From assembly GCF_949628265.1 (NCBI RefSeq), contig NC_088789.1, forward strand, positions 22,623,883 to 22,687,882: a stretch of 64,000 nt of DNA. Direction: 5' to 3'. How positions within the stretch are numbered: the first letter of the stretch is position 1; each line of letters opens with the position of its first letter. A program made the translations under genes and the position numbers. The notes beneath the pieces are model-generated. The model had not been told where the DNA came from, searched no databases, and was given only the letters and a program-made list of their open reading frames with translations. This stretch comes from Cloeon dipterum. Its lineage: Eukaryota > Arthropoda > Insecta > Ephemeroptera > Baetidae. This document shows positions 1 to 64,000 of the stretch, one piece after another.

Positions 1-106
1 AAAAAATATACAGTAAATTAGCATTTGCTGCAACATACACAAGTTGTTTTTATTCCTTTCCTACATCACTCTCATCTATGATTATTGATGTTTTGTCTGG
101 CGTAGG

Positions 107-3100
107 TTAGCCCATCAATTCCTTCATCATTTCCGTCTAAAAATAAAAAATGAAATTACTTAATATCTTTTGGACTCGTTGGGAAAGTATTGTATTGGAA
201 TTCACGTTTAACAGACAGTGAAATTTTTACTTACCATGAATTTTCCGAAAGAGGGAGGTTGTGATGTCTCATTAGGATCATCGTTTTCACACAAAAATCC
301 TGCAACAAAAAATACAGTGAAGTTAATGATTATTTTCAAATTTTGCAGAGGTTTTACTAAAATATTAATTTCAATAACAAGAATTGTTTACAGTTAGTAT
401 TTAACTTGACTTCGAGACCTTTTCATTGTTTTGTAAACTGAAAATATTTAATAACACCACAATATAATTTCTCACCTTCTATAAATATCTCCTTGTACTG
501 TGCCGCCTGAAAAATAGAAAGTAAAATTAAATAATGCAACTTAATAACATAATTTGCTCAAAATGTATTAAATAATGCACTGTAATGCATGAAAATTATA
601 AAAAATTCAGTTAAAAATTCGGCTAATGCTGCTTTAATCAGCAATAAAAATGTTTCATTTACGAAAAAATAAATAAAGTGTATAAAGCAAAGTGAAGCGG
701 ATAGGAAGTGTGCTGGGCTTCCAGCACTACTCTGCTGCTTTTTTCCCCTATGCTGGCCATGTTAAATGCCTTCGCGGGATCGCTCCTCAAAGCGCTCTCG
801 CTGGGCAAAAAAATCTTTCATCGGTGCCAATGGGAAGCCGAAGATTTGAATTTTAACATAATGTCAGAACCAAAAACGAAAAATGAACAAAGATTTTGAG
901 AAAATTAGCGAATACATTTCATTTTTCATTTTTGGTTCTGACATTATGTTAAAATTCAAATCTTCGGTTTTCCATTGGCTCCGATGAAAGATTTTTTTGC
1001 CCAGCGAGAGCGCTTTGAGGAGCGATCCCGCGAGGGCATTTAACATGTCCAGCATAGGGAAAAAAGCAGAGTAGCGCTGCAGCCCAGCACACTTCCTATT
1101 CGCGCCCCTTTTCTTTATAGACTTTATGACAAATGAGACAAAAAAATCATTTTAGTAAACATAAACTTAAAAATTAAATTTTTTACTAAAATTTTAAGAC
1201 TAAATTAACAGCTAAATTCCAAGAATTTAATGATCTTTTGTAGTTTTTCTTACCATTGACTCTAATTGAAAATATATACCCCAACGCGAAGCCACTTTAA
1301 GTGCATTCACAACACCTTCATGTACAGTCAAAAGATCTACATGTCCAGACGATTTGGTACCTGCAACACGAAAAGATTTGTAAGTAAAATTTCACTTGTC
1401 GAATTAAATTAAGTTAGGCCCTTACCATTTTGCGAATTTTCAATGTTTTCATTAAAGAAGCAGTTCAGCATGAAATTCTGTGAATGATAAAATTTTAATT
1501 AAATATGATGCGTTAAGTACAATTTGCATGTGTTTCAAATTCGTTCAAAATTAGGTAAAATAATCATGGACTGCTATTTTGTTTATTTCGCACGCTCATG
1601 TCATTTTAACTATATCTGAAAATTTAGTAAGAGAAGTGGAAGCGTACCGTTATCAATTCAGTAAGATCTAGAAACTGATCCTTGGTCATGGCTTCGAGAT
1701 TGTAATTGTTGATTGTATTTTCTTGCTCTGCGCACGACATATTTGCAGCAATAGGTTCTTGCTTACTCTCGACATCATCCGCAAACGAAAGATCTAAAAT
1801 TAGATAATTGTTAATAAAACAAAATTGTCTAACTATGAACAATAAATATACACATATAACATATTATTTGCATCAATTAAAATTATTTCGACTTTAAATT
1901 TCAACTGCATAGGGACCTAAATCAGTTTAAAATGCATTCTAAAATTTAGATTCCGTGAAGTCCCTTCACTCTGCCCCTTAAAAAAGCCACTCGCTGGAAA
2001 GTTGCAATCCAGCAAATAATAATAATAGTGTGTCGGCCTACTTTCTCAATAATACTCCTAAACCCACAGGGACGACTCGTCAATATGATTGTGCAAGTGG
2101 GTCAACACAGCCCAGAATCTATTGCTTAAATTGTGACTTTGCAAAAATGTATAATGATGTTAAGTCCGGTGTTTTAATTAAATAAAAACGAGAATGCAAA
2201 ACAAAAAATAATACATATCCAAAACATGGGATAAAGTGGAATGTTAAGCTAAAAATAATTGCATTGATGCAACAACTGTTTTTTCTAGACTGCTGGTTCT
2301 CAATTCGTAATTTTAAGTTGACCATAATACTCACTGAGCTGGACTGATATCAAAAATTTTATCGATTAAAAAGTGGCAAAAATAGGAAGTTTTCAAATTT
2401 TGTTATTTTCGCAACTCCAAATCTCGGGTTTTAACCATCAGTGTTACAAAAACTACCCACCGTTGGTCTCGTTTCGACCTCCCCTGACCAGCTGAACCCT
2501 CCACCCATAAGTTATTACTTCAACCCCCATCGAAAAAAATAAAACATATTTAAGCTATGGTTCATTTTTGTATTAAAATTTGCATTTAGTTTAAAATGTT
2601 TTTCTATTTTAGTTTGAGAGAAGATAGACAGATGCAGTTTTTGATACTTTAAAATATTTTTAAGCCCAGAGGAAGCCTGAATAAGTTTTTACCATCAAAA
2701 TTGTAACAATGGGGTTGAAATTGAATGGGGGTATGCACCCGTAAACACTTTATCTACTTAGTGGAGGTCGATGCGAGTTTAACGGTACGTAGTTTTTGCA
2801 ATTCTGATGGTTAGAACCAGAGATTTGGAGTTGCTAAAATAAAGAAATCTGAATAACTCCTTTTTTTAGAAACTGCGAGTTTCGGTTGGCCGGTACAGCG
2901 GCGCACGTGAACCGCGCGGCCCTCCGGGGAATTGTCCGGTGCGTCTGATGGGCCATCCGGGCCTGACTACTCATAATTAACGTGTTGTGATTTAAGACAG
3001 GTTTTCCGCAAAAAAAAGTGACTGTATTTAGACTGATGCAATATTGCATCTGAGCCAATTTAGATTGCTTCAGACGGGGTTTTGGGTTATCATTTAAGCC

Positions 3101-3948
3101 ATTTAATGGTTAAATTAGCAATTTCTCGAATAATTGGTCATTCGTTTTGGTGAAATTTTGATAAAAATGCATTGTAATTGTAGGAGATAATGCACCAAAT
3201 ACACAAACTATAAAACAGTTCAAAAAATAACACGTGTACATTTTTTACTGCCTTCCATGTGGTAAACCGATCAAAAAATTTTTATTTCTTAATTATAAAT
3301 TTTACCAAAAGAAATTATCATGAAATTTCCCGACTTGAAACATGATAATTATCAATTTTTCCTTAGATTTTCTGCCAATTTAGACTGTTTGGGATGAATT
3401 TTTCTATTGTGAGGATTTAACATGGCTTAAAATTGCGCAGTTCATACTCATACCGCAACGATTGGAATTTGAAGCTCAGAAAAAACAGTCTATAATTCAG
3501 AACTCGACCTATTTTATATAATTATATATTGGAAAATAAAAGTATTTCCCCATATATATAATCAAATGAATTAATTGTATGGCATATTTTCTCATTTTTA
3601 GAAAATCTAACACAAAATTGCGACACGTGACGAAAACTTCACATTTACTCTGGGTGAAAAAGCGAATGCGTTCACTGTTGCCTCTTCCTGACTGAGGTTA
3701 ATAATATTTTAAAATATATTTGTTTCTAAAATCCAACTACTTTAAAATTACAAAGCCGCGCAAGATCACCCTGAAGCCCACCCAGATCATTCTAATTTTC
3801 ACACAACTCAATGACTTTAATTTAATTAATGTTTCAATTATACTCTTAAATAAAACTAGAGAATTGTTATAAAAGACTCACCAGTAGGCATGGTTGCTGC
3901 AAGGGTCAGTAAGGACATCGCGAAAAGCAATGCGCAAGATTTCATCAT
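107..3948 (-). CDS. Secreted protein of unknown family, tandem copy 1 (7 exons, 165 aa)
   Basis: I do not recognise the family. Exons on the minus strand are 3948-3882, 1793-1648, 1477-1426, 1360-1254, 506-476, 299-235 and 136-107; all junctions are GT-AG, phases agree, and the sum is 498 nt. The start is the first of two adjacent ATGs (MMKSC...). Residues 1 to about 19 form a clear signal peptide (LLFAMSLLTLAA), so the product should be secreted. The mature chain is acidic and polar, with three cysteines (NMSC, LNC, FLC) and N-x-S/T sites (NMS, NGT, NET). No known domain is visible. An AATAAA poly(A) signal lies at 54-49. Intron 1 (about 2.1 kb) carries older repeats, and intron 4 carries a 439-bp hairpin insertion absent from copy 2. 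The gene model rests on sequence alone, supported by conservation of all seven exons in copy 2. A venom, saliva, seminal or immune role would be a guess. Confidence 0.75.
681..1119. mobile_element. Fold-back (long inverted repeat) element, 439 bp
   Basis: Two arms of about 200 bp (681-890 and about 925-1119) are near-perfect reverse complements around a loop of about 30 bp. The ends read TATAAAG...CTTTATA. The element sits in intron 4 of secreted gene copy 1 and is missing at the matching place in copy 2, so it inserted after the duplication. No transposase is present, so it is non-autonomous. The open frames in its arms are mirror images of each other and not genes. Confidence 0.85.
2403..2842. 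mobile_element. Non-autonomous element R4, about 60-bp terminal inverted repeats
   Basis: The ends begin TTATTTTCGCAACTCC and, reading in from the other side, TTATTTTAGCAACTCC. The two ends stay similar for about 60 bp. It lies in intron 1 of secreted gene copy 1. The same element is in copy 2 (7632-8046), so it predates the duplication. Related but decayed ends occur near 44320-44365 and 46640-47030. Confidence 0.75.
2872..2990. repeat. GC-rich conserved block with palindromic core
   Basis: A GC-rich stretch of about 100 bp in otherwise AT-rich intron 1 begins near GGTTGGCCGGTACAGCGG and ends near GGGCCTGACTACTC. Its centre is close to the palindrome CCGGGGAATTGCCCGG. The block is present again at 8079-8190. 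It resembles the 3' end of a retroelement, but no coding part is present. Confidence 0.55.
3200..3490. repeat. Dispersed repeat R5 in intron 1 of copy 1
   Basis: About 290 bp shared with 8345-8655 (tandem copy) and, more diverged, with 13090-13480 in an OATP A intron. Shared words include AAATTTCCC, CAATTTTTCCTTAG-like and TTAAAATTGCGCAGTT. No coding capacity is visible. The family is unrecognised. Confidence 0.5.
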
Positions 3949-4579
3949 CTTGAGATATAAAATGAAGAGAGATATTTAAAAATCGAAACGCACTGCTCGG
4001 AGGCTAAAAGATGAATGAGAAAGGAATAAGGAAACAGCTCACGGCCTCCAATAGCTCAGGTCAAATGATTCTGGCCAGTGGGGGATGATACACGTGACAT
4101 TTAGGGTTGTTTTGCACCCCTCCACCCAACTGCACAGTTGGACACGCAGGATGTGCATTGTTGTTCAATCATCCAATAGCGTGTAAAATAGGTTTCCGAC
4201 AGGGTGGTCCTGAAAAATAAAATTTCCAGCAGCCCCTTATCCCATACCTTCCAAGAATCTTTTGAAATTCTGCTGACAATGAGTGACTAATTTAAAGCCG
4301 AGTGAACATAACCTGCAGAATGCCTGTCACATATTTTCCTTGTGAATTCACTGTACAATAGCATAACCTGGGTTTGAATGTCTTGCACTAAAAATACAAA
4401 GATACAAAAAATACGAAAACACAAAGGACTTTATTTTTAAAAACACAGCATGTAAGCCATTAATTTTTTTTTATAAAAGAGACTGTTTACCAACTTTTCA
4501 TGAGCCGACAAAAGAAAAAGTTCTTAAAACGGGCCGAAAAAATTTCAACAAATGAGAGCTATATTTAATAGCTCTATAA

Positions 4580-4985
4580 CAACACCGTTGGCTCGCATTT
4601 TTAAGGCATTCTCAGGAGTGTCAAAGCAATGGGAGGTATTTGAGCAGTTGGGAGATCTAATACTGGCTACCCAATGTCAGAGATGGCAAAAAGTGGTTAG
4701 TTTAGTGACTCGAATTGCTCAAATTGCTCAACGGGCTGGGAGGCGCACCGGCGCCGACTAGCTACTTGCTGGTTTGCACCTTTCCAGCATGCGTGATTTG
4801 GCTTCACGGGACGAATGTCTAGCGTTTCAATGCAGTCCTCGGTGCGGAGGCAAGTGGCCCTTGAGTGCATGGGCTGGGTCCCTGTGGGGCCTGGGGCGCC
4901 CATTCAATCCGTTCGCGGTGTTCAGCATTCGTGCTAGTGCAGTGTGCGCCCTTCCCGGTCCTCGGACAGGGATTAAAAAAATATA
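4580..4985 (+). mobile_element. SINE-like insertion, about 405 bp
   Basis: Copy 2 of the duplication reads TAGCTCTATAAATGGAGT at about 9738-9755. Copy 1 reads the same sequence interrupted by this block, so the empty site defines the insertion exactly. The block ends in an A-rich tail (GGATTAAAAAAATATA). Its 3' body (about 4757-4975) is shared, in the opposite orientation, with the 5S-like SINE at 24006-24306. Its 5' part is not clearly 5S-like and may be another promoter head. Open frames here are not genes. Confidence 0.8.
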
Positions 4986-5654
4986 AATGGAGTAAAGAAT
5001 TTTATGTTGATCAAAAAATTAAAATGATGCAGCCAAATTCAAATTATATTTATTTTGCCTAGATTCATATGACTAGGGCTGTGCATTTTAGACGATTTCT
5101 AAGAGGAAATTAGTCGGTTTTTGTCAATTTAGACGGTTTTATTTTTCATTCATTGTTTCCTTCGCGTTTTTTTATATATTTCATAAAAATTCATGTTTAA
5201 CTGATGTTTTATATTGTACTTTTCAGAGGCAATTTTAGAGATAAATGGATTGACGATTAATTGAAAAGGATAATCACTGGAAGTTTTTAGTTAAATCGAG
5301 CCGTTTCAATAGAAAATCATTCAGAGTGAACAGAACCTGCAGAATGCCTGTCACAATAGATGCGATTACGTTGCATTTTTATTACTTTTCGGCTAATGAT
5401 GAAATTTGATACAGCCAGTCAGAGGGAAAGCAGTGTGTTTGTCATTGAGATTCAAACAGTAATTCACGAAACTGACTGTGAAATTTAAGGAGTATCAACA
5501 ATGCTTCTTAGTTTAGAATAGGGGAGACGCATTTCAAAGACAAAATGAACTAGGTTAAAACGTTAAAAAATATACAGTAAAGTAGTCTCTGCTGCAACGC
5601 AAATAAGTTGTTTTTATTCCTTTCTTACATCACTTCTTCCGTGATTATTGATGT

Positions 5655-8600
5655 TTAGTCTGACGTAAAGAAGTTCGTCACGGCCGTCCACATTTCCGTC
5701 ACATTTTCCACCTAAAAATAAAAAATGGAATTACTTTAATATCTTTTGCACTCGTTGGGAAAGTATTGTATTGGATTTCACGTTTAACAGACAGTGAAAT
5801 TTTTACTTACCACCTTTACCACGAAATTTCCGAAAGAGCCAGGTTGTGATGTCTTATTAGTTAACGTAGGAGCATAATTTTTAGGTCCATCATAGAATTC
5901 TGCAATAAAAAAATAGAGTGAAATTGATGTCTTTTTTTCAAATTTTACAGGGGCTTTATTAAAATATTAATTTCAATAACAAAAATTAATTTACAGTTGT
6001 TAGTATTTAATTTGACTTCGACACCTTTTCATTGTTTTGTAAATTAAAAATATTTAATAACACCACAACATGTTTTTTCTCACCTTCTAAGAACTCCTCG
6101 AACTCTGCCTGAAAAATAGAAGTAAAATTACATAATGAAACGCACGTTGTAACTTAATAACATAATTTGCTCAAAATTTGTTAAATAATGCACTGTAATG
6201 CATGAAAATTATAAAAAAAAAATTCAGTTCAAAAATAGGCTGACGCTATGCTTATTCGGTAATAAAAATGATTTATTTACGAAAAAATGAATTAAAAATA
6301 CGATCGTGAAATCTCTACTGCATTACGCATTCTGATATAAAAAAATGTTTCAAAAGTATGTCATATGAGAAAAAATCATTTTAGCTAACGTTTTAACGTT
6401 AACTTTAAAAAAATATTTTTTACTAAAATATTAAGACTAGATTAAGAGTTAAATTTCAAGAATTGAATGATCTTTTGAAGTTTTTCTTACCAATGTCTCT
6501 ATTTGAAAAAATAAACCCAAATACGAAGCCAATATAATCTCATCCAAATCTTGTTCTGTTCTAGACCGTTCGGTATCTGCAACACGAAAAAATTTGTAAG
6601 TAAAATTTCACTTGTTGAATTAAATTAAGTTAGGCCCTTACTTTCTTGCAAATTTTCACTGTCATCATCAGAGTGGCATTTCTTATTGAAATTCTGTGAA
6701 TGATAAAATTTTAATTAATTCAATATGTTGTGTCACGTACAATACGCATATGTGTTTCAAATTCATTCAAATTTAGGTAAAATAATCATGGACTGCTACT
6801 TTGTTTATTTCGCACGCTCATGTCATTTTAACTATATCTGAAAATTCAGTAAAAGAAGTGGAAGCGTACCGCTATGAATTCAGTAAGATCTACAAACACT
6901 TCCCCGTTCTTGGCTTTGAGACTGTACTTGTCGATTGTATTTGAAAGCTCTGCGCACGACATATTTGCAGCAATAGCATCTTGCAAATTCTTCAACAAAT
7001 CCGCAAGCGGAATATCTGAAATAAGATAAGAGTTAATAAAACAAAATTATCTAACTAAACACAATAAATAATTACACATATAACATAAAAGTTGCATAAA
7101 TTAAGATTAGATAAAAAAATATTTTGACTTTAAATCAGCTTAAAATGCATTCTAAAATTTAGATTCCGTGAGATCACTTCACCCTGCCCCTTAAAATAGT
7201 CACTTGCTGGAAAGGTGCAATCCAGCAAATAAAAATAATAATAGTGAGTTGACACACTTTCTCAATAATACTCATAAATCCACAAGGACGACTCGTCAAA
7301 ATGATATGCAAGTGGGTCAAACAACCCAGAATCAATCAAATTGTGACTTCGCAAAAATGTATAATGACGTTAAGTCCGGTGTTTTAATTAAATAAAAACG
7401 GACATGCAAAACAAAAAAATAATACATATCCAAAACACGGGATAAAGCGGAATGTTAAGCTAAAAATAATTGCATTGATGCAACTGTTTTTTCTAGATTC
7501 TGGTACTGCTGGTCCTCAATTCATAATTTTAAGTTAATGGTCACTTATAGTTGTCCATAATACTCACTGAGCCGGACTGGTATCGAATATTTTACCGATT
7601 AAATCGCAAAATAGGAAGTTTTCAAATTTTGTTATTTTCGCAACTCCAAATCTCGGGTTTTAACCATCAGTGTTACAAAAACTACCCACCATTGGACTCG
7701 TTTCGACCTCCCCTGACCAGCTGAACCCTCCACCCATAAGTTATTACTTCAACCCCCATCGAAAAAAGTAAAACATGTTTAAGCTATGGATCATTTTTGT
7801 ATTAAAATTTGAATTTAGTTTAAAAATGTTTTTCTGTTTTAGTTAGAGAGAAGATAGACAGAAGCAGTTTTTGGTAATTTAAAATATTTTTAAGCCCAGA
7901 GGAAGCATGAATAAATTTCATCTATCAAAATCTTATCAATGGGGTTGAAATTGAATGGGGGTATGCACCCCCTAAAGTGGAGGTCGAGGCGAGGTAATTT
8001 TAGCAATTCTGATGTTTAGAACCTAAGATTTGGAGTTGCTAAAATAAATAAATTTGAATAACTCCTTTTTTTAGAAACTGCGAGTTTTGGTTGGCCGGTA
8101 TAGCGGCGCACGTGGACCGCGCGGCCCACCGGGGAATTGCCCGGTGCGTCCGATGGGCCATCTGGGCCTGACTACTCATAATTAACGTGTTGTGATTTTA
8201 GAAAGATTTCCCGCAAAAAATTGACTGTATTGAGACTGATGCTTGGTGAAACAAAACTGTATCTGAGCCGATGTAGATTGCTTTAGATTCAAAGTGATTT
8301 TATTGCGGATCAGCAGAGCAAATAACTATGCTCCGCACCTTCCCACATTCAGAACACAGTAGATAAAAATGCAAAACTATAAAATAGTTCAAAAAATAAC
8401 ATGTTTTACTGCCTCCCTTGTGGAAAACCTATCAAAAATATTATTTCTTAATAATAAGTTTTACAAAAAAAAACAATCTCTAGAAAAATTTCCCGACTTG
8501 GAACATAATTATGAATTTTTCATTAGATATTCTAACAATTTAGACTGTTTGGGACGAATTTTCCCATTGTGAGGATTTAATATGGCTTAAAATTGCGCAG

Positions 8601-9126
8601 TTCATACTCATACCGCTACGATTGGAATTTGAAGCTCAGGAAAAACAGTCTACAACTTAGAACTCGACCTCTTTTATAAAATTAAATATAGGAAAATATA
8701 TGTTTTCCCCCATATATATTTATAATCAAATGAATTAATTTTATGGCATGTTTTCTCATTTTTAGAAATTTTTACATAAAATTGCGACAAATTGCGTGAC
8801 AAATTGACCTCGCGTTCCCTTAGAAAAAAAAAACGAATTGCTCCTTCCTGACTGAGATCAATAATAGTTTAAAATAAGTTTGTTTCTAAAACCCAAATAC
8901 TTTACAACATATAATAATTACAAAGCCGCGCAAGATCACCCTGAAGCCCATCCAGATCATTCTAATTGTCACACAACTCAATAACTTTAAGTTAATTATG
9001 TTTCAATTATACTCTTAAATTTAACTAGAGAATTGTTATAAAGGACACACCTTTCTCACCAGTAGGCATGGTTGCTGCAAGGGTCAGTAAGGACATCGCG
9101 AAGAGCAAAACGCAAGATTTCATCAT
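5655..9126 (-). CDS. Secreted protein of unknown family, tandem copy 2 (7 exons, 173 aa)
   Basis: This is a paralogue of the gene at 107-3948 with the same exon order and phases: 9126-9060, 7015-6870, 6693-6642, 6576-6491, 6108-6084, 5899-5811 and 5711-5655, 522 nt in total. The signal peptide differs from copy 1 at one residue (A6V). The mature part is only about half identical in exon 2 and less elsewhere. Exon 4 is 7 codons shorter and exon 6 is 8 codons longer than in copy 1. Only the first two mature cysteines are kept (NMSC and KKC), so they may pair. Exon 6 ends with two in-frame donors 9 nt apart, which could give products differing by V-K-V. The last exon encodes a longer C-terminus than in copy 1. 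An AATAAA lies at 5618-5613. Function is unknown; secretion is inferred from the signal peptide. Confidence 0.75.
7632..8046. mobile_element. Non-autonomous element R4, duplicated copy
   Basis: Orthologous to the element at 2403-2842 within the tandem duplication, with the same terminal repeats and a slightly shorter interior. Confidence 0.75.
8079..8190. repeat. GC-rich conserved block with palindromic core, copy 2
   Basis: This is the duplicated counterpart of 2872-2990 in secreted gene copy 2. Here the core reads exactly CCGGGGAATTGCCCGG and can form a short hairpin. Confidence 0.55.
8345..8655. repeat. Dispersed repeat R5 in intron 1 of copy 2
   Basis: Counterpart of 3200-3490 inside the second duplicated unit. 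An open frame across it is a chance frame. Confidence 0.5.
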
Positions 9127-10065
9127 CTTGAGATATAAATTGAAGAGAGATATTCAAAAATCGAAACGCGCTGCTCGGAGGCTAAAAGATGAATGAGAAA
9201 AGAATGCGGAAATATCTCACAAACCTCCCCTATAAGCTCAGGTCAAATGCTTCTGTCCGGTGGGGAATGATTCACATGACATATAGGGTTGTTTTGCCTC
9301 CCTCTGCCACCCAAATGTTCAATTGGACACGCAGGATGTGCATTGTTATTCAATCATCAAATAGCGTGTGAAATAGGTTTCCGACAGGGTGGTCCTGAAA
9401 AACATTTTTTCCGGCAACTCCTGATCCTATATACCTTCGAAGAATCTTTTGGAATTTCTGGAATTTTAAGCCGAGTGAACAAAACCTGCAGAATGCCAGT
9501 CACATATTTTTATTGTGAATTTACCTACAAACATTTTGAACAATAGCAATAGCATAACCTTGGGTTTGAATGTCTTGCACTATAAACACAAAGATGATCA
9601 CACAAAAGACTTTATTTAAAAAAATCAAGTAAGCTATTAATTTTGATAAGAGAGACAGTTTTCCAACTTTTCATGTGCCGACAAAAGAATATTAAGCTCT
9701 TAAAACGGGCCAAACAAATTTGAACAAATGAGAACCAAATTTGATAGCTCTATAAATGGAGTAAAAAAATATATGTTGGTCAAAAAATTAAAATGATGCA
9801 GCCAAATTAAAATTATAATTATTTGCCTAGATTCTTATGACAATTTATGATGAAAAGATTACTAGACACATTTTTATCCGAACTGATTGAGCGTTATACC
9901 ACATTATTAAAGCGATGTTTCACCACTAATTCCGCATTCAAACTTATAATTGGTATATCGGAGTGTACGATTGTTTGCTTGAATACTTGAATAGTTACTT
10001 TGCTTTAAAAATCGTTTGAACAACAACTCCAATATTTATCCTATTTAAAACTTATGGCAAGCTTG
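9127..10065. other. Intergenic region between secreted copy 2 and Gemin7
   Basis: Bases 9127 to about 9840 belong to the duplicated unit and are the upstream flank of secreted copy 2. Shared words with copy 1 include GTTTCCGACAGGGTGGTCCT and AACCTGCAGAATGCC. Bases 9840-10065 are AT-rich single-copy sequence in which I see nothing further. Confidence 0.6.
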
Positions 10066-10126
10066 TTTCGCGCCAAAAATCAAATAAGCCGGCTCGAAAG
10101 TGGGTTTGTGTTTGTTATTGTCAGAC
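10066..10126 (+). promoter_or_regulatory. Putative Gemin7 core promoter with E2F-type site
   Basis: A perfect E2F consensus TTTCGCGCC lies at 10066-10074, 62 bp before the Gemin7 ATG. A TCAGAC initiator-like word follows at 10121-10126, just before the ATG at 10136. No TATA box is visible. This fits a housekeeping, cell-cycle-linked gene. Function is inferred from motifs only. Confidence 0.45.
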
Positions 10127-10135
10127 GGACGCAGC

Positions 10136-10922
10136 ATGGAAACGGAGGCGCCAAAAGAAGACAATTCTGAAGCAATTCAGAAGCTTCGCACTGAGATGAG
10201 GGAAAGATTCCTTCGAATAATGACTGCACTCGTTGGTAAGAATAAATTAAAACCATTTAATCTTTTTAATCGGCTCGAAATATAAATTGTATAATGTTAA
10301 ATTATCAAACAAAACTACCAGTGTGGTGCTGTCGCTAACGCGTTAAATGCCAGAACTACTACACCCCTATGACATTTAAAATTTCCGTCGGCAGAGGGCA
10401 GAACTTGTTCGAAACAAGCATTAGAACGCGATGAGATAATGTAGTGCAGTAGTGTGTTGCAGGTTGCATCAATTTCCGTTTAAGCAGTAATTCACATTCA
10501 TTTTAAATAATTTCTTTTTGTAAAATGATTAAATTGTCATAATTATTTTATGTTTTTCATAGGAAATTACCATCTATAAGATTTAATTGGATTTAATAAT
10601 TAAAATTAATCATAAATACCAGTGGGGATTTATTTCCAGCTTTATTTTTAAATTAACAAAAATTTTGAATATATAATTTAAATTTCCAATTTCTCCTTCC
10701 ATATAAAATAAAAAACACTGTTTTTGTGTTGTAGGTCAAAAGTGTGAATTCACAATGCTGGAGAAAACGGTGGTGCGTGCGGAGCTGAAGGGTTGTGACC
10801 GAGATGTGCAAAACTTTTGCGTGTCCAATTTGCAAACGGCGCTCGGCGTGCTTCCGCAGGCCATCCTCCGCTCTGAAGACATAATCAGCGTGCAATTGCT
10901 CGACTTTCCCGCTGACAAATGA
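10136..10922 (+). CDS. Gemin7: Gemin7, SMN-complex component (2 exons, 95 aa)
   Basis: Exon 1 is 10136-10235 and exon 2 is 10735-10922, joined in phase 1 across a 499-nt GT-AG intron. The product has a short acidic N-terminus, the helix LRTEMRERFLRIMTALVG, and an Sm-like fold segment ending in LRSEDIISVQLLDF. This matches the metazoan Gemin7 pattern (arginine-rich RERFLR helix, then a V-x-A-x-x-x-G/A-x-D strand, NF-x-V-S-x-LQT, and LR-x-x-DII near the end). At 95 aa it is shorter than vertebrate Gemin7 (about 130 aa), mostly at the N-terminus. Gemin7 pairs with Gemin6 as an Sm-like dimer and helps the SMN complex load Sm proteins onto spliceosomal snRNAs in the cytoplasm. An upstream in-frame ATG at 10100 exists; 10136 was preferred because it follows the initiator-like word. 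The gene converges on OATP A. Confidence 0.9.
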
Positions 10923-10944
10923 AAGGGCAGCGAGTATTTGAGAA

Positions 10945-10963
10945 AATAAACTGACTATTTATT
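10945..10963. terminator. Facing poly(A) signals of Gemin7 and OATP A
   Basis: AATAAA for Gemin7 is at 10945-10950 on the plus strand. AATAAA for OATP A is at 10963-10958 on the minus strand, only 7 nt away. The stop codons (10922 and 11053) are 130 nt apart. Cleavage 10-30 nt past each signal would make the two 3' UTRs overlap. Confidence 0.7.
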
Positions 10964-11052
10964 GTGCCAACCTGAGATCCTCGCGTTTCAAATGCTTCAC
11001 CGCATTTTACTCATAAACGATAAAAACAAAGTGTAACAAAAAAGGTTGAGTG

Positions 11053-14000
11053 CTATGCCTTTCGGTGAATTTGTCTCTTGTGCTGCGGCTGCTCCTCTTC
11101 CTCTTCTCCGTATAAATCCAGATCTCTCCCCATGTAACACACCACCACGTCGAGCACCACAGCTATGCTCGTTATTGCTGTTGAAACAGAAATTGTTATG
11201 AAATTGTTTGCATTACAATATTTCCAAAATTATCTCTTTGTAAATATGTAAAAATAAATAATAATTCCTAGTTGAATCAGAAATATTTTACCTGCTGCGC
11301 CGACGTTCATGTAATATCTGTAGAAGGACCTTTGATAAAGGGCGCAGTTGCCCTTCTTGCCGCACGACTGGTCCCAAATCAAACAGGAAGCGTCTATCAA
11401 ACGAGAATTCAGACTTCTTTGTCACGTGAATAATCACTCGTTATTTACCAATTAGAGCTCCGAATATAATCGGCCCTGGGATAAATGCAAAAAGGCTGAT
11501 CACCACCAACGCCAGACCTTGTGCGAACGCCTTGTCTATGGGATCTACGCATCTGAAGTGGCAAATTTAGATTGGGACAAAATAAAACATACCGTCTGTT
11601 ACAACATATTATACATACATTAAAGTGGAATGATACTGGGCAACAATTGAAAATTATCTAAATTGTTGGATGCCTTAAACAATTGACCGATAAACAATTT
11701 GTTCAACAATTTGCAATAGTAAAAAAATGACCTTCCTACAGTAAAAATTCAAATTTTGCCAATTTTCTCCAAAATTTACAGTGCTTGAACATATTTTCTT
11801 GGCATATTCCGATTCCTCTCGTCGAGATCTGTCCAACGGTGTATGCCACTTATTGGGGAAACTCTTGGTTTTGAAATTAAATCGGATATCAAGTAAAGAG
11901 ACAGCCATTACCATTTGAAAAGCACGGTAACTTTCCAGTTGATTTTCTCAAAAAATTAAAGTGCTCCTTAGGTCAATTTAGGCTTTAACTGAATCCTAAG
12001 GGATGAGTTTATGCATTGGCAACAAGCATTTTCCAGGCTTTTCCAGTATCATTCCTCTTTAAGCTCAATCCTGAGTTAAAATGAGAATCAAATCAGGGTA
12101 ACGATATGAAAAAGAGTGTTATTCAGTAAAGGGAAGAAGCCAATAATTCACAATTATTTTTTAATCAAATCATAAATTTAGTAAATTATTAAAGCATACT
12201 ACTTGGATGTAAAATTTTTACTTTAACATATAAAACAAAAAATTTTTCCTAACAATTAATAAGAGTAAATTAAAAATTAAACTGCGAAATATTTTGGTTC
12301 TTACCTGAAATTGACTAGAATATTTCCGACCTTGCCTGAACTTCCGATCATGTGCATGATGTAGGTTCCAATGAGGAACCAAAGGAACATGTTGGGGCAC
12401 TCGGGAATGCACGTTCCTTCGGTTGCCAGCAAATCGCCGAAACTTTCAGAATCTGTAAACTGCTTTAAAAAACTGGACGCGGCGCACGAGCATTGGGAAA
12501 AGGTCTGAAAATCACGAGGGTTTAATAAAAATCCCATAAAAAACTAAAATCTGAGTGTCAACTCACAACATTCCGATTTGTTCCCTCTGGCCCCTCGAAT
12601 ATATTTTGGCAGCCAGCATGGCAGGCTGAGAAAAAGGTGGTTTCGTTTATGCAAATCGGCGAGAAATGCAGGTTGTCGGGGCAGCTGCACGCCGCGTTGC
12701 ACTCGGAAGTCAGATTGAACGGCCTGAAATGCGACGAGAGGTTAATATTATCCACCACCCAGATTAATTTTGTTTTTGTTTACTCACTCGCCAAATGTAT
12801 TGAAGCCTTGGACTAAGACGTCCGGGCAGCCGATAAAAATGAATGAAATTTCTGCTAAAATGTACGTGAGACCGGTAACCACGTTCCAGCCGAGGACGTA
12901 TTTAGCCCTTGGCTGGAATTTTGAAATGACGTATCCGGACACGAGGAAGCCGAGGGTCATCGCGAGCAGCCCAGATGTGCCTTGAAACAAAATTGAGATA
13001 AAGATAGGATTAATCGAGCTGTATTGTAAAGTATTAGCAAAATGACTGAGCCAAATGTTTTTCTATTGGTCAATGAAGCTTTGAAATTTAGATATTTTTT
13101 ATAAATAAATGTACACGTGTGTTTTGATGAAAATGGCACATTCGAAAAAATTTAAGTTTCAATCTAAATTGCCATTTTGAAATGCACAAGCTAAAATGTT
13201 TTTCAACCATCACGGGAACAAAATTTGTTGACTAGAATACCGATCAAAATTCTATACTAAATAGATCATGAGAAAAATTTCCCAACGCAAAACAATAATT
13301 ATGCACTTTTCCTTGGACTTAATGCTTATAAAATGGCTTTGGTCGATTTTTAGACACCTCTAGAAAGTATATGCAGTTTTAGACCGTTTCAGGTGTGGTT
13401 TAAATTTCTTAAAATTGCATTATTCTTGCTCATTTGATTGGCTAAAACCTCAGAAAAAAAATCAATCGTCTTGATTTCACATCCCCTATGGTCAGAAATA
13501 AAATAATTAAAGTATTATATAAGAGAATAACAATTAAATAATTTAGAATTATTTCAATACTTCCCTCATAGAGCATATTTTAAAGCTGAATTAATTTCCA
13601 ACATATCTTGAGCCATTATTTGTAAATTAAATTCATTAACATGTGGAATTATAACCAAAAATATTTTTAACTGTTAAAGAGGCTGACGTACCTGCAAGTA
13701 TTCCGGCGTTGGCAGCCGTTTTGTTGTACTGCACTTCCATGTACTTGGTGACATAGGTGATGTAACCCGAAGCCCCAAGAATGTAAAAAGTGGAAGACGC
13801 AATGTTTGTCATCAGCAGCTTGTTGCTTAAAATCCGCTTCAGAGCCCTCGGGAATTCTGCGCAGTTAGCAAACGACTGTCAAAAATCAAAATAAAACAAG
13901 AAAGTTGTCGCATCACCTTTGAAACCTGGTTTCTCGGGCTCTCGCTGTGTCAGCAGGGGCGCCTGCAGCTTGCTGCCCTTCTTGCTCGCCTTGGGCGGCA

Positions 14001-16240
14001 GTTCGTGCGGGAAAAGTGAGATCAGCACCGCGAACACGAGCATCATGACGCCGAGGAAGATCCAGCCGAGCCACCAGGCGCCCAGCCAGCGCGGGTCCGA
14101 CATGCTGATGGTCGGCGTCACGAACGGGTCGATGTAGATGTTCAGGCAGCCGAACGCGATGACGAAGCCGAACGCCGGGCCCAGGGTACGCAGAGCCAGG
14201 GTCAAACCTAAATTTATACAAATCAGTTAAAATATGATGACAGAATTTATTTTAAAAATTATTAAATAAATAATATTAAAAGGGTGGTGTCAGCAAAATC
14301 TGGCTTATTTGTGGTGAAAATTGAAAAACGCGAGAAATGCAAAAACAGCATACCGTTTAACTCCCCCTAACGAGCCAAAAAGGTTTCAGGGAGGCAAATC
14401 TCTACCCTTTTCATCCCTCATCCACCCTTCGTCTTAAAGGAATTAATTAATTTTTACAGCGCTTTTTGCACTGTAGCAGGCCTTGAATGCTTGAAATCCC
14501 CTTAAAAAGGACTAGGAAGATCAGAAAAATGAGATCTCATTACCCATCAATTTATGTTTGGAGCTAGTCCAAAAGGACGTAGTTTCAAATAAATTAACTC
14601 CAAATTCGATGAAAGTGACAAGAAAAAAAGTTGACTCAAATTTGGTGTCTTTCACTAAACATTTTTCTACAACAAGCATATTTTTTTTTAATGTTCATTC
14701 ATTAGGTGCAAGTAAAACATTTATTTTTTTCTGATCAGAGAAAGCACATGAAAAAATATCTTAGAATTTAAAATATTTAATTATACTGCAGAAAAAATGA
14801 TTATTCTAAAACGAGCAAAATATTTTTAGGACAAATTTGGGCTTGGCTAAAAATCAACTTAAAAAATAATAGCTCATAAGGTCAAAAACTATAATATAAA
14901 ATAAATTTTAATCACTTATTATCGTACCTAAAAAGAGCGGCGTTTTCGCTTTGCCCGCATTGTCGTCGAGGTAGATTTGTCCGAGGGCCCAGTAGAGCGT
15001 GGAGCCGATGCCGAGCACAAACTGCGAGAGGAAGACAAGCAGGATGGGCACAAGCGAATAATTGCCGTCAGTGCTGTTGTTCTCGTCCTCGGAGGTGCAA
15101 CTCTGCTCGATCTGCGTTTGTCGCTCGGAGAACGCGGTGCCGCAGATGGGGCTGGTCAGCGCGATGATGCTGCTCTGCAGGTACGTATTGTTCACCTCGC
15201 CGTGGAACTCCTTGGTCAGCGCCAGGGCCGACCTGCCGGGCCCGTAGACCAGGTGCGGCAAGGCCAGGATGAAGCACGACAAAGCCGAGATGGCCACCCC
15301 AGCCGCGATCCAGCGCGGACGGTTGCCGCGGCCCCCAAAGTAGGTCAAGACCAGTGACAAAAGGATCTGGCTGATCTCGTTGCCGCTCAGCATCAGCCCT
15401 GCCATTCAGTTCACGTTGTAGATAAACCATTGTATGATTGAACATCAGCTCAAATTAATTCTAGTGTTGAATAAATTAATTTTCAAACGACAAAAAGGTT
15501 ATTTTCAAAATGATTATTTTCGTTCAACTCAGTTTGTTGTATTATTTGTAATCTTTTATAAATTTAAAATTTTATGCAAGAAAGGGAATTTTTAAATTAA
15601 GACTAATCAAAAAGTTTTAGTGTAAGTAAGATAATTAAATTTAAAATAGAATTAGATTTTTTCACAATATTATTTATTTTTAATCTTTTGATTTTAAATT
15701 AAATTGTAAAAAACAAACAAATAAATATTATTTATGTTAATGTTCCATGTTTGGATGAATTTTTGAATTATTATTCAATGCTGGCTGTACATCTTGAAAA
15801 TAATTCTATTTTATCCAGTTTTTTTTTAAATAAATATTTTACAACTCAAAAAATTTTAAGATATTTTCAAATAGTTCTGATTTTGCGGGCTATTGATATT
15901 ATGATAAATGGTTACATAATCTATTTGTTGGATCGTCTGATTTTGCAGCGAAAAAAGATAAAAATTATCTTGTAAATCAAAGTGCGATTTGAGGACATCA
16001 CAGAAAAATAGTATAAAATAGACAACGCAATTAAATAAAAAAGTTACCGGTCGTCTTGCTGGGGATCTTGAACCTCCTCTCCATGGTGGTGAGTGTGGCC
16101 ACGAAGTAAACGTAGGACATGGTCTGGACAGTGCCCAGGAGGCCGAAGACCACCAAAAAAGTTTTAGTGGTGGCGAACCCTTGCAACCATCGCGGTCTGC
16201 AGAACCACCAACCGCAAGAAGTGGCATGTTGCGCCGGCAT
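11053..16240 (-). CDS. Oatp: Organic anion transporting polypeptide A (10 coding exons, 666 aa)
   Basis: Exons are 16240-16048, 15398-14928, 14207-13917, 13856-13692, 12980-12788, 12723-12567, 12504-12305, 11552-11449, 11393-11292 and 11177-11053, 2001 nt with matching phases. The ATG at 16240 is the first in frame after a TAG. This is an SLCO/OATP solute carrier of the plasma membrane with 12 expected membrane segments, moving amphipathic organic anions (hormones, conjugates, xenobiotics). Diagnostic parts are the N-terminal RPRWLQ and ERRFKIPSKTTG, the OATP signature DPRWLGAWWLGW at about residues 259-270, and a Kazal-like cysteine-rich loop from about residue 446 (CNAAC-x-C ... SACHAGC). 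It ends in a charged tail with EEEEE. Exon 2 (471 nt) corresponds to exons 2 and 3 of genes B and C, so one intron is absent. Intron 7 holds a MITE. Substrate is not predictable. Confidence 0.95.
11624..12058 (+). mobile_element. MITE R1, TTAA-flanked, in OATP A intron 7
   Basis: A 435-bp element bounded by TTAA on both sides (11620-11623 and 12059-12062). Its imperfect terminal inverted repeats read AGTGGAATGATACTGG and AGAGGAATGATACTGG. No transposase is present. Full copies are at 47045-47478 (same orientation) and 49497-49921 (inverted). TTAA target duplication is typical of piggyBac-type elements, but the tips are not a classic piggyBac sequence. Confidence 0.85.
13090..13480. repeat. 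Diverged R5 repeat in OATP A intron 4
   Basis: Aligns loosely with 3200-3490 and 8345-8655 (shared AAATTTCCCAA, TTATGCACTTTTCCTTGGA-like and CTTAAAATTGCAT words). It is non-coding and lies in the intron between OATP A exons 5 and 4. Confidence 0.4.
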
Positions 16241-16956
16241 CCCCTAAAATCTGCGAGCAAATCTCAATTAAAGTGCGCGGAAGCGATGGAATGCGAGGCC
16301 CGCGTGTTGATAAGCTCGAGGCAAAGGCTAAAAATCAATAATTGAACAAAGGCGCTGATGGTACGGGTGGATTGTTTGTATGCTTTCGACAGAGTCCGTC
16401 ATTCTACTGATAAACTCAACACGATGAGTGTCATGTGTGCTCTTGAATCGCACATTTCTATATTAATTACGCATCAAATACTGGATGGTTGATTGAAAAC
16501 ACATATTCAAACAGTGTAAACGTTGACTGACATGAAGGAATCAATCCCTTTAAGTAAATATTTTTTAATATATGATAAAAATTATAATTTGCGAAGCAAT
16601 AATATTGCTTAGTTAAGCTTATAATAATATCAAATAATTTCTTCACAACAAATTGTTTTGAAAAAGGGAGAAATGAAATGAATAAAAAATGAAGGTGTGC
16701 TCCAAGGAATTTAACAAAATTTGAAAATTATTGACCCTATAATATTTTCTTTCAATTCTGTTTCTGGGGGTGTGGAAAAAATAATTTGTGTATTTGCAGG
16801 TGAAAAAGCTTACTTTAAAAGGTGTCGTCAGAGTTGGGGCAGCGATAAAGAGAGCAGAGAATGCAGCTCCGCGCGAATCAAGACCACTCAACGTCGGACG
16901 ACCGCGGCTGATACTGAGCGAGTGTGCCAAATGACCGACCCATCGCTAATGATATA
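16241..16956 (-). promoter_or_regulatory. Putative OATP A promoter and 5' UTR region
   Basis: The minus strand has an initiator CTCAGTAT at 16918-16911 and TATATC at 16956-16951, about 40 nt upstream. A good donor (GTAAGC, 16813-16808) and an acceptor just before 16250 suggest a 5' UTR intron of about 560 nt. GATA-type sites TGATAAGC (16318-16325) and AGATAAGC (17020-17027) are compatible with gut or renal-tubule expression. All of this is motif-based. OATP B has the same initiator word. Confidence 0.4.
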
Positions 16957-18299
16957 AAGACTTGTCTTTTATGACGCTTATAGACAAGCACACACGAGAG
17001 ATTTGTTCGCTAATAGAATAGATAAGCTGCGCGTGCATGCAGTCGCTTTGGGAACATTATTTTATTATATTCGGTTGCACGCTGTTATCGCTCCCTTCGA
17101 TTATCAACGTCTACAATCTTGGATTTCTAAATTTAGTTTATACACAAATGTGGGTTACCCAACACCAACGAATTATGTAACTCTTTGATGTATAATTATT
17201 TGCTTCTCAGGTTGTCTGATTTGAGCCACTTAATTTTTTTAATTTTGAAAACCTTTTAAACCTGATAAAAATGAGTCTATGATATTTATCAAACATTATT
17301 GCTACAAGATCGTATAAAATTGTTAGAGCACCTTTTTGTTCAGAAAAATTCGTTTCATAAAAATCATGAATTAAAGTAAAAAGGTTACCATTTACTGCAG
17401 CATAAATTAGAACGTCTAAAACAATATTAAAAATAATTTCAAACCTTTCTCTCCACTAGGATACAGAGACTTCAACATTTAATTGAATTAGTGATAATGT
17501 TCTATTCTAAATACTAATTTAACAAAATATACGCAAGCCATTTTATGAAAAATTTTACGAATGGCTTTTAAAGATGGAATAACAAAGCAAAGTGAATAAA
17601 TTCTTATGGAAGAAAAAGTTAAATAACACACGCTTTTGTACTGTACAGCAGATGTTTTGGCCCGCAGGCCTCATAAGCTTAGAAGCCAATCGTCGATTTA
17701 CATTTTAGCTTAACTCACTTTTATCTTTAGGAGCCTGCCATGGAAGACTTAGAATTAAAAATTAATTAGGCCAATGTCTGCATGTTTTCTAATTTTTACG
17801 AGTTTAAGTTTATGGTCTTCCGCTGAAACTACTAATCCGATATATTGGCTTTTTATCTCTCCCTTTAAGAACTATTTTTACTAGGTGGGATCTTTGAATT
17901 TAATAAAAGCTGTACAGAAATATTTGAAAAATCCTTTTTCTTTAATTTATTGAAATACTCTCTAAAAAATGGTAATAGCTGAAATTTTCCCAGATTACCG
18001 TTAAAATTTGCGAGAAGATCAACTCGAAAGTTTGTACTTTATTTAAAAGCACTATCTCTTTAAGGAAAATCAGGATTTATGTTGACAAAAGGGTGTCATA
18101 ATCCAATTCGCACACCGTTAGACAGGAAACCAAATAGAGAGAAAAATAATTTCATTTTTTCAAAATTAATCGGCAAAATCTAAATTGCACAATCATGAAA
18201 GACACACATATAAACTGATGTTAATTTAAACAAACAATAAAGTCAATGAATTTCTTTCGTTATAGCCGTTATATCCAACAATGCAAAGTGTTCTTTACG
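16957..18299. other. AT-rich intergenic DNA upstream of OATP A
   Basis: Apart from the GATA-type word near 17020, I see no gene, RNA or clear repeat here. Open frames are short and lack splice or family support. Confidence 0.5.
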
Positions 18300-19260
18300 T
18301 TCTTTATATTGTTGGTCTCGGTTGGCTTGTAAAGCGGGCGTTCCCATGATTCCATCAATTCCTATTGATATCCATCAGCATTCGCATACACAGCAAATAT
18401 GTACCTCGGTCAGTCTAGTATTTAACAAAGGAAAGAGCGCACGCATCGAGCGCTGTACGAGTGTCTGGAGCCAAAATAATTGGAATTCAGAAAAATATCT
18501 TCACCCTGATCCGCTTTATTTGCCTCGGTTTCCATGGTGTTTTCGCCGTTTCAGCCTGGCAGCTCTTATTGTCGGGTCGAGAAAAATACCGTCATTGTAT
18601 TTGTAGGCCTCATTCATTCTTTGAAATGCGCGGAAAATTCCGCTGAAAAGCAGCTGCATCGATTCGGGGCGGAAGAGTCGCGCTGTGTTTGGTTTGAGTC
18701 GAGATTCGTCGTGCCGGCCGCGGCGGCGGGTTGCCGGCCGAGCCTTACACTTATTGATTTTCTGCCTCATCCGCAGCCGCTCGGGCGAATAAGAAGGAAA
18801 ATCTGGGAAAGGGTTTGGCTTTCCGAGTAATCGCGGGCGCGGATCGACCAATGCGGTCTGCCGGGCGGACTAAGCTCAAATCCGACGAGTGCTAATCCGG
18901 GCGCAGATTGAGGATTGGCTCATCTCGGCAGCCAATGTGCGCCTGGATCAACGCAACCCGCATGAGCCGGGCCTCCGCGCGCGTTCTCCGCGAACGCCCG
19001 CCCGGCGAATCGATAAAAGAAAAGTGGAAGCGGCGAACGCGCGCACATAGGGGTGTAGCTGCACGCCGCTCTCGGCTCTCGGCGCGGGGGCTGATCGCCC
19101 TCCACCCACCTACCCCTTTGTCACCGCCGCCGCCGCTTGGATGCTGGATGCTGCCCAATTCCAGCTCCTCCACCGGCTTACGGCCAAATTTATGGAGGAT
19201 TTGTTCTCCACGGTGAACGAGCAGCCGACGAATTTCCTTAGGAATCCATCCCTCACGCCT
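18300..19260. other. GC- and CpG-rich island between OATP A and OATP B
   Basis: About 1 kb is markedly richer in G, C and CpG than its flanks, with words such as CGCGCG and GCCGCCGCCGC. Open frames occur on both strands, as expected from GC-rich DNA lacking stop codons, and none matches a family I know. It resembles the islands of the right half of the window and may be regulatory DNA. Confidence 0.45.
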
Positions 19261-19749
19261 TATTAACTATGATATCTGAATTCCTCAGTTTTTTTATTAC
19301 ATCAGTCGGTAATTCTTTCAAATTCAGGCGGAGCTTGAAAATCTTAAAATTTAATAAATAAAAGATTTTGTTTGAATTCTTGATATCCCTCTTTTTTAAG
19401 AAATTTACAAAGAGTTTATTCACACTCCGTTTTTTAAAAAATATTTAAAAAATCTTGAATAATTTGTCACCTCTGCAATGGTTAACCAGAACTGAAGCCT
19501 TTTGTCACCAACAGACAAGTAAAAACAAACAGCATCACTCGAGTGTGACGATCGAACGGCTGTATTGCCTAATTCATTTTACACTTTACCATTTCTGGAA
19601 TACCATTTGATAAAAACACTAACTTTTTATGTCAAACATGTTTTATTCTTTTTTACATTTTTAAAAAAATGTAAAAATTGTACACTTTCGTGGTAGATAA
19701 ATTGTTCATTCAACCAGCACTGCTTTCGATGTAAAACCCCCCAACACGA

Positions 19750-20025
19750 TTTAAGCTACAAAGAAGTTTTGTCAATGTCTTAAAAACACCAGTCTTGAAA
19801 AGGATCGCGTTATTTGTTGTAAAACCGCTAACCCATTTGATAAACGTATCTTTTCACCAAGGGAGATTCCCTGAAAACATGAAATTGTCCAAAACTATCC
19901 CAGTTTTTAAGAAAGAGGATAAAGATGATCCAACTAATTACAGACCAATATCAATAAGAGCGTCATCCATTTACAAAATTTCCAAAAGTCTTTCTTGCAC
20001 GCCTCAAAAATGTAAAGATTGACTT
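19750..20025 (+). pseudogene. LINE reverse-transcriptase fragment (CR1-like)
   Basis: The plus strand encodes a scrap of the reverse-transcriptase N-terminal region: a leucine/isoleucine stretch, GRFPENMKLSKTIPVFKK and NYRPISI, the conserved segment of non-LTR reverse transcriptases. It ends soon after and lacks the catalytic FADD-type motif. It is an inactive fragment between OATP A and OATP B. Confidence 0.75.
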
Positions 20026-20149
20026 AAAAAAAATAAAAATCTCTTAACTAAAACTAATAAAAGGAACATAAGAACTGAGCATTAAGCACCATTATAGTGA
20101 TGGTCAAAATTGCCAGATTTCATCGTCTGTGGAATTGTCCTATTGAGAT

Positions 20150-23100
20150 TTAGATTTCCCTAACAAAGGACACTTGATTATGTTCATCACGTGAGAATCC
20201 ATTTTCACGGGACTCGTTCTGTTCGACTTGGGAGTTTCTAGTGTCAGCGGCAAATTCTTCAAGTTCGGCGGAGCCGTCACTGTCAGTCAACGCATGTCCA
20301 AGTACTTCGTTTCTATTTTGATCCCCGTCGACTGATTTGTCATCTTCTTCCTCGTCATCAAAAATTTTCACATCCTCCACGTTGCAAAACACGAAGAAGT
20401 CGAAGATGAGTTGCAACATCAGAAATACTACAAAAAGATCAAATTAATATTTAAAATTGTAAGACATAAGAAAGCTCTTCTACCTATCACCAAACTGTAA
20501 AAGCTATATCTCATGTCCTCGGTGTGGTGGAGCCAGCAATTTCCAAGTCCTGAGCATGTCTTCTCCCACATGATGCATGTTCCGTCTGTAAAAAATTATG
20601 GTCAAATTAACAGCCACGACTGAAACTATCGCTACTAACCGATTAATTTGCCAAAGGCATAAGGTGCTAGGGTCATCGGTAGGATGTGTATAAGCGCTAT
20701 CACCAAGCTGAGGGCCATTTCCTTGTCTCGCGCTTTAACGCATCTGCAAAATTAACACACGCATTTCTGAATTTCTGGAAGCTTTCATGTGCAGATTAAT
20801 TAAGTAATTACCAAACGTTTCTTTACATTCTAAATATATTATCCATGCTGACTTAATTAAAATGGAGCTCAAAATAAAAACTGTACCTCAGTATAGTCAA
20901 CGTTTGGCCGGTCCTGGAAGAACTGGTCACAAATGCAATAGCAGCTGTGAGCCATAAGTTCAGCATCCACTTGTCCTCACAGTCTGGTCGGCACAATCCT
21001 GGAGAAACTGTGTGTTCGAGTTCAATCTCAGCCGAGGGTTGAGTTACTAGATTGAAGCACTGCGTGTACTCCTGAAGCAAAAAAGGTTTATTGCGATGCC
21101 AAAAGGCTATAAGTATTAGGTCCCTCAGGTGGTACAAAATCTAGAACTACAGAAACGTGAAATTAAAACCAAATATATCCAATTTTTAGTATCCAGAGGG
21201 AAAACATCCCCCTATTTTAACAATTGCAGCACGTTTAGCAATTCCAAAGATCACTTGAAAATTTATTGCAATAAAATTGATCTCACCTTGATCTTTTCTC
21301 CTTCAGTCACGAAATCTCGGCAGCCGGCGTGGCAGGCCGAAACGAAACTGGTTTGGTTAGCCTCGTGGCACACCGGAGAAAATTTCACGAAGTCGCAATT
21401 ACATTCAGCGAGGTATGGATTTCGTCTGTCGACGCCAAACAGCCATGATTAAAAAACCAGTCTGCAGCAGGCAACGCTGCTACGCTTCGCAGGTTGCATA
21501 TTTATTTTTTTTATGCTTACGAGTGTGAATCGATCTTCTGCATCTGCAAGTCTGTTTGATGGCAGCCCAGAGAGGGATAGACGGAAGAAGCAACCAAGGA
21601 AAACGCAGTCGCCATCATGCCCCAGAGAGCAACAAAGCGGGCGCTAGGCTTGAATGTGGACATTACTAGCCCGGAAAGTATAACGCTAATCATTGAGGGT
21701 AGACTTGTCGAAATCACTGTAATTACAAATTAGACCGGATTAAGATCCGATTTGACTTTGAAATTTTTAAGAAAGAACAACGCGTTGTAAAAATTTCTTA
21801 CTATAGTAAAAACCGGCATTTTCAGCAGGGATCCTGTACTGAGCTTCATAATTTTTTACCATGTACGACGCAGGAACTAGAATTCCGCTCACATACAAGA
21901 CCATGGATAGCATGCTATACAAGGCGGCTTTGTTGGAGAGTAATCGTTTGAGAGTTTTCCAAAAGTCTGAAAGAAAAATATTGTTCGAGTTACTCAATCA
22001 GCAATGAAGGAAACCAATATTGAAATCAATACACCAGTTGTATATTAGCCATTAGTGTTTGAAGCCATCAACAGATAGCGCCACCGTATACTTTCATAAT
22101 AAATTTAATTTTAAGGCACTTCCGCTGCGATTTAAGACTCAATCCTGCCACTGTGCATTCTTCACTTAATATTTTTTCTTTTGACGTGCTGAAAACCAAA
22201 TTCGGTTGAGCCAAAATCGCCGTGCAGTTTTGAAAAAAAAATTTTGAAATAAAAAATCTTTTCCAACGTTTCTGCGACAAATGGCTTGACTGATTTTGTT
22301 TTCCAGAACGTTAAAAGAAAAAATATTGAGTGAAGGATGTACAGCGTCAGGATTGAGTCTGAAATCGTAGCGGAAGTGCCTTAAAACTAAATTTAATATG
22401 AAAGTACACGGTGGCGCCATCTGTTGGCGGCTTTGAACACTGATGGCTTATGCAACTGGTGAATTTACAGCAAAGAAAACTCGCAACTCTCTCAGAGTTG
22501 AACCATCAAGGATATAGAGGTTGAAAGAAAATAATTAAAAATGTCAAAGTGCAGTTGGCTGGAGTTTTAGGATTTTTTTTGTGCACAGCAATGCTTACCC
22601 TTAAGGTTTCTTTCCTCTGACGCTTCGGCCGTATCTCTGCTCTCAACTAAGACATTCTGTTGTCGTCCGGCCATGGTGGGCAAAGTCTCTGGGAACATGG
22701 AGATTAGCACGGCGACGAAAAGCAAGGAGAAGCCAAGAATAAGCCATCCCATCCACCAGGCACCGATCCACCGCGAGTCCGAAGGGGTGATGATTGGCGT
22801 TAGTTCTAGGCTGACGAACGTGCTTAAGCAGAATTTGGTGATAATGCCTCCAAGCATTGGTGCGGCTGGTCTCACAGCGTTAGTGATTGCTACAAAATAA
22901 TGGGTTAAACGCTTTTCAAATTGAGACACATCATATCATTTACCGAGTAATATTGGCAACGTGGCTTTTTCGCAATTGTCGTCCAAATACGAGTTGCCTA
23001 GGGTGTAGAGAGAAAAGCTGCCAAGCCCATTGATAAACTGTGCGAGGAAAAAGACATGCAATGGTGTGATCCAGCCACCGGAATCTTGCGAGTCTGAACT

Positions 23101-24800
23101 GCATTCCGCTCCTAGCAAACTGTCGTTCAACCCAGGACGACAAAGCGTGTTACTCTTCAGCGACGCTGGAATGACGAATTTTAAGCAAAATGCAAAAATA
23201 ATTAATAAAAAAAAATGATAAAATTTGTATTGAGACAAAAATATTTAGCTTACTTTGCATGTTGTTAGAGTTAGAGATAGATGAGTTGAAATGCTCCTCG
23301 GTGAGACTCTCCGCGTCTTGGCCAGGCCCCCAGATGTAAGCCGGCAGAAAATTGACGAAACAGTGAATGGCCACAATTAAAGTTCCTATGCCAATCCATC
23401 GAGGCCGGTGTCGATTGCTTATGTAGTACGTACCAAAGATAGCGCAAAACGATGCCACCACGTCATTAAACCCCGTTATAGCTCCTGAAATTTTAAAAAT
23501 AACTTTGCCAAATCTGCCACAAAAAAATAATATATATTTTTAAAAAATGTATAACGTTACGAAATTTTCGAATGGCTTTGAATTTCAGAAATTCTGAGAG
23601 CAAAATAATATCTAGATCGTGGGTCATTACATTAATTCTTTCATAATTTCTCTGGCTGTTTACCCTTTAGTTAACCAGCGCAGAGCTTCAGAGCCATTCG
23701 ACAATTTAAATTTCATTTTCAAGTTATGTTATTTAAAATAAAATCTAAACGATGTAATTTCCTTTTGGAATTCAATTAAGTGGTAAGAAAAGGCAAAAGA
23801 AAATGTTTAGATTGAGTGCCACGGCGAGTACAAAGCGTGCCTCAGATTGCTGTGGTTATTGTCTGTTTGTTTTTGTAAGTGCAATGTGTACATTTTTCTT
23901 ATGACGATAGGAAAAATTCATAGATCTGGGATAATGGGTCAAAACAAAGTGAATTTATTTAATTTTTGACAAGATGAATTTATGCAAAAATTTACCGAAA
24001 CTTGTTCTTTTTTTTTGCTTTTTTATCCCTGTCCTCGGAGCGGGAAGAGCGCACACTGCACTAGCACGAATGCTCTGAAACCCGGGTCCCAATTTCACCG
24101 CGAACGGATAACATGGGCGCACCAGGCCCACTGAAGGGCCACTTGCCTCCGCACCGAGGACTTTTAGAAACGCTAGGCATTCGTCCCGTGATGTTAAATC
24201 CCGCATTCTGGGAAGGTGCAAACCAGCAAGTCTAGAGAAATGCAGCCGGCATGCAGGCGGTCACCCATCCACCTACTGAATGCACGCAATGTTGCTTAAC
24301 GAGAACATTATTGAGATTCATTTATCCAACATGTGACACCCTAGACCTTTTCCTCTATTGATTTTCTTGTACCTTTCGGCCTCTATCTGGATCTATTAAA
24401 TATTTAAATTGAAATTTCCCTTTTATTCAACCGGTCAATTTATAAAAACGTTTATCAGCACTCACATTATTTAGATTATTGGCTTCGAACAAACAGTTTG
24501 TTTCGTCTGTACCTTTAAAAAAGGTATCTGCGCGAGACAAGTTATTTTTCTATGTGTTCTAGCAAATATTATATATTGATTAAGATGGTAAATACCTATG
24601 ACTCCGCTCGAAATTTTGTACCTCTTCTCTATGGTCGTGTTGATTGAATGTGGGTAGCTGAAAGCGGCATCCGAAAACACGATGAGTAGCAAGTATACGC
24701 ACATGAACGCGGTAATGTTGGCGAATTTTTTGGTGAGCCATCTGGACGTAAAACACGGTCCCAATCCGCAGAGCGTGTTCTTTCCCTCTGTTAGCAGCAT
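20150..24800 (-). CDS. Oatp: Organic anion transporting polypeptide B (11 coding exons, 705 aa)
   Basis: Exons are 24800-24596, 23484-23254, 23165-22944, 22889-22599, 21966-21802, 21716-21521, 21425-21287, 21071-20887, 20743-20640, 20585-20484 and 20427-20150, 2118 nt with phases agreeing throughout. The ATG at 24800 is the only in-frame ATG in the first coding exon. The protein has the OATP plan: GLGPCF then SRWLTKKF at the N-terminus, the signature DSRWIGAWWMGW at about residues 257-268, a Kazal-like loop from about residue 445 (ECNCDF ... SACHAGC), and WEKTCSGLGNCW near the end. The C-terminal tail after about residue 630 is long and acidic (DDEEEDD). Exon sizes 231, 222, 165, 196, 104 and 102 equal those of gene C, showing recent common origin. 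Intron 4 holds a fold-back element. Substrates are unknown. Confidence 0.95.
22031..22463. mobile_element. Fold-back element R2 in OATP B intron 4
   Basis: Two arms of about 185 bp are inverted repeats (ends near CACCAGTTG...CAACTGGTG; inner words AGATGGCGCCACC and TAAGGCACTTCCGCT). There is no coding capacity. Relatives are at 35430-36394 (three in a row) and 43308-43737. Confidence 0.85.
24006..24306 (-). mobile_element. SINE with 5S rRNA-like head
   Basis: On the minus strand, GTTAAGCAACATTG (24300-24287) followed by GGATGGGTGACCGCCTG (24270-24254) matches the 3' half of 5S rRNA, including the internal promoter box C region. A body of about 200 bp follows, shared with the insertion at 4580-4985, and the element ends in an A-rich tail at about 24025-24006. 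This is the layout of the SINE3 class (5S-derived, RNA polymerase III). It lies in OATP B intron 1. The 5' end of the 5S part is truncated or diverged, so it is not a functional 5S gene. Confidence 0.8.
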
Positions 24801-24910
24801 CGCTAAAATAATCGGCTTGATTTCTTCACACGCACTTACAGAGTTTTTCGAGAATTTTTCAGTTTGCTTTGCACGGAACAACAAGTCCACCTGGATCAAA
24901 CACAATGCCG

Positions 24911-24955
24911 ATACTGAGAGGTTTCGTGTCCGACTGACTGTATCGGCTGCTTATA
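24911..24955 (-). promoter_or_regulatory. Putative OATP B core promoter
   Basis: The minus strand carries TATAAG at 24955-24950 and an initiator CTCAGTAT at 24918-24911, some 110 nt upstream of the ATG. A second TCAGTC word lies between them. The initiator and its spacing from the TATA-like word match OATP A. This is motif-based only. Confidence 0.4.
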
Positions 24956-24960
24956 TGTGG

Positions 24961-26085
24961 AAGTAACATGCAGCCACCCCACCCACGCTGTCAAAATGTA
25001 AGAGAGAACTTATATTTTTCTATGTGATGAGGGGAAAAAATATCGGGCAGTATTAAGGCAGCCGCCCTACAGGTGGCCAGCCGATTATCCCTTTCATATA
25101 TATTTGAAAAGCAGGCGCTTGGGACCAGACGTTATTGAATCGCTACATTCAGAGGCAGTCGCGTTTCCAGGATCGCTTTGTGATCAGGGTAACAAAAGGT
25201 GGTTGATTTTGAGACTCGAAATGCTCAAATAGCTATACGTGCTTAGGCGTATCTATGACGACTGATCTCGCTGGCTTACTCCCCTTTCCATTACCTGAAA
25301 TAGTTTGAAGGGATAATTTTCTGATGTTTTTGTACATTTCCACTAAAATAACAAAAACAATTATCTAACAATAGAATAAAATTGAAGCTGTGTTTTTTTG
25401 CGTTTTACAGGAACGAAACGCGATCGGTCGCTTTCCTATTATGCTAGCATGATTAAGTGGGATACAGAAAAAATGTTATTTAAGGGTCGGCTCCAACAAC
25501 TGGGAGTGGACACAGCCAGTCGCGCTCTCCTTCTGCTGAGCACAAGCTCCCTGCCGGCTTACACCAATTTCACGAATTCACATATTGACGCAGACACAAA
25601 TATTTCTCAATCACTCTGACAGATGGCGAAAAGAATACATTTTATCAAATACATTTAACGAGTATCCAAATACTCGTTAGATTACCACCTACATTTGGTA
25701 TTTACTTATAATTTACCCAGCAGTTACAAAATTTATCAACTGACTGAACTGACACGAACCATTGAATAAATATTTTTGTTGAAAATTTGGCAAAAGCATT
25801 TGTGTTGTTTATTTACAGGCAATGACACTGAAATTAACTCCCAAAAAATGTTGATCCAGGTTATTGACACCAAAGTATCTTTGAAAACCAACAATATTTA
25901 TTTCATTTATCTCTTTTAGCTATTTTTGGGCTGCGCGTATTTGTTCAAAAACGTTTAAATATTACTCTCATATATGGTTTGTTTTATCCCCTCTTAAATT
26001 GTATTTTTCCCTTTTAGTATGTGACTGGTTTCTTTTGATAGCAAATATTGAGATTTTTATTAGAATAGAATATTTATTAAACGCC
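24961..26085. other. Intergenic DNA upstream of OATP B
   Basis: Mostly AT-rich. Bases about 25190-25240 resemble part of the 5' head of the SINE at 4580-4985 (GTGGTT, GACTCGAAATGCTCAAAT), suggesting a decayed relative. A 73-codon frame at 25398-25619 follows a pyrimidine-rich AG, but no partner exon or family supports it. Confidence 0.4.
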
Positions 26086-26097
26086 AACGGCGTACAA

Positions 26098-26640
26098 CTA
26101 TTTCCAGCATTTATATGAGGCAGCTTTGGTTAAAGTCAAAGGTTTTAAAGGACAATCAAGAATGTGGTACATACTATACAGATCAGCATTACAATAACTA
26201 CATTTACATTTGTCGGTAACATCCAGGTGAAAACAAGAATTTGTGCAAATAAGAAAATGATACCCATGAAATGAATATCTGGTTAACATGGAACGATCCT
26301 TACAATTCGTTTTCTTCCAATCGGTATTTAACATTGCGGGAGTATAATAGAAATTTGGATCAATATTTTGCTTTTTAATATTCATATTACTTACAAACTT
26401 GACAAAAGCTTCGGAACAAGTGAGAGAGAATTTTGATTTTAGCTCATTAACGAATAGGTCGGTCTGTACAAGTTCATAAACCAATCTCGAACGCATTCGT
26501 TTATCAACGCCCAGTGCCTTTTTAAAGAATCTAGATTTAGCACTTTCTAATTTATTGAAATCATTTAAATTTAAATGAGACCAAATAGCTTCAATACCGT
26601 AGGATGCAACAGGCGAGATTGCTAAATTAAATAGATTTTT
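26098..26640 (-). pseudogene. LINE ORF2 C-terminal fragment (I/Jockey-like)
   Basis: The minus strand encodes SPVASYGIEAIW, typical of the segment after the reverse-transcriptase domain, then the thumb-like KLESAKSRFFKKALG region and a C-terminal zinc-knuckle-like stretch CKCSYC...YHILDC. It stops at 26098. The 3' flank ends in AATAAATA-type sequence, consistent with the original 3' end of the element. The catalytic part is missing, so this is a 5'-truncated dead copy between OATP B and OATP C. Confidence 0.8.
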
Positions 26641-27600
26641 ATTATTTTCTATTTAAAAGGGCTCATTTTCAATGATCTGGTAACACTAATAGAAGCGACT
26701 TTAAACGCATTTTAACTAATTTTAATATAATAATCAGTTTAGAATTAGTGTGTCTTCTTCTATTTAACAAATTTGTATTTTCATCCTCCATTATTAATAT
26801 TTTAGAATAAACTGAGACAAATTGTATTTTTTTAATGAATTCAAGGCATGAATGAATAATTTTTGAAAAAACATACGTTGCATACTTTTTTGCTTCTTGT
26901 AAATATTTAAACAAAAATAAACTAAGATTAGATGGAAAATCTGGAATTATTTAATACATATATATTAAAAGAAAGTGGTAAATATAGTTTGTTTTAATTA
27001 AGTGCATTAATTGCTATGAAATACGCACCGGATGTTTTCCTGATTAAAATTTCGCGCTGAAAATGGTAACATGAAGCTTTTAACACAGCGTATTATCAGA
27101 ATTTAAAATGCCTCGCTTTGCCTGTTTATTTGTTTCGGCTGGAGGTTGTTCAACCTTGTCTGCGTTTAACAATTTTCGGACCTAAACAACCTTTCGTAAA
27201 ATATATCTCTGAAGAAATTGTAATGAAGAGTAAACTTTGTCCCGACGGAAAATGGAGTAAACAGTGTATTTTTCCAACAAGTTAAAAGCATCAAGATCTG
27301 ATTATTATTGCCTTGGTATACAACCCTGCATCCTAAATAATTATTAAACACAAGTACGATGTATATTTTATTTTGGGTATATTTTACAATACGTTGGTAA
27401 TAATTAACAACAACACTATTTTAAATTTGTATAAAGATACGAGGCACAAAAATCTTATCACAATCAAATTATCCGGTCAAAATACTGACGAGAGCAACTG
27501 AGCGTGTTTTCCCGTGTTTAGAATGTTTCTTCTTATCCAGCTACCAAGTACTGAGCACTTTCCTTACACTTCGAATCATATGTCAGTGAGAAAAAATATG
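26641..27600. other. AT-rich spacer between LINE fragment and OATP C
   Basis: Very AT-rich sequence with no gene, RNA or clear repeat that I can support. Confidence 0.5.
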
Positions 27601-27624
27601 CGAATTAGCGAATTTTCTTCTTTT

Positions 27625-27630
27625 TTTATT
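27625..27630 (-). terminator. OATP C poly(A) signal
   Basis: AATAAA on the minus strand, about 80 nt after the OATP C stop codon. It is the first such signal downstream. Confidence 0.7.
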
Positions 27631-27709
27631 TCCTCACTGCGGGCATCACGGAAGTGTGTTGAGAAATCGATCACGAACGGGTGTTTTCCCTCGTAAATTG
27701 GTACTCGCT

Positions 27710-30700
27710 TCACTCGCTATCCGCGTGGTCGGCGGCACTTATTGGCTTGGCGAGCTCTCCATTATCAGCCCTTTGTACATTAATCAGCTCCCGCTCCTCT
27801 TTTGTGCCCATGTTTTCGTCCCGGTTGGCCTCGAAGATTTGCAGATTTTTCACGTAGTACCACGTGCCGACGTCGAACAACGTTCCAATCGCGACAAACA
27901 CTGAAAGAAGAAGTGAATAAGAATGATGAATGGATATTTTTTTCGGCGCGACGTTCGCACCTGCGGCCGTGAAATTCATGATGAAGCGCATCGACTCTCC
28001 CTCGTAGAGCCAGCAGTTGCCCTTCCGAGTGCACGTCTTGCCCCACACGACACACGTGCTGTCTGTTGGCAAGGCAAATAAATAACGGTGACCCCTCCTA
28101 GTGCAGATAATGTGCAACTTACCGATTATGTAACCGAAAATGATCGGAGAAGGAATGAACACGAAGAAGCTAAATAGCATCATTCCGAAACCTAGTGACG
28201 TCGCCTTGTCTCTTTCTGATACACACCTGAAAAACATTGTTTTATTTATTATATCAAAGAGCGAAAAACAAATTGACAGTATTATTTAATCATCCGAGAT
28301 AATTTTTAGAGAATCATGATTTTTTATAATTTAAATTCCCAGATTGCAAACTTAAATACCTTAATATGTCTTGCACCCACATTTAAATTGGTCAATATTA
28401 TTTAAAAATATTACTTCCCTCATTCATTTAACCTTCGTTCAGAAAAAAACACAATTACTCAAGGTTGGCTACCTTTCTAATCTGAAAATTCAATGTTATA
28501 TATATATATAAATAAAAAAATTCTTCCAATGAAAACTCAAGACCAAGTTTTCGTTTTAACAAAAATTGAGTATAATTTTTCCCGTCGCTACCTGACTGAA
28601 ACCAAAAAGTTGCTGGTCCTGCCAGACGCTCCCGTGAACTTTAGGAGGCACACCAGGGCGATGTAGGAGTAAAACATAAAGGTGCAGTCGACAGGACAAG
28701 GTCCTGAAAAGGCTCTTCCACCCATAAATTGAGGCAGATTGCTGAGGATTGAGCTCGGTGTGCTCGTGGTCAACACCGAGTCGTTGTTGGACGCAAGGTC
28801 CTGGACGGAAAAGTTGGACACTTCAATCGAGTCCTCGCTGAGTTGAAAAGCCGCTGCTCCGATCGGCGATGGGATGCAAGAGCAGTCGGTGAAAATCTGT
28901 AAAATGGGCAATTTATTATTATTATTTATAATTTAAGATTTCCAACCCTACTTTTTTGTTATCTTCCATCACAAAATCTCTGCAACCGGCGTGGCAAGCC
29001 GAAATGAAGGTGGTCTGCCCGTCCTCGGAGCAGACTGGAGAGTATTTGACGAAGTCGCAGTCGCAATTCAGGTTGCACGCCTGTTGCACTTCATCCCTAG
29101 CAATAACAACGTGATTGTTAAAATCACGAAGGACACGTTGGGCTCTCCAATTTTGTAAAAAAAGAAAATTAAAACGAAAGGAATTTATAAAATTCTATTA
29201 AATGCTGAAAAATTAATGATTTGTGAAACCAATGGCACTGAAATTGAATTTTTAGCTGTCTAGAATTAAATGATTACAATAAAATGCACCGCTGTTTTGG
29301 GAAAATGCGCTAAATTGCGATAAAAAAACTCGCAAAAATAATTTGCAATGCAATGAATTTGAGCACGATTCACAATGTCACCTACTTGTGCAGCACCATC
29401 TGCCTGCTTTGCAAGTCGCTCTCGTTGCAGCCGAGGAAGGGGTAGGTTATCGTCGCGCACACCGCGATAATGGAAACGAACACGTTCCACAAGGCGAGAC
29501 ATCGGGCGCTCGGCTTGAATTTCGTGATCACGAATCCCGATATCAAGATCCCAAACGCGGAGAAGACGAGTCCAACGGAACCTTAAATGAGTTTATATAA
29601 TGTAATTATTTTTCTTTTGCGCCTGGGGATTTTTACCAGTGAAGAAGCTGGCCCTTGCTGCAGACACTCTGTACTGCACTTCAATGTATTTTGGCGTGTA
29701 CATCCAAAACGGCATGAAGCCGAACATGTAGAATATTGCTGCTAGAGTGTTGCACATGTAGATCTTGTTTTTCAGAAGTCGTTTCACGGTGTCGATCATG
29801 TCTGCGGGCAAAATTGGCTTATTAATTCGACATGTTAACAAGAAAAACTTGTTATGAATCATTTTCTATTTAGAAAAAACAGCTGTTTGACCAGCAAGGC
29901 AAAATAATAACCCACTGGAGAAACCAATGAATTTGCCTCCTCAACCGTAAAAAACAATTGATATCACTCACAGTTAATTGTAAAAATGTTATAAAAAAAA
30001 GAAACAGTGTGATGTCTCCCAAGAGTGCCGTCAACTTCGTGCCACACACACACCTCTGTCTTAAAAAATTTCAAAACTATTTCCAGTGGGATAAATTCTG
30101 TTTCCCAAATCATGATGAAAATAAATTTAGGATTAATCGATTTAAGTTGATTTTTAAACTTCTCAAACCGGAACACTTTATTTATTTGCTTTTAGATATT
30201 TTTTTCCAATTTTTTTATACTTTTTGGTCCGTGTTCTTTTGCAGTGCTTGATTGCAATTGTATTTTAAATTTATTTATATAGAAAGGTACATTTTATCAA
30301 AATCATAAATAATATTTTATCTTATTGATCTTGTTTCTGAGGATTTATCATACTCATTTAAATATTAATTCATTAATTACAAATAAAAATAAATAGACAG
30401 AAAGATAAGTTCGCCTTACCCGAGAGCGATGCTTTTTCACTGCTGGCGCTCTGCTCGACCTTTTCGCCCCTGGCCCTGGCCTCGCGGCGCCGGATGATCG
30501 TGCGGGGCATGGTCTGCGGAAACATGGAGATGAGGAAGGCCATCACCAAGAGCAGGCTGCCGAGCACGGCCCAGCCGGCCCACCAGGCCCCCAGCCACCT
30601 GGGGTCCGTGTTGGTGATGCTCGGGGTCAAATCGGGCGCGATGTACACTTTGAGGAAGAACGAGGCGAGCGAGTAGCCCACTGCCGGACCCAGCATCTTC

Positions 30701-33053
30701 ATGAAGTAGGTCACGCCTGCGAAAATTCACATTATATTTTACTTCAAAAAATTTGAATTATCGAAATAGGCTTTTAAAAGCCAGAAAATCGTGACTGGAA
30801 TTGAAAAGGATATGTTCCCCGATTTCCTTGATTTAAAATAAAATGAGAGTTTAGTGATTACGTCACAATTTCCTGCACTTCTTTGATTGCAAAAATCCAA
30901 CGATGTCTTAATTTTATACCAAACCAATTGTATAATATATTTTGCACATCCATGCATACTTTTTAATCTCGATCAAAGGGGTAAAAAAGGCCAAGCTTAC
31001 TGACGAGGGCCGGCGTTTTCGACCTCTTGATGTTGTCGTCCATGTACGAGGTGCCCAGCGTATAGTAAAGGGAGCCGCCGATGCCCGAGATGAACTGCGC
31101 CAGGAAGAGCAGGAAGGCCGGCGCGATGCCGCTCTCTTCCGTGTTTCCCGGCGTGTAGCATTCAGCGCCCGCCAAGCTGTCGTTCAAACCCGCCCGACAG
31201 AGGGTTTTGCGTTTCATGATTACTGAAAATTATTTGTTTGTAAATATGCAATCTCTTAATTCATGGATCTAAGGATGGAAATTATTTGTTGCTATAGCTT
31301 CTTGAATTCAGCTGGAAAACAATGCTTGTATAATAGTAATTCCAAGCTGAAAGTGTTGTGTAAATGATATTTTAAATTATTAAGATAACCTATTGTCTTT
31401 GTAAACAATCCATTATTGTGAAACACGACATATTTTTAGAGAAACAGGACAAATAAATAAAGGAGTTTAGCTATCTTACTACTGCATGATATCGTTATCT
31501 TGATCTTAAATATTTAAATAAAATTTGTTTTATTGATAGCAAATGAAATATATATAAATAGCTAGTAATTATTTATTAAAATTTAACTTTATAATGCGTA
31601 TTGTAATCCTCACATTGGACGTCATAGTCTGTTGAGTCGCCGACTCCGCCTTCCTCAAGGGTGAGGCCGAGGGCGTCCTCGCCAGGACCCCAGATTAGGT
31701 GTGGCAGCAGGGTGATGAAACAGAACATGGCCACACAAAAGATGCCCACGGCCATCCACCTTGGCCTGTGACCTTTGCCGGCGTAGTAGCCAAGCAGGCC
31801 AGCAACAAACAGTGAACTGATATCATTTCCCACTGATATCACACCTAAAAGTCGAGAGTCGGGTTATAGCTTAAATTTGTTTACAGCCGTCCAGACGTGA
31901 GTGCTTTTCAACTGCAAACAATATCATTTTGCTGCACCTGATCGTGCATATATAATTATTTGCGCGACGTCCTGCAATACCAAGATATAGAATTACAAGG
32001 TCGCGGGTGGATGCTCGTGCGGTTTCAACAATGAAAGTGCTTAATTGCATAATTGCGTTCGGGACATAAGGTTGTATTTTTTTAATTAAAAAATAAAATA
32101 AAAAATAGTGTGAGTCTGGAGAAAAGGATCGTTTTTTCATTCTTATTTTCCTGATGAGGGTTATTACAAAAGAAGATTTGTATTACTCTATTTTTCATTG
32201 CAATTAAAATGTTGAATTCAAGTAAAAAAATCGAATTATGCTTGCAAAGGGATTTATGAAATAAAGTACCAACCACTTTAAGGATTATAAATAAGGAAAA
32301 CAGATGGAATCAGAAACAAATATTTTTCAAAATTGGTAGGGCAAGTGTTACAAATATTTTTTAATGTCTGTGCCAGATAAGCATACTTTTCCTTGCATTT
32401 TTTATTTTTTTAAAAAAAAAAAACTGCTCAAACAATAAAAAGCTCTATATATTATAGACATTTCATCTATAGAGACTTATTTTCCTATTTAACATCGTAA
32501 AGGTTTTAGTTTTATATTTACATTATGATACGTCGCGTTGCTTTTAAAAGCTTTACTGATAATGTGAAATATACGCTTTAAGTCATTTTATTAATGTTTG
32601 ACCACAAGCAAACAAACCGACAAAACTTAAAAAAAAATTAAACGAAAGAGATCACACAATCGAAAACATGTATCATTATTGCACTTTGTGATAATTCATT
32701 ATTTTCTTGTCTCTTCCCTCGAGATAAACGAAAAAAAACAAACAAATATTTTTTGTTTTCACTTAGGTGCACCTACCTGTGACTTTGCTGGGAATCTTAA
32801 ATCTCTTTTCTATGGTGGAAAGGGTCGCGTTCGAGTAGGCGTAGGTGGACCCGTAAATGCAGCCGAGCACTCCGTACACTAAGATGAACGTGTTTTTATT
32901 GGCGAAATACTTGTTGAAGAACTCGAGCCTCTTGCACGGCCCGATGCCGCAGCGGGTGTCGGCTTCGGCGTCCTCGGCGTCGTCGTCGGCCAGCCAGGGC
33001 TGTTGTTGCTCCTGGTCCTGCTCCTGCTGCTGCATCTTGGGGGGCGACTTCAT
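27710..33053 (-). CDS. Oatp: Organic anion transporting polypeptide C (11 coding exons, 744 aa)
   Basis: Exons are 33053-32777, 31844-31614, 31222-31001, 30716-30420, 29801-29637, 29581-29386, 29096-28952, 28896-28592, 28226-28123, 28062-27961 and 27900-27710, 2235 nt with consistent phases. Exon 2 is ended at the strong donor GTGAGG after VQ, because this restores the phase and matches gene B; the frame reads on to 31576 but that part is intronic. Marks of the family are RCGIGPC, EKRFKIPSKVTG, GNDIS, GKGHRPRW, the signature DPRWLGAWWAGW at about residues 281-292, and the Kazal-like loop from about residue 470 (CNLNCDC ... SACHAGC). The N-terminus is Gln-rich and acidic. Exon 8 is 120 nt longer than in B, adding a Ser/Asn/Thr-rich stretch with N-glycosylation-type sites to the large extracellular loop. 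The TGVISVGNDIS and YYAGKGHRPRW segments suggest the Oatp74D (ecdysteroid importer) branch, but only a tree could decide. Confidence 0.95.
28497..28512. repeat. Short TA microsatellite in OATP C intron
   Basis: A run of TATATATATATATA in the intron between OATP C exons 9 and 8. Confidence 0.7.
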
Positions 33054-33300
33054 GCCTGATGAGCGCCAATTTCCAAGCCACCGGCCAAAAAGCAGCGTGC
33101 TGCGTCGACAACTGCTCCCCAGCCTCCGCTCTGCGCCTCGACGTGTATCTTTCTATCTTCAGAGGACAATCTCCGCTTCAGATAACAATCCATATTGCAC
33201 GCACATAAATACGCCGTCGGGTGACGCAGCGCCCGCGCCTATTAACCCAAGGCACCCGAGCTGGCTCGCGGATTCTAGGCTGAAATTCTGCGGAGACTGT
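33054..33300 (-). promoter_or_regulatory. OATP C 5' flank, possible 5' UTR and promoter
   Basis: GC-rich sequence directly upstream of the ATG. A TATTTATG word on the minus strand near 33205-33215 could serve as a TATA-like element, but the TCAGT initiator seen in A and B is absent, so the start site is unresolved. Confidence 0.3.
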
Positions 33301-35429
33301 TAGCAGCACGAACTGTTGGGGAAACAATTTTCGAAAACAATGAAATCAAATGCCAGAAAAATCAGTGATGGTAAAAAAAACCTCCTTGGCCAGCTGAAAA
33401 ATATGTTTTTTCTAAATGGAATCGATAATTACTTACTTTAATGGGACATTACTAACAAGAATAAACCTTTTTCCTTGTTGATTTAAAATAATATTTTAAT
33501 TACTCGAGCTTTTTCTGTACAGAAAATGTGCAATTGATTTTTTTGCTACATATTTAAAAAAGACTCGACAATTTAATCAAAATGAGACGCAAAACTAATT
33601 CATGAATCTATAAAAACATACTTTGTTTACAACATTAACCTAAATAAATATTGTTTTGTGACAAATAAATATGTTATTTGTTTTCAGCTTATTTGTCAAG
33701 CGATTTGTATTTGTAAGAAAATTGGAATAATTTGAGTTAAAATTTATATTTTTTTTTAATTTAACATTATGTATCTATTTCTCTTTCATTAATTACATCA
33801 ATATGTCAAGTCAATAATTTGTTTTTTAATTAGAATAACAAGAAGGATTCGCCTGTGAGTCGTTACTTTTCTCAGGGTTCCGGAGGCAAGAAAGTATTTT
33901 TCTTTCGTTCACACGAGATCAAACAGGACCTTACACATATTTACATAATTACATAACAAGCAAAGATTTTCCTATCTCTCGATGCAGCGTTTAAAATACT
34001 CCAGCCTTGAAAGATGCATCAATTTTTCATTCATTGCTCCTAGCTATGGGGGTGCATTGTAATGTTTGTGTGCGGTAGCGACTGCACTTCACTCACTCGC
34101 TTCCAACTGCGTCTTTTGTTTGCGGAATTGATAAACTTGTTTTCACGCACCTTCACGTACAATTGCGCGGGCGATTTTTCTGCAGCACGTGGAGCTAGCA
34201 GTCCCAATCTGGAGGATGTTAGGCTCTCGTGCCGTCTGCTTTGAAACCGACGAGCTTTCTCAATAGATCAAGTTCATTGCAACTCTATTCAGTTTCTCGT
34301 GGTTAAAGAGGATTGATGCTGCATGCAAAGCGCTGATAAATCCTTGTTGCCAATGCTTTCTAATCCATTAGAATTAAATTAAAACAAAAATTATCTAATT
34401 AGTTTATTTATATTTTTTGAAAAGTGACTGAAGGTTTGAAGTGATTTTCAAATACTTAATACTTGAAATCTTATTTTATTTCACAAAAAGAAGTTTCCCC
34501 AAAAATTATCATTCACCATTAGATAGATAGACAAAAGGAATCAAAATCTGCAAAGAAATTATGGTAGATTTCGGAGAAAATGGGATTTTAAACTAAAGCA
34601 AGGTCCTCCTTTAGTTATTTCGCTGTAGAAAATTTTTTAAAAATTAAAAAATTGATCAACTGCCCATTGTAGCAAAACAAATTAAAATAATATTCAATTC
34701 CTAACCTTGTATCAATCCCCTTTAACCGCTAAATAGGAGGAAAGATATTAATTATATCATTATAGCCGTTTCCGATATCAGATCTCACAAAAATTGTGAA
34801 ACCACCAGTCCGCGGTCCGATCGGGATTGATTCGACCTCCAATCAATTAATATAAAATATGAAATTATATTCTTGAGTGACAAGGAGTGGTGGTTGTTGC
34901 ATCTATGTAGACGCTCCCATTGTGTCTGAGTAGATCGGTGGCGAAGGTCGGCGACTGGACAGCGCATATAAAAGCTGCGTCGAAATTGGCACCGTGGCTG
35001 CTGTGTTTTATTTGTATTAAAGCGTGAACTAAATTGTTCGTTGCGCATATCTCAGCCGACGTGTGACCCTTGAACCACACCAGTCTCTGTAATCTCCCGG
35101 AGTCTGATGTTAGCTCACCAAACACAGCGCGCACGGCAGCCCAAGTTGAATGCACTGCGCGTGTGTCCGCGCGCCTCACAACTCGACTTGCAGACCCTTT
35201 GATTGAATCAGTCACCTAGAAAATTCCACCACTGACGTCAAGCTGAATTTAAATAGCAATTTTGGAGCTTTTGATTCTTAAAAATGTCGCTTTAATTCCT
35301 GCAAAAATTTTAATTTGTCAATTTAGAGGTTGACACATTAATTTGATTCATGTGTGGCTCTGATATCCACAATTTTCATTTGCGTAAACCCCTAACAAGT
35401 GTTAAAAACCAACAATTACTCACGATTTT
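33301..35429. other. AT-rich non-coding stretch upstream of OATP C
   Basis: No gene recognised. A 116-codon minus-strand frame at 34865-35215 sits in a locally GC-richer patch but matches no family I know and has only a GTG at its 5' end. It could be an unrecognised exon or chance. Confidence 0.4.
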
Positions 35430-36394
35430 CATACAGATCTGCTGCAATTTCAGATTCAACCCTTCAACTATGCTCTCGCTAAGCTTAAAATGATTTCTTT
35501 TGATGTGTTGAAAACAAAAATCAGGCCAGCCAATTGCGGTAGGAACGTCAGATTTTTCATGTCATTTTTGTTTTCAGAATGCACAGCAGCAGCAGGATTG
35601 AGTCCTAAATCAAACTTACGTAGGTGCATTAAAATTGTAAATATGTGGTGGCGCCCTCTGTTGGCAGCTTCAAACACTACGGGTTTTTGCAGGTGGTGAG
35701 TTAAAAATATCTTAATGTTCGGAGCCGCCTACAGGTGGCACCACCGCTGATTTTAAATTTTCTTTTACGTCTACCCCAATCTCAGATTAGATTCTTGTCG
35801 TGAAAAGATTCCATTTGACGTGTGTTGGAAACCAAAATCGGTTCAGGTTATGATGAAGGAAGAAACGGTAGTATTTTTTGTCTTGAAAATTAATTTCAAT
35901 TTTTATACTGCAATTTGCTGAACTGATTTTAGTTTTCAGCTCTATAAAATGAAATATTTTCATGCCAAGAATGCACTAAAATTGCTGCGGAATTCACCAG
36001 TTGCGTAAGTCCTTAGTGTTTGAATCCCCCAATAGATGGCGCCAGTTGTTTATTTCGATTAAAAACTTCTGCTTTGATTTAAGGCTCAACCCTATTGCGG
36101 TGCATTCTGCTTCTAGAAGTATTTCTTTAGACGTGCTGAAAACAAAAATCAATCCAGCCATTGGAAAAGATTTGTATTTAAACAAATTTTGTTTTTCGTG
36201 ATTCTACGGCGGTTATAGCTTAACCGAGTTTGGTTTTTAGAACGTCAAAAGAAAACATATTAAGTGAAGAATGCTCAGTGGCAAGATTGAGTCTGAAGTC
36301 GCAGTGAAAGTGCCTTAAAAATATAAAGTATACGGTGGCTTTATCTGTTGGCTTGGCTTGGAACACAAAGGGCTCACTGAACTAGTGAATTACC
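35430..36394. mobile_element. Cluster of three fold-back R2 elements
   Basis: Three members lie head to tail: a partial one at about 35430-35705, a degenerate one at about 35705-35993, and a complete one at 35994-36394. Shared words are GTGCATTCT, GACGTGCTGAAAAC, GATTGAGTC and TGGCGCC near the tips. An additional tip (GGCGCTATCTGTTG) is at about 36415-36430. There is no coding capacity. Confidence 0.75.
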
Positions 36395-36729
36395 CGAAAT
36401 TTCTAACAATTGATGGCGCTATCTGTTGACAGCTTTGAGCACTAATGGAGAATTGAGACTGCCCTGCTACTGCCAGAAAATATTTGGAGTGTCCTATGAT
36501 AACAGGCCATGTAATTTTGTTGAAAGTCACCTATCACTCTCAGCAAGTATAGAAATTAAAATAAACAATTTATTTAATCATATATGCTTGTATTAATTTA
36601 TTTTTATTAAAAAATAGTAAATTTAACTCAGCTTCAATACTGAAATTTGCAAACAACGCGAGTCATCCTCCATGTACAAAAGAAATCACCCTGCTCTCTG
36701 AAAGAATAGTAGAGTGCTCAAAACATTTT

Positions 36730-37440
36730 TTTATTTATATATTTATAGTTGCAATTGCAACCTGAAATAATGCTGAACATAAATTTCGCTCTACGTACTT
36801 GGCTAAACAAATATCATCTGCGGGCGAGAACGATTTTTCCTCTTGCGGTGAGGAAGAGATGGCGTGTGTTTTATTGCTTTGCACAGAGATTTTCTTTTGG
36901 CTAAGGCAAAGGACAAATAAATCACTGGAAGCTGCTCTTTCATTTGCTACGATGCCAAAAGCATGTCTCGCTCCGCCATAGTTTCTTTCTCTCTGAACTC
37001 GGCTGCTTTTTTGCCAGGCGGCATAGCGGCGGCGTTCTCGTTGCATGAAATACGCGCCTTGCTTTGCTCTTCTCCGCCAACGCGAAATACGTACGTTCGC
37101 TTACACACGCTCCCTGGTGCGGTATCAAAATATGGGAGAGCCGCAGTTTGCTGCTGCTGCTGATATTATTTTCCCTGCGAGAGTTTCTTGCAAACTGGCG
37201 TGTGGCAATCCATTAGCGTTATTAAGATGTTGTCTCTGCTCAATTTAATTGCTCAGAAGACCTCAATTAGCAGATACGACACGAGTACCATTTTTTCCTC
37301 GGCAGCCACCGCCGCCTCTCTTGCACTGCAGATGTATATTTCATTTTCCGTGTATTTGCGGGGTTTGTAAAGCTGAATCTGCGTTGCTATCAACCAGCCT
37401 TTTTGTCGGGGTTTTTACGGCCGGAAATTTTACCTTTTAG
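36730..37440. other. GC-richer island 1 of the right-hand desert
   Basis: An island of raised GC and CpG in AT-rich DNA, with short open frames on both strands and no family match. Treated as possible regulatory DNA. Confidence 0.4.
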
Positions 37441-38684
37441 ACTGAGTTTCCTGCTAAAATATTTTTTATAAGATATGAAAGAGGGCGATGTTTATGATTT
37501 TTATTCCAATGCAATGTTGTTTTAAAGATATAGATAGATTAATAAATTTAATATTGTTTTAAAACGTAAATTAAGCAAAAATATATTTTTTTCATCAATC
37601 CATAGCTAGAATTCACAAAAATTATGAGATAAGTTTATCGAGTCCATTTAATCCTTTAGAGAGCCAAAAAATAAATAGAGAACCATCAGAAAAAACTTAA
37701 TTTTTAGAACGAAAGCATGAGAAAATATGGACAGTGTGAGAGCAAAACAAAGATTTCAAATCAAATCGTATATTTTGGTCCGCTTACTATAGGCAGTAAA
37801 ATTTTATTTTATTTTCAAAATAGTTAATCTCAAGTTGATTTCAACATGCCGCACTGCAAAAAGCAACTATTATAGTCCAAGATTTGAGGTTTAAATATAT
37901 TAAAAAAATAATTTATTGAAATTCAGCCCCATCCGAGTAATTATCAAGCGGTGCATTCCTTTTTTGCATTTAACTAAAATTGGAGGAGCAGAATTTTGGA
38001 GGGTGATTTTGGACAATTTTTTAAAGCTCAGGGTTACACCTGGGTCAGACCATAAAGGTTTTACTATAACTCAAATGATTCAGTTTGGCTTCACTTAGTG
38101 TGCTAAATAAAGCAGGACATGAACATTTTGATTTCATCTACGCCACGCGCTAGGTACATTTTTATTTAAAGGTCATACACAAACAGAGTGGCTTTTAACT
38201 ACGACTACCACACAAATTTTGTTATTGTCACTATGAAACTAGTCTGTGTACTTTTCTTGAAAATCAATAAATCAGAGGTGGCTATATATCACCTTTGAAA
38301 ATTGAATTTTCTGAAAAAGGTCACGAAAGGTGATGATTATTTTAAGCTTTTTCTGAAAAGAGTCTTTGTTGAAAAGTGAACAGTTGTTAAAGATTAAAAG
38401 GTATAAGTTGAGTGATGAAAATTTCAAGATGACTTGATGAAGAGTTCCAGCCTTTATTTTTTATTTTTATAGTATTTCACCTTCAGAGGTTTTTGAGAAA
38501 CCAGGGAACGATCTGTTTCCCAAGCTTCAAACTAAAAAATAGAATTTCCCCAACTCTTGATAGCAAAATCAATTGCCACTTACAAATTTGCGATCTATTG
38601 CCGTCCAAATTTACCTAGCATTGCTTGGAAAATTAAATCTTTAAGTGAAAAGAAAAGGACATATGACAGAATGTTTACTTTGAG
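37441..38684. other. AT-rich DNA without recognised features
   Basis: I see no gene, RNA gene or clear repeat here. Confidence 0.5.
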
Positions 38685-38990
38685 CTATTTAGTTTCAAAA
38701 TTAAGTTTATTATGGGCTGACAGGGCAACTCTGCCCCAAAGCAGCACACATCCATAAAGTAATGATACAATTATGTAGGAACAACATTTGGAAGGAAGTA
38801 ATGATTCATGGTAGCTTGATAATATTGCTTCTTCAATTTTCTTCTTAAACGCACTTGAATTCTCGTTCATACACAAATTTGGTGAAAGACTATTCCACTG
38901 ACGATATTTATACACATGAAATGTCGTGTTATATGTTTGGAGTGAAGAAACCACTGATGACACATTCTTATAATATATTTCGATATATTA
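38685..38990 (-). pseudogene. LINE C-terminal fragment
   Basis: The minus strand encodes YNTTFHVYKYRQWNSLSPNL followed by SSAFKKKIEEAIL. This is the pattern (YNTR...WNSLP...s-x-x-FKK-x-hh-x-hL) seen at the end of CR1/L2-type and related LINE polyproteins. The rest of the element is missing. Confidence 0.6.
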
Positions 38991-39039
38991 CATGCACGAA
39001 GAAAGTCTACAAAATATAAAAAGTCGATTTTTAACTCCT

Positions 39040-39500
39040 CTTATCTCTCGATTGCGTAATAAATCATTGGTTTTAAGTTGGCATATCCGTTGAGAGAGCA
39101 ACAGAGTGCCGCGCGCTCTTCTCCTCCTGCGTTGTCCAAACTGCGATAAATTCAGATATTTCATCAGTGTGTGATAGGGCACGCAAGCGATTTTTGCGCT
39201 CTAGTGCTCCAGATTTATCTGTTCTTTCGGCTAGAGAGCGCGAAAAGATTTATTTATGGCCGCGGTCGGCTGCTGTCGCGCGCACTCTGCTCTCGCGCGC
39301 CGGCCGCGGGTGTAGATTCAGGGATTTGCCATGTGTGCGTTTGCACATTCGCAAGGGCAACGCCGTCCCTTGATAATGGCAGGCAGTCGACGTTTGTAGG
39401 ACGTTCGTGCCGTTTGCTCGGCCGATTGTATTTTTTGAACAATTAAATACACAACAAAGCAGGCATGTCAACACAGTTCGGATGCACCGCATGCTCGAAA
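39040..39500. other. GC-richer island 2
   Basis: Raised GC with CpG-rich words, including GTGCCGCGCGCTCT at 39106-39119, which recurs at 45226-45239. No supported gene. Confidence 0.4.
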
Positions 39501-41540
39501 TTTATTGCACTTGCAAAATTAATCCCAAATGCACCGGTGGACTCACCAGTCACCAGAGGCACAAGAAAAATAAAAAATATTTACACAACTTTGGCCTTGA
39601 AATGTCATGAAATGAAATTGACTTGATAAAGAAGACATTTCTTCACTCGCTTTTTTAAATCTCCTGAATGGAACAGAGATTTTGACAAAGTATAATTTGT
39701 TTTTTATTGACAAAAAAGTGGAGAAGAAAAAATATCGGGCTTTTTACTCGTCTTGTCAATTGAAATAATTTTACTGTTGATGCCAAAGGGGATAGTTAAA
39801 ATAAACTCAAACTTCAAAATAATATCTGGCGACTTTCTTATGAAAACCACACTAAAAAAATTAGAAATGTTAATTCAAAGTTTAGTTTTAATACTTTTTC
39901 TTAGTCAATGTTTACAAGGGCGACTCTTAAAATACGTCAATTTACAATCTTAAAATATTTTATGAATATTAATCATTTTACATTATACAAAATCGCACGA
40001 GAAGTTTCGGGTTTTTACCAAATATTTTCCATACATATATGATGAACATATCGTTAGAATTTAAAATTTTGCGAACAGTGGACGGCACGATTAAAGGGTG
40101 TTGTTTTTTCCTCAAGTACTTCGTGCTAGTCATTGCTCAAACAATATAATTTAAAACAGTAAAGTAGTGTTTTTTCTCAGGATTAAAAAGAAATCGTTAC
40201 TTTTACTCCCCTTTTCATCTACATACCGTCAGATTTAAAACAGTTAAAATAGTCTTGAATTTAACTTAAAAGTAGCTGAAATACGTCAATTCAGACCTCT
40301 TTTGACATAGCTTTAAATAAGAGAAAAATGCATGCCATTTTGGTTATTTTAGCGCCTCTCTTCACCTGCCATAAGATTGAAAGTGAAATCTCTGAAAGCC
40401 GACATACATTTTGACTCATCTTGAGGTCAAAATGACTCACTATCTTTTTAAATAATGTGTATTCTACTAGTAAGGTTAGAATTAGGTTTTTTTTAAAATA
40501 AAACCTGTAGAATTGTGGAAATCGGTGCTTTTCTCATCATTTTGTTGATAAAATATTTCTCAAAATTGTCTCAAAAATCTTAGACTTGTGCTTCACTACT
40601 AAATATTTTCAGTGTATATAAAGGGGAATCTATCTATTCAGGCTATTTTGAAACTGATTCTCTCATTACGCACACATGCAGTGCACCGTGTATTTGCTGT
40701 TTGTTTCTCTTATCTAGGAGATTCAATTAAAATGGAACGAATTTCATTGCAATGATATTGCAGTTAAAAAGAAGGGCTAACAATAATATTTATTCAGAAT
40801 TGGTCTGGTATATTTAACCTGGGTGCAATCTAGACTGAAACTTGCTCGGACTTTTTGTTTACACGTGCTGTTCTGAAATACATATTTCGTAATACACCGC
40901 AATTTGATGATTCCTTCCGTGCTTCGTAATTCTTCAAAATATTTGTGTTAAATTCCTACTAGATATCGACTTTCTCAATTTCAAATCAGAACAACAAAAC
41001 GAGAAACCAGTTAAGAATCTAGAAACAAATCTTCACAATCCACCCAATAACTAACCTTCTTTAAAACACTAAAAACACTTTAAAATTTAACGAATGTAAA
41101 CTTTTTCTAAAGCCAAACCGAGTCATTTCCATGTTCAGATATGGCCTATGATTGGACTTTTGACCTAAATTGTCCTGGTAATTTGTAAAGAATTTTAGAA
41201 AATATTTCACATCATATAAGTCATCTGGAAAGAACGGGAAATTTCTTGTTTTTGTTTTATTTTCGGAAAAGTGGGACGGACAACTGTGCAAACTCTGTAT
41301 TTTTTTGCCAAATATCCAAACTCTTTAGGAGTGAATTTCGTAAATCGGATTTCTGAGAGCAATCGCTAAAATATAACATGAATTTCTGGAAAACATGTCG
41401 TGACACAAATCAGGAAGTTTGAGTTTGCCCTTTGGCATTTCTTAAAAAAATAACGTAGGAGTACTAAAATAAAACCGAATAATTATAGGTAACGTACGTT
41501 TTGGTGGAATTCTTCGATACGCACTAGCCTCGCAGAGTAT
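39501..41540. other. AT-rich DNA without recognised features
   Basis: No gene or repeat that I can support. A TATATAAAGG word at about 40614 has no convincing initiator at the right distance. Confidence 0.5.
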
Positions 41541-42300
41541 TTTAAGGCATCACGCTCGGTTTGACATCGTAAAACTGTACGCGGCGTTTAAATTATAATG
41601 ACAATAGGAACGAGCGAGCGGGCGCGCGCGCGGCGCTCAAGAAAAAAGGCTTAAGTTGGCGAGAAGCGGGCGCCGGGCTTTATTCTGTCCACGTTTTCTA
41701 AAGGAGGACTTTAACTTGACTTTATTTTGCTTCCATCATTTTCTGAACAAAGATTTAACTTTGCCCGCGCGCTCGCACGAGAGGAGCAGGGCAGAGCAGC
41801 GAGAGCCTTCCTTTTTCTAAGGCGTAATTTTTATTATTCCACGCGATGTTGTTAATGATGAGGGGTATCAAGCGCCGAGAAAGAGCGAGCGTTTCATTTA
41901 TTTTCCGCATTGAAACTGACGAGATTAAAGTGTCGTATTATTTTTGGCATGAAGGGAGTAAAATAAAGAAACCCCGATGCAAAGGAGCAGCATTTTTAAT
42001 ACCAGCCGCGTGTGCGCGCGCGGTTCTCTGCTCTCTTTTCAGCAAGACCGCAGCAGCGCAGAGGAGACGCTTTTTTGCATTCGCTCATCAAGAGCGGAGA
42101 GAAGCCCCGCCAGCACTTAATCCTTTCTGGCTTTCTTCTTCTTTATTTTATTTCGCCGGAGGAATGATTCGGAAAAGCAAAAGCCTGCTTCTTAGCATTA
42201 AGAATAATTGCGTCCTCCGCGTCTTCGGACCGAATAATTAAGAGGGTAAATAAAATCGGCTCCAGTCGCAGCAAGCATGCGATCAACCAGACGCACATTT
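41541..42300. other. GC-richer island 3
   Basis: CpG-rich runs (GCGCGCGCGCGG), GAGCAGGGCAGAGCAGCGAG-type words and homeodomain-like TTAAT words. A 131-codon frame at 41846-42241 is not supported by family or splice sites. Confidence 0.4.
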
Positions 42301-43307
42301 TGTTAAATGGCCCGATCGCTTATTTCATTCAGCACAGCAGATTAATTTGCTCTTGTCGAGAGGATTTTATTTCTTCTGTTGTTGCCTCTAAAACGAGAAT
42401 AATTGGAATGGCACGAAGTTGGGTTTTAGCTTATTGCTTGCCTCATAAAAATTCAAAGGGCTTGGAAGCCAGAAAATAAAAAATATTTCATGTGTCTGGC
42501 CACTCAGGCGTTAACAGGATTGTTTTACCTGCGAAAGAAACATTTAATACTGCAGCACTTACAATTAGTTTCATTTTTAATCACAATGGACGTTAAAGAC
42601 TTAATTACTCAAAGTCATAAGTACAATAAAAATTAAACAACTAATTAAATATATGATAAAAACCTACCACTCATTCTTTCCACCTTACAAAAATTCCACA
42701 AGCCAAAAATACCATCCATAACTCAAAAATATTTTAAAGGGTTAAATTATGCTTCTTATGACACGAAAAAACCTTGATAGGAAATTTTTTGTGCTCCTTT
42801 AGGACGCTGAACTGCTTTCAAATCAGACAGGCTTTAATGACAAATTATCATTAAATTATTTCCCAGTTTAGAATGTGTTTAAAAGCTATAGGGACATTCT
42901 CTTTGGCAGAAGTAAAAAGATGCGAAATAAATTTCAAGGTAGTAAAGCTTTTCTATTCTTCACGAAATTTCATGTGTGTGTTTTTCTCCCCATGTGTGCG
43001 TCTGATAAAAAAACAGTTTCTTTGTTGGATCATATGTTATATAATAAGTTACAGAGGCAAACCAAAACAACTAAATAAAAACTAAAGTGTTTGCCGTCTT
43101 CTGATATTGCGATATTGCAATACTGGTGGTAGGATTTATTTTGAAGGCCATAATTGTGAGATAAAAATACATTGACCCGAGAAATTTTACTGTGCGCAAT
43201 CTTGGCGGCGGCAACTGCCATAAAACAATGAAACCCACAATCATGATGGTCTATTTTCAACAAAAAAATAACTTAAATCGACAGCTGACAGTTTGACACT
43301 ACTTAAT
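42301..43307. other. AT-rich DNA without recognised features
   Basis: No supported gene or repeat. Confidence 0.5.
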
Positions 43308-43737
43308 ACATCAGTTGCATGAGCCCTTAGTGTTCGAAGCTGCCAACTGATGGCACCACCGTAATATTTTCATAATAAAATTAGTTTTATTGCACTCCCG
43401 CTACCATTGCAGGCTCAATCATGCTACAGTGCATTCTTCAGCTAAAATTTTTTCTTTTGACATGCTGAAAATCAAAATCAGTCCAGTCTTTCGCCGTAGA
43501 AACGCTGGAAAAGATTTTATACTTCAAAAAATAGTTTTCACGATTCTACGGCGGTTGGCTTAACCGATTTTGGTTTTCAGCACGCCAAAAGAAAACATAG
43601 CAAGTGATGAATGCACAGTGGCAGGATTGAGTCTGAAATCGCAGCGAAAGTGCCTTAAAATTAAATTTATTACGAAAGTATATGGTATGATGCCATCTAT
43701 AGGCGGCTTCAAACTAAGGGCTTGTACAACTGGTGTA
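43308..43737. mobile_element. Fold-back element R2, complete copy
   Basis: Inverted arms of about 185 bp close to those at 22031-22463 (TTGCATGAGCC at one tip, GGCTTGTACAACTGGTG-like at the other; inner TAAGGCACTT words). The centre carries a further short inverted pair CGCCGTAGAA and TTCTACGGCG. Confidence 0.85.
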
Positions 43738-45009
43738 ATGCAAGATTTTGTAGATGATGTTTATTTATTACATTAAATACATGAGTCATATTTTTTAAGT
43801 TTCAAATTAAATTTCCTTGGAAAAGCTCCCAAACTTTCAAAATAAGTGCCTTTATAGGACTCCTTTTGAGGGGCATCGAAGTTTTTTAAGAAATGACAGT
43901 ATAGTTGTTTTAAAAGCTACAAAAAGAAAAAATATAAACAAGGCTCAAAATGACAAATGACCGACACCTTAAATTTGCTATTCGTTTGATGATAGGATTG
44001 ATGAAAGGAGTTAAATGTGCATCTTAAAGAAAGCAACAAAGAGATAAAGTATTGCGTTTCTCAATTTTGTTTTAAATCATATTGTCCAAAATATCACAAA
44101 AGCAATTAAATATCAAAGGTCTGAGTGCACAAATGGTATTAGGTCGAAAATATTTACACCAGAAGTCAGTCTCAAATAGCAGATTGCATGAGAAACATTT
44201 TTCAACCTAATATTTATTCATCTTCACGGGTTTACAGGACAAAATTGTGTACAACTTTCAGACCTCAACATCTCAGTGGTGCAATCTAAAAAATGAAGTG
44301 TGCTTTGAATTTCTCGTTCGTTTTGCAAATCTGATGGTCAGAACCCAATAATAGGGGTTGAAAATATCTGCAACGAATGAAATTAGTTGAAAAATCTTGA
44401 TTTTTCGGGGTTTGCAGAGGAATATCTAAAAAAAGTACATCACTCTGAAACGTTCAAAAAATATTTCACATGTCATGGAAAACATTTGTTAAAGTCAAAA
44501 ATCCTGGGCCAAATTTCCAAAATTTTATTTAGAAACCAAAATGAGCAGAAAATACTCCAACATTTTGCAGAAAAAAAGTTTTACAACTTTTTTGTGTCAT
44601 TGAGAAGGGCTGTAGCAGTTAACTGAAACTGAAATTGACGGCATTTCATCAAACTAGAAGTAAATTGTTTTATTTTAAAATGGATGAATGTCTCTACTCC
44701 GAGTAGAAATTAATTCAAGATGGTCAGCTAACAGGGAAAATTGGTCTGCTTGGACAAAATTAAATAAAAAGCTCTCGTACTCAAGAGAGCGGGTTATGCC
44801 TTTCATTAATTTTGATTTAACAAATAACCTTCTTTTTTGTTCCTTAAATATTGTTATCCATGATTTGGTCTCCAGCAATATAATGAGAGCATCTCAAAAC
44901 TGCAAGTTTTCCGCCTCTCTCGGTGGGCTTAAAAGCAAAATCTCGGTTGCAAATTTATCACCGAAAATATAATGGCTATGCAGATGAGAAAAGGTTTTAA
45001 AAGAAAGCA
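43738..45009. other. AT-rich DNA with a decayed R4 end
   Basis: Bases 44320-44365 (TCTGATGGTCAGAACCC) resemble a terminal repeat of element R4. The rest shows no supported feature. Confidence 0.35.
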
Positions 45010-45900
45010 CCTCGTTAAGAGAGGCGAGGATGGCTGGCGTTGGTTGGTGCTGAAGGAGGTGCGGAAGCCCGGAGTTGAGTATCAGATCACGTATAATGAA
45101 AAATCGTCGCCGCTTGCATGGCGAGTGTAGCGAGGGGCGCTGCCAGGGCAGGGTGCGAGCCTCCAGGCCGGGTGGGCGGGCGGGCGGGGTCACGCGGCGG
45201 CTCCTTCATTGTAAACAAGCACTCTGTGCCGCGCGCTCTCTCGAGCAGAGGAGATTAATTCGGCGCGTAATCGCCGACAGATTAAAAATGCTGCGTGCCC
45301 CTCCATGGAAATGGTAAAAAATAGCGTCGTCGCGGGTATTAAGCTATTAGCGACGAGCGCGTATCGAGGTTTAAGTCTTGATTGGAGAGCCGAGAAAGAG
45401 CAAAGAAAGAGGGTGGTAAAAATAAAAGGGCTGCTGATGCTGGTCGCCTTCCTTTGCTCAAAGAAAAATTTCTATGGCTCGCCCGCCTGAGAGTTTCTCA
45501 TTAAATGAAGTCTTACAACATGCAGGGCGAGCGATCTTTTTATGATCTTAATTTTTAACAACCTCTTAATACGCTGTATTATATTCTCTCATTAAGATGA
45601 CGACCTCTTTTGCATATACGCCGCGCGCGCACCGTCTTTTGCTCTTTTTCTCTCTCTCGCGCTCCTCTTCTTTTTAATACTTCTCCTGCAGCTCGGCATA
45701 TCAAATGAGAATTAGAAGCGATTCTTTCGACGCCCGCTCTTCGCCACCGAGAGACCCATCTTTGCACTGCGGATGATACGTGATTTGTTTCTCTGAACAA
45801 GTAGCAGAATTTTTGCTCAACATTTTTGACGCCGAACGGGGTCACGCGGATCAAAATGAAAACGGAAAATAATAAAAGCAGCGCAATGTGGTAAGCCAAA
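45010..45900. other. GC-richer island 4
   Basis: CpG-rich stretch with GGGCGGGCGGGCGGGG at about 45172 and GTGCCGCGCGCTCT at 45226-45239, the word also found in island 2. No supported gene. Confidence 0.4.
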
Positions 45901-46639
45901 AAGCTGCTTTGCAGCTATGCAACCTGTGCAGCATCTGTGTTTAACAATAAGAAAATTGCCTGCCACAAAGACTCTCGTGCAAAGGCATCCTGCAATCTAC
46001 CAAGAAATAAACGGCAGATTACCTGCTTTTCTTCCGGAGATAAATATTTAACTGGAAACAAAATTAAATACTAGTTTCAACTATGATTTTTTAACCTTTT
46101 TAATTGAGTTTTTGTCTGTATTGATCTCGAAGTCAAAGAGTTTTGACATTGTTTTTTTTTATTTTGTACACACGTTATGAACGATAATGAAATTTGCGTT
46201 CGGGAGGACACTGGATTGAATGCGCTTTTAGGTATAGATGTCCCAGTGTGAAGGGGTTGTTTAGTGTCCTTTTTGGGGTAAGAGTCAGCCTGACACAAAA
46301 AGATTCTTTCTAACGTCATGTTTTGATTCATTGATCATTCCACAGCCAATCATCAGAAAATTTTGATAATATGCAATTAGGGGACGAAAACAGAAGAGGA
46401 AGGGGAGATGGGGGTTGCTAAATTTAGGGTATATTGAATTTTGTTTACATAGTTCAAACACAAAAATCAATGTGAGAAAATTGAATTATTTTTTATCTGA
46501 ATTGGTATTTGCTTGTGTTTGGGGGCTGCAATAAGTTGTCGGAGATGGTATGATTGAAAGAAGAATGGAATTTGAATTTAGAGTCAGTTTTGACTTAAAT
46601 AGCCTATATATTAATTTCATGTTTCTCAAGAAAGAGGAA

Positions 46640-47030
46640 AAAATCGCATTTTAGGAGGTGTAGCATTTGAAGGGGTGAGTTAGGGGTTGGTATAGTATTT
46701 GCACTTTCATTAACACACCCTCAGACACATCCCCTGAAAATTTCATAACAACATGCCAGCTTATAAGGCTATATAGTGAGATAGCAACCAAAATAAAATC
46801 TAACTGAGGGCAGTTTACTGACCCGAAATACAAATTATCGCTGCAATTTTGATGGTACTCTCTCTGAAGGGTTAAAAGTGTAAAATTTAGCGATTTTTTA
46901 TTGTGTAAGCCACATTGCGCAACTCATTTGAGTGTTTACCACTCTTACACAACATGGAATTTGAAAAAGAGTCGAACGGTGCGTAATTTTTGTAACTACT
47001 GTGACTCTTAGAACTTGAAATTTATAATTG
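46640..47030. repeat. Decayed R4-like element
   Basis: The right end (CGGTGCGTAATTTTTGTAAC, then TTAGAACTTGAAATTT) matches the terminal repeat of R4 at 2403-2842 with substitutions. The left end is unclear. Upstream, 45901-46639 shows no supported feature. Confidence 0.45.
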
Positions 47031-47044
47031 ACACGTTTTTTTAA

Positions 47045-47478
47045 AGTGGAATGATACTGGGCAACAATTGAAAATTATTTGAATTGTTGGATGCCATAAA
47101 CAATTGATCGATTAACAATTTGTTCAACAATTTGCAATAATAAAAAAGGACCTTCCTACAATAAAAATTCAAATTTTGCCAATTTTCTCCAAAATTTACA
47201 GTGCTTGAACATATTTTCTTGGCATATTCCGATTCCTCTCGTTGAGATCTGTCCAACGGTGTATGACACTTATTGGGGAAAGTCTTGGTTTCGAAATTAA
47301 ATCGGATTTCAAATAAGGAGACAGCCATTACCATTTGAACAGCACGGTAACTTTCCAGCCAATTTTCTCAAAAAATTACAGTGCTTCTTAGGTCAATTAA
47401 GGCTTTAACTGAATCTTAAGGGGCGAGGTTATGCATTGGCAACAAGCATTTTCCAGGCTTTTGCAGTATCATTCCTCT
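47045..47478 (+). mobile_element. MITE R1, TTAA-flanked
   Basis: 434 bp between TTAA at 47041-47044 and 47479-47482. Same ends and orientation as 11624-12058, with a closely similar interior. No transposase. Confidence 0.85.
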
Positions 47479-47589
47479 TTAAACTGACAACTTCCAATAT
47501 AAACAGCTTCTAATAATGAAAGATTTATTTCAAGGTTGGAAGCAAACTGTGGGAGATCACTCATAATTATTTGAAAATAAATACCACGC

Positions 47590-48330
47590 GGCAAATTCTC
47601 TTAGAACCATTGCTGACTGAGATCACCCCATTAGAGAGGAAATTGGTAACGCGATAAAATAAAAATATCGCTAGTCGGCAGACAGTTTAATTTTAGAATT
47701 CACGTAAAAACTAATTGAGCAAAGTGCGTGCTTGGAGAGAAATGGCGGGGAGATTAGAAAAACAGGACAAATTACTATGCATTAAAACGGCGGAGGTTCG
47801 ATCTGACTGAGGCAATTAAGCCGGCAGCGAGTAAGGGAATAAAAATTCGCAGCAGCGCACCTCTGCTAAAATGAAAGGAAGGGGCAGGCGGCACTTAATT
47901 TCGGTTGCTCATCAATTTCACGCGGCGTATTTTTAAATTTGCTCAGCGCTGATTGGGAAGCGCATTCGCACGAAAATCCCGCTCCGCCGTTTCTCATTTA
48001 TGCATGGGGCGAACGAAAGAGTTCATTATTATGAGCGTCTCAAGAGAAGAAAGAGAGCAGATCTAACACCCACTTTTAAATTGAGACGCGGCCGGCTGAG
48101 TGAGAAACAGCGAGCGCTCTGTTTACAATTCACTCCCATCCAGCAAGGTGGAGGATTAACTGCGAAATGAGAAAAATGCTTCCCGGACACGTGCGTCACG
48201 CCAAGGAAAAATTCAAGCCTCTGTTCTTAAGAGGCAACGTTGCTTAATCTCTCGCGATGCTTCGTCGAACTAAAACTCTTCTTGTGATGTCAACCGTTGC
48301 TATTGGAATAGAGAGGCAAGAGAAAATAGT
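47590..48330. other. GC-richer island 5
   Basis: Raised GC with GGCACTTAATTTCGG (an NK-homeodomain-type core), ATTTATGCATGG and CAATTAAG words and many CpGs. Possible enhancer; inferred from composition and motifs only. Confidence 0.4.
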
Positions 48331-49119
48331 TTATGTAAAAGAGCAAATTTCTTCTGCATTTTATCTCATTTTAAAAATTAAAGGTGTTTGTTTCTTTTTG
48401 GGTTATTTAGTTTGATTTTGGTGAAAGAGACTCCATATCTACAGAGTTCATGAAAAATCTAATAATAAAAATGTCAAATATATATTTACAAAAAAAAAAA
48501 ACATGTACAGTTAACAAAACGGTGTTTACGGCATTTTTGTGTAAACTGTTTTCCGAAAAAACACAGTCCTCACTTGGATTTAAAGGTGGTAACATTTTAA
48601 AAAACATAACGTTTTTAACGATGATAACGAAAATTGTCTCGAGAACATGTGTAACTATAGTTTCCAATAATTCCAATTAATGCTGTCTTGCTGGTTTGCC
48701 GAAGATTCTCCGTTCTCCATTGATGATTAATTTCATCAAATTGATATATGAATTAAAAAAATATATTATTTTGCATTTTAAAACTATATTCTTGTATAGG
48801 ACAAACGTACAAACAATTGTTTTTGATGAGGACAACAGTTGCGACCGTCAAAAGAGTTCAAAGAAGTTTGTGAATTTTTCAGAGGGAGGGTTCAATCGTA
48901 CATAATGGTAAGGCTGACATGACATCGTCACTCGTATCTCTTCTCGTTTGAAGCGCAGTAGGATGGTTTCAATAGCATGAATTTGGTTTTTTGGTTTTGA
49001 AGAATAGTAGTTACAGTTGATGAGGTCTGCAGTGTTGCAACAGTGAACTAATTGTAAGCATAACACGGAAACGAGGAATTTGGCTTATTTCTACGCAAAA
49101 TTTCCCTTTAAGAAGATCG
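48331..49119. other. AT-rich DNA without recognised features
   Basis: Short open frames on both strands but no family or splice support. Confidence 0.45.
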
Positions 49120-49450
49120 ATATTGCAAAGCCCCGGAAAATCCGTGTTCTCAAAAAATTGCACGGTAAATTCTTAAAAAAGTGGCTGCAAAGTTAGCAAT
49201 CAAAAGATGAGGACGGAAAAATTAGTTTATTTCAAAACTTGTATAGAGATTCTCCAAAAAGTGCCAGACTCCGTTGGATAGATATCGGCCATAATAATCA
49301 AAATTTGCCTCTAAAATTTGGTCAAGTGATTTAAATGTTGGCAAAAATTGACAAAAATTTCAATTTTAACTGTATGTTTAACTAGGCATGTACTTTTCTG
49401 ATTTTTGCACATTGAAGAACATTTTTTTTTAAATCAACTTCTCATTGTTG
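49120..49450. repeat. Decayed R1 element
   Basis: A degraded relative of the R1 MITE in the orientation of 49497-49921 (GGAAAATCCGTG, GATGAGGAC, CTCCGTTGGATAGA, AAAATTTG words in the same order). Ends are lost. Confidence 0.5.
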
Positions 49451-49496
49451 CCAACAATTCTAAGAATTTTAGTGGCCCTGCATCGATCCACTTTAA

Positions 49497-49921
49497 AGAG
49501 GAATGATACTGCAAAAGCCTGGAAAATGCTTGTTGCCAATGCATAAACTCATCCCTTAGGATTCAGTTAAAGCCTAAATTGACCTAAGGAGCGCTGTATT
49601 TTTTTTGAGAAAATTGGCTGGAAAGTTACCGTGCCTTTCAAATGGTAATGGTTGTCTCCTTACTTGAAATCCGATTTAATTTCAAAACCAAGAGTTTCCC
49701 CAATAACTGGCATACTCCGTTGGACGAGAGGGATTGGAATATGCCAAGAAAATATGTTCAAGCACTGTAAATTTTGGAGAAAATGGGCAAAATTTGAATT
49801 TTTACAGTAGGAAGGTCCTTTTTTATTATTGCAAATTGTTGAACAAATTGTTTATCGATCCATTGTTTATGGCATCAAACAATTCAAATAATTTTCAATT
49901 GTTGCCCTGTATCATTCCACT
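49497..49921 (-). mobile_element. MITE R1, inverted copy
   Basis: Reverse orientation relative to 11624-12058. TTAA precedes it at 49493-49496; the other flank reads TTAT, one mutation from TTAA. A TIR is visible at each end. The open frame inside is chance. Confidence 0.8.
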
Positions 49922-50099
49922 TTATATTCAGCTCCTCGCACAGAATCAGAGCGACTTCCAAATTGATCAGTGATAATTTACTCTAATTAATATGCTTGAT
50001 GAATTATTAGCCCAATATGTTTTCTTCAACATCATATTGATCACAATTAGGTCTTTGTAGAATATAATTTTAATCTGATTATACAAAAATTTGCAATTA

Positions 50100-51100
50100 T
50101 AGGTTCAGCGAAATTTTGCGATTAATACTCGCGCTGCTCTAATGAAAGAGATGAAGCCTACGCATGTACGTGTGTATGAGAGCGCGCGTTTGCATAAATA
50201 AATTAATACCCGGCGCAAATACAGAGAAAGGGAAGGAGAGGAATTAAGTCTCACTGGCGCGCGAGCACAACGAATAAATAGAATATCCTCTCTTTCAGCG
50301 TGTTTTTGTTTATTATCAGCGAGCAGATTGCGAATTAGACGCGCGCATACAGCAGTGAGAATTGAATTCAACGTGTATGTAGAGAGAGCGAGAGAGCAAT
50401 GAAAGCAGCCGGAATTCAAATCTTCTTAATTAGAGCCGAGCTTTTTTTCCTCCACGGGACGTATCATCGTGTTGCTTTCTCGCTCCGTGCGATAAACAAA
50501 TAACTGTGTATGAAGCAGCGCAGCAGTGCAGAAGCGCAGGCGGGCCGGGCGGAGGATTTAATTTTATATGGTGCACGACGTATAAGAAAAGGGGCGAGGA
50601 AGAAAGTAGCGAGAGCGCGCGCGGCGAGGAATGAAGACAGGTGTGTTAACCAGTCGAGTGTACAGCACTAAGACGCTTGCTGCGAGCAGGGATTTTGCGG
50701 TGTTGAGAAGATTATTTGCTTCTTACTTAGCAGTTTGGCCCGCGCCCGCCGCTCTCCTCATCTCTCAACTTTGCCCTCTTATTATAATATTAGCCTCCGT
50801 TCCCGCCTCTGCTCTTCCGTGTCGGCGTTCGGTGCGGTGCGGTGCGGCGTGGTGCGAACCAACGCCGGCAATTCTGATTAGCACCGAGGATAAGTGCGTG
50901 TGTATGCAACCCGCGACACGCGCGCGTTAGCATTAATTACGCTTGGCCGAGCGCTGCCAAGATTTGCGCCAGGTGTGCCGCATTAGGTAGGCGCGCGCGT
51001 GTTGTCTCGCCTAAGTGCAAAACCAAATAATCGGCGGCTCAGCGCGAATACGCATAATTGGCAATGCATTTCGTGAAAGGGTTGGAGCGCATAATCAACC
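50100..51100. other. GC-richer island 6
   Basis: About 1 kb of raised GC with GAGAGCGCGCG, GCGGTGCGGTGCGG and TAATTACG-type words. Open frames on both strands are unsupported. Confidence 0.4.
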
Positions 51101-51424
51101 GTGATGAGACTTGCAAAACAGAATAACAGCTAAAAAACTTTTAATTTTTGAGGAGACAAACAAGAAGTTTAAGTACGCTAAGCCATAAAATCGAAGAATA
51201 TACGGATAGAGGTCTGAGCCACCCAATTTTTGTCGGCTGTTGGCTAAACCGGCCTAGCCGCCTAAATCTCGTGGCGGCTGCGGCGGCTCGCCTAATATAG
51301 GCGGCTGCTGGCTCACGACGCGACTCTGCACCCCATTTCAAATTCTGCAAAAATCTGAAACGGGGTGCACTGAAATGGCTAATTAAATAAGATTGAATCC
51401 CTCTTTGACAATGCAAAAAACATT

Positions 51425-51690
51425 TTCAAAAGATTCAGTTAAAGCCAAAATATACTGTAGTTTTTTGCTAGAAAATTTGTTGCAAAGTTAGAATGTACGT
51501 TTCAAACGGTGAGGACTGTCTCCCTACTTGAAATATTAATTTATTTTAAAACAGAGAGTTTAAACAAAAGATTAAAAACGCCGTTGGATAGAACTCGACG
51601 AGTGTAGTCAAAATCTGCCAAAAATATTGTCAAAAAGCACTGTAAATATTTAAGAAAATTTGACTTTTAATCAAAGCTTGATATTTAAGA
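51425..51690. repeat. Decayed R1 element
   Basis: Words in R1 order (GATTCAGTTAAAGCC, CTGTCTCCCTACTTGAAAT, GCCGTTGGATAGA) show an old copy. It overlaps no gene. Confidence 0.5.
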
Positions 51691-52229
51691 CCATTTTTTG
51701 CGTCGGAAATGACGACTATTTCTATATTTCTTTCCCACAAGTTTCAGCATCACAGCTAATAGAACTCAATTTCATGGATGAAAGAATTAATGCCCAACTC
51801 AAAAGCTCAGTTTGGGGAAAAAAGGAAAAAATAAATGTGTGAATTGATTGCCTCGCTAGTTTGACGCAATGTTTATTACACGACTTTGTCCGGGGCATCG
51901 GCCAAAATGAAACGGATATTATGCCACCCGCGCTGAACGACTGTTCGGCGGCACAGTTTCCCTCACTCCATAAGGCGTATGCTATAGCCAGATTTTAAAT
52001 CGTGATATATGATATTTGGAGATGTTTTTAGCTTATAATCTCGCGGGTTTTTTGTTGTTTACCTGATTTACATTATTTATGAACCATTTTTTAAAATAAA
52101 CATTATTCTCTAACAAATCGCAGCATTTTTAAATTCTTAGCAAATTTTATTTATGATTTTACGTCTCAAAATGGAAATCTTCATTATCTTGATTGAAAAT
52201 AATTCCATATATCTCTCCTTCCCCTCTAT

Positions 52230-52840
52230 ATGTGATATTATTTCGGTTGTAGGAGCCAGAAAAGCGAGTCGATTTGAGAAGGGTGAACCCGGGGATGAGA
52301 GTTTACACAAATACACTAACGGGCGCGTCTTTTCAAGAGGCGAGATGACCAGAGGCTCGTCCGCTTTGACGAGCGGAGTAAAGTCACCTGCAACAGCATC
52401 AGCATCAACAGAGCGGCCGATGGATGCCCTATTTGCACTGGCGGAGATGAGAGGCGGCTATTGGCGCTCGGGTCGACCCACCCGGCCACCCACCCAGCAA
52501 GCCACCCACGCGCTCGGCGGCGGCAGGGTCAATTTGATTACGCCGCTGTGAGTGCTCCCGTAATTAATTGTGTTTTATCAAAGGCTGTTTAGACGAGCTT
52601 TCGCAGAGCAGCCTGCGCGCGTGCACAGCAGATCATTCAGGCCCTCTGCGCGCGTTTATCATTTTCGCTCGCTTTGCAGCAGCACAGCACAGTTTATTTG
52701 TTTTCAACTCATCTCCACTTGTTTCGTCCTGGCCTCACGCTAACCTCTCACCACCTGCTCAAATTGATACACTCCCGCCATCCAAATGCAAACCCATTCC
52801 GCAAATTAATCGGATTGTCATGTGGTTTTGATGATAGAAC
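52230..52840. other. GC-richer island 7
   Basis: Raised GC and CpG. A frame ending at 52551 starts in AT-rich DNA and has no family match. Short GCGCGCGTGCACAGCAG-type words recur. Confidence 0.4.
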
Positions 52841-53945
52841 CAAAAATTGAATCTAAAATTGTATGTTTAAAAATTGTACTTGTATTTGATGCAAATTTTT
52901 ACTGACATCTTTTTTAGCTTTCCATCGTCACAGGACCGTAAAACAAAAACAAATAATATAATTTTGAGTGTTTTGAACTGTTCTCAAGACTATTCACTTC
53001 ATTCCAAGTCTAAAGAGTTTGTTTAAAACCTTCAAAAAAGGTAAAAATTGGATCAAACAAAATTCGACCGGCTAAATTAGTGAAAATTTCCGGGATTGAA
53101 TTTTTTTATTTTGATTCTTTTTAACAGTTCACAAAATTAGTGGATATTTACAGGACAACAAGTACAAGCTGAAATTATTTTTAGAAATGTGTGAAATTAG
53201 CAAGTCCAGTGTTTCAGCACTGGTCTTTTTTAATATTTAATTGACATCTTTTTGACTTATTTTTGTCAATTTTCCTTTTATTTGTGTAATATTTAATTTA
53301 AATTTTAAAAATTTCTAATTAATAAAATTTTTCTTATCTCTTGTAGTTGCCAAATTCGATGTGTTTAAAGTAATATTAAAGTAACAAGCATATTTACACT
53401 GTTCTCGACATTAATTAAAAAAAATAAAAACTGTTGAAACCAGATCAAATGCACAGAGAAAATAATTTTACCTTGGTTCGTTTCTGATTGAACATTTTAA
53501 AAGATTTTATACTGAAACATTTCAAACTATTTTCATATTTGATCCATTTGAGTGCATAAGTTTTATGATTAAATTTCATCATCTTTTGAAAATTGATATT
53601 AAAATATTTTAAACCAAACCTTTGGTTTAATGGCTAAACCATGCTATTAATTCAACAATAGTGACATTCCAGACCAATTAAATTGAAATTAACGCTGGTA
53701 AAAGGTCAGAACTGCTAAAAAAGAAATTTAAAAGTCAAGTTTTAAAATTAAATTTTCCAATCTAGTTATAAAACGTAACAAATTATTGAAGACCTAAAAC
53801 TCTCTTCATTCCAAGTGAATTTCAAAAATTAATACCAAAAATACTTTCCATTAGTAACACTTTTGCAAATGTGCCATGCGTCAGTGATCAAAGTAAAATG
53901 GTTTTGATAAATTATATCAAGAGAAGCACTGTACGTAATACACAT
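52841..53945. other. AT-rich DNA without recognised features
   Basis: No supported feature. Confidence 0.5.
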
Positions 53946-54545
53946 TACTCCGTAGATAAACACACCCTCTCAGGGAGTTTTGTTTTTATGGCGAATCAAC
54001 AAGCGCGCAGGGAGGAGAGCAAACAAACAATCGGCAAAATGTGATCAATTGCTGGCTGATAATCAAAGCGCGCGCGGCCAATTAGGTAATTAGACGGTGT
54101 GCAAGCAGAGCAAAGATGATGCTCGCAGCAACAGCAGCAGCAGCTTTCCTCCGGCTTTTTGCGCGGGTATTTGCCGACGAGAGCAGAGTACACCTCCGCG
54201 CGCTATCAGGACCCCTGGGAATGCGTCCGTCCCGCAGAAACACACTAATTTGAGCAGCGCAGCTTCTTACTCCAACACAGAGAGAAGAAAAAATAAATCA
54301 GATGCTGTGTGTTGGTCTGCGGCCGCAAAACGCAAATTATACGCGCGCCAGTCAAAGGCGGAGAAAATAATTCGCCCGGTGGAAAGAAAAATATTATAAT
54401 AAGTAGCCCCTTTGATAAGAAGCGTCTAAATTAAAAACGCTCTCTTTTTGCTTTCTTAATTTCTGCGGCGGCGGGCAACTGCTCCTTTTATTTTTACATC
54501 AACCAACTTGAGTATCTAAAAAGCCGGAGTAAACGCGTTACGCGA
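53946..54545. other. GC-richer island 8
   Basis: Raised GC with GCGCGCGGCCAATTAGG and CAGCAGCAGCAG words. No supported gene. The next about 1.1 kb (54546-55690) is AT-rich with nothing recognised. Confidence 0.4.
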
Positions 54546-55690
54546 CCGGGGGGAGGAATCACAAAATGAGTATCCCCTAAATGAGAAGCAATTTTTTTGC
54601 ATCAGCCATGTAGACGTTTTAGAAATTGAAAGAAAACGACTGATAAAATATTGTATGTGGCATAACGTGCTAGTTGGTGTTATTATGTGTCTGTTAAGGG
54701 AGCTATTTTCTTTTGATAAGTTAATAAAATCCTCTACTTCGACCCTAAAATCTTGATTAAAATTAATTATCATGTCATTGAAGTGGTGAATGTATTTATT
54801 CATTAATTCAAAATCAATAATAATTTAGTTAACTTTTATTTTCTTAAAACAGGCTTAAAATGAAGTAAAAATTTAAAATTAATGAAAATTTTTAAATAAA
54901 ATTTAATACGCACCATATAATATTTCCTAATTAATAATACAAAATTTAAATAAAACTTAAAGTTTCACGTTTTTCTAATTAGTTTTGTTTAGAGAAACAA
55001 ATTTACAAAAACTATTGTAAAACAGGTTTTTGACAAATTTAATTTGCAAATTTTTTTAGAAATTTTCCTAGCAAAATAGTCAGTTTTAGACTTTGTCTTA
55101 GTCGATTAAGGTAGTTGTTAACGTTTTTCACTTTATTTTTTTTCTTTTCGAAATATTAGACGACCAGTAAAAAGGCAAATTTTATATTCCCCCTTTTAAG
55201 TAATTTATTTTTGTTTGGATCTAAGGTACGAAATATCATACAAACATTTTTCTAAATTAGTATAAAGAAATATCTTCCAAAACTGATATAATTATTAAAA
55301 TTGACAAATGGCAAGTTCTAAGTAGGAATTACAGAAATTCGCAATTGAGAGTGATCTCCGAACATCTTGAATCTAATAAATAAATAATTAAATATGCTAT
55401 CGACCATTGTTTTGAATAATGCTTCTTCAGCATTTAAAATTAAAAAGAGTCTGAGTGTTTTAACAAACAAGAGCAGTGCGTTATTGATCAAATTTGATGC
55501 ATTTGTAGTTATATTTTCTTAATTAATTAGTTTAAAATTTGCCACTTCAATCACCTTTCCTGCTCTCCAAATTAGTGAAAACTAGACGATTTTGGGGATT
55601 AAAGTTTCCACCTGAAATTAAAATTTTTGGAAAAACTCGACTTTAAGTTTTTTTGTTAGACGTAATTATTCGATTTTAGATGGTTTTAAG

Positions 55691-56520
55691 CTTAATTCTT
55701 ACTGACGATTGGACTCTGTGAAGGGAAGACACGCGCACGCGTATCATGCAACGAGAAAAAGCAAATTGGCGGGTCTGTTGGTGCTGGAAGAAACGGCAGT
55801 AGGACAACAAAATCACGGTTGCCTAAAGCCTAAACAGAGTTTTCGAGGTCAAGCAACGGTAGAAGAATTTTATAAAGTTTGTATGGTAGCCTCCGATACG
55901 TAATAACAAACTCTTAAATAGGAAAATTTGACGTGTGTCACTTGTGGTTTATGTCAAAATTGTAACCGTTGGATAATAAAAGCATGGCATGCGGGGTTTT
56001 CTTTGTAAAGAGAAAAATAAACGCATTACGTTGACGAGGGGAGAAATCAAGCAAAGCGTCTGGGCGCAGGTGCAGAGTGGAGCAGAGCAGAGCAGAGATA
56101 TCCGTGCATGCGGTGGTCAGCAGCGGGGGACAAACCGGAAATTAGCTCTGCAGCGCGGCAAGGCAATTAGCAGAGCAGGCAAGAGGCTGGCTGGCTGCTG
56201 GCTGCAACTCGATTTGGCTTCGGAGAACGGCAGCAAAATTAATTGCTGTTTATAATTCGATTCATTGCTGACTCAATTTGCGTGGGGGTGATACGCGCTC
56301 GCCATCCATATCTTTAAGACGGCGCGCGAGCAACTCAATTAGCAGCACAAAGTCGGAACACACGCCGCCTAATTCCATCAGTGCTCTCAAGATCAGAAAA
56401 CCTTTCCGTTTTTCGCCCGCCGCGTGCACCCTCTCGCTCCAACCCTTTCAACACTTAGCGCGCCCGTAGTTCTTCTCCGAGTAAAGTTCGTTACTTTGGT
56501 GCACTTGGAATCGAATCAAT
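55691..56520. other. GC-richer island 9
   Basis: Contains the short tandem run GCAGAGCAGAGCAGAG (about 56081-56096) and CAATTAGCAGAGCAGG words. No supported gene. Confidence 0.4.
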
Positions 56521-57079
56521 CCGCGCCTTTTTAAAACTTTCTGCCATTGTAATGCTTGGATATGCACAATTAACTACTAGTTTCCGTGCTCGATTTAATA
56601 TACAAATTAAATGAAATGTTCTTCGATTGCCAATATACATTAAGGATTGCTGAAATATTTATCATTTCATTAATTTTAATAGAACCCAATAGAAGGATAG
56701 ATTATTTATCATACAGATAAATAAATACTTCTTTGGGCGCTTTAAATATTTATAAACAAGTTATTTAACTCAAAATGTATGATTGCATTCAGTACGTCTA
56801 GAAAAATAAAGTTTAGTTAAAAAGTTAAGTATTATTATTTAGGAAAAAGTTTATAGCAATGTTTATGTTAAATTTTATGAAATAATGATTTAAAAAAAAC
56901 TAAAATTTAAGAAGAATGTATTGAACTAGAAAAATTCAATTTTTAAGAACTAATGTTCATTTTTTATTAACTTTTAATGGTAAATCAATAGCAAGACTTT
57001 ATTCTGGTTGATTTGCCACTGAAAATAAAATTACTTCTTAAATTTTAAATATTTTAAGGAAATTAAAAATAAATATAGC

Positions 57080-58240
57080 TGATTATGTATGCATTGGACG
57101 CCTTGTTGGACTCCTCCTATGCAACCCGCGTGGCTTTTACGTCTTGAGAGCTGCATACGTGTCAGTGTTCCGTCACTGGCGCATCAGCTTTCACTTTCGA
57201 ATCTGAACGAGAATAAAGCGAGCTCAGTCAGCAAGAGGACAGGCCTTTTAGCGGCAACCTGCCTCATTCATTATAAAACAAAGACAGTCCCGAATTGAAA
57301 AGAGGCCTTGCTCCACCCCGTTCCGAACGGGCGTCAGCCGCAAATTTGTCTGATACCCACAGAGCGCGCGTTATGTTTTACTCTGCTGCAGGCTTTAGTT
57401 TTAGCGAGGGCAGTGCTACATTGTAAAACTCTGATATAAGTATTTCGGACATAGGAGAAACGGTAGAGTAAAATTCTACGAATTAAATAAATTGAACAAG
57501 AGCTCAATCGCATTTCAACAAACACATTTTTTAAATTTTCTATTATTTTAAACAATATTGTTTGTTCAAAATTAATGATAATTTACATTCCATATTGTTA
57601 TAACAATCAAATTATTTATTAGTAATTTTATTGAATTACTATTTAATTTAAATTTATTTAAAGGCGAATATTGTAGTTACGACTATTAAATAGTATCTTC
57701 ACTAAATTTCATTCGATAGTATTAAATTGATACGTTTTCCTCTTAACTAATTCAGATTTAAATGTTCTAACCACAAAAATAAAATTGCATTTTGCACTTC
57801 CCGTAGAGCGAACGGGAGTTTGCAGTTTGCGACGCACGGCGAAAGCATCAACTTGGCGTTCGCATTAATATAGACGCGTGTAATATCGGTTGTGATTGTG
57901 TGTGTATGAGAGAGAGAGAGCTCGTTTTAAAGGCTTATAATAATCTTTGCGTGTCTTCCTTTGATCAGAGCGCAGAGAGGCTCTCTGCGCTCGACAGGCT
58001 GCCTACTTTCAGCACAGCACAGATTCAAAACTGCTCGCATAAAGAGTTTAATGCTGAATGTGTTTATGCCTGTAAAGGCTTAGCGCGACACACACGCATT
58101 CAACGGTCACTTTTGTGTGCGGCCAAATCACTTTATTAATATCAAAAACACGGCCAAGCCGCTAGAAATATTTCCCTGTGTGTAATACGAAAATTTTGCT
58201 TTAGAGTCTCATCTCCGGCAGCGAGCAATTCGGATTTGGT
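57080..58240. other. GC-richer islands 10a and 10b
   Basis: Two GC-richer segments (about 57080-57440 and 57800-58240) split by AT-rich DNA. The second has GAGAGAGAGAGAG and the inverted pair CGCAGAGAGGCTCTCTGCG. No supported gene. Confidence 0.4.
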
Positions 58241-58959
58241 TTGTCAACAATTTTTACTGGCACGAATTTAAGAAAGATTCAAAGATGTATTGCTTAAGCT
58301 TTGTTGGGATTTACAGTTATTTTGAAGGTGAGTGTCAATTTTTAAACTTTGTTAAATGCATTTTTACGGTATAGAAAATCCTAATTTCTTACGAAACATT
58401 GAGAAATTTTGTCATATAACCTGAGAAATTCGAGACCATTATTTCCTAGCGTTCTGGAAGACAAGTAGAAACACGCGTATCTACTAATTGTGTAGTGCTG
58501 ATACCTTTATGAGGAAAATATTAAAAACAATTTATTTCTCAAGTTTGTGACATTTAAATTTTAAATCTGAAAACATGTATCTTTTGTAAGTTGCACTTTT
58601 TCTTACGCTTCACACAATTCAAAATTTAAATTAAATGTTACAAAAATCTTGTAAGCTCAACATTCGTTCTAGAGAATATTTAATTAACATGAAAATCTGA
58701 ACAAGTTGCTGTTTTTATTTCTAAAGCAGACTTTGATTTATTTTAGGCAAAGATCCTGACTATTTTGGTCCTAAATTTTGACGAAAATTACCATCAAAAC
58801 AAACTAATAGAAGGCCATATTCTCGGCCTCATTGACCAGAAATTCAAAACCCCAACAATTTAATGAATATTTTGTTTATTGATTCATTACAAACCAGAGG
58901 ATGATATCAAACCCGTAATTTTTCTGCAAGCAGAAAATTTACTTTAAAAATTCCCATGT

Positions 58960-59480
58960 GCACAGAACTCGTTGCGTGTTTACAGTGCTCCTAAAAAGTG
59001 CGACTCGGAATTGAATCGAGCAAATTTGCATGAGGCCGTCTTAAATTATCCTCAATACCTGCTGCTCTTCGTTTTTCGCGCACACGCGCCCGTAAAATAT
59101 ATTCACCATATTCCCATTTTCCAACGTGCTCGCGGCGTAACTTATCTCTTCTTTATTCAAATTCGCTCTCTCACTCGCTCGAATCTTACTCCGAAACAAT
59201 AAGCGAGCGGAGAAAACCATTTGCTTTTTATATGACACTTGAAATCCACCCGCGATCGAGCCACATTTCAAACTGCTAAACAGCCAGCCGCTCGCTCCTC
59301 TCGGCCCGCAGCAGCAGCCAGCAGCAGCAGCGTTATTTTAAATTGCACTCGGGCGAATTCTCTGCTTCCCCGAGACCCAAATTTAATGGCTCCCGCAATT
59401 TTATGCACCATGTGTGCTTTTCCCACACACACGACAAATTTCAAATTATTGAGAATTCAATAAAATCTTGTTGTGCTCGC
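58960..59480. other. GC-richer island 11
   Basis: Raised GC with repeated CAGCAGCAGCAG near 59310-59330 and CTCGCTC words. No supported gene. Flanks 58241-58959 and 59481-60239 are AT-rich and featureless to me. Confidence 0.4.
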
Positions 59481-60239
59481 GCAAAGGGACGTTGCTTACA
59501 AATTATATTCCACACGTTCTGTGTAAAAAGCCAAATTTATTTGAAAGTTAAAGAGATTATTGTTTATGAAAATTGAATAGCAGTGCTAATTTGCATATAT
59601 CTGTTTCTTCCAAGTGGATATTTACTGATGTAAAATATATTTTTGCCTAAAAACTGTGTGAGATCGGGAAAGAGCTTCAAATTCCTGAAATTTGCAATTT
59701 TTTTTTTAATTTTTTCGTTTTGATTGAACCAAGGTTGGTCCGTGCCCTCGTGCAGTGCAGAAGGCATTGCTCCAAAAATATTAAAAATGGGAATAGCAAA
59801 AATAAGGTTCTAATCGATGAGTAAATATATTTATTATGTTCAACAAATTGCCCAAGAAATCACTGAAATTAAAACTTCACCTGCTTCATCAGCTTTTTCA
59901 GAGCAAGTTTATGCTTAAATGGTCTCGAATAACAATCTGAAATTGTTTTAACCATGTTGTTCTCGATTTAAAATAAATTTTAATATATAGTGGGGTTGTA
60001 CAGAAGTAAAACATCGAATTTTTTGGTTTCTTCAGCTTTATGATTTCAATAAAATTTCACAAAAAATATCATTTAAATAGAAATCACGAGAAAAAATATG
60101 AAGTGAACCAGAGATGTTTTTTCTAATTAATTTTGTATTGTAATTAGAACGTTAATTTTTTTACTTGCATGTTTTCGAATTCAATGGGTCATCTGAACAT
60201 GTAAAAATAATCCGCTATTTAATAATCATCAATGTCAGT

Positions 60240-60860
60240 GCGTAGTTCTCGCCTGTGAGATGAGAAAGTTATGCTCTAACAATATTCTAAATGATACATT
60301 TTATGCCGGAAATCAAATTATTTGCAAACAAGAAAAATCAGTTTGTTCCGCAACATCGGAGAGCTGGTTGTTGAGGCCGCAGAGGTGCGCTCGTCTCGCT
60401 TTTGAAGTATTAAGTGCGTGCGTGCTGCTCTCGCGAATACTATGGGAACGGGAACTGGGGCGAACGGACGGACGGGAGGGCGACAGTTTATTTATCCCCC
60501 TTTTGCTTAATCAAATCTCTAGTGCCAGATTATTCCCCCTCACTACCCGTCCCCTGAGACCCGCTTAAGAAGCACAAATTGAGCCTCTTTTGAGAGCTAG
60601 CAGGGACATGACTCACTGCCATCAAGCAAGCACTGCCTCCTTCTCTTCTTAATTTACAATTACACGCGTGGATTAAAAGAAACGCGGATTAGCCGTCGAT
60701 GTCGCTCTCGGCTGCCAAGGACGCACTTATAAAGCAAGACGGGGCCACTTTTCGGATTAGACTCTTCATGCAAATCAGTGCGGTCTTCTTATAACTTGCT
60801 CTTGGCGCTTAATTCATCCAAAGTATGGTGATTCTTGCGACGTTATGCAAGCGAGAAGGG
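60240..60860. other. GC-richer island 12
   Basis: Raised GC with GGACGGACGGG and GGCGCTTAATTCATC words. No supported gene. Confidence 0.4.
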
Positions 60861-60959
60861 AATTAAATAAAATGTTCTACTTATACAGCAGAAAGAATTC
60901 ACTGGGGACCCATTTATTTTGTGTTTTCATTTAAATTAATGTTTAAATTTGGTCGGATA

Positions 60960-61277
60960 AGCAGGGTTCTCTACTTTTGCAATGCGCAAAAATGCAGTAC
61001 TAGTTTATTGCGCGAAAAGCCAACTGGAAAATACCGCCAGTTTTGGGCATTTCCGCATTTTTCCAAATTTAACCCCAAAAAGGCCACATTTCGCGCCAAA
61101 AATCAGAAATTCTGGAAAATTACGATGCCTGTTAATATTCTTGGTCTCTTAGTGAAACCAGTGGCCTTTTTACTGATCTTAAATAATCCCTATTTTTGGT
61201 CATCCATCGTGAGAAATTTTGATCTTCAATAAAAATGATAATGTTTCGGAAAAATTTGGGGATTTACGAACCCTGCT
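60960..61277 (+). mobile_element. Short TIR element R6 with GATA target duplication
   Basis: 318 bp bounded by the inverted repeats AGCAGGGTTC and GAACCCTGCT and flanked on both sides by GATA (60956-60959 and 61278-61281), a clean 4-bp target-site duplication. The interior contains TTTGCAATGCGCAAAAATG. A partial inverted relative is at 62595-62790. No transposase; the open frame across it is chance. Confidence 0.75.
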
Positions 61278-61599
61278 GATAGCCAATTTTGCAATGTGCA
61301 AAAATTAACCACGGTTATATTAATTGTTTATCAGAATTTTTCCGATTTATACCATGAAAAAGTAGAAATCACACAATTTTGAGACCCTTGAGTCACACTT
61401 AATATCGTTTTTGGAGCACAATGCCATCTGAAATCACTTGTGAACTTTTTTTGTTTAAATGCTGTATCAAAAATTTGAGCACTTTAAATATGAAGAAAGT
61501 AAATACTTGTATTTAACCAGTTGGACGTGATTCATATGGACAAAAAAATGTTGGCTTTAACTCTAATTAGCAGAGTCAAGATCACACGAGAGAAAAAGC

Positions 61600-62200
61600 T
61601 GGTTAATACAAAATGTCAAGTGCTGGACATTCCGCAGGAGAGGCGCAGCGGGCAAAAAATGTTTGAAAGGCTGCACAATAAATAATTACGCTTAGCAAAT
61701 TGCGATCCCATCTGGCGTTGCATCGGAGAGGCGCTGTCATCCTTCTCTGCCGGCATTTGCCGGTGGCCAGAAATGATAATTGGCGTGTTTTCTGTCTGAT
61801 AGCGGCCGGATTGAGGAAGGTCACGTCTCTCGGCAGCCGTTCTTCTCGCCACTCTCGTCAGCAGCGGCGGCAGCAGCAGCAGCCTGGCTCTTCTGGTTAT
61901 AATAAAATGCCATTTTAAATAAATACAGTCTGCGTGCCTTTTGGCAAAGCGGCAGCCAAGGTAAGACGGCCGCGGGCAGATAATCCCCGCGTTTAGCTTC
62001 TTGCTCACCCCACGGCACCAGCATTCCACCTCGTAATAATAATAGCAACCGACTTCACCCGACCTCTCTCATTCTCTCTCGCCAAAGTGATTTCGAGATG
62101 CGCGTGCGGCTCATTGTCAGCGGGCTTGTAAACGACCCCGTTGCGATTCTCAACAAGAGAGACTACTTACTTTTCGAAAGAAGTTAAGAGCCAACAATCA
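61600..62200. other. GC-richer island 13
   Basis: Raised GC with CAGCAGCGGCGGCAGCAGCAG-like triplets. Open frames on both strands have no family match. Confidence 0.4.
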
Positions 62201-62594
62201 ATCACATAGTGCTGGGTCTGGGGAAAGACCGAATGAATAGTTCATAAATACAAACTGGTTCATCAAAAAGAGATTTTTTGATTTATAGTTATGAGTAGGA
62301 ATGGAAATTAAACAGCTTTTCAACGAAAAAGGCGCCTTTGAGACAAAATAGACGACTATTTTCAAATTTCAAACCGCTCTGGGCTCCTTTTAGACGGATT
62401 TGAAGCAATATTAAAGGGATTGTTATTAATTTTAAGCGATTTTCTTGCAAATAAAATCCAAGCATACCATTGAATCTATAAAATACGTTGAAAATTAAAG
62501 AAATACAACTTTTGTCGTATGTGCCCTGCTTTATTAACATAAAAACGCATTAAAAGATTTAATACAAATTTATAGAATCTGAAATAGTGTTGGC

Positions 62595-62790
62595 GTTGGC
62601 AACAATTTTAACACTCTCATCGTAATTTTCCAAAATTTATTAATTTTTCGGCACGAATTGTGACCTCTTTGGGGTTAAATTCGAAAAACACAAAACCGGT
62701 GTTTTTTCCAGCTGTTTTTTTTTTGCGCAAAAAACAGTGGTGCATTTTTGCGCATTGCAAAATTAGCGAACCCTGTCTATAAATGTTAAA
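62595..62790 (-). mobile_element. Partial R6 element, inverted
   Basis: The reverse complement matches the left half of 60960-61277 (AGGGTTCGCTAATTTTGCAA, then GCGCAAAAATGCA and TTTAACCCCAAA). The far end is lost. Confidence 0.65.
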
Positions 62791-62819
62791 TTTGCAAGCG
62801 ATTTCATTTAAATTGTTAA

Positions 62820-63380
62820 GATCAAGACTGGCAGCGCATATTTGCGGACATAATTACACTAAGTAGCAAGAATACGGCAAGAAAGTAACGAGTGGCGCGT
62901 CTCGTTGGCGACGGACGTGCACATATATCTCTCTCTCTCTTTCTATCCAGACACGCAGCAAAATGATCTCGATCTGCGCGAGAGATGACAGAGTGAATCA
63001 AAATACGCGTATAATGTGCTCCCGTCAGAGCACAATGAGAAACAAGTCGGAGACGATTCCCATTGATCGGCGGCAATAATTCGTCGCTAGTTGCTCTCTC
63101 TCGCGAATCTGAATTGCAGATGAAAGCGGGCAAAATATTTCCATTCATCTCTCGCGCGGCAGTTTTTTGCGGGGCAGCTGTTTGTTGGTCGCGGAGCCGC
63201 GCGGCTCACAGAGGATGTGCACTCGCTGACGAACGAAATTATTGCGCCGCGCGGTACATACAGACGCAGCAAACGTACGGAGCAAATTTATTTATAGGTA
63301 CTCGATCGGGGGACGTGAAAAACGGATGTGACATTGTTAAAAATAATTTTTTCCGGAGGAAGGAATGGCAATAATAGTTA
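62820..63380. other. GC-richer island 14
   Basis: Raised GC with CTCTCTCTCTCTTTC near 62930 and CpG-rich words. No supported gene. From 63381 to the window end I see only AT-rich DNA. Confidence 0.4.
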
Positions 63381-64000
63381 ATTGAGATAAACATTTTCAC
63401 GTTGGGGGAGGTCTATTTTTGTTGATGTTTTGTTTGAAAGGCCCTCTAATTCTGAACTCTGCGAACTTTAGTTGGCACTTTGAAAAAATAATTATGCATA
63501 ATCACATTTCATTGCCAGGAATCACCAATAATTTTATCCCAGCAAAAGCAATAATTTTTACTAAATAATCGAAAAAAACAATAAGCTCATCAAGTCTTTT
63601 GTTTTAGGGAAAGAATCAAAATTTATTAGAAGTTAATTAGAAGTGTGACGAAACAATTTAATTAAATTACAGGACTTTGAAAATGTGTTGTACGCCACAA
63701 TAAGACTCATCGAGTAAATCAATGGCAGAGGAAATAATATCCCACGCTTCCGTACAATACAGCTCGCTGTTTCAGCTCTGCAGGCCCCTTTACCAATATT
63801 TCATCATCAAAACAAAATTCATGCTACGTGTGTAGCAGCAGAGAACTCGATCAATGACCATTCATAAAGTTGAAAAGTCCGACTGCACTAATTTCAGAGG
63901 ACAAACACCACATTATTTTCTCTGCAATTGATTCATTCTAAGCCACCCAATTTCTTACATATTATTGTATTTATATAAAAAGGATAGCCATTAAACACCC

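What the first reader, a model, noticed from the sequence alone, without database searches (positions are those of the whole stretch)
107..9126. Tandem secreted genes whose exons diverge faster than their introns
Seen directly: in exon 2, 24 of 49 codons differ between the copies and all 24 change the amino acid; in exon 3, 11 of 17 codons differ and all 11 are replacements. By contrast intron 3 differs at 2 of 65 bases and other introns are visibly close to identical, while the signal peptide differs at one residue. Neutral sequence conserved more than mature coding sequence is the pattern of strong positive selection after duplication, as known for venom, seminal-fluid, gamete-recognition and immune effectors. 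The family is not one I recognise. It could be an undescribed arms-race protein.
Basis: partly seen in the sequence, partly recalled or inferred. Interest (0 to 1): 0.9.

Follow-up and report, generated by a model that had tools for sequence, protein, structure and literature searches.

The report
Fast-changing secreted mayfly gene pair
Two neighbouring copies of a small secreted-protein gene, very probably from a mayfly, have changed their protein-coding parts several times faster than the non-coding DNA around them, a known sign of strong selection for change, in a protein family for which no described relatives were found.

Summary
Two 7-exon minus-strand genes (A, 165 aa; B, 173 aa) share all splice sites and intron phases. 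Exon 2 differs at 24 of 49 codons and exon 3 at 11 of 17, none synonymous-only. Mature exons differ at 116 of 406 aligned bases; introns at 234 of 2,492 with badly aligned blocks masked, 404 of 2,844 unmasked. dN/dS is 10.3 (exons 2+3) and 4.2 (exons 2-7); ML tests of omega=1 give p=6e-5 and 5e-6. I found a third copy 2.6 Mb away with the same pattern and one database relative, a hypothetical protein of the mayfly Cloeon dipterum, apparently at the same locus. Relaxed constraint and exon-targeted mutation fit poorly. The same pattern was published in 2010 for Hessian fly salivary genes (PMC2955719), so the phenomenon is known; the protein family seems undescribed. Silent-site counts are small, non-coding divergence is uneven (3-14%), and one neighbouring transporter also changes fast. 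Tissue, fold and function are unknown; an arms-race role is inference. Verdict: a real, strong case of diversifying selection, a new member of a known kind.

The parts
107..3948 (-). Gene A: 7 exons 3948-3882, 1793-1648, 1477-1426, 1360-1254, 506-476, 299-235, 136-107 (stop included); 165 aa
   Evidence: open CDS across GT-AG introns; aligned to B
5655..9126 (-). Gene B: 7 exons 9126-9060, 7015-6870, 6693-6642, 6576-6491, 6108-6084, 5899-5811, 5711-5655 (stop included); 173 aa
   Evidence: open CDS across GT-AG introns
3882..3948 (-). A exon 1, putative signal peptide (judged by eye)
   Evidence: 21 of 22 residues identical to B
9060..9126 (-). B exon 1, putative signal peptide (judged by eye)
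1648..1793 (-). A exon 2, fast-changing, carries invariant Cys43
   Evidence: 24 of 49 codons differ from B, 0 synonymous-only; Cys
6870..7015 (-). B exon 2, fast-changing
1426..1477 (-). A exon 3, fast-changing, carries invariant Cys77
   Evidence: 11 of 17 codons differ from B, 0 synonymous-only
6642..6693 (-). B exon 3, fast-changing
1361..1425 (-). A intron 3, 2 of 65 bases differ from B
6577..6641 (-). B intron 3
5361..5564 (.). 3' intergenic flank of B, 3.0% diverged (6/203) from the DNA left of the window that flanks A
673..1127 (.). fold-back insertion in intron 4 of A, absent from B
   Evidence: inverted repeats I1 and I6; alignment

Best explanation
A and B are working paralogues of a small, taxonomically restricted secreted protein: signal peptide, then an acidic mature chain of about 145-153 aa (calculated pI about 4.2) with two invariant cysteines that probably form one disulfide, and 3 N-glycosylation sequons each. 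The signal-peptide exon and much of the non-coding DNA stayed similar, while the mature chain is under diversifying selection, most simply because it binds a partner that itself changes. Duplication lets each copy go its own way; B has moved furthest from the Cloeon dipterum relative. SHOWN here: gene structure, excess of replacement changes, low silent and non-coding change, third copy, divergent relative apparently at the same locus. INFERRED: secretion, disulfide, binding role. My guess at the arena (no data): reproduction (seminal or egg-associated) about 35%, immunity or parasite interaction about 30%, saliva/gut/food about 15%, other 20%.
For: All six introns GT-AG in both copies, phases 1,0,1,0,1,0 in both. 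Exon length differences 0,0,0,21,6,24,27 nt, all multiples of three, against 6 of 41 intron gap runs. dN/dS A-B 10.3 (exons 2+3) and 4.2 (exons 2-7), ML p=6e-5 and 5e-6; A-C 2.4 (p=0.018), B-C 3.5 (p=0.007) on exons 2+3. Exons against masked introns: A-B p=5e-23; A-C p=3e-12, B-C p=1e-12. Third copy C with open 5-exon CDS, C4:25208362-25206764. Annotated relative P0001 in Cloeon dipterum, E=1e-38. A-P0001 mature identity 95 of 136 sites against 430/446 and 367/378 in chosen in-exon segments of two neighbouring transporters. Polarised on P0001, exons 2-3: 23 B-only, 9 A-only, 3 P0001-only differences of 67 sites. Cys43 and Cys77 invariant in 4 of 4.
Against: Silent counts are small (1.25 of 36.8 sites in exons 2+3), and the ML omega for that set ran to its bound (148), so the size of omega is not known. 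Non-coding divergence is heterogeneous (3-14%, p=7e-5), so no single neutral rate fits. A-C and B-C silent divergence in exons 2+3 (0.17, 0.13) exceeds that of introns 2, 3 and 6 (3-6%), hinting that some non-coding similarity may come from homogenisation. The middle neighbouring transporter (OATP-2) is only 68-93% identical per segment to its Cloeon dipterum relative, so fast change is not unique to A and B here. Exon 1 is not significantly slower than intron 1 (p=0.20).
Confidence: 0.8

Rival explanations
1. Relaxed constraint or pseudogenes: exons simply drift.
For: A ends at a stop codon after which the frame continues into sequence matching the tail of P0001, and B shows a similar lost tail, so parts of the coding sequence do decay.
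Against: Drift makes exons diverge like introns; they diverge about three times more (116/406 against 234/2492; twice more against unmasked introns, 404/2844). Three copies keep open frames and multiple-of-three exon length changes. Omega=1 is rejected in 3 of 3 pairs.
Confidence: 0.04
2. A mutational or conversion process that strikes exons (segment switching as proposed for snake toxins, or import of exon pieces from other family members) without selection on the protein.
For: Some differences are clustered: mature-exon runs of 4-5 adjacent differences occur 6 times among 70 runs, against 11 runs of 4 or more among 267 in introns.
Against: Such a process should also bring silent changes: 11.2 expected, 1.25 seen, 0 of 3,000 simulations as low. 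45 of 70 exon runs are single bases. No other donor copy was found in the genome by 3 protein and 4 DNA searches of the gene parts.
Confidence: 0.06
3. The exons are not unusually fast; the non-coding DNA is held back by gene conversion (concerted homogenisation, as proposed for the Hessian fly genes) or constraint.
For: Introns 2, 3, 6 and the 3' flank are at 3-6% while intron 1, introns 4-5 and the 5' flank are at 9-14%. For the pairs with C, silent divergence (0.13-0.17) exceeds introns 2, 3, 6. PMC2955719 proposes homogenisation in the same pattern.
Against: It cannot explain the replacement/silent imbalance inside the exons themselves. Introns 2, 3 and 6 are equally similar between A/B and the copy 2.6 Mb away. 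Exons also exceed the fastest non-coding segments. It may act together with selection.
Confidence: 0.07
4. Assembly artefact: A and B are two haplotypes laid end to end.
For: Adjacent, head-to-tail copies of about 5 kb; only one annotated relative was found for Cloeon dipterum.
Against: Divergence of 3-14% with an A-only insertion and many indels, plus a third copy elsewhere. Even as haplotypes the exon excess would stand.
Confidence: 0.03

Closest known systems
Hessian fly small secreted salivary gland protein (SSSGP) genes (PMC2955719; abstract and sections 5, 6, 7 read)
   Same: Clustered genes for small secreted proteins; conserved promoter, UTR, signal-peptide and intron sequence with diversified mature region; published pairwise dN/dS 1.1-18.8, here 2.4-10.3 (exons 2+3).
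   Different: No sequence match found to anything but a Cloeon protein; 7 exons where most SSSGP groups have one intron; 3 copies found; by inference a mayfly, not a plant parasite.
Aphid bicycle genes (PMC9168663; abstract and passages read)
   Same: Fast-changing secreted proteins built from small exons; one invariant Cys...Tyr...Cys series here (C43, Y53, C77).
   Different: [quoted passage not shown] here intron phases alternate 1 and 0. No sequence match.
Snake venom toxin genes with accelerated exons / ASSET (PMC2711939, abstract read; slower introns than exons in venom phospholipase genes is recalled)
   Same: Duplicated secreted-protein genes whose coding exons change unusually fast.
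   Different: No sequence match; here mostly single-base replacement differences.
Cloeon dipterum hypothetical protein P0001 (177 aa)
   Same: Only homologue found; same signal peptide, cysteines and order of segments; apparently the same locus (shared contig length with neighbouring transporter P0008).
   Different: In exons 2-3 A is 51/67 and B 37/67 identical to it; it has a C-terminal tail that A and B lack.

Membership tests
Hessian fly SSSGP-type pattern (works like) | Non-coding DNA and signal-peptide exon conserved, mature coding region diversified | tested here: met
   but non-coding conservation is uneven
Hessian fly SSSGP-type pattern (works like) | dN/dS above 1 between members | tested here: met
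   3 of 3 pairs
Hessian fly SSSGP-type pattern (works like) | Salivary gland expression | not testable with these tools
   no expression data reachable
Hessian fly SSSGP (by descent) | Detectable sequence homology | tested here: not met
   B alone and a 4-sequence profile each returned only P0001; sensitivity limited to relatives sharing 5-residue words; not compared directly with SSSGP sequences
Aphid bicycle genes | Internal exons nearly all phase 2 | tested here: not met
   intron phases 1,0,1,0,1,0 against passages
Aphid bicycle genes | CYC motif(s) | tested here: inconclusive
   C43, Y53, C77 invariant in 4 of 4; published spacing not read
Known Pfam domain families | Match above curated cut-off | tested here: not met
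   0 of 4 proteins; best sub-threshold E-values 0.06-0.19
Proteins of solved structure | Sequence match in the PDB | tested here: not met
   0 at E<=10 for B and for the profile
Secreted proteins | N-terminal signal peptide | tested here: inconclusive
   clear hydrophobic N-terminus by eye; no predictor was run

The most novel reading that the evidence does not exclude
A Cloeon-restricted family of secreted proteins in a non-parasitic, early-branching winged insect that is in a reproductive or immune arms race, with selection driving the mature chain while parts of the non-coding DNA are homogenised among copies, even between loci 2.6 Mb apart.
Probability: 0.3. Interest if true: 0.65.

Novelty: new member of a known kind. 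Interest (0 to 1): 0.5.

Why it matters
Introns that change less than exons are rare and mark genes where protein change itself is favoured. The best published insect case I read concerns plant-parasitic gall midges. A case in what is very probably a mayfly, whose adults (recalled) do not feed, points to another arena such as reproduction or immunity, and gives a defined set of three paralogues plus one relative on which that can be tested. A second use is technical: such families are missed by homology searches and show up by conserved introns instead.

Tried and rejected
Internal exon repetition: alternating intron phases suggested repeated exon pairs, but similarity around the three phase-0 junctions was no better than chance (p=0.40 for A, 0.89 for B). 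Known RNA families: 0 in window 1-12000. Pfam, PDB sequence: nothing. More copies: 3 protein searches and 4 DNA searches of gene parts of the window's genome met only the A, B and C loci; the tool scores only the best candidates. The 10 kb left of the window holds no further copy, only the end of A's repeat unit. Species by COX1: only a weak match below the cut-off. Literature: searches for fast-evolving or positively selected mayfly genes (listings seen, no paper opened except passages of PMC7250882) showed nothing on this family.

A global alignment of intron 1 with copy C (243/704, 241/724 differences) was set aside because C lacks most of that intron; anchored, masked ends were used instead. 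In the transporter yardstick I used six of ten segments of OATP-1 and four of nine of OATP-3; the dropped ones (62-94% range: 61/74, 48/57, 35/41, 34/40; 65/71, 59/63, 29/37, 15/17, 19/24) seem to run into introns or model errors. With them kept the figures are 608/658 and 554/590, still far above 95/136.
Full report
What is there. The window lies at G000:C4:22623883-22687882 of an unnamed 190 Mb genome in 10 contigs. Two head-to-tail repeat units of about 5 kb each hold one gene on the minus strand. Gene A has exons 3948-3882, 1793-1648, 1477-1426, 1360-1254, 506-476, 299-235 and 136-107 and reads 165 aa; gene B has exons 9126-9060, 7015-6870, 6693-6642, 6576-6491, 6108-6084, 5899-5811 and 5711-5655 and reads 173 aa. 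All introns are GT-AG and the intron phases are 1,0,1,0,1,0 in both. Exon lengths differ by 0,0,0,21,6,24 and 27 nt, all multiples of three; of 41 intron gap runs 6 are. In the free nucleotide alignment 5 of 6 exon gap runs are multiples of three. An alternative donor in B's exon 6 would remove three residues; this does not affect exons 2 and 3.

The observation. Exon 2: 24 of 49 codons differ, none synonymous-only. Exon 3: 11 of 17, none synonymous-only. Exons 4, 5, 6, 7: 20 of 29, 5 of 8, 8 of 19 and 7 of 9 aligned codons differ, with 0, 1, 1 and 0 synonymous-only. Exon 1: 2 of 22, 1 synonymous-only. Mature exons differ at 116 of 406 aligned bases in the whole-unit alignment or 107 of 403 when aligned exon by exon. 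Introns differ at 234 of 2,492 after masking 353 bases in blocks below 65% identity, or 404 of 2,844 unmasked. The exon excess over masked introns has p=5e-23.

How far non-coding DNA diverges. It is uneven: 3' intergenic flank 6/203, intron 6 3/98, intron 3 2/65, intron 2 11/170, intron 1 163/1726, intron 4 30/257, intron 5 25/176, 5' flank 27/193; heterogeneity p=7e-5. Exons 2+3 (48/198) exceed each of these eight; the weakest contrasts are p=0.010 and 0.007. dN of exons 2+3 (0.357) divided by non-coding divergence is between 2.3 and 11.8. The 3' UTR, which in the relative P0001 is coding, differs at 12 of 90 bases.

Selection. Nei-Gojobori dN/dS for A-B is 10.3 (exons 2+3; 1.25 silent differences on 36.8 sites) and 4.2 (exons 2-7; 6.6 on 76.2). 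My pairwise ML codon model rejects omega=1 with p=6e-5 and 5e-6; for exons 2+3 the estimate ran to its bound, so its size means little. Simulated placement of the 47 differences with the intron spectrum gave 11.2 silent changes on average; 0 of 3,000 runs reached the observed 1.25. Substitution types are alike in exons and introns: 77 of 116 and 258 of 371 differences are between A/T and G/C, so biased conversion is not evident.

Third copy. DNA and protein searches of the genome met one further copy, C, at C4:25208362-25206764 on the same strand, 2.6 Mb away. It has five exons and an open reading frame of 172 aa; its fourth exon begins like exon 4 and ends like exon 6, so a deletion joined them in frame. 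A-C and B-C repeat the pattern: dN/dS 2.4 (p=0.018) and 3.5 (p=0.007); exons 2+3 57/198 and 60/198 against masked introns 75/852 and 87/908, p=3e-12 and 1e-12. The three copies are about equally far apart in non-coding DNA. Against a simple reading, silent divergence with C (0.17, 0.13) is above that of introns 2, 3 and 6 (3-6%), which may mean homogenisation of those introns or only small numbers.

Relative in another genome. Among about 5.8 billion proteins only P0001, 'Hypothetical predicted protein [Cloeon dipterum]', matched, with B alone at E<=1 and with the four-sequence profile (which contains P0001) at E<=10. Its contig is 35,368 bases long, the same length as that of P0008, a fused prediction of the two transporters that lie beside A and B in the window; I infer the same locus. 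The window's transporters are closest to Cloeon dipterum (93% over 84% for P0002; the next named species about 51%), so the organism is very probably a Cloeon mayfly, and 3-4% protein difference in conserved transporter exons suggests that it is not the same species as the deposited one. Both points are inference. A and P0001 agree at 95 of 136 mature sites; chosen in-exon segments of OATP-1 and OATP-3 agree at 430/446 and 367/378 (with all segments kept 608/658 and 554/590). OATP-2 is itself fast: 577 of 727 over its 12 segments, 68-93% each. In exons 2-3, taking P0001 as reference, 23 sites changed in B only, 9 in A only, 3 in P0001 only, 4 have three states and 28 are the same, of 67. After A's stop codon the frame continues into sequence like P0001's tail; B's tail is also lost.

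What the protein looks like. Mature chains have calculated pI 4.1-4.6, two invariant cysteines (C43 and C77 in P0001 numbering) and 2-3 N-glycosylation sequons each. No Pfam, PDB or protein match explains them. No signal-peptide predictor was run.

Explanation. The best-supported account is diversifying selection on the mature part of a secreted protein, with the signal peptide and regulatory surroundings kept. Which partner drives it is unknown; my split of odds among reproduction, immunity and feeding rests on what is generally known of fast-evolving insect secreted proteins, not on data here.

What is known. Chen and colleagues (PMC2955719; abstract and sections 5, 6 and 7 read) described the same pattern in Hessian fly salivary genes, with dN/dS of 1.1-18.8 between pairs, and proposed positive selection plus concerted homogenisation. 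The present case works like that, but no sequence relationship was found. Aphid bicycle genes (PMC9168663; abstract and passages) share small exons but have phase-2 internal exons, which is not met. Snake toxin exons (PMC2711939; abstract) are a further parallel. Three paper searches touching mayflies, selection or Cloeon listed no work on this family.

Noticed in passing
11233-33152, minus strand: Three tandem genes of the organic anion transporter (OATP, SLCO 74D-like) family lie right of the pair.
   Followed up: partly
20174-24800, minus strand: The middle transporter gene (OATP-2) is only 68-93% identical per segment to its Cloeon dipterum counterpart P0008, while chosen segments of the other two are 96-97%. 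Why one of three is fast is unexplained.
   Followed up: no
673-1127: A fold-back (inverted repeat) insertion sits in intron 4 of A and is absent from B.
   Followed up: no
2380-2600 and 7608-7832: Intron 1 of both copies holds a repeat with at least 64 matches across the genome, often as close inverted pairs.
   Followed up: partly
L015 (C4:25206764-25208362): The third copy has exon 4 and exon 6 joined in frame by a deletion, so the alternating intron phases let the gene lose exons without breaking the frame.
   Followed up: partly
11731-12081, 47100-47510, 49432-49851: Related repeat copies, 70-97% identical in translated pieces, lie in both orientations; not identified.
   Followed up: no
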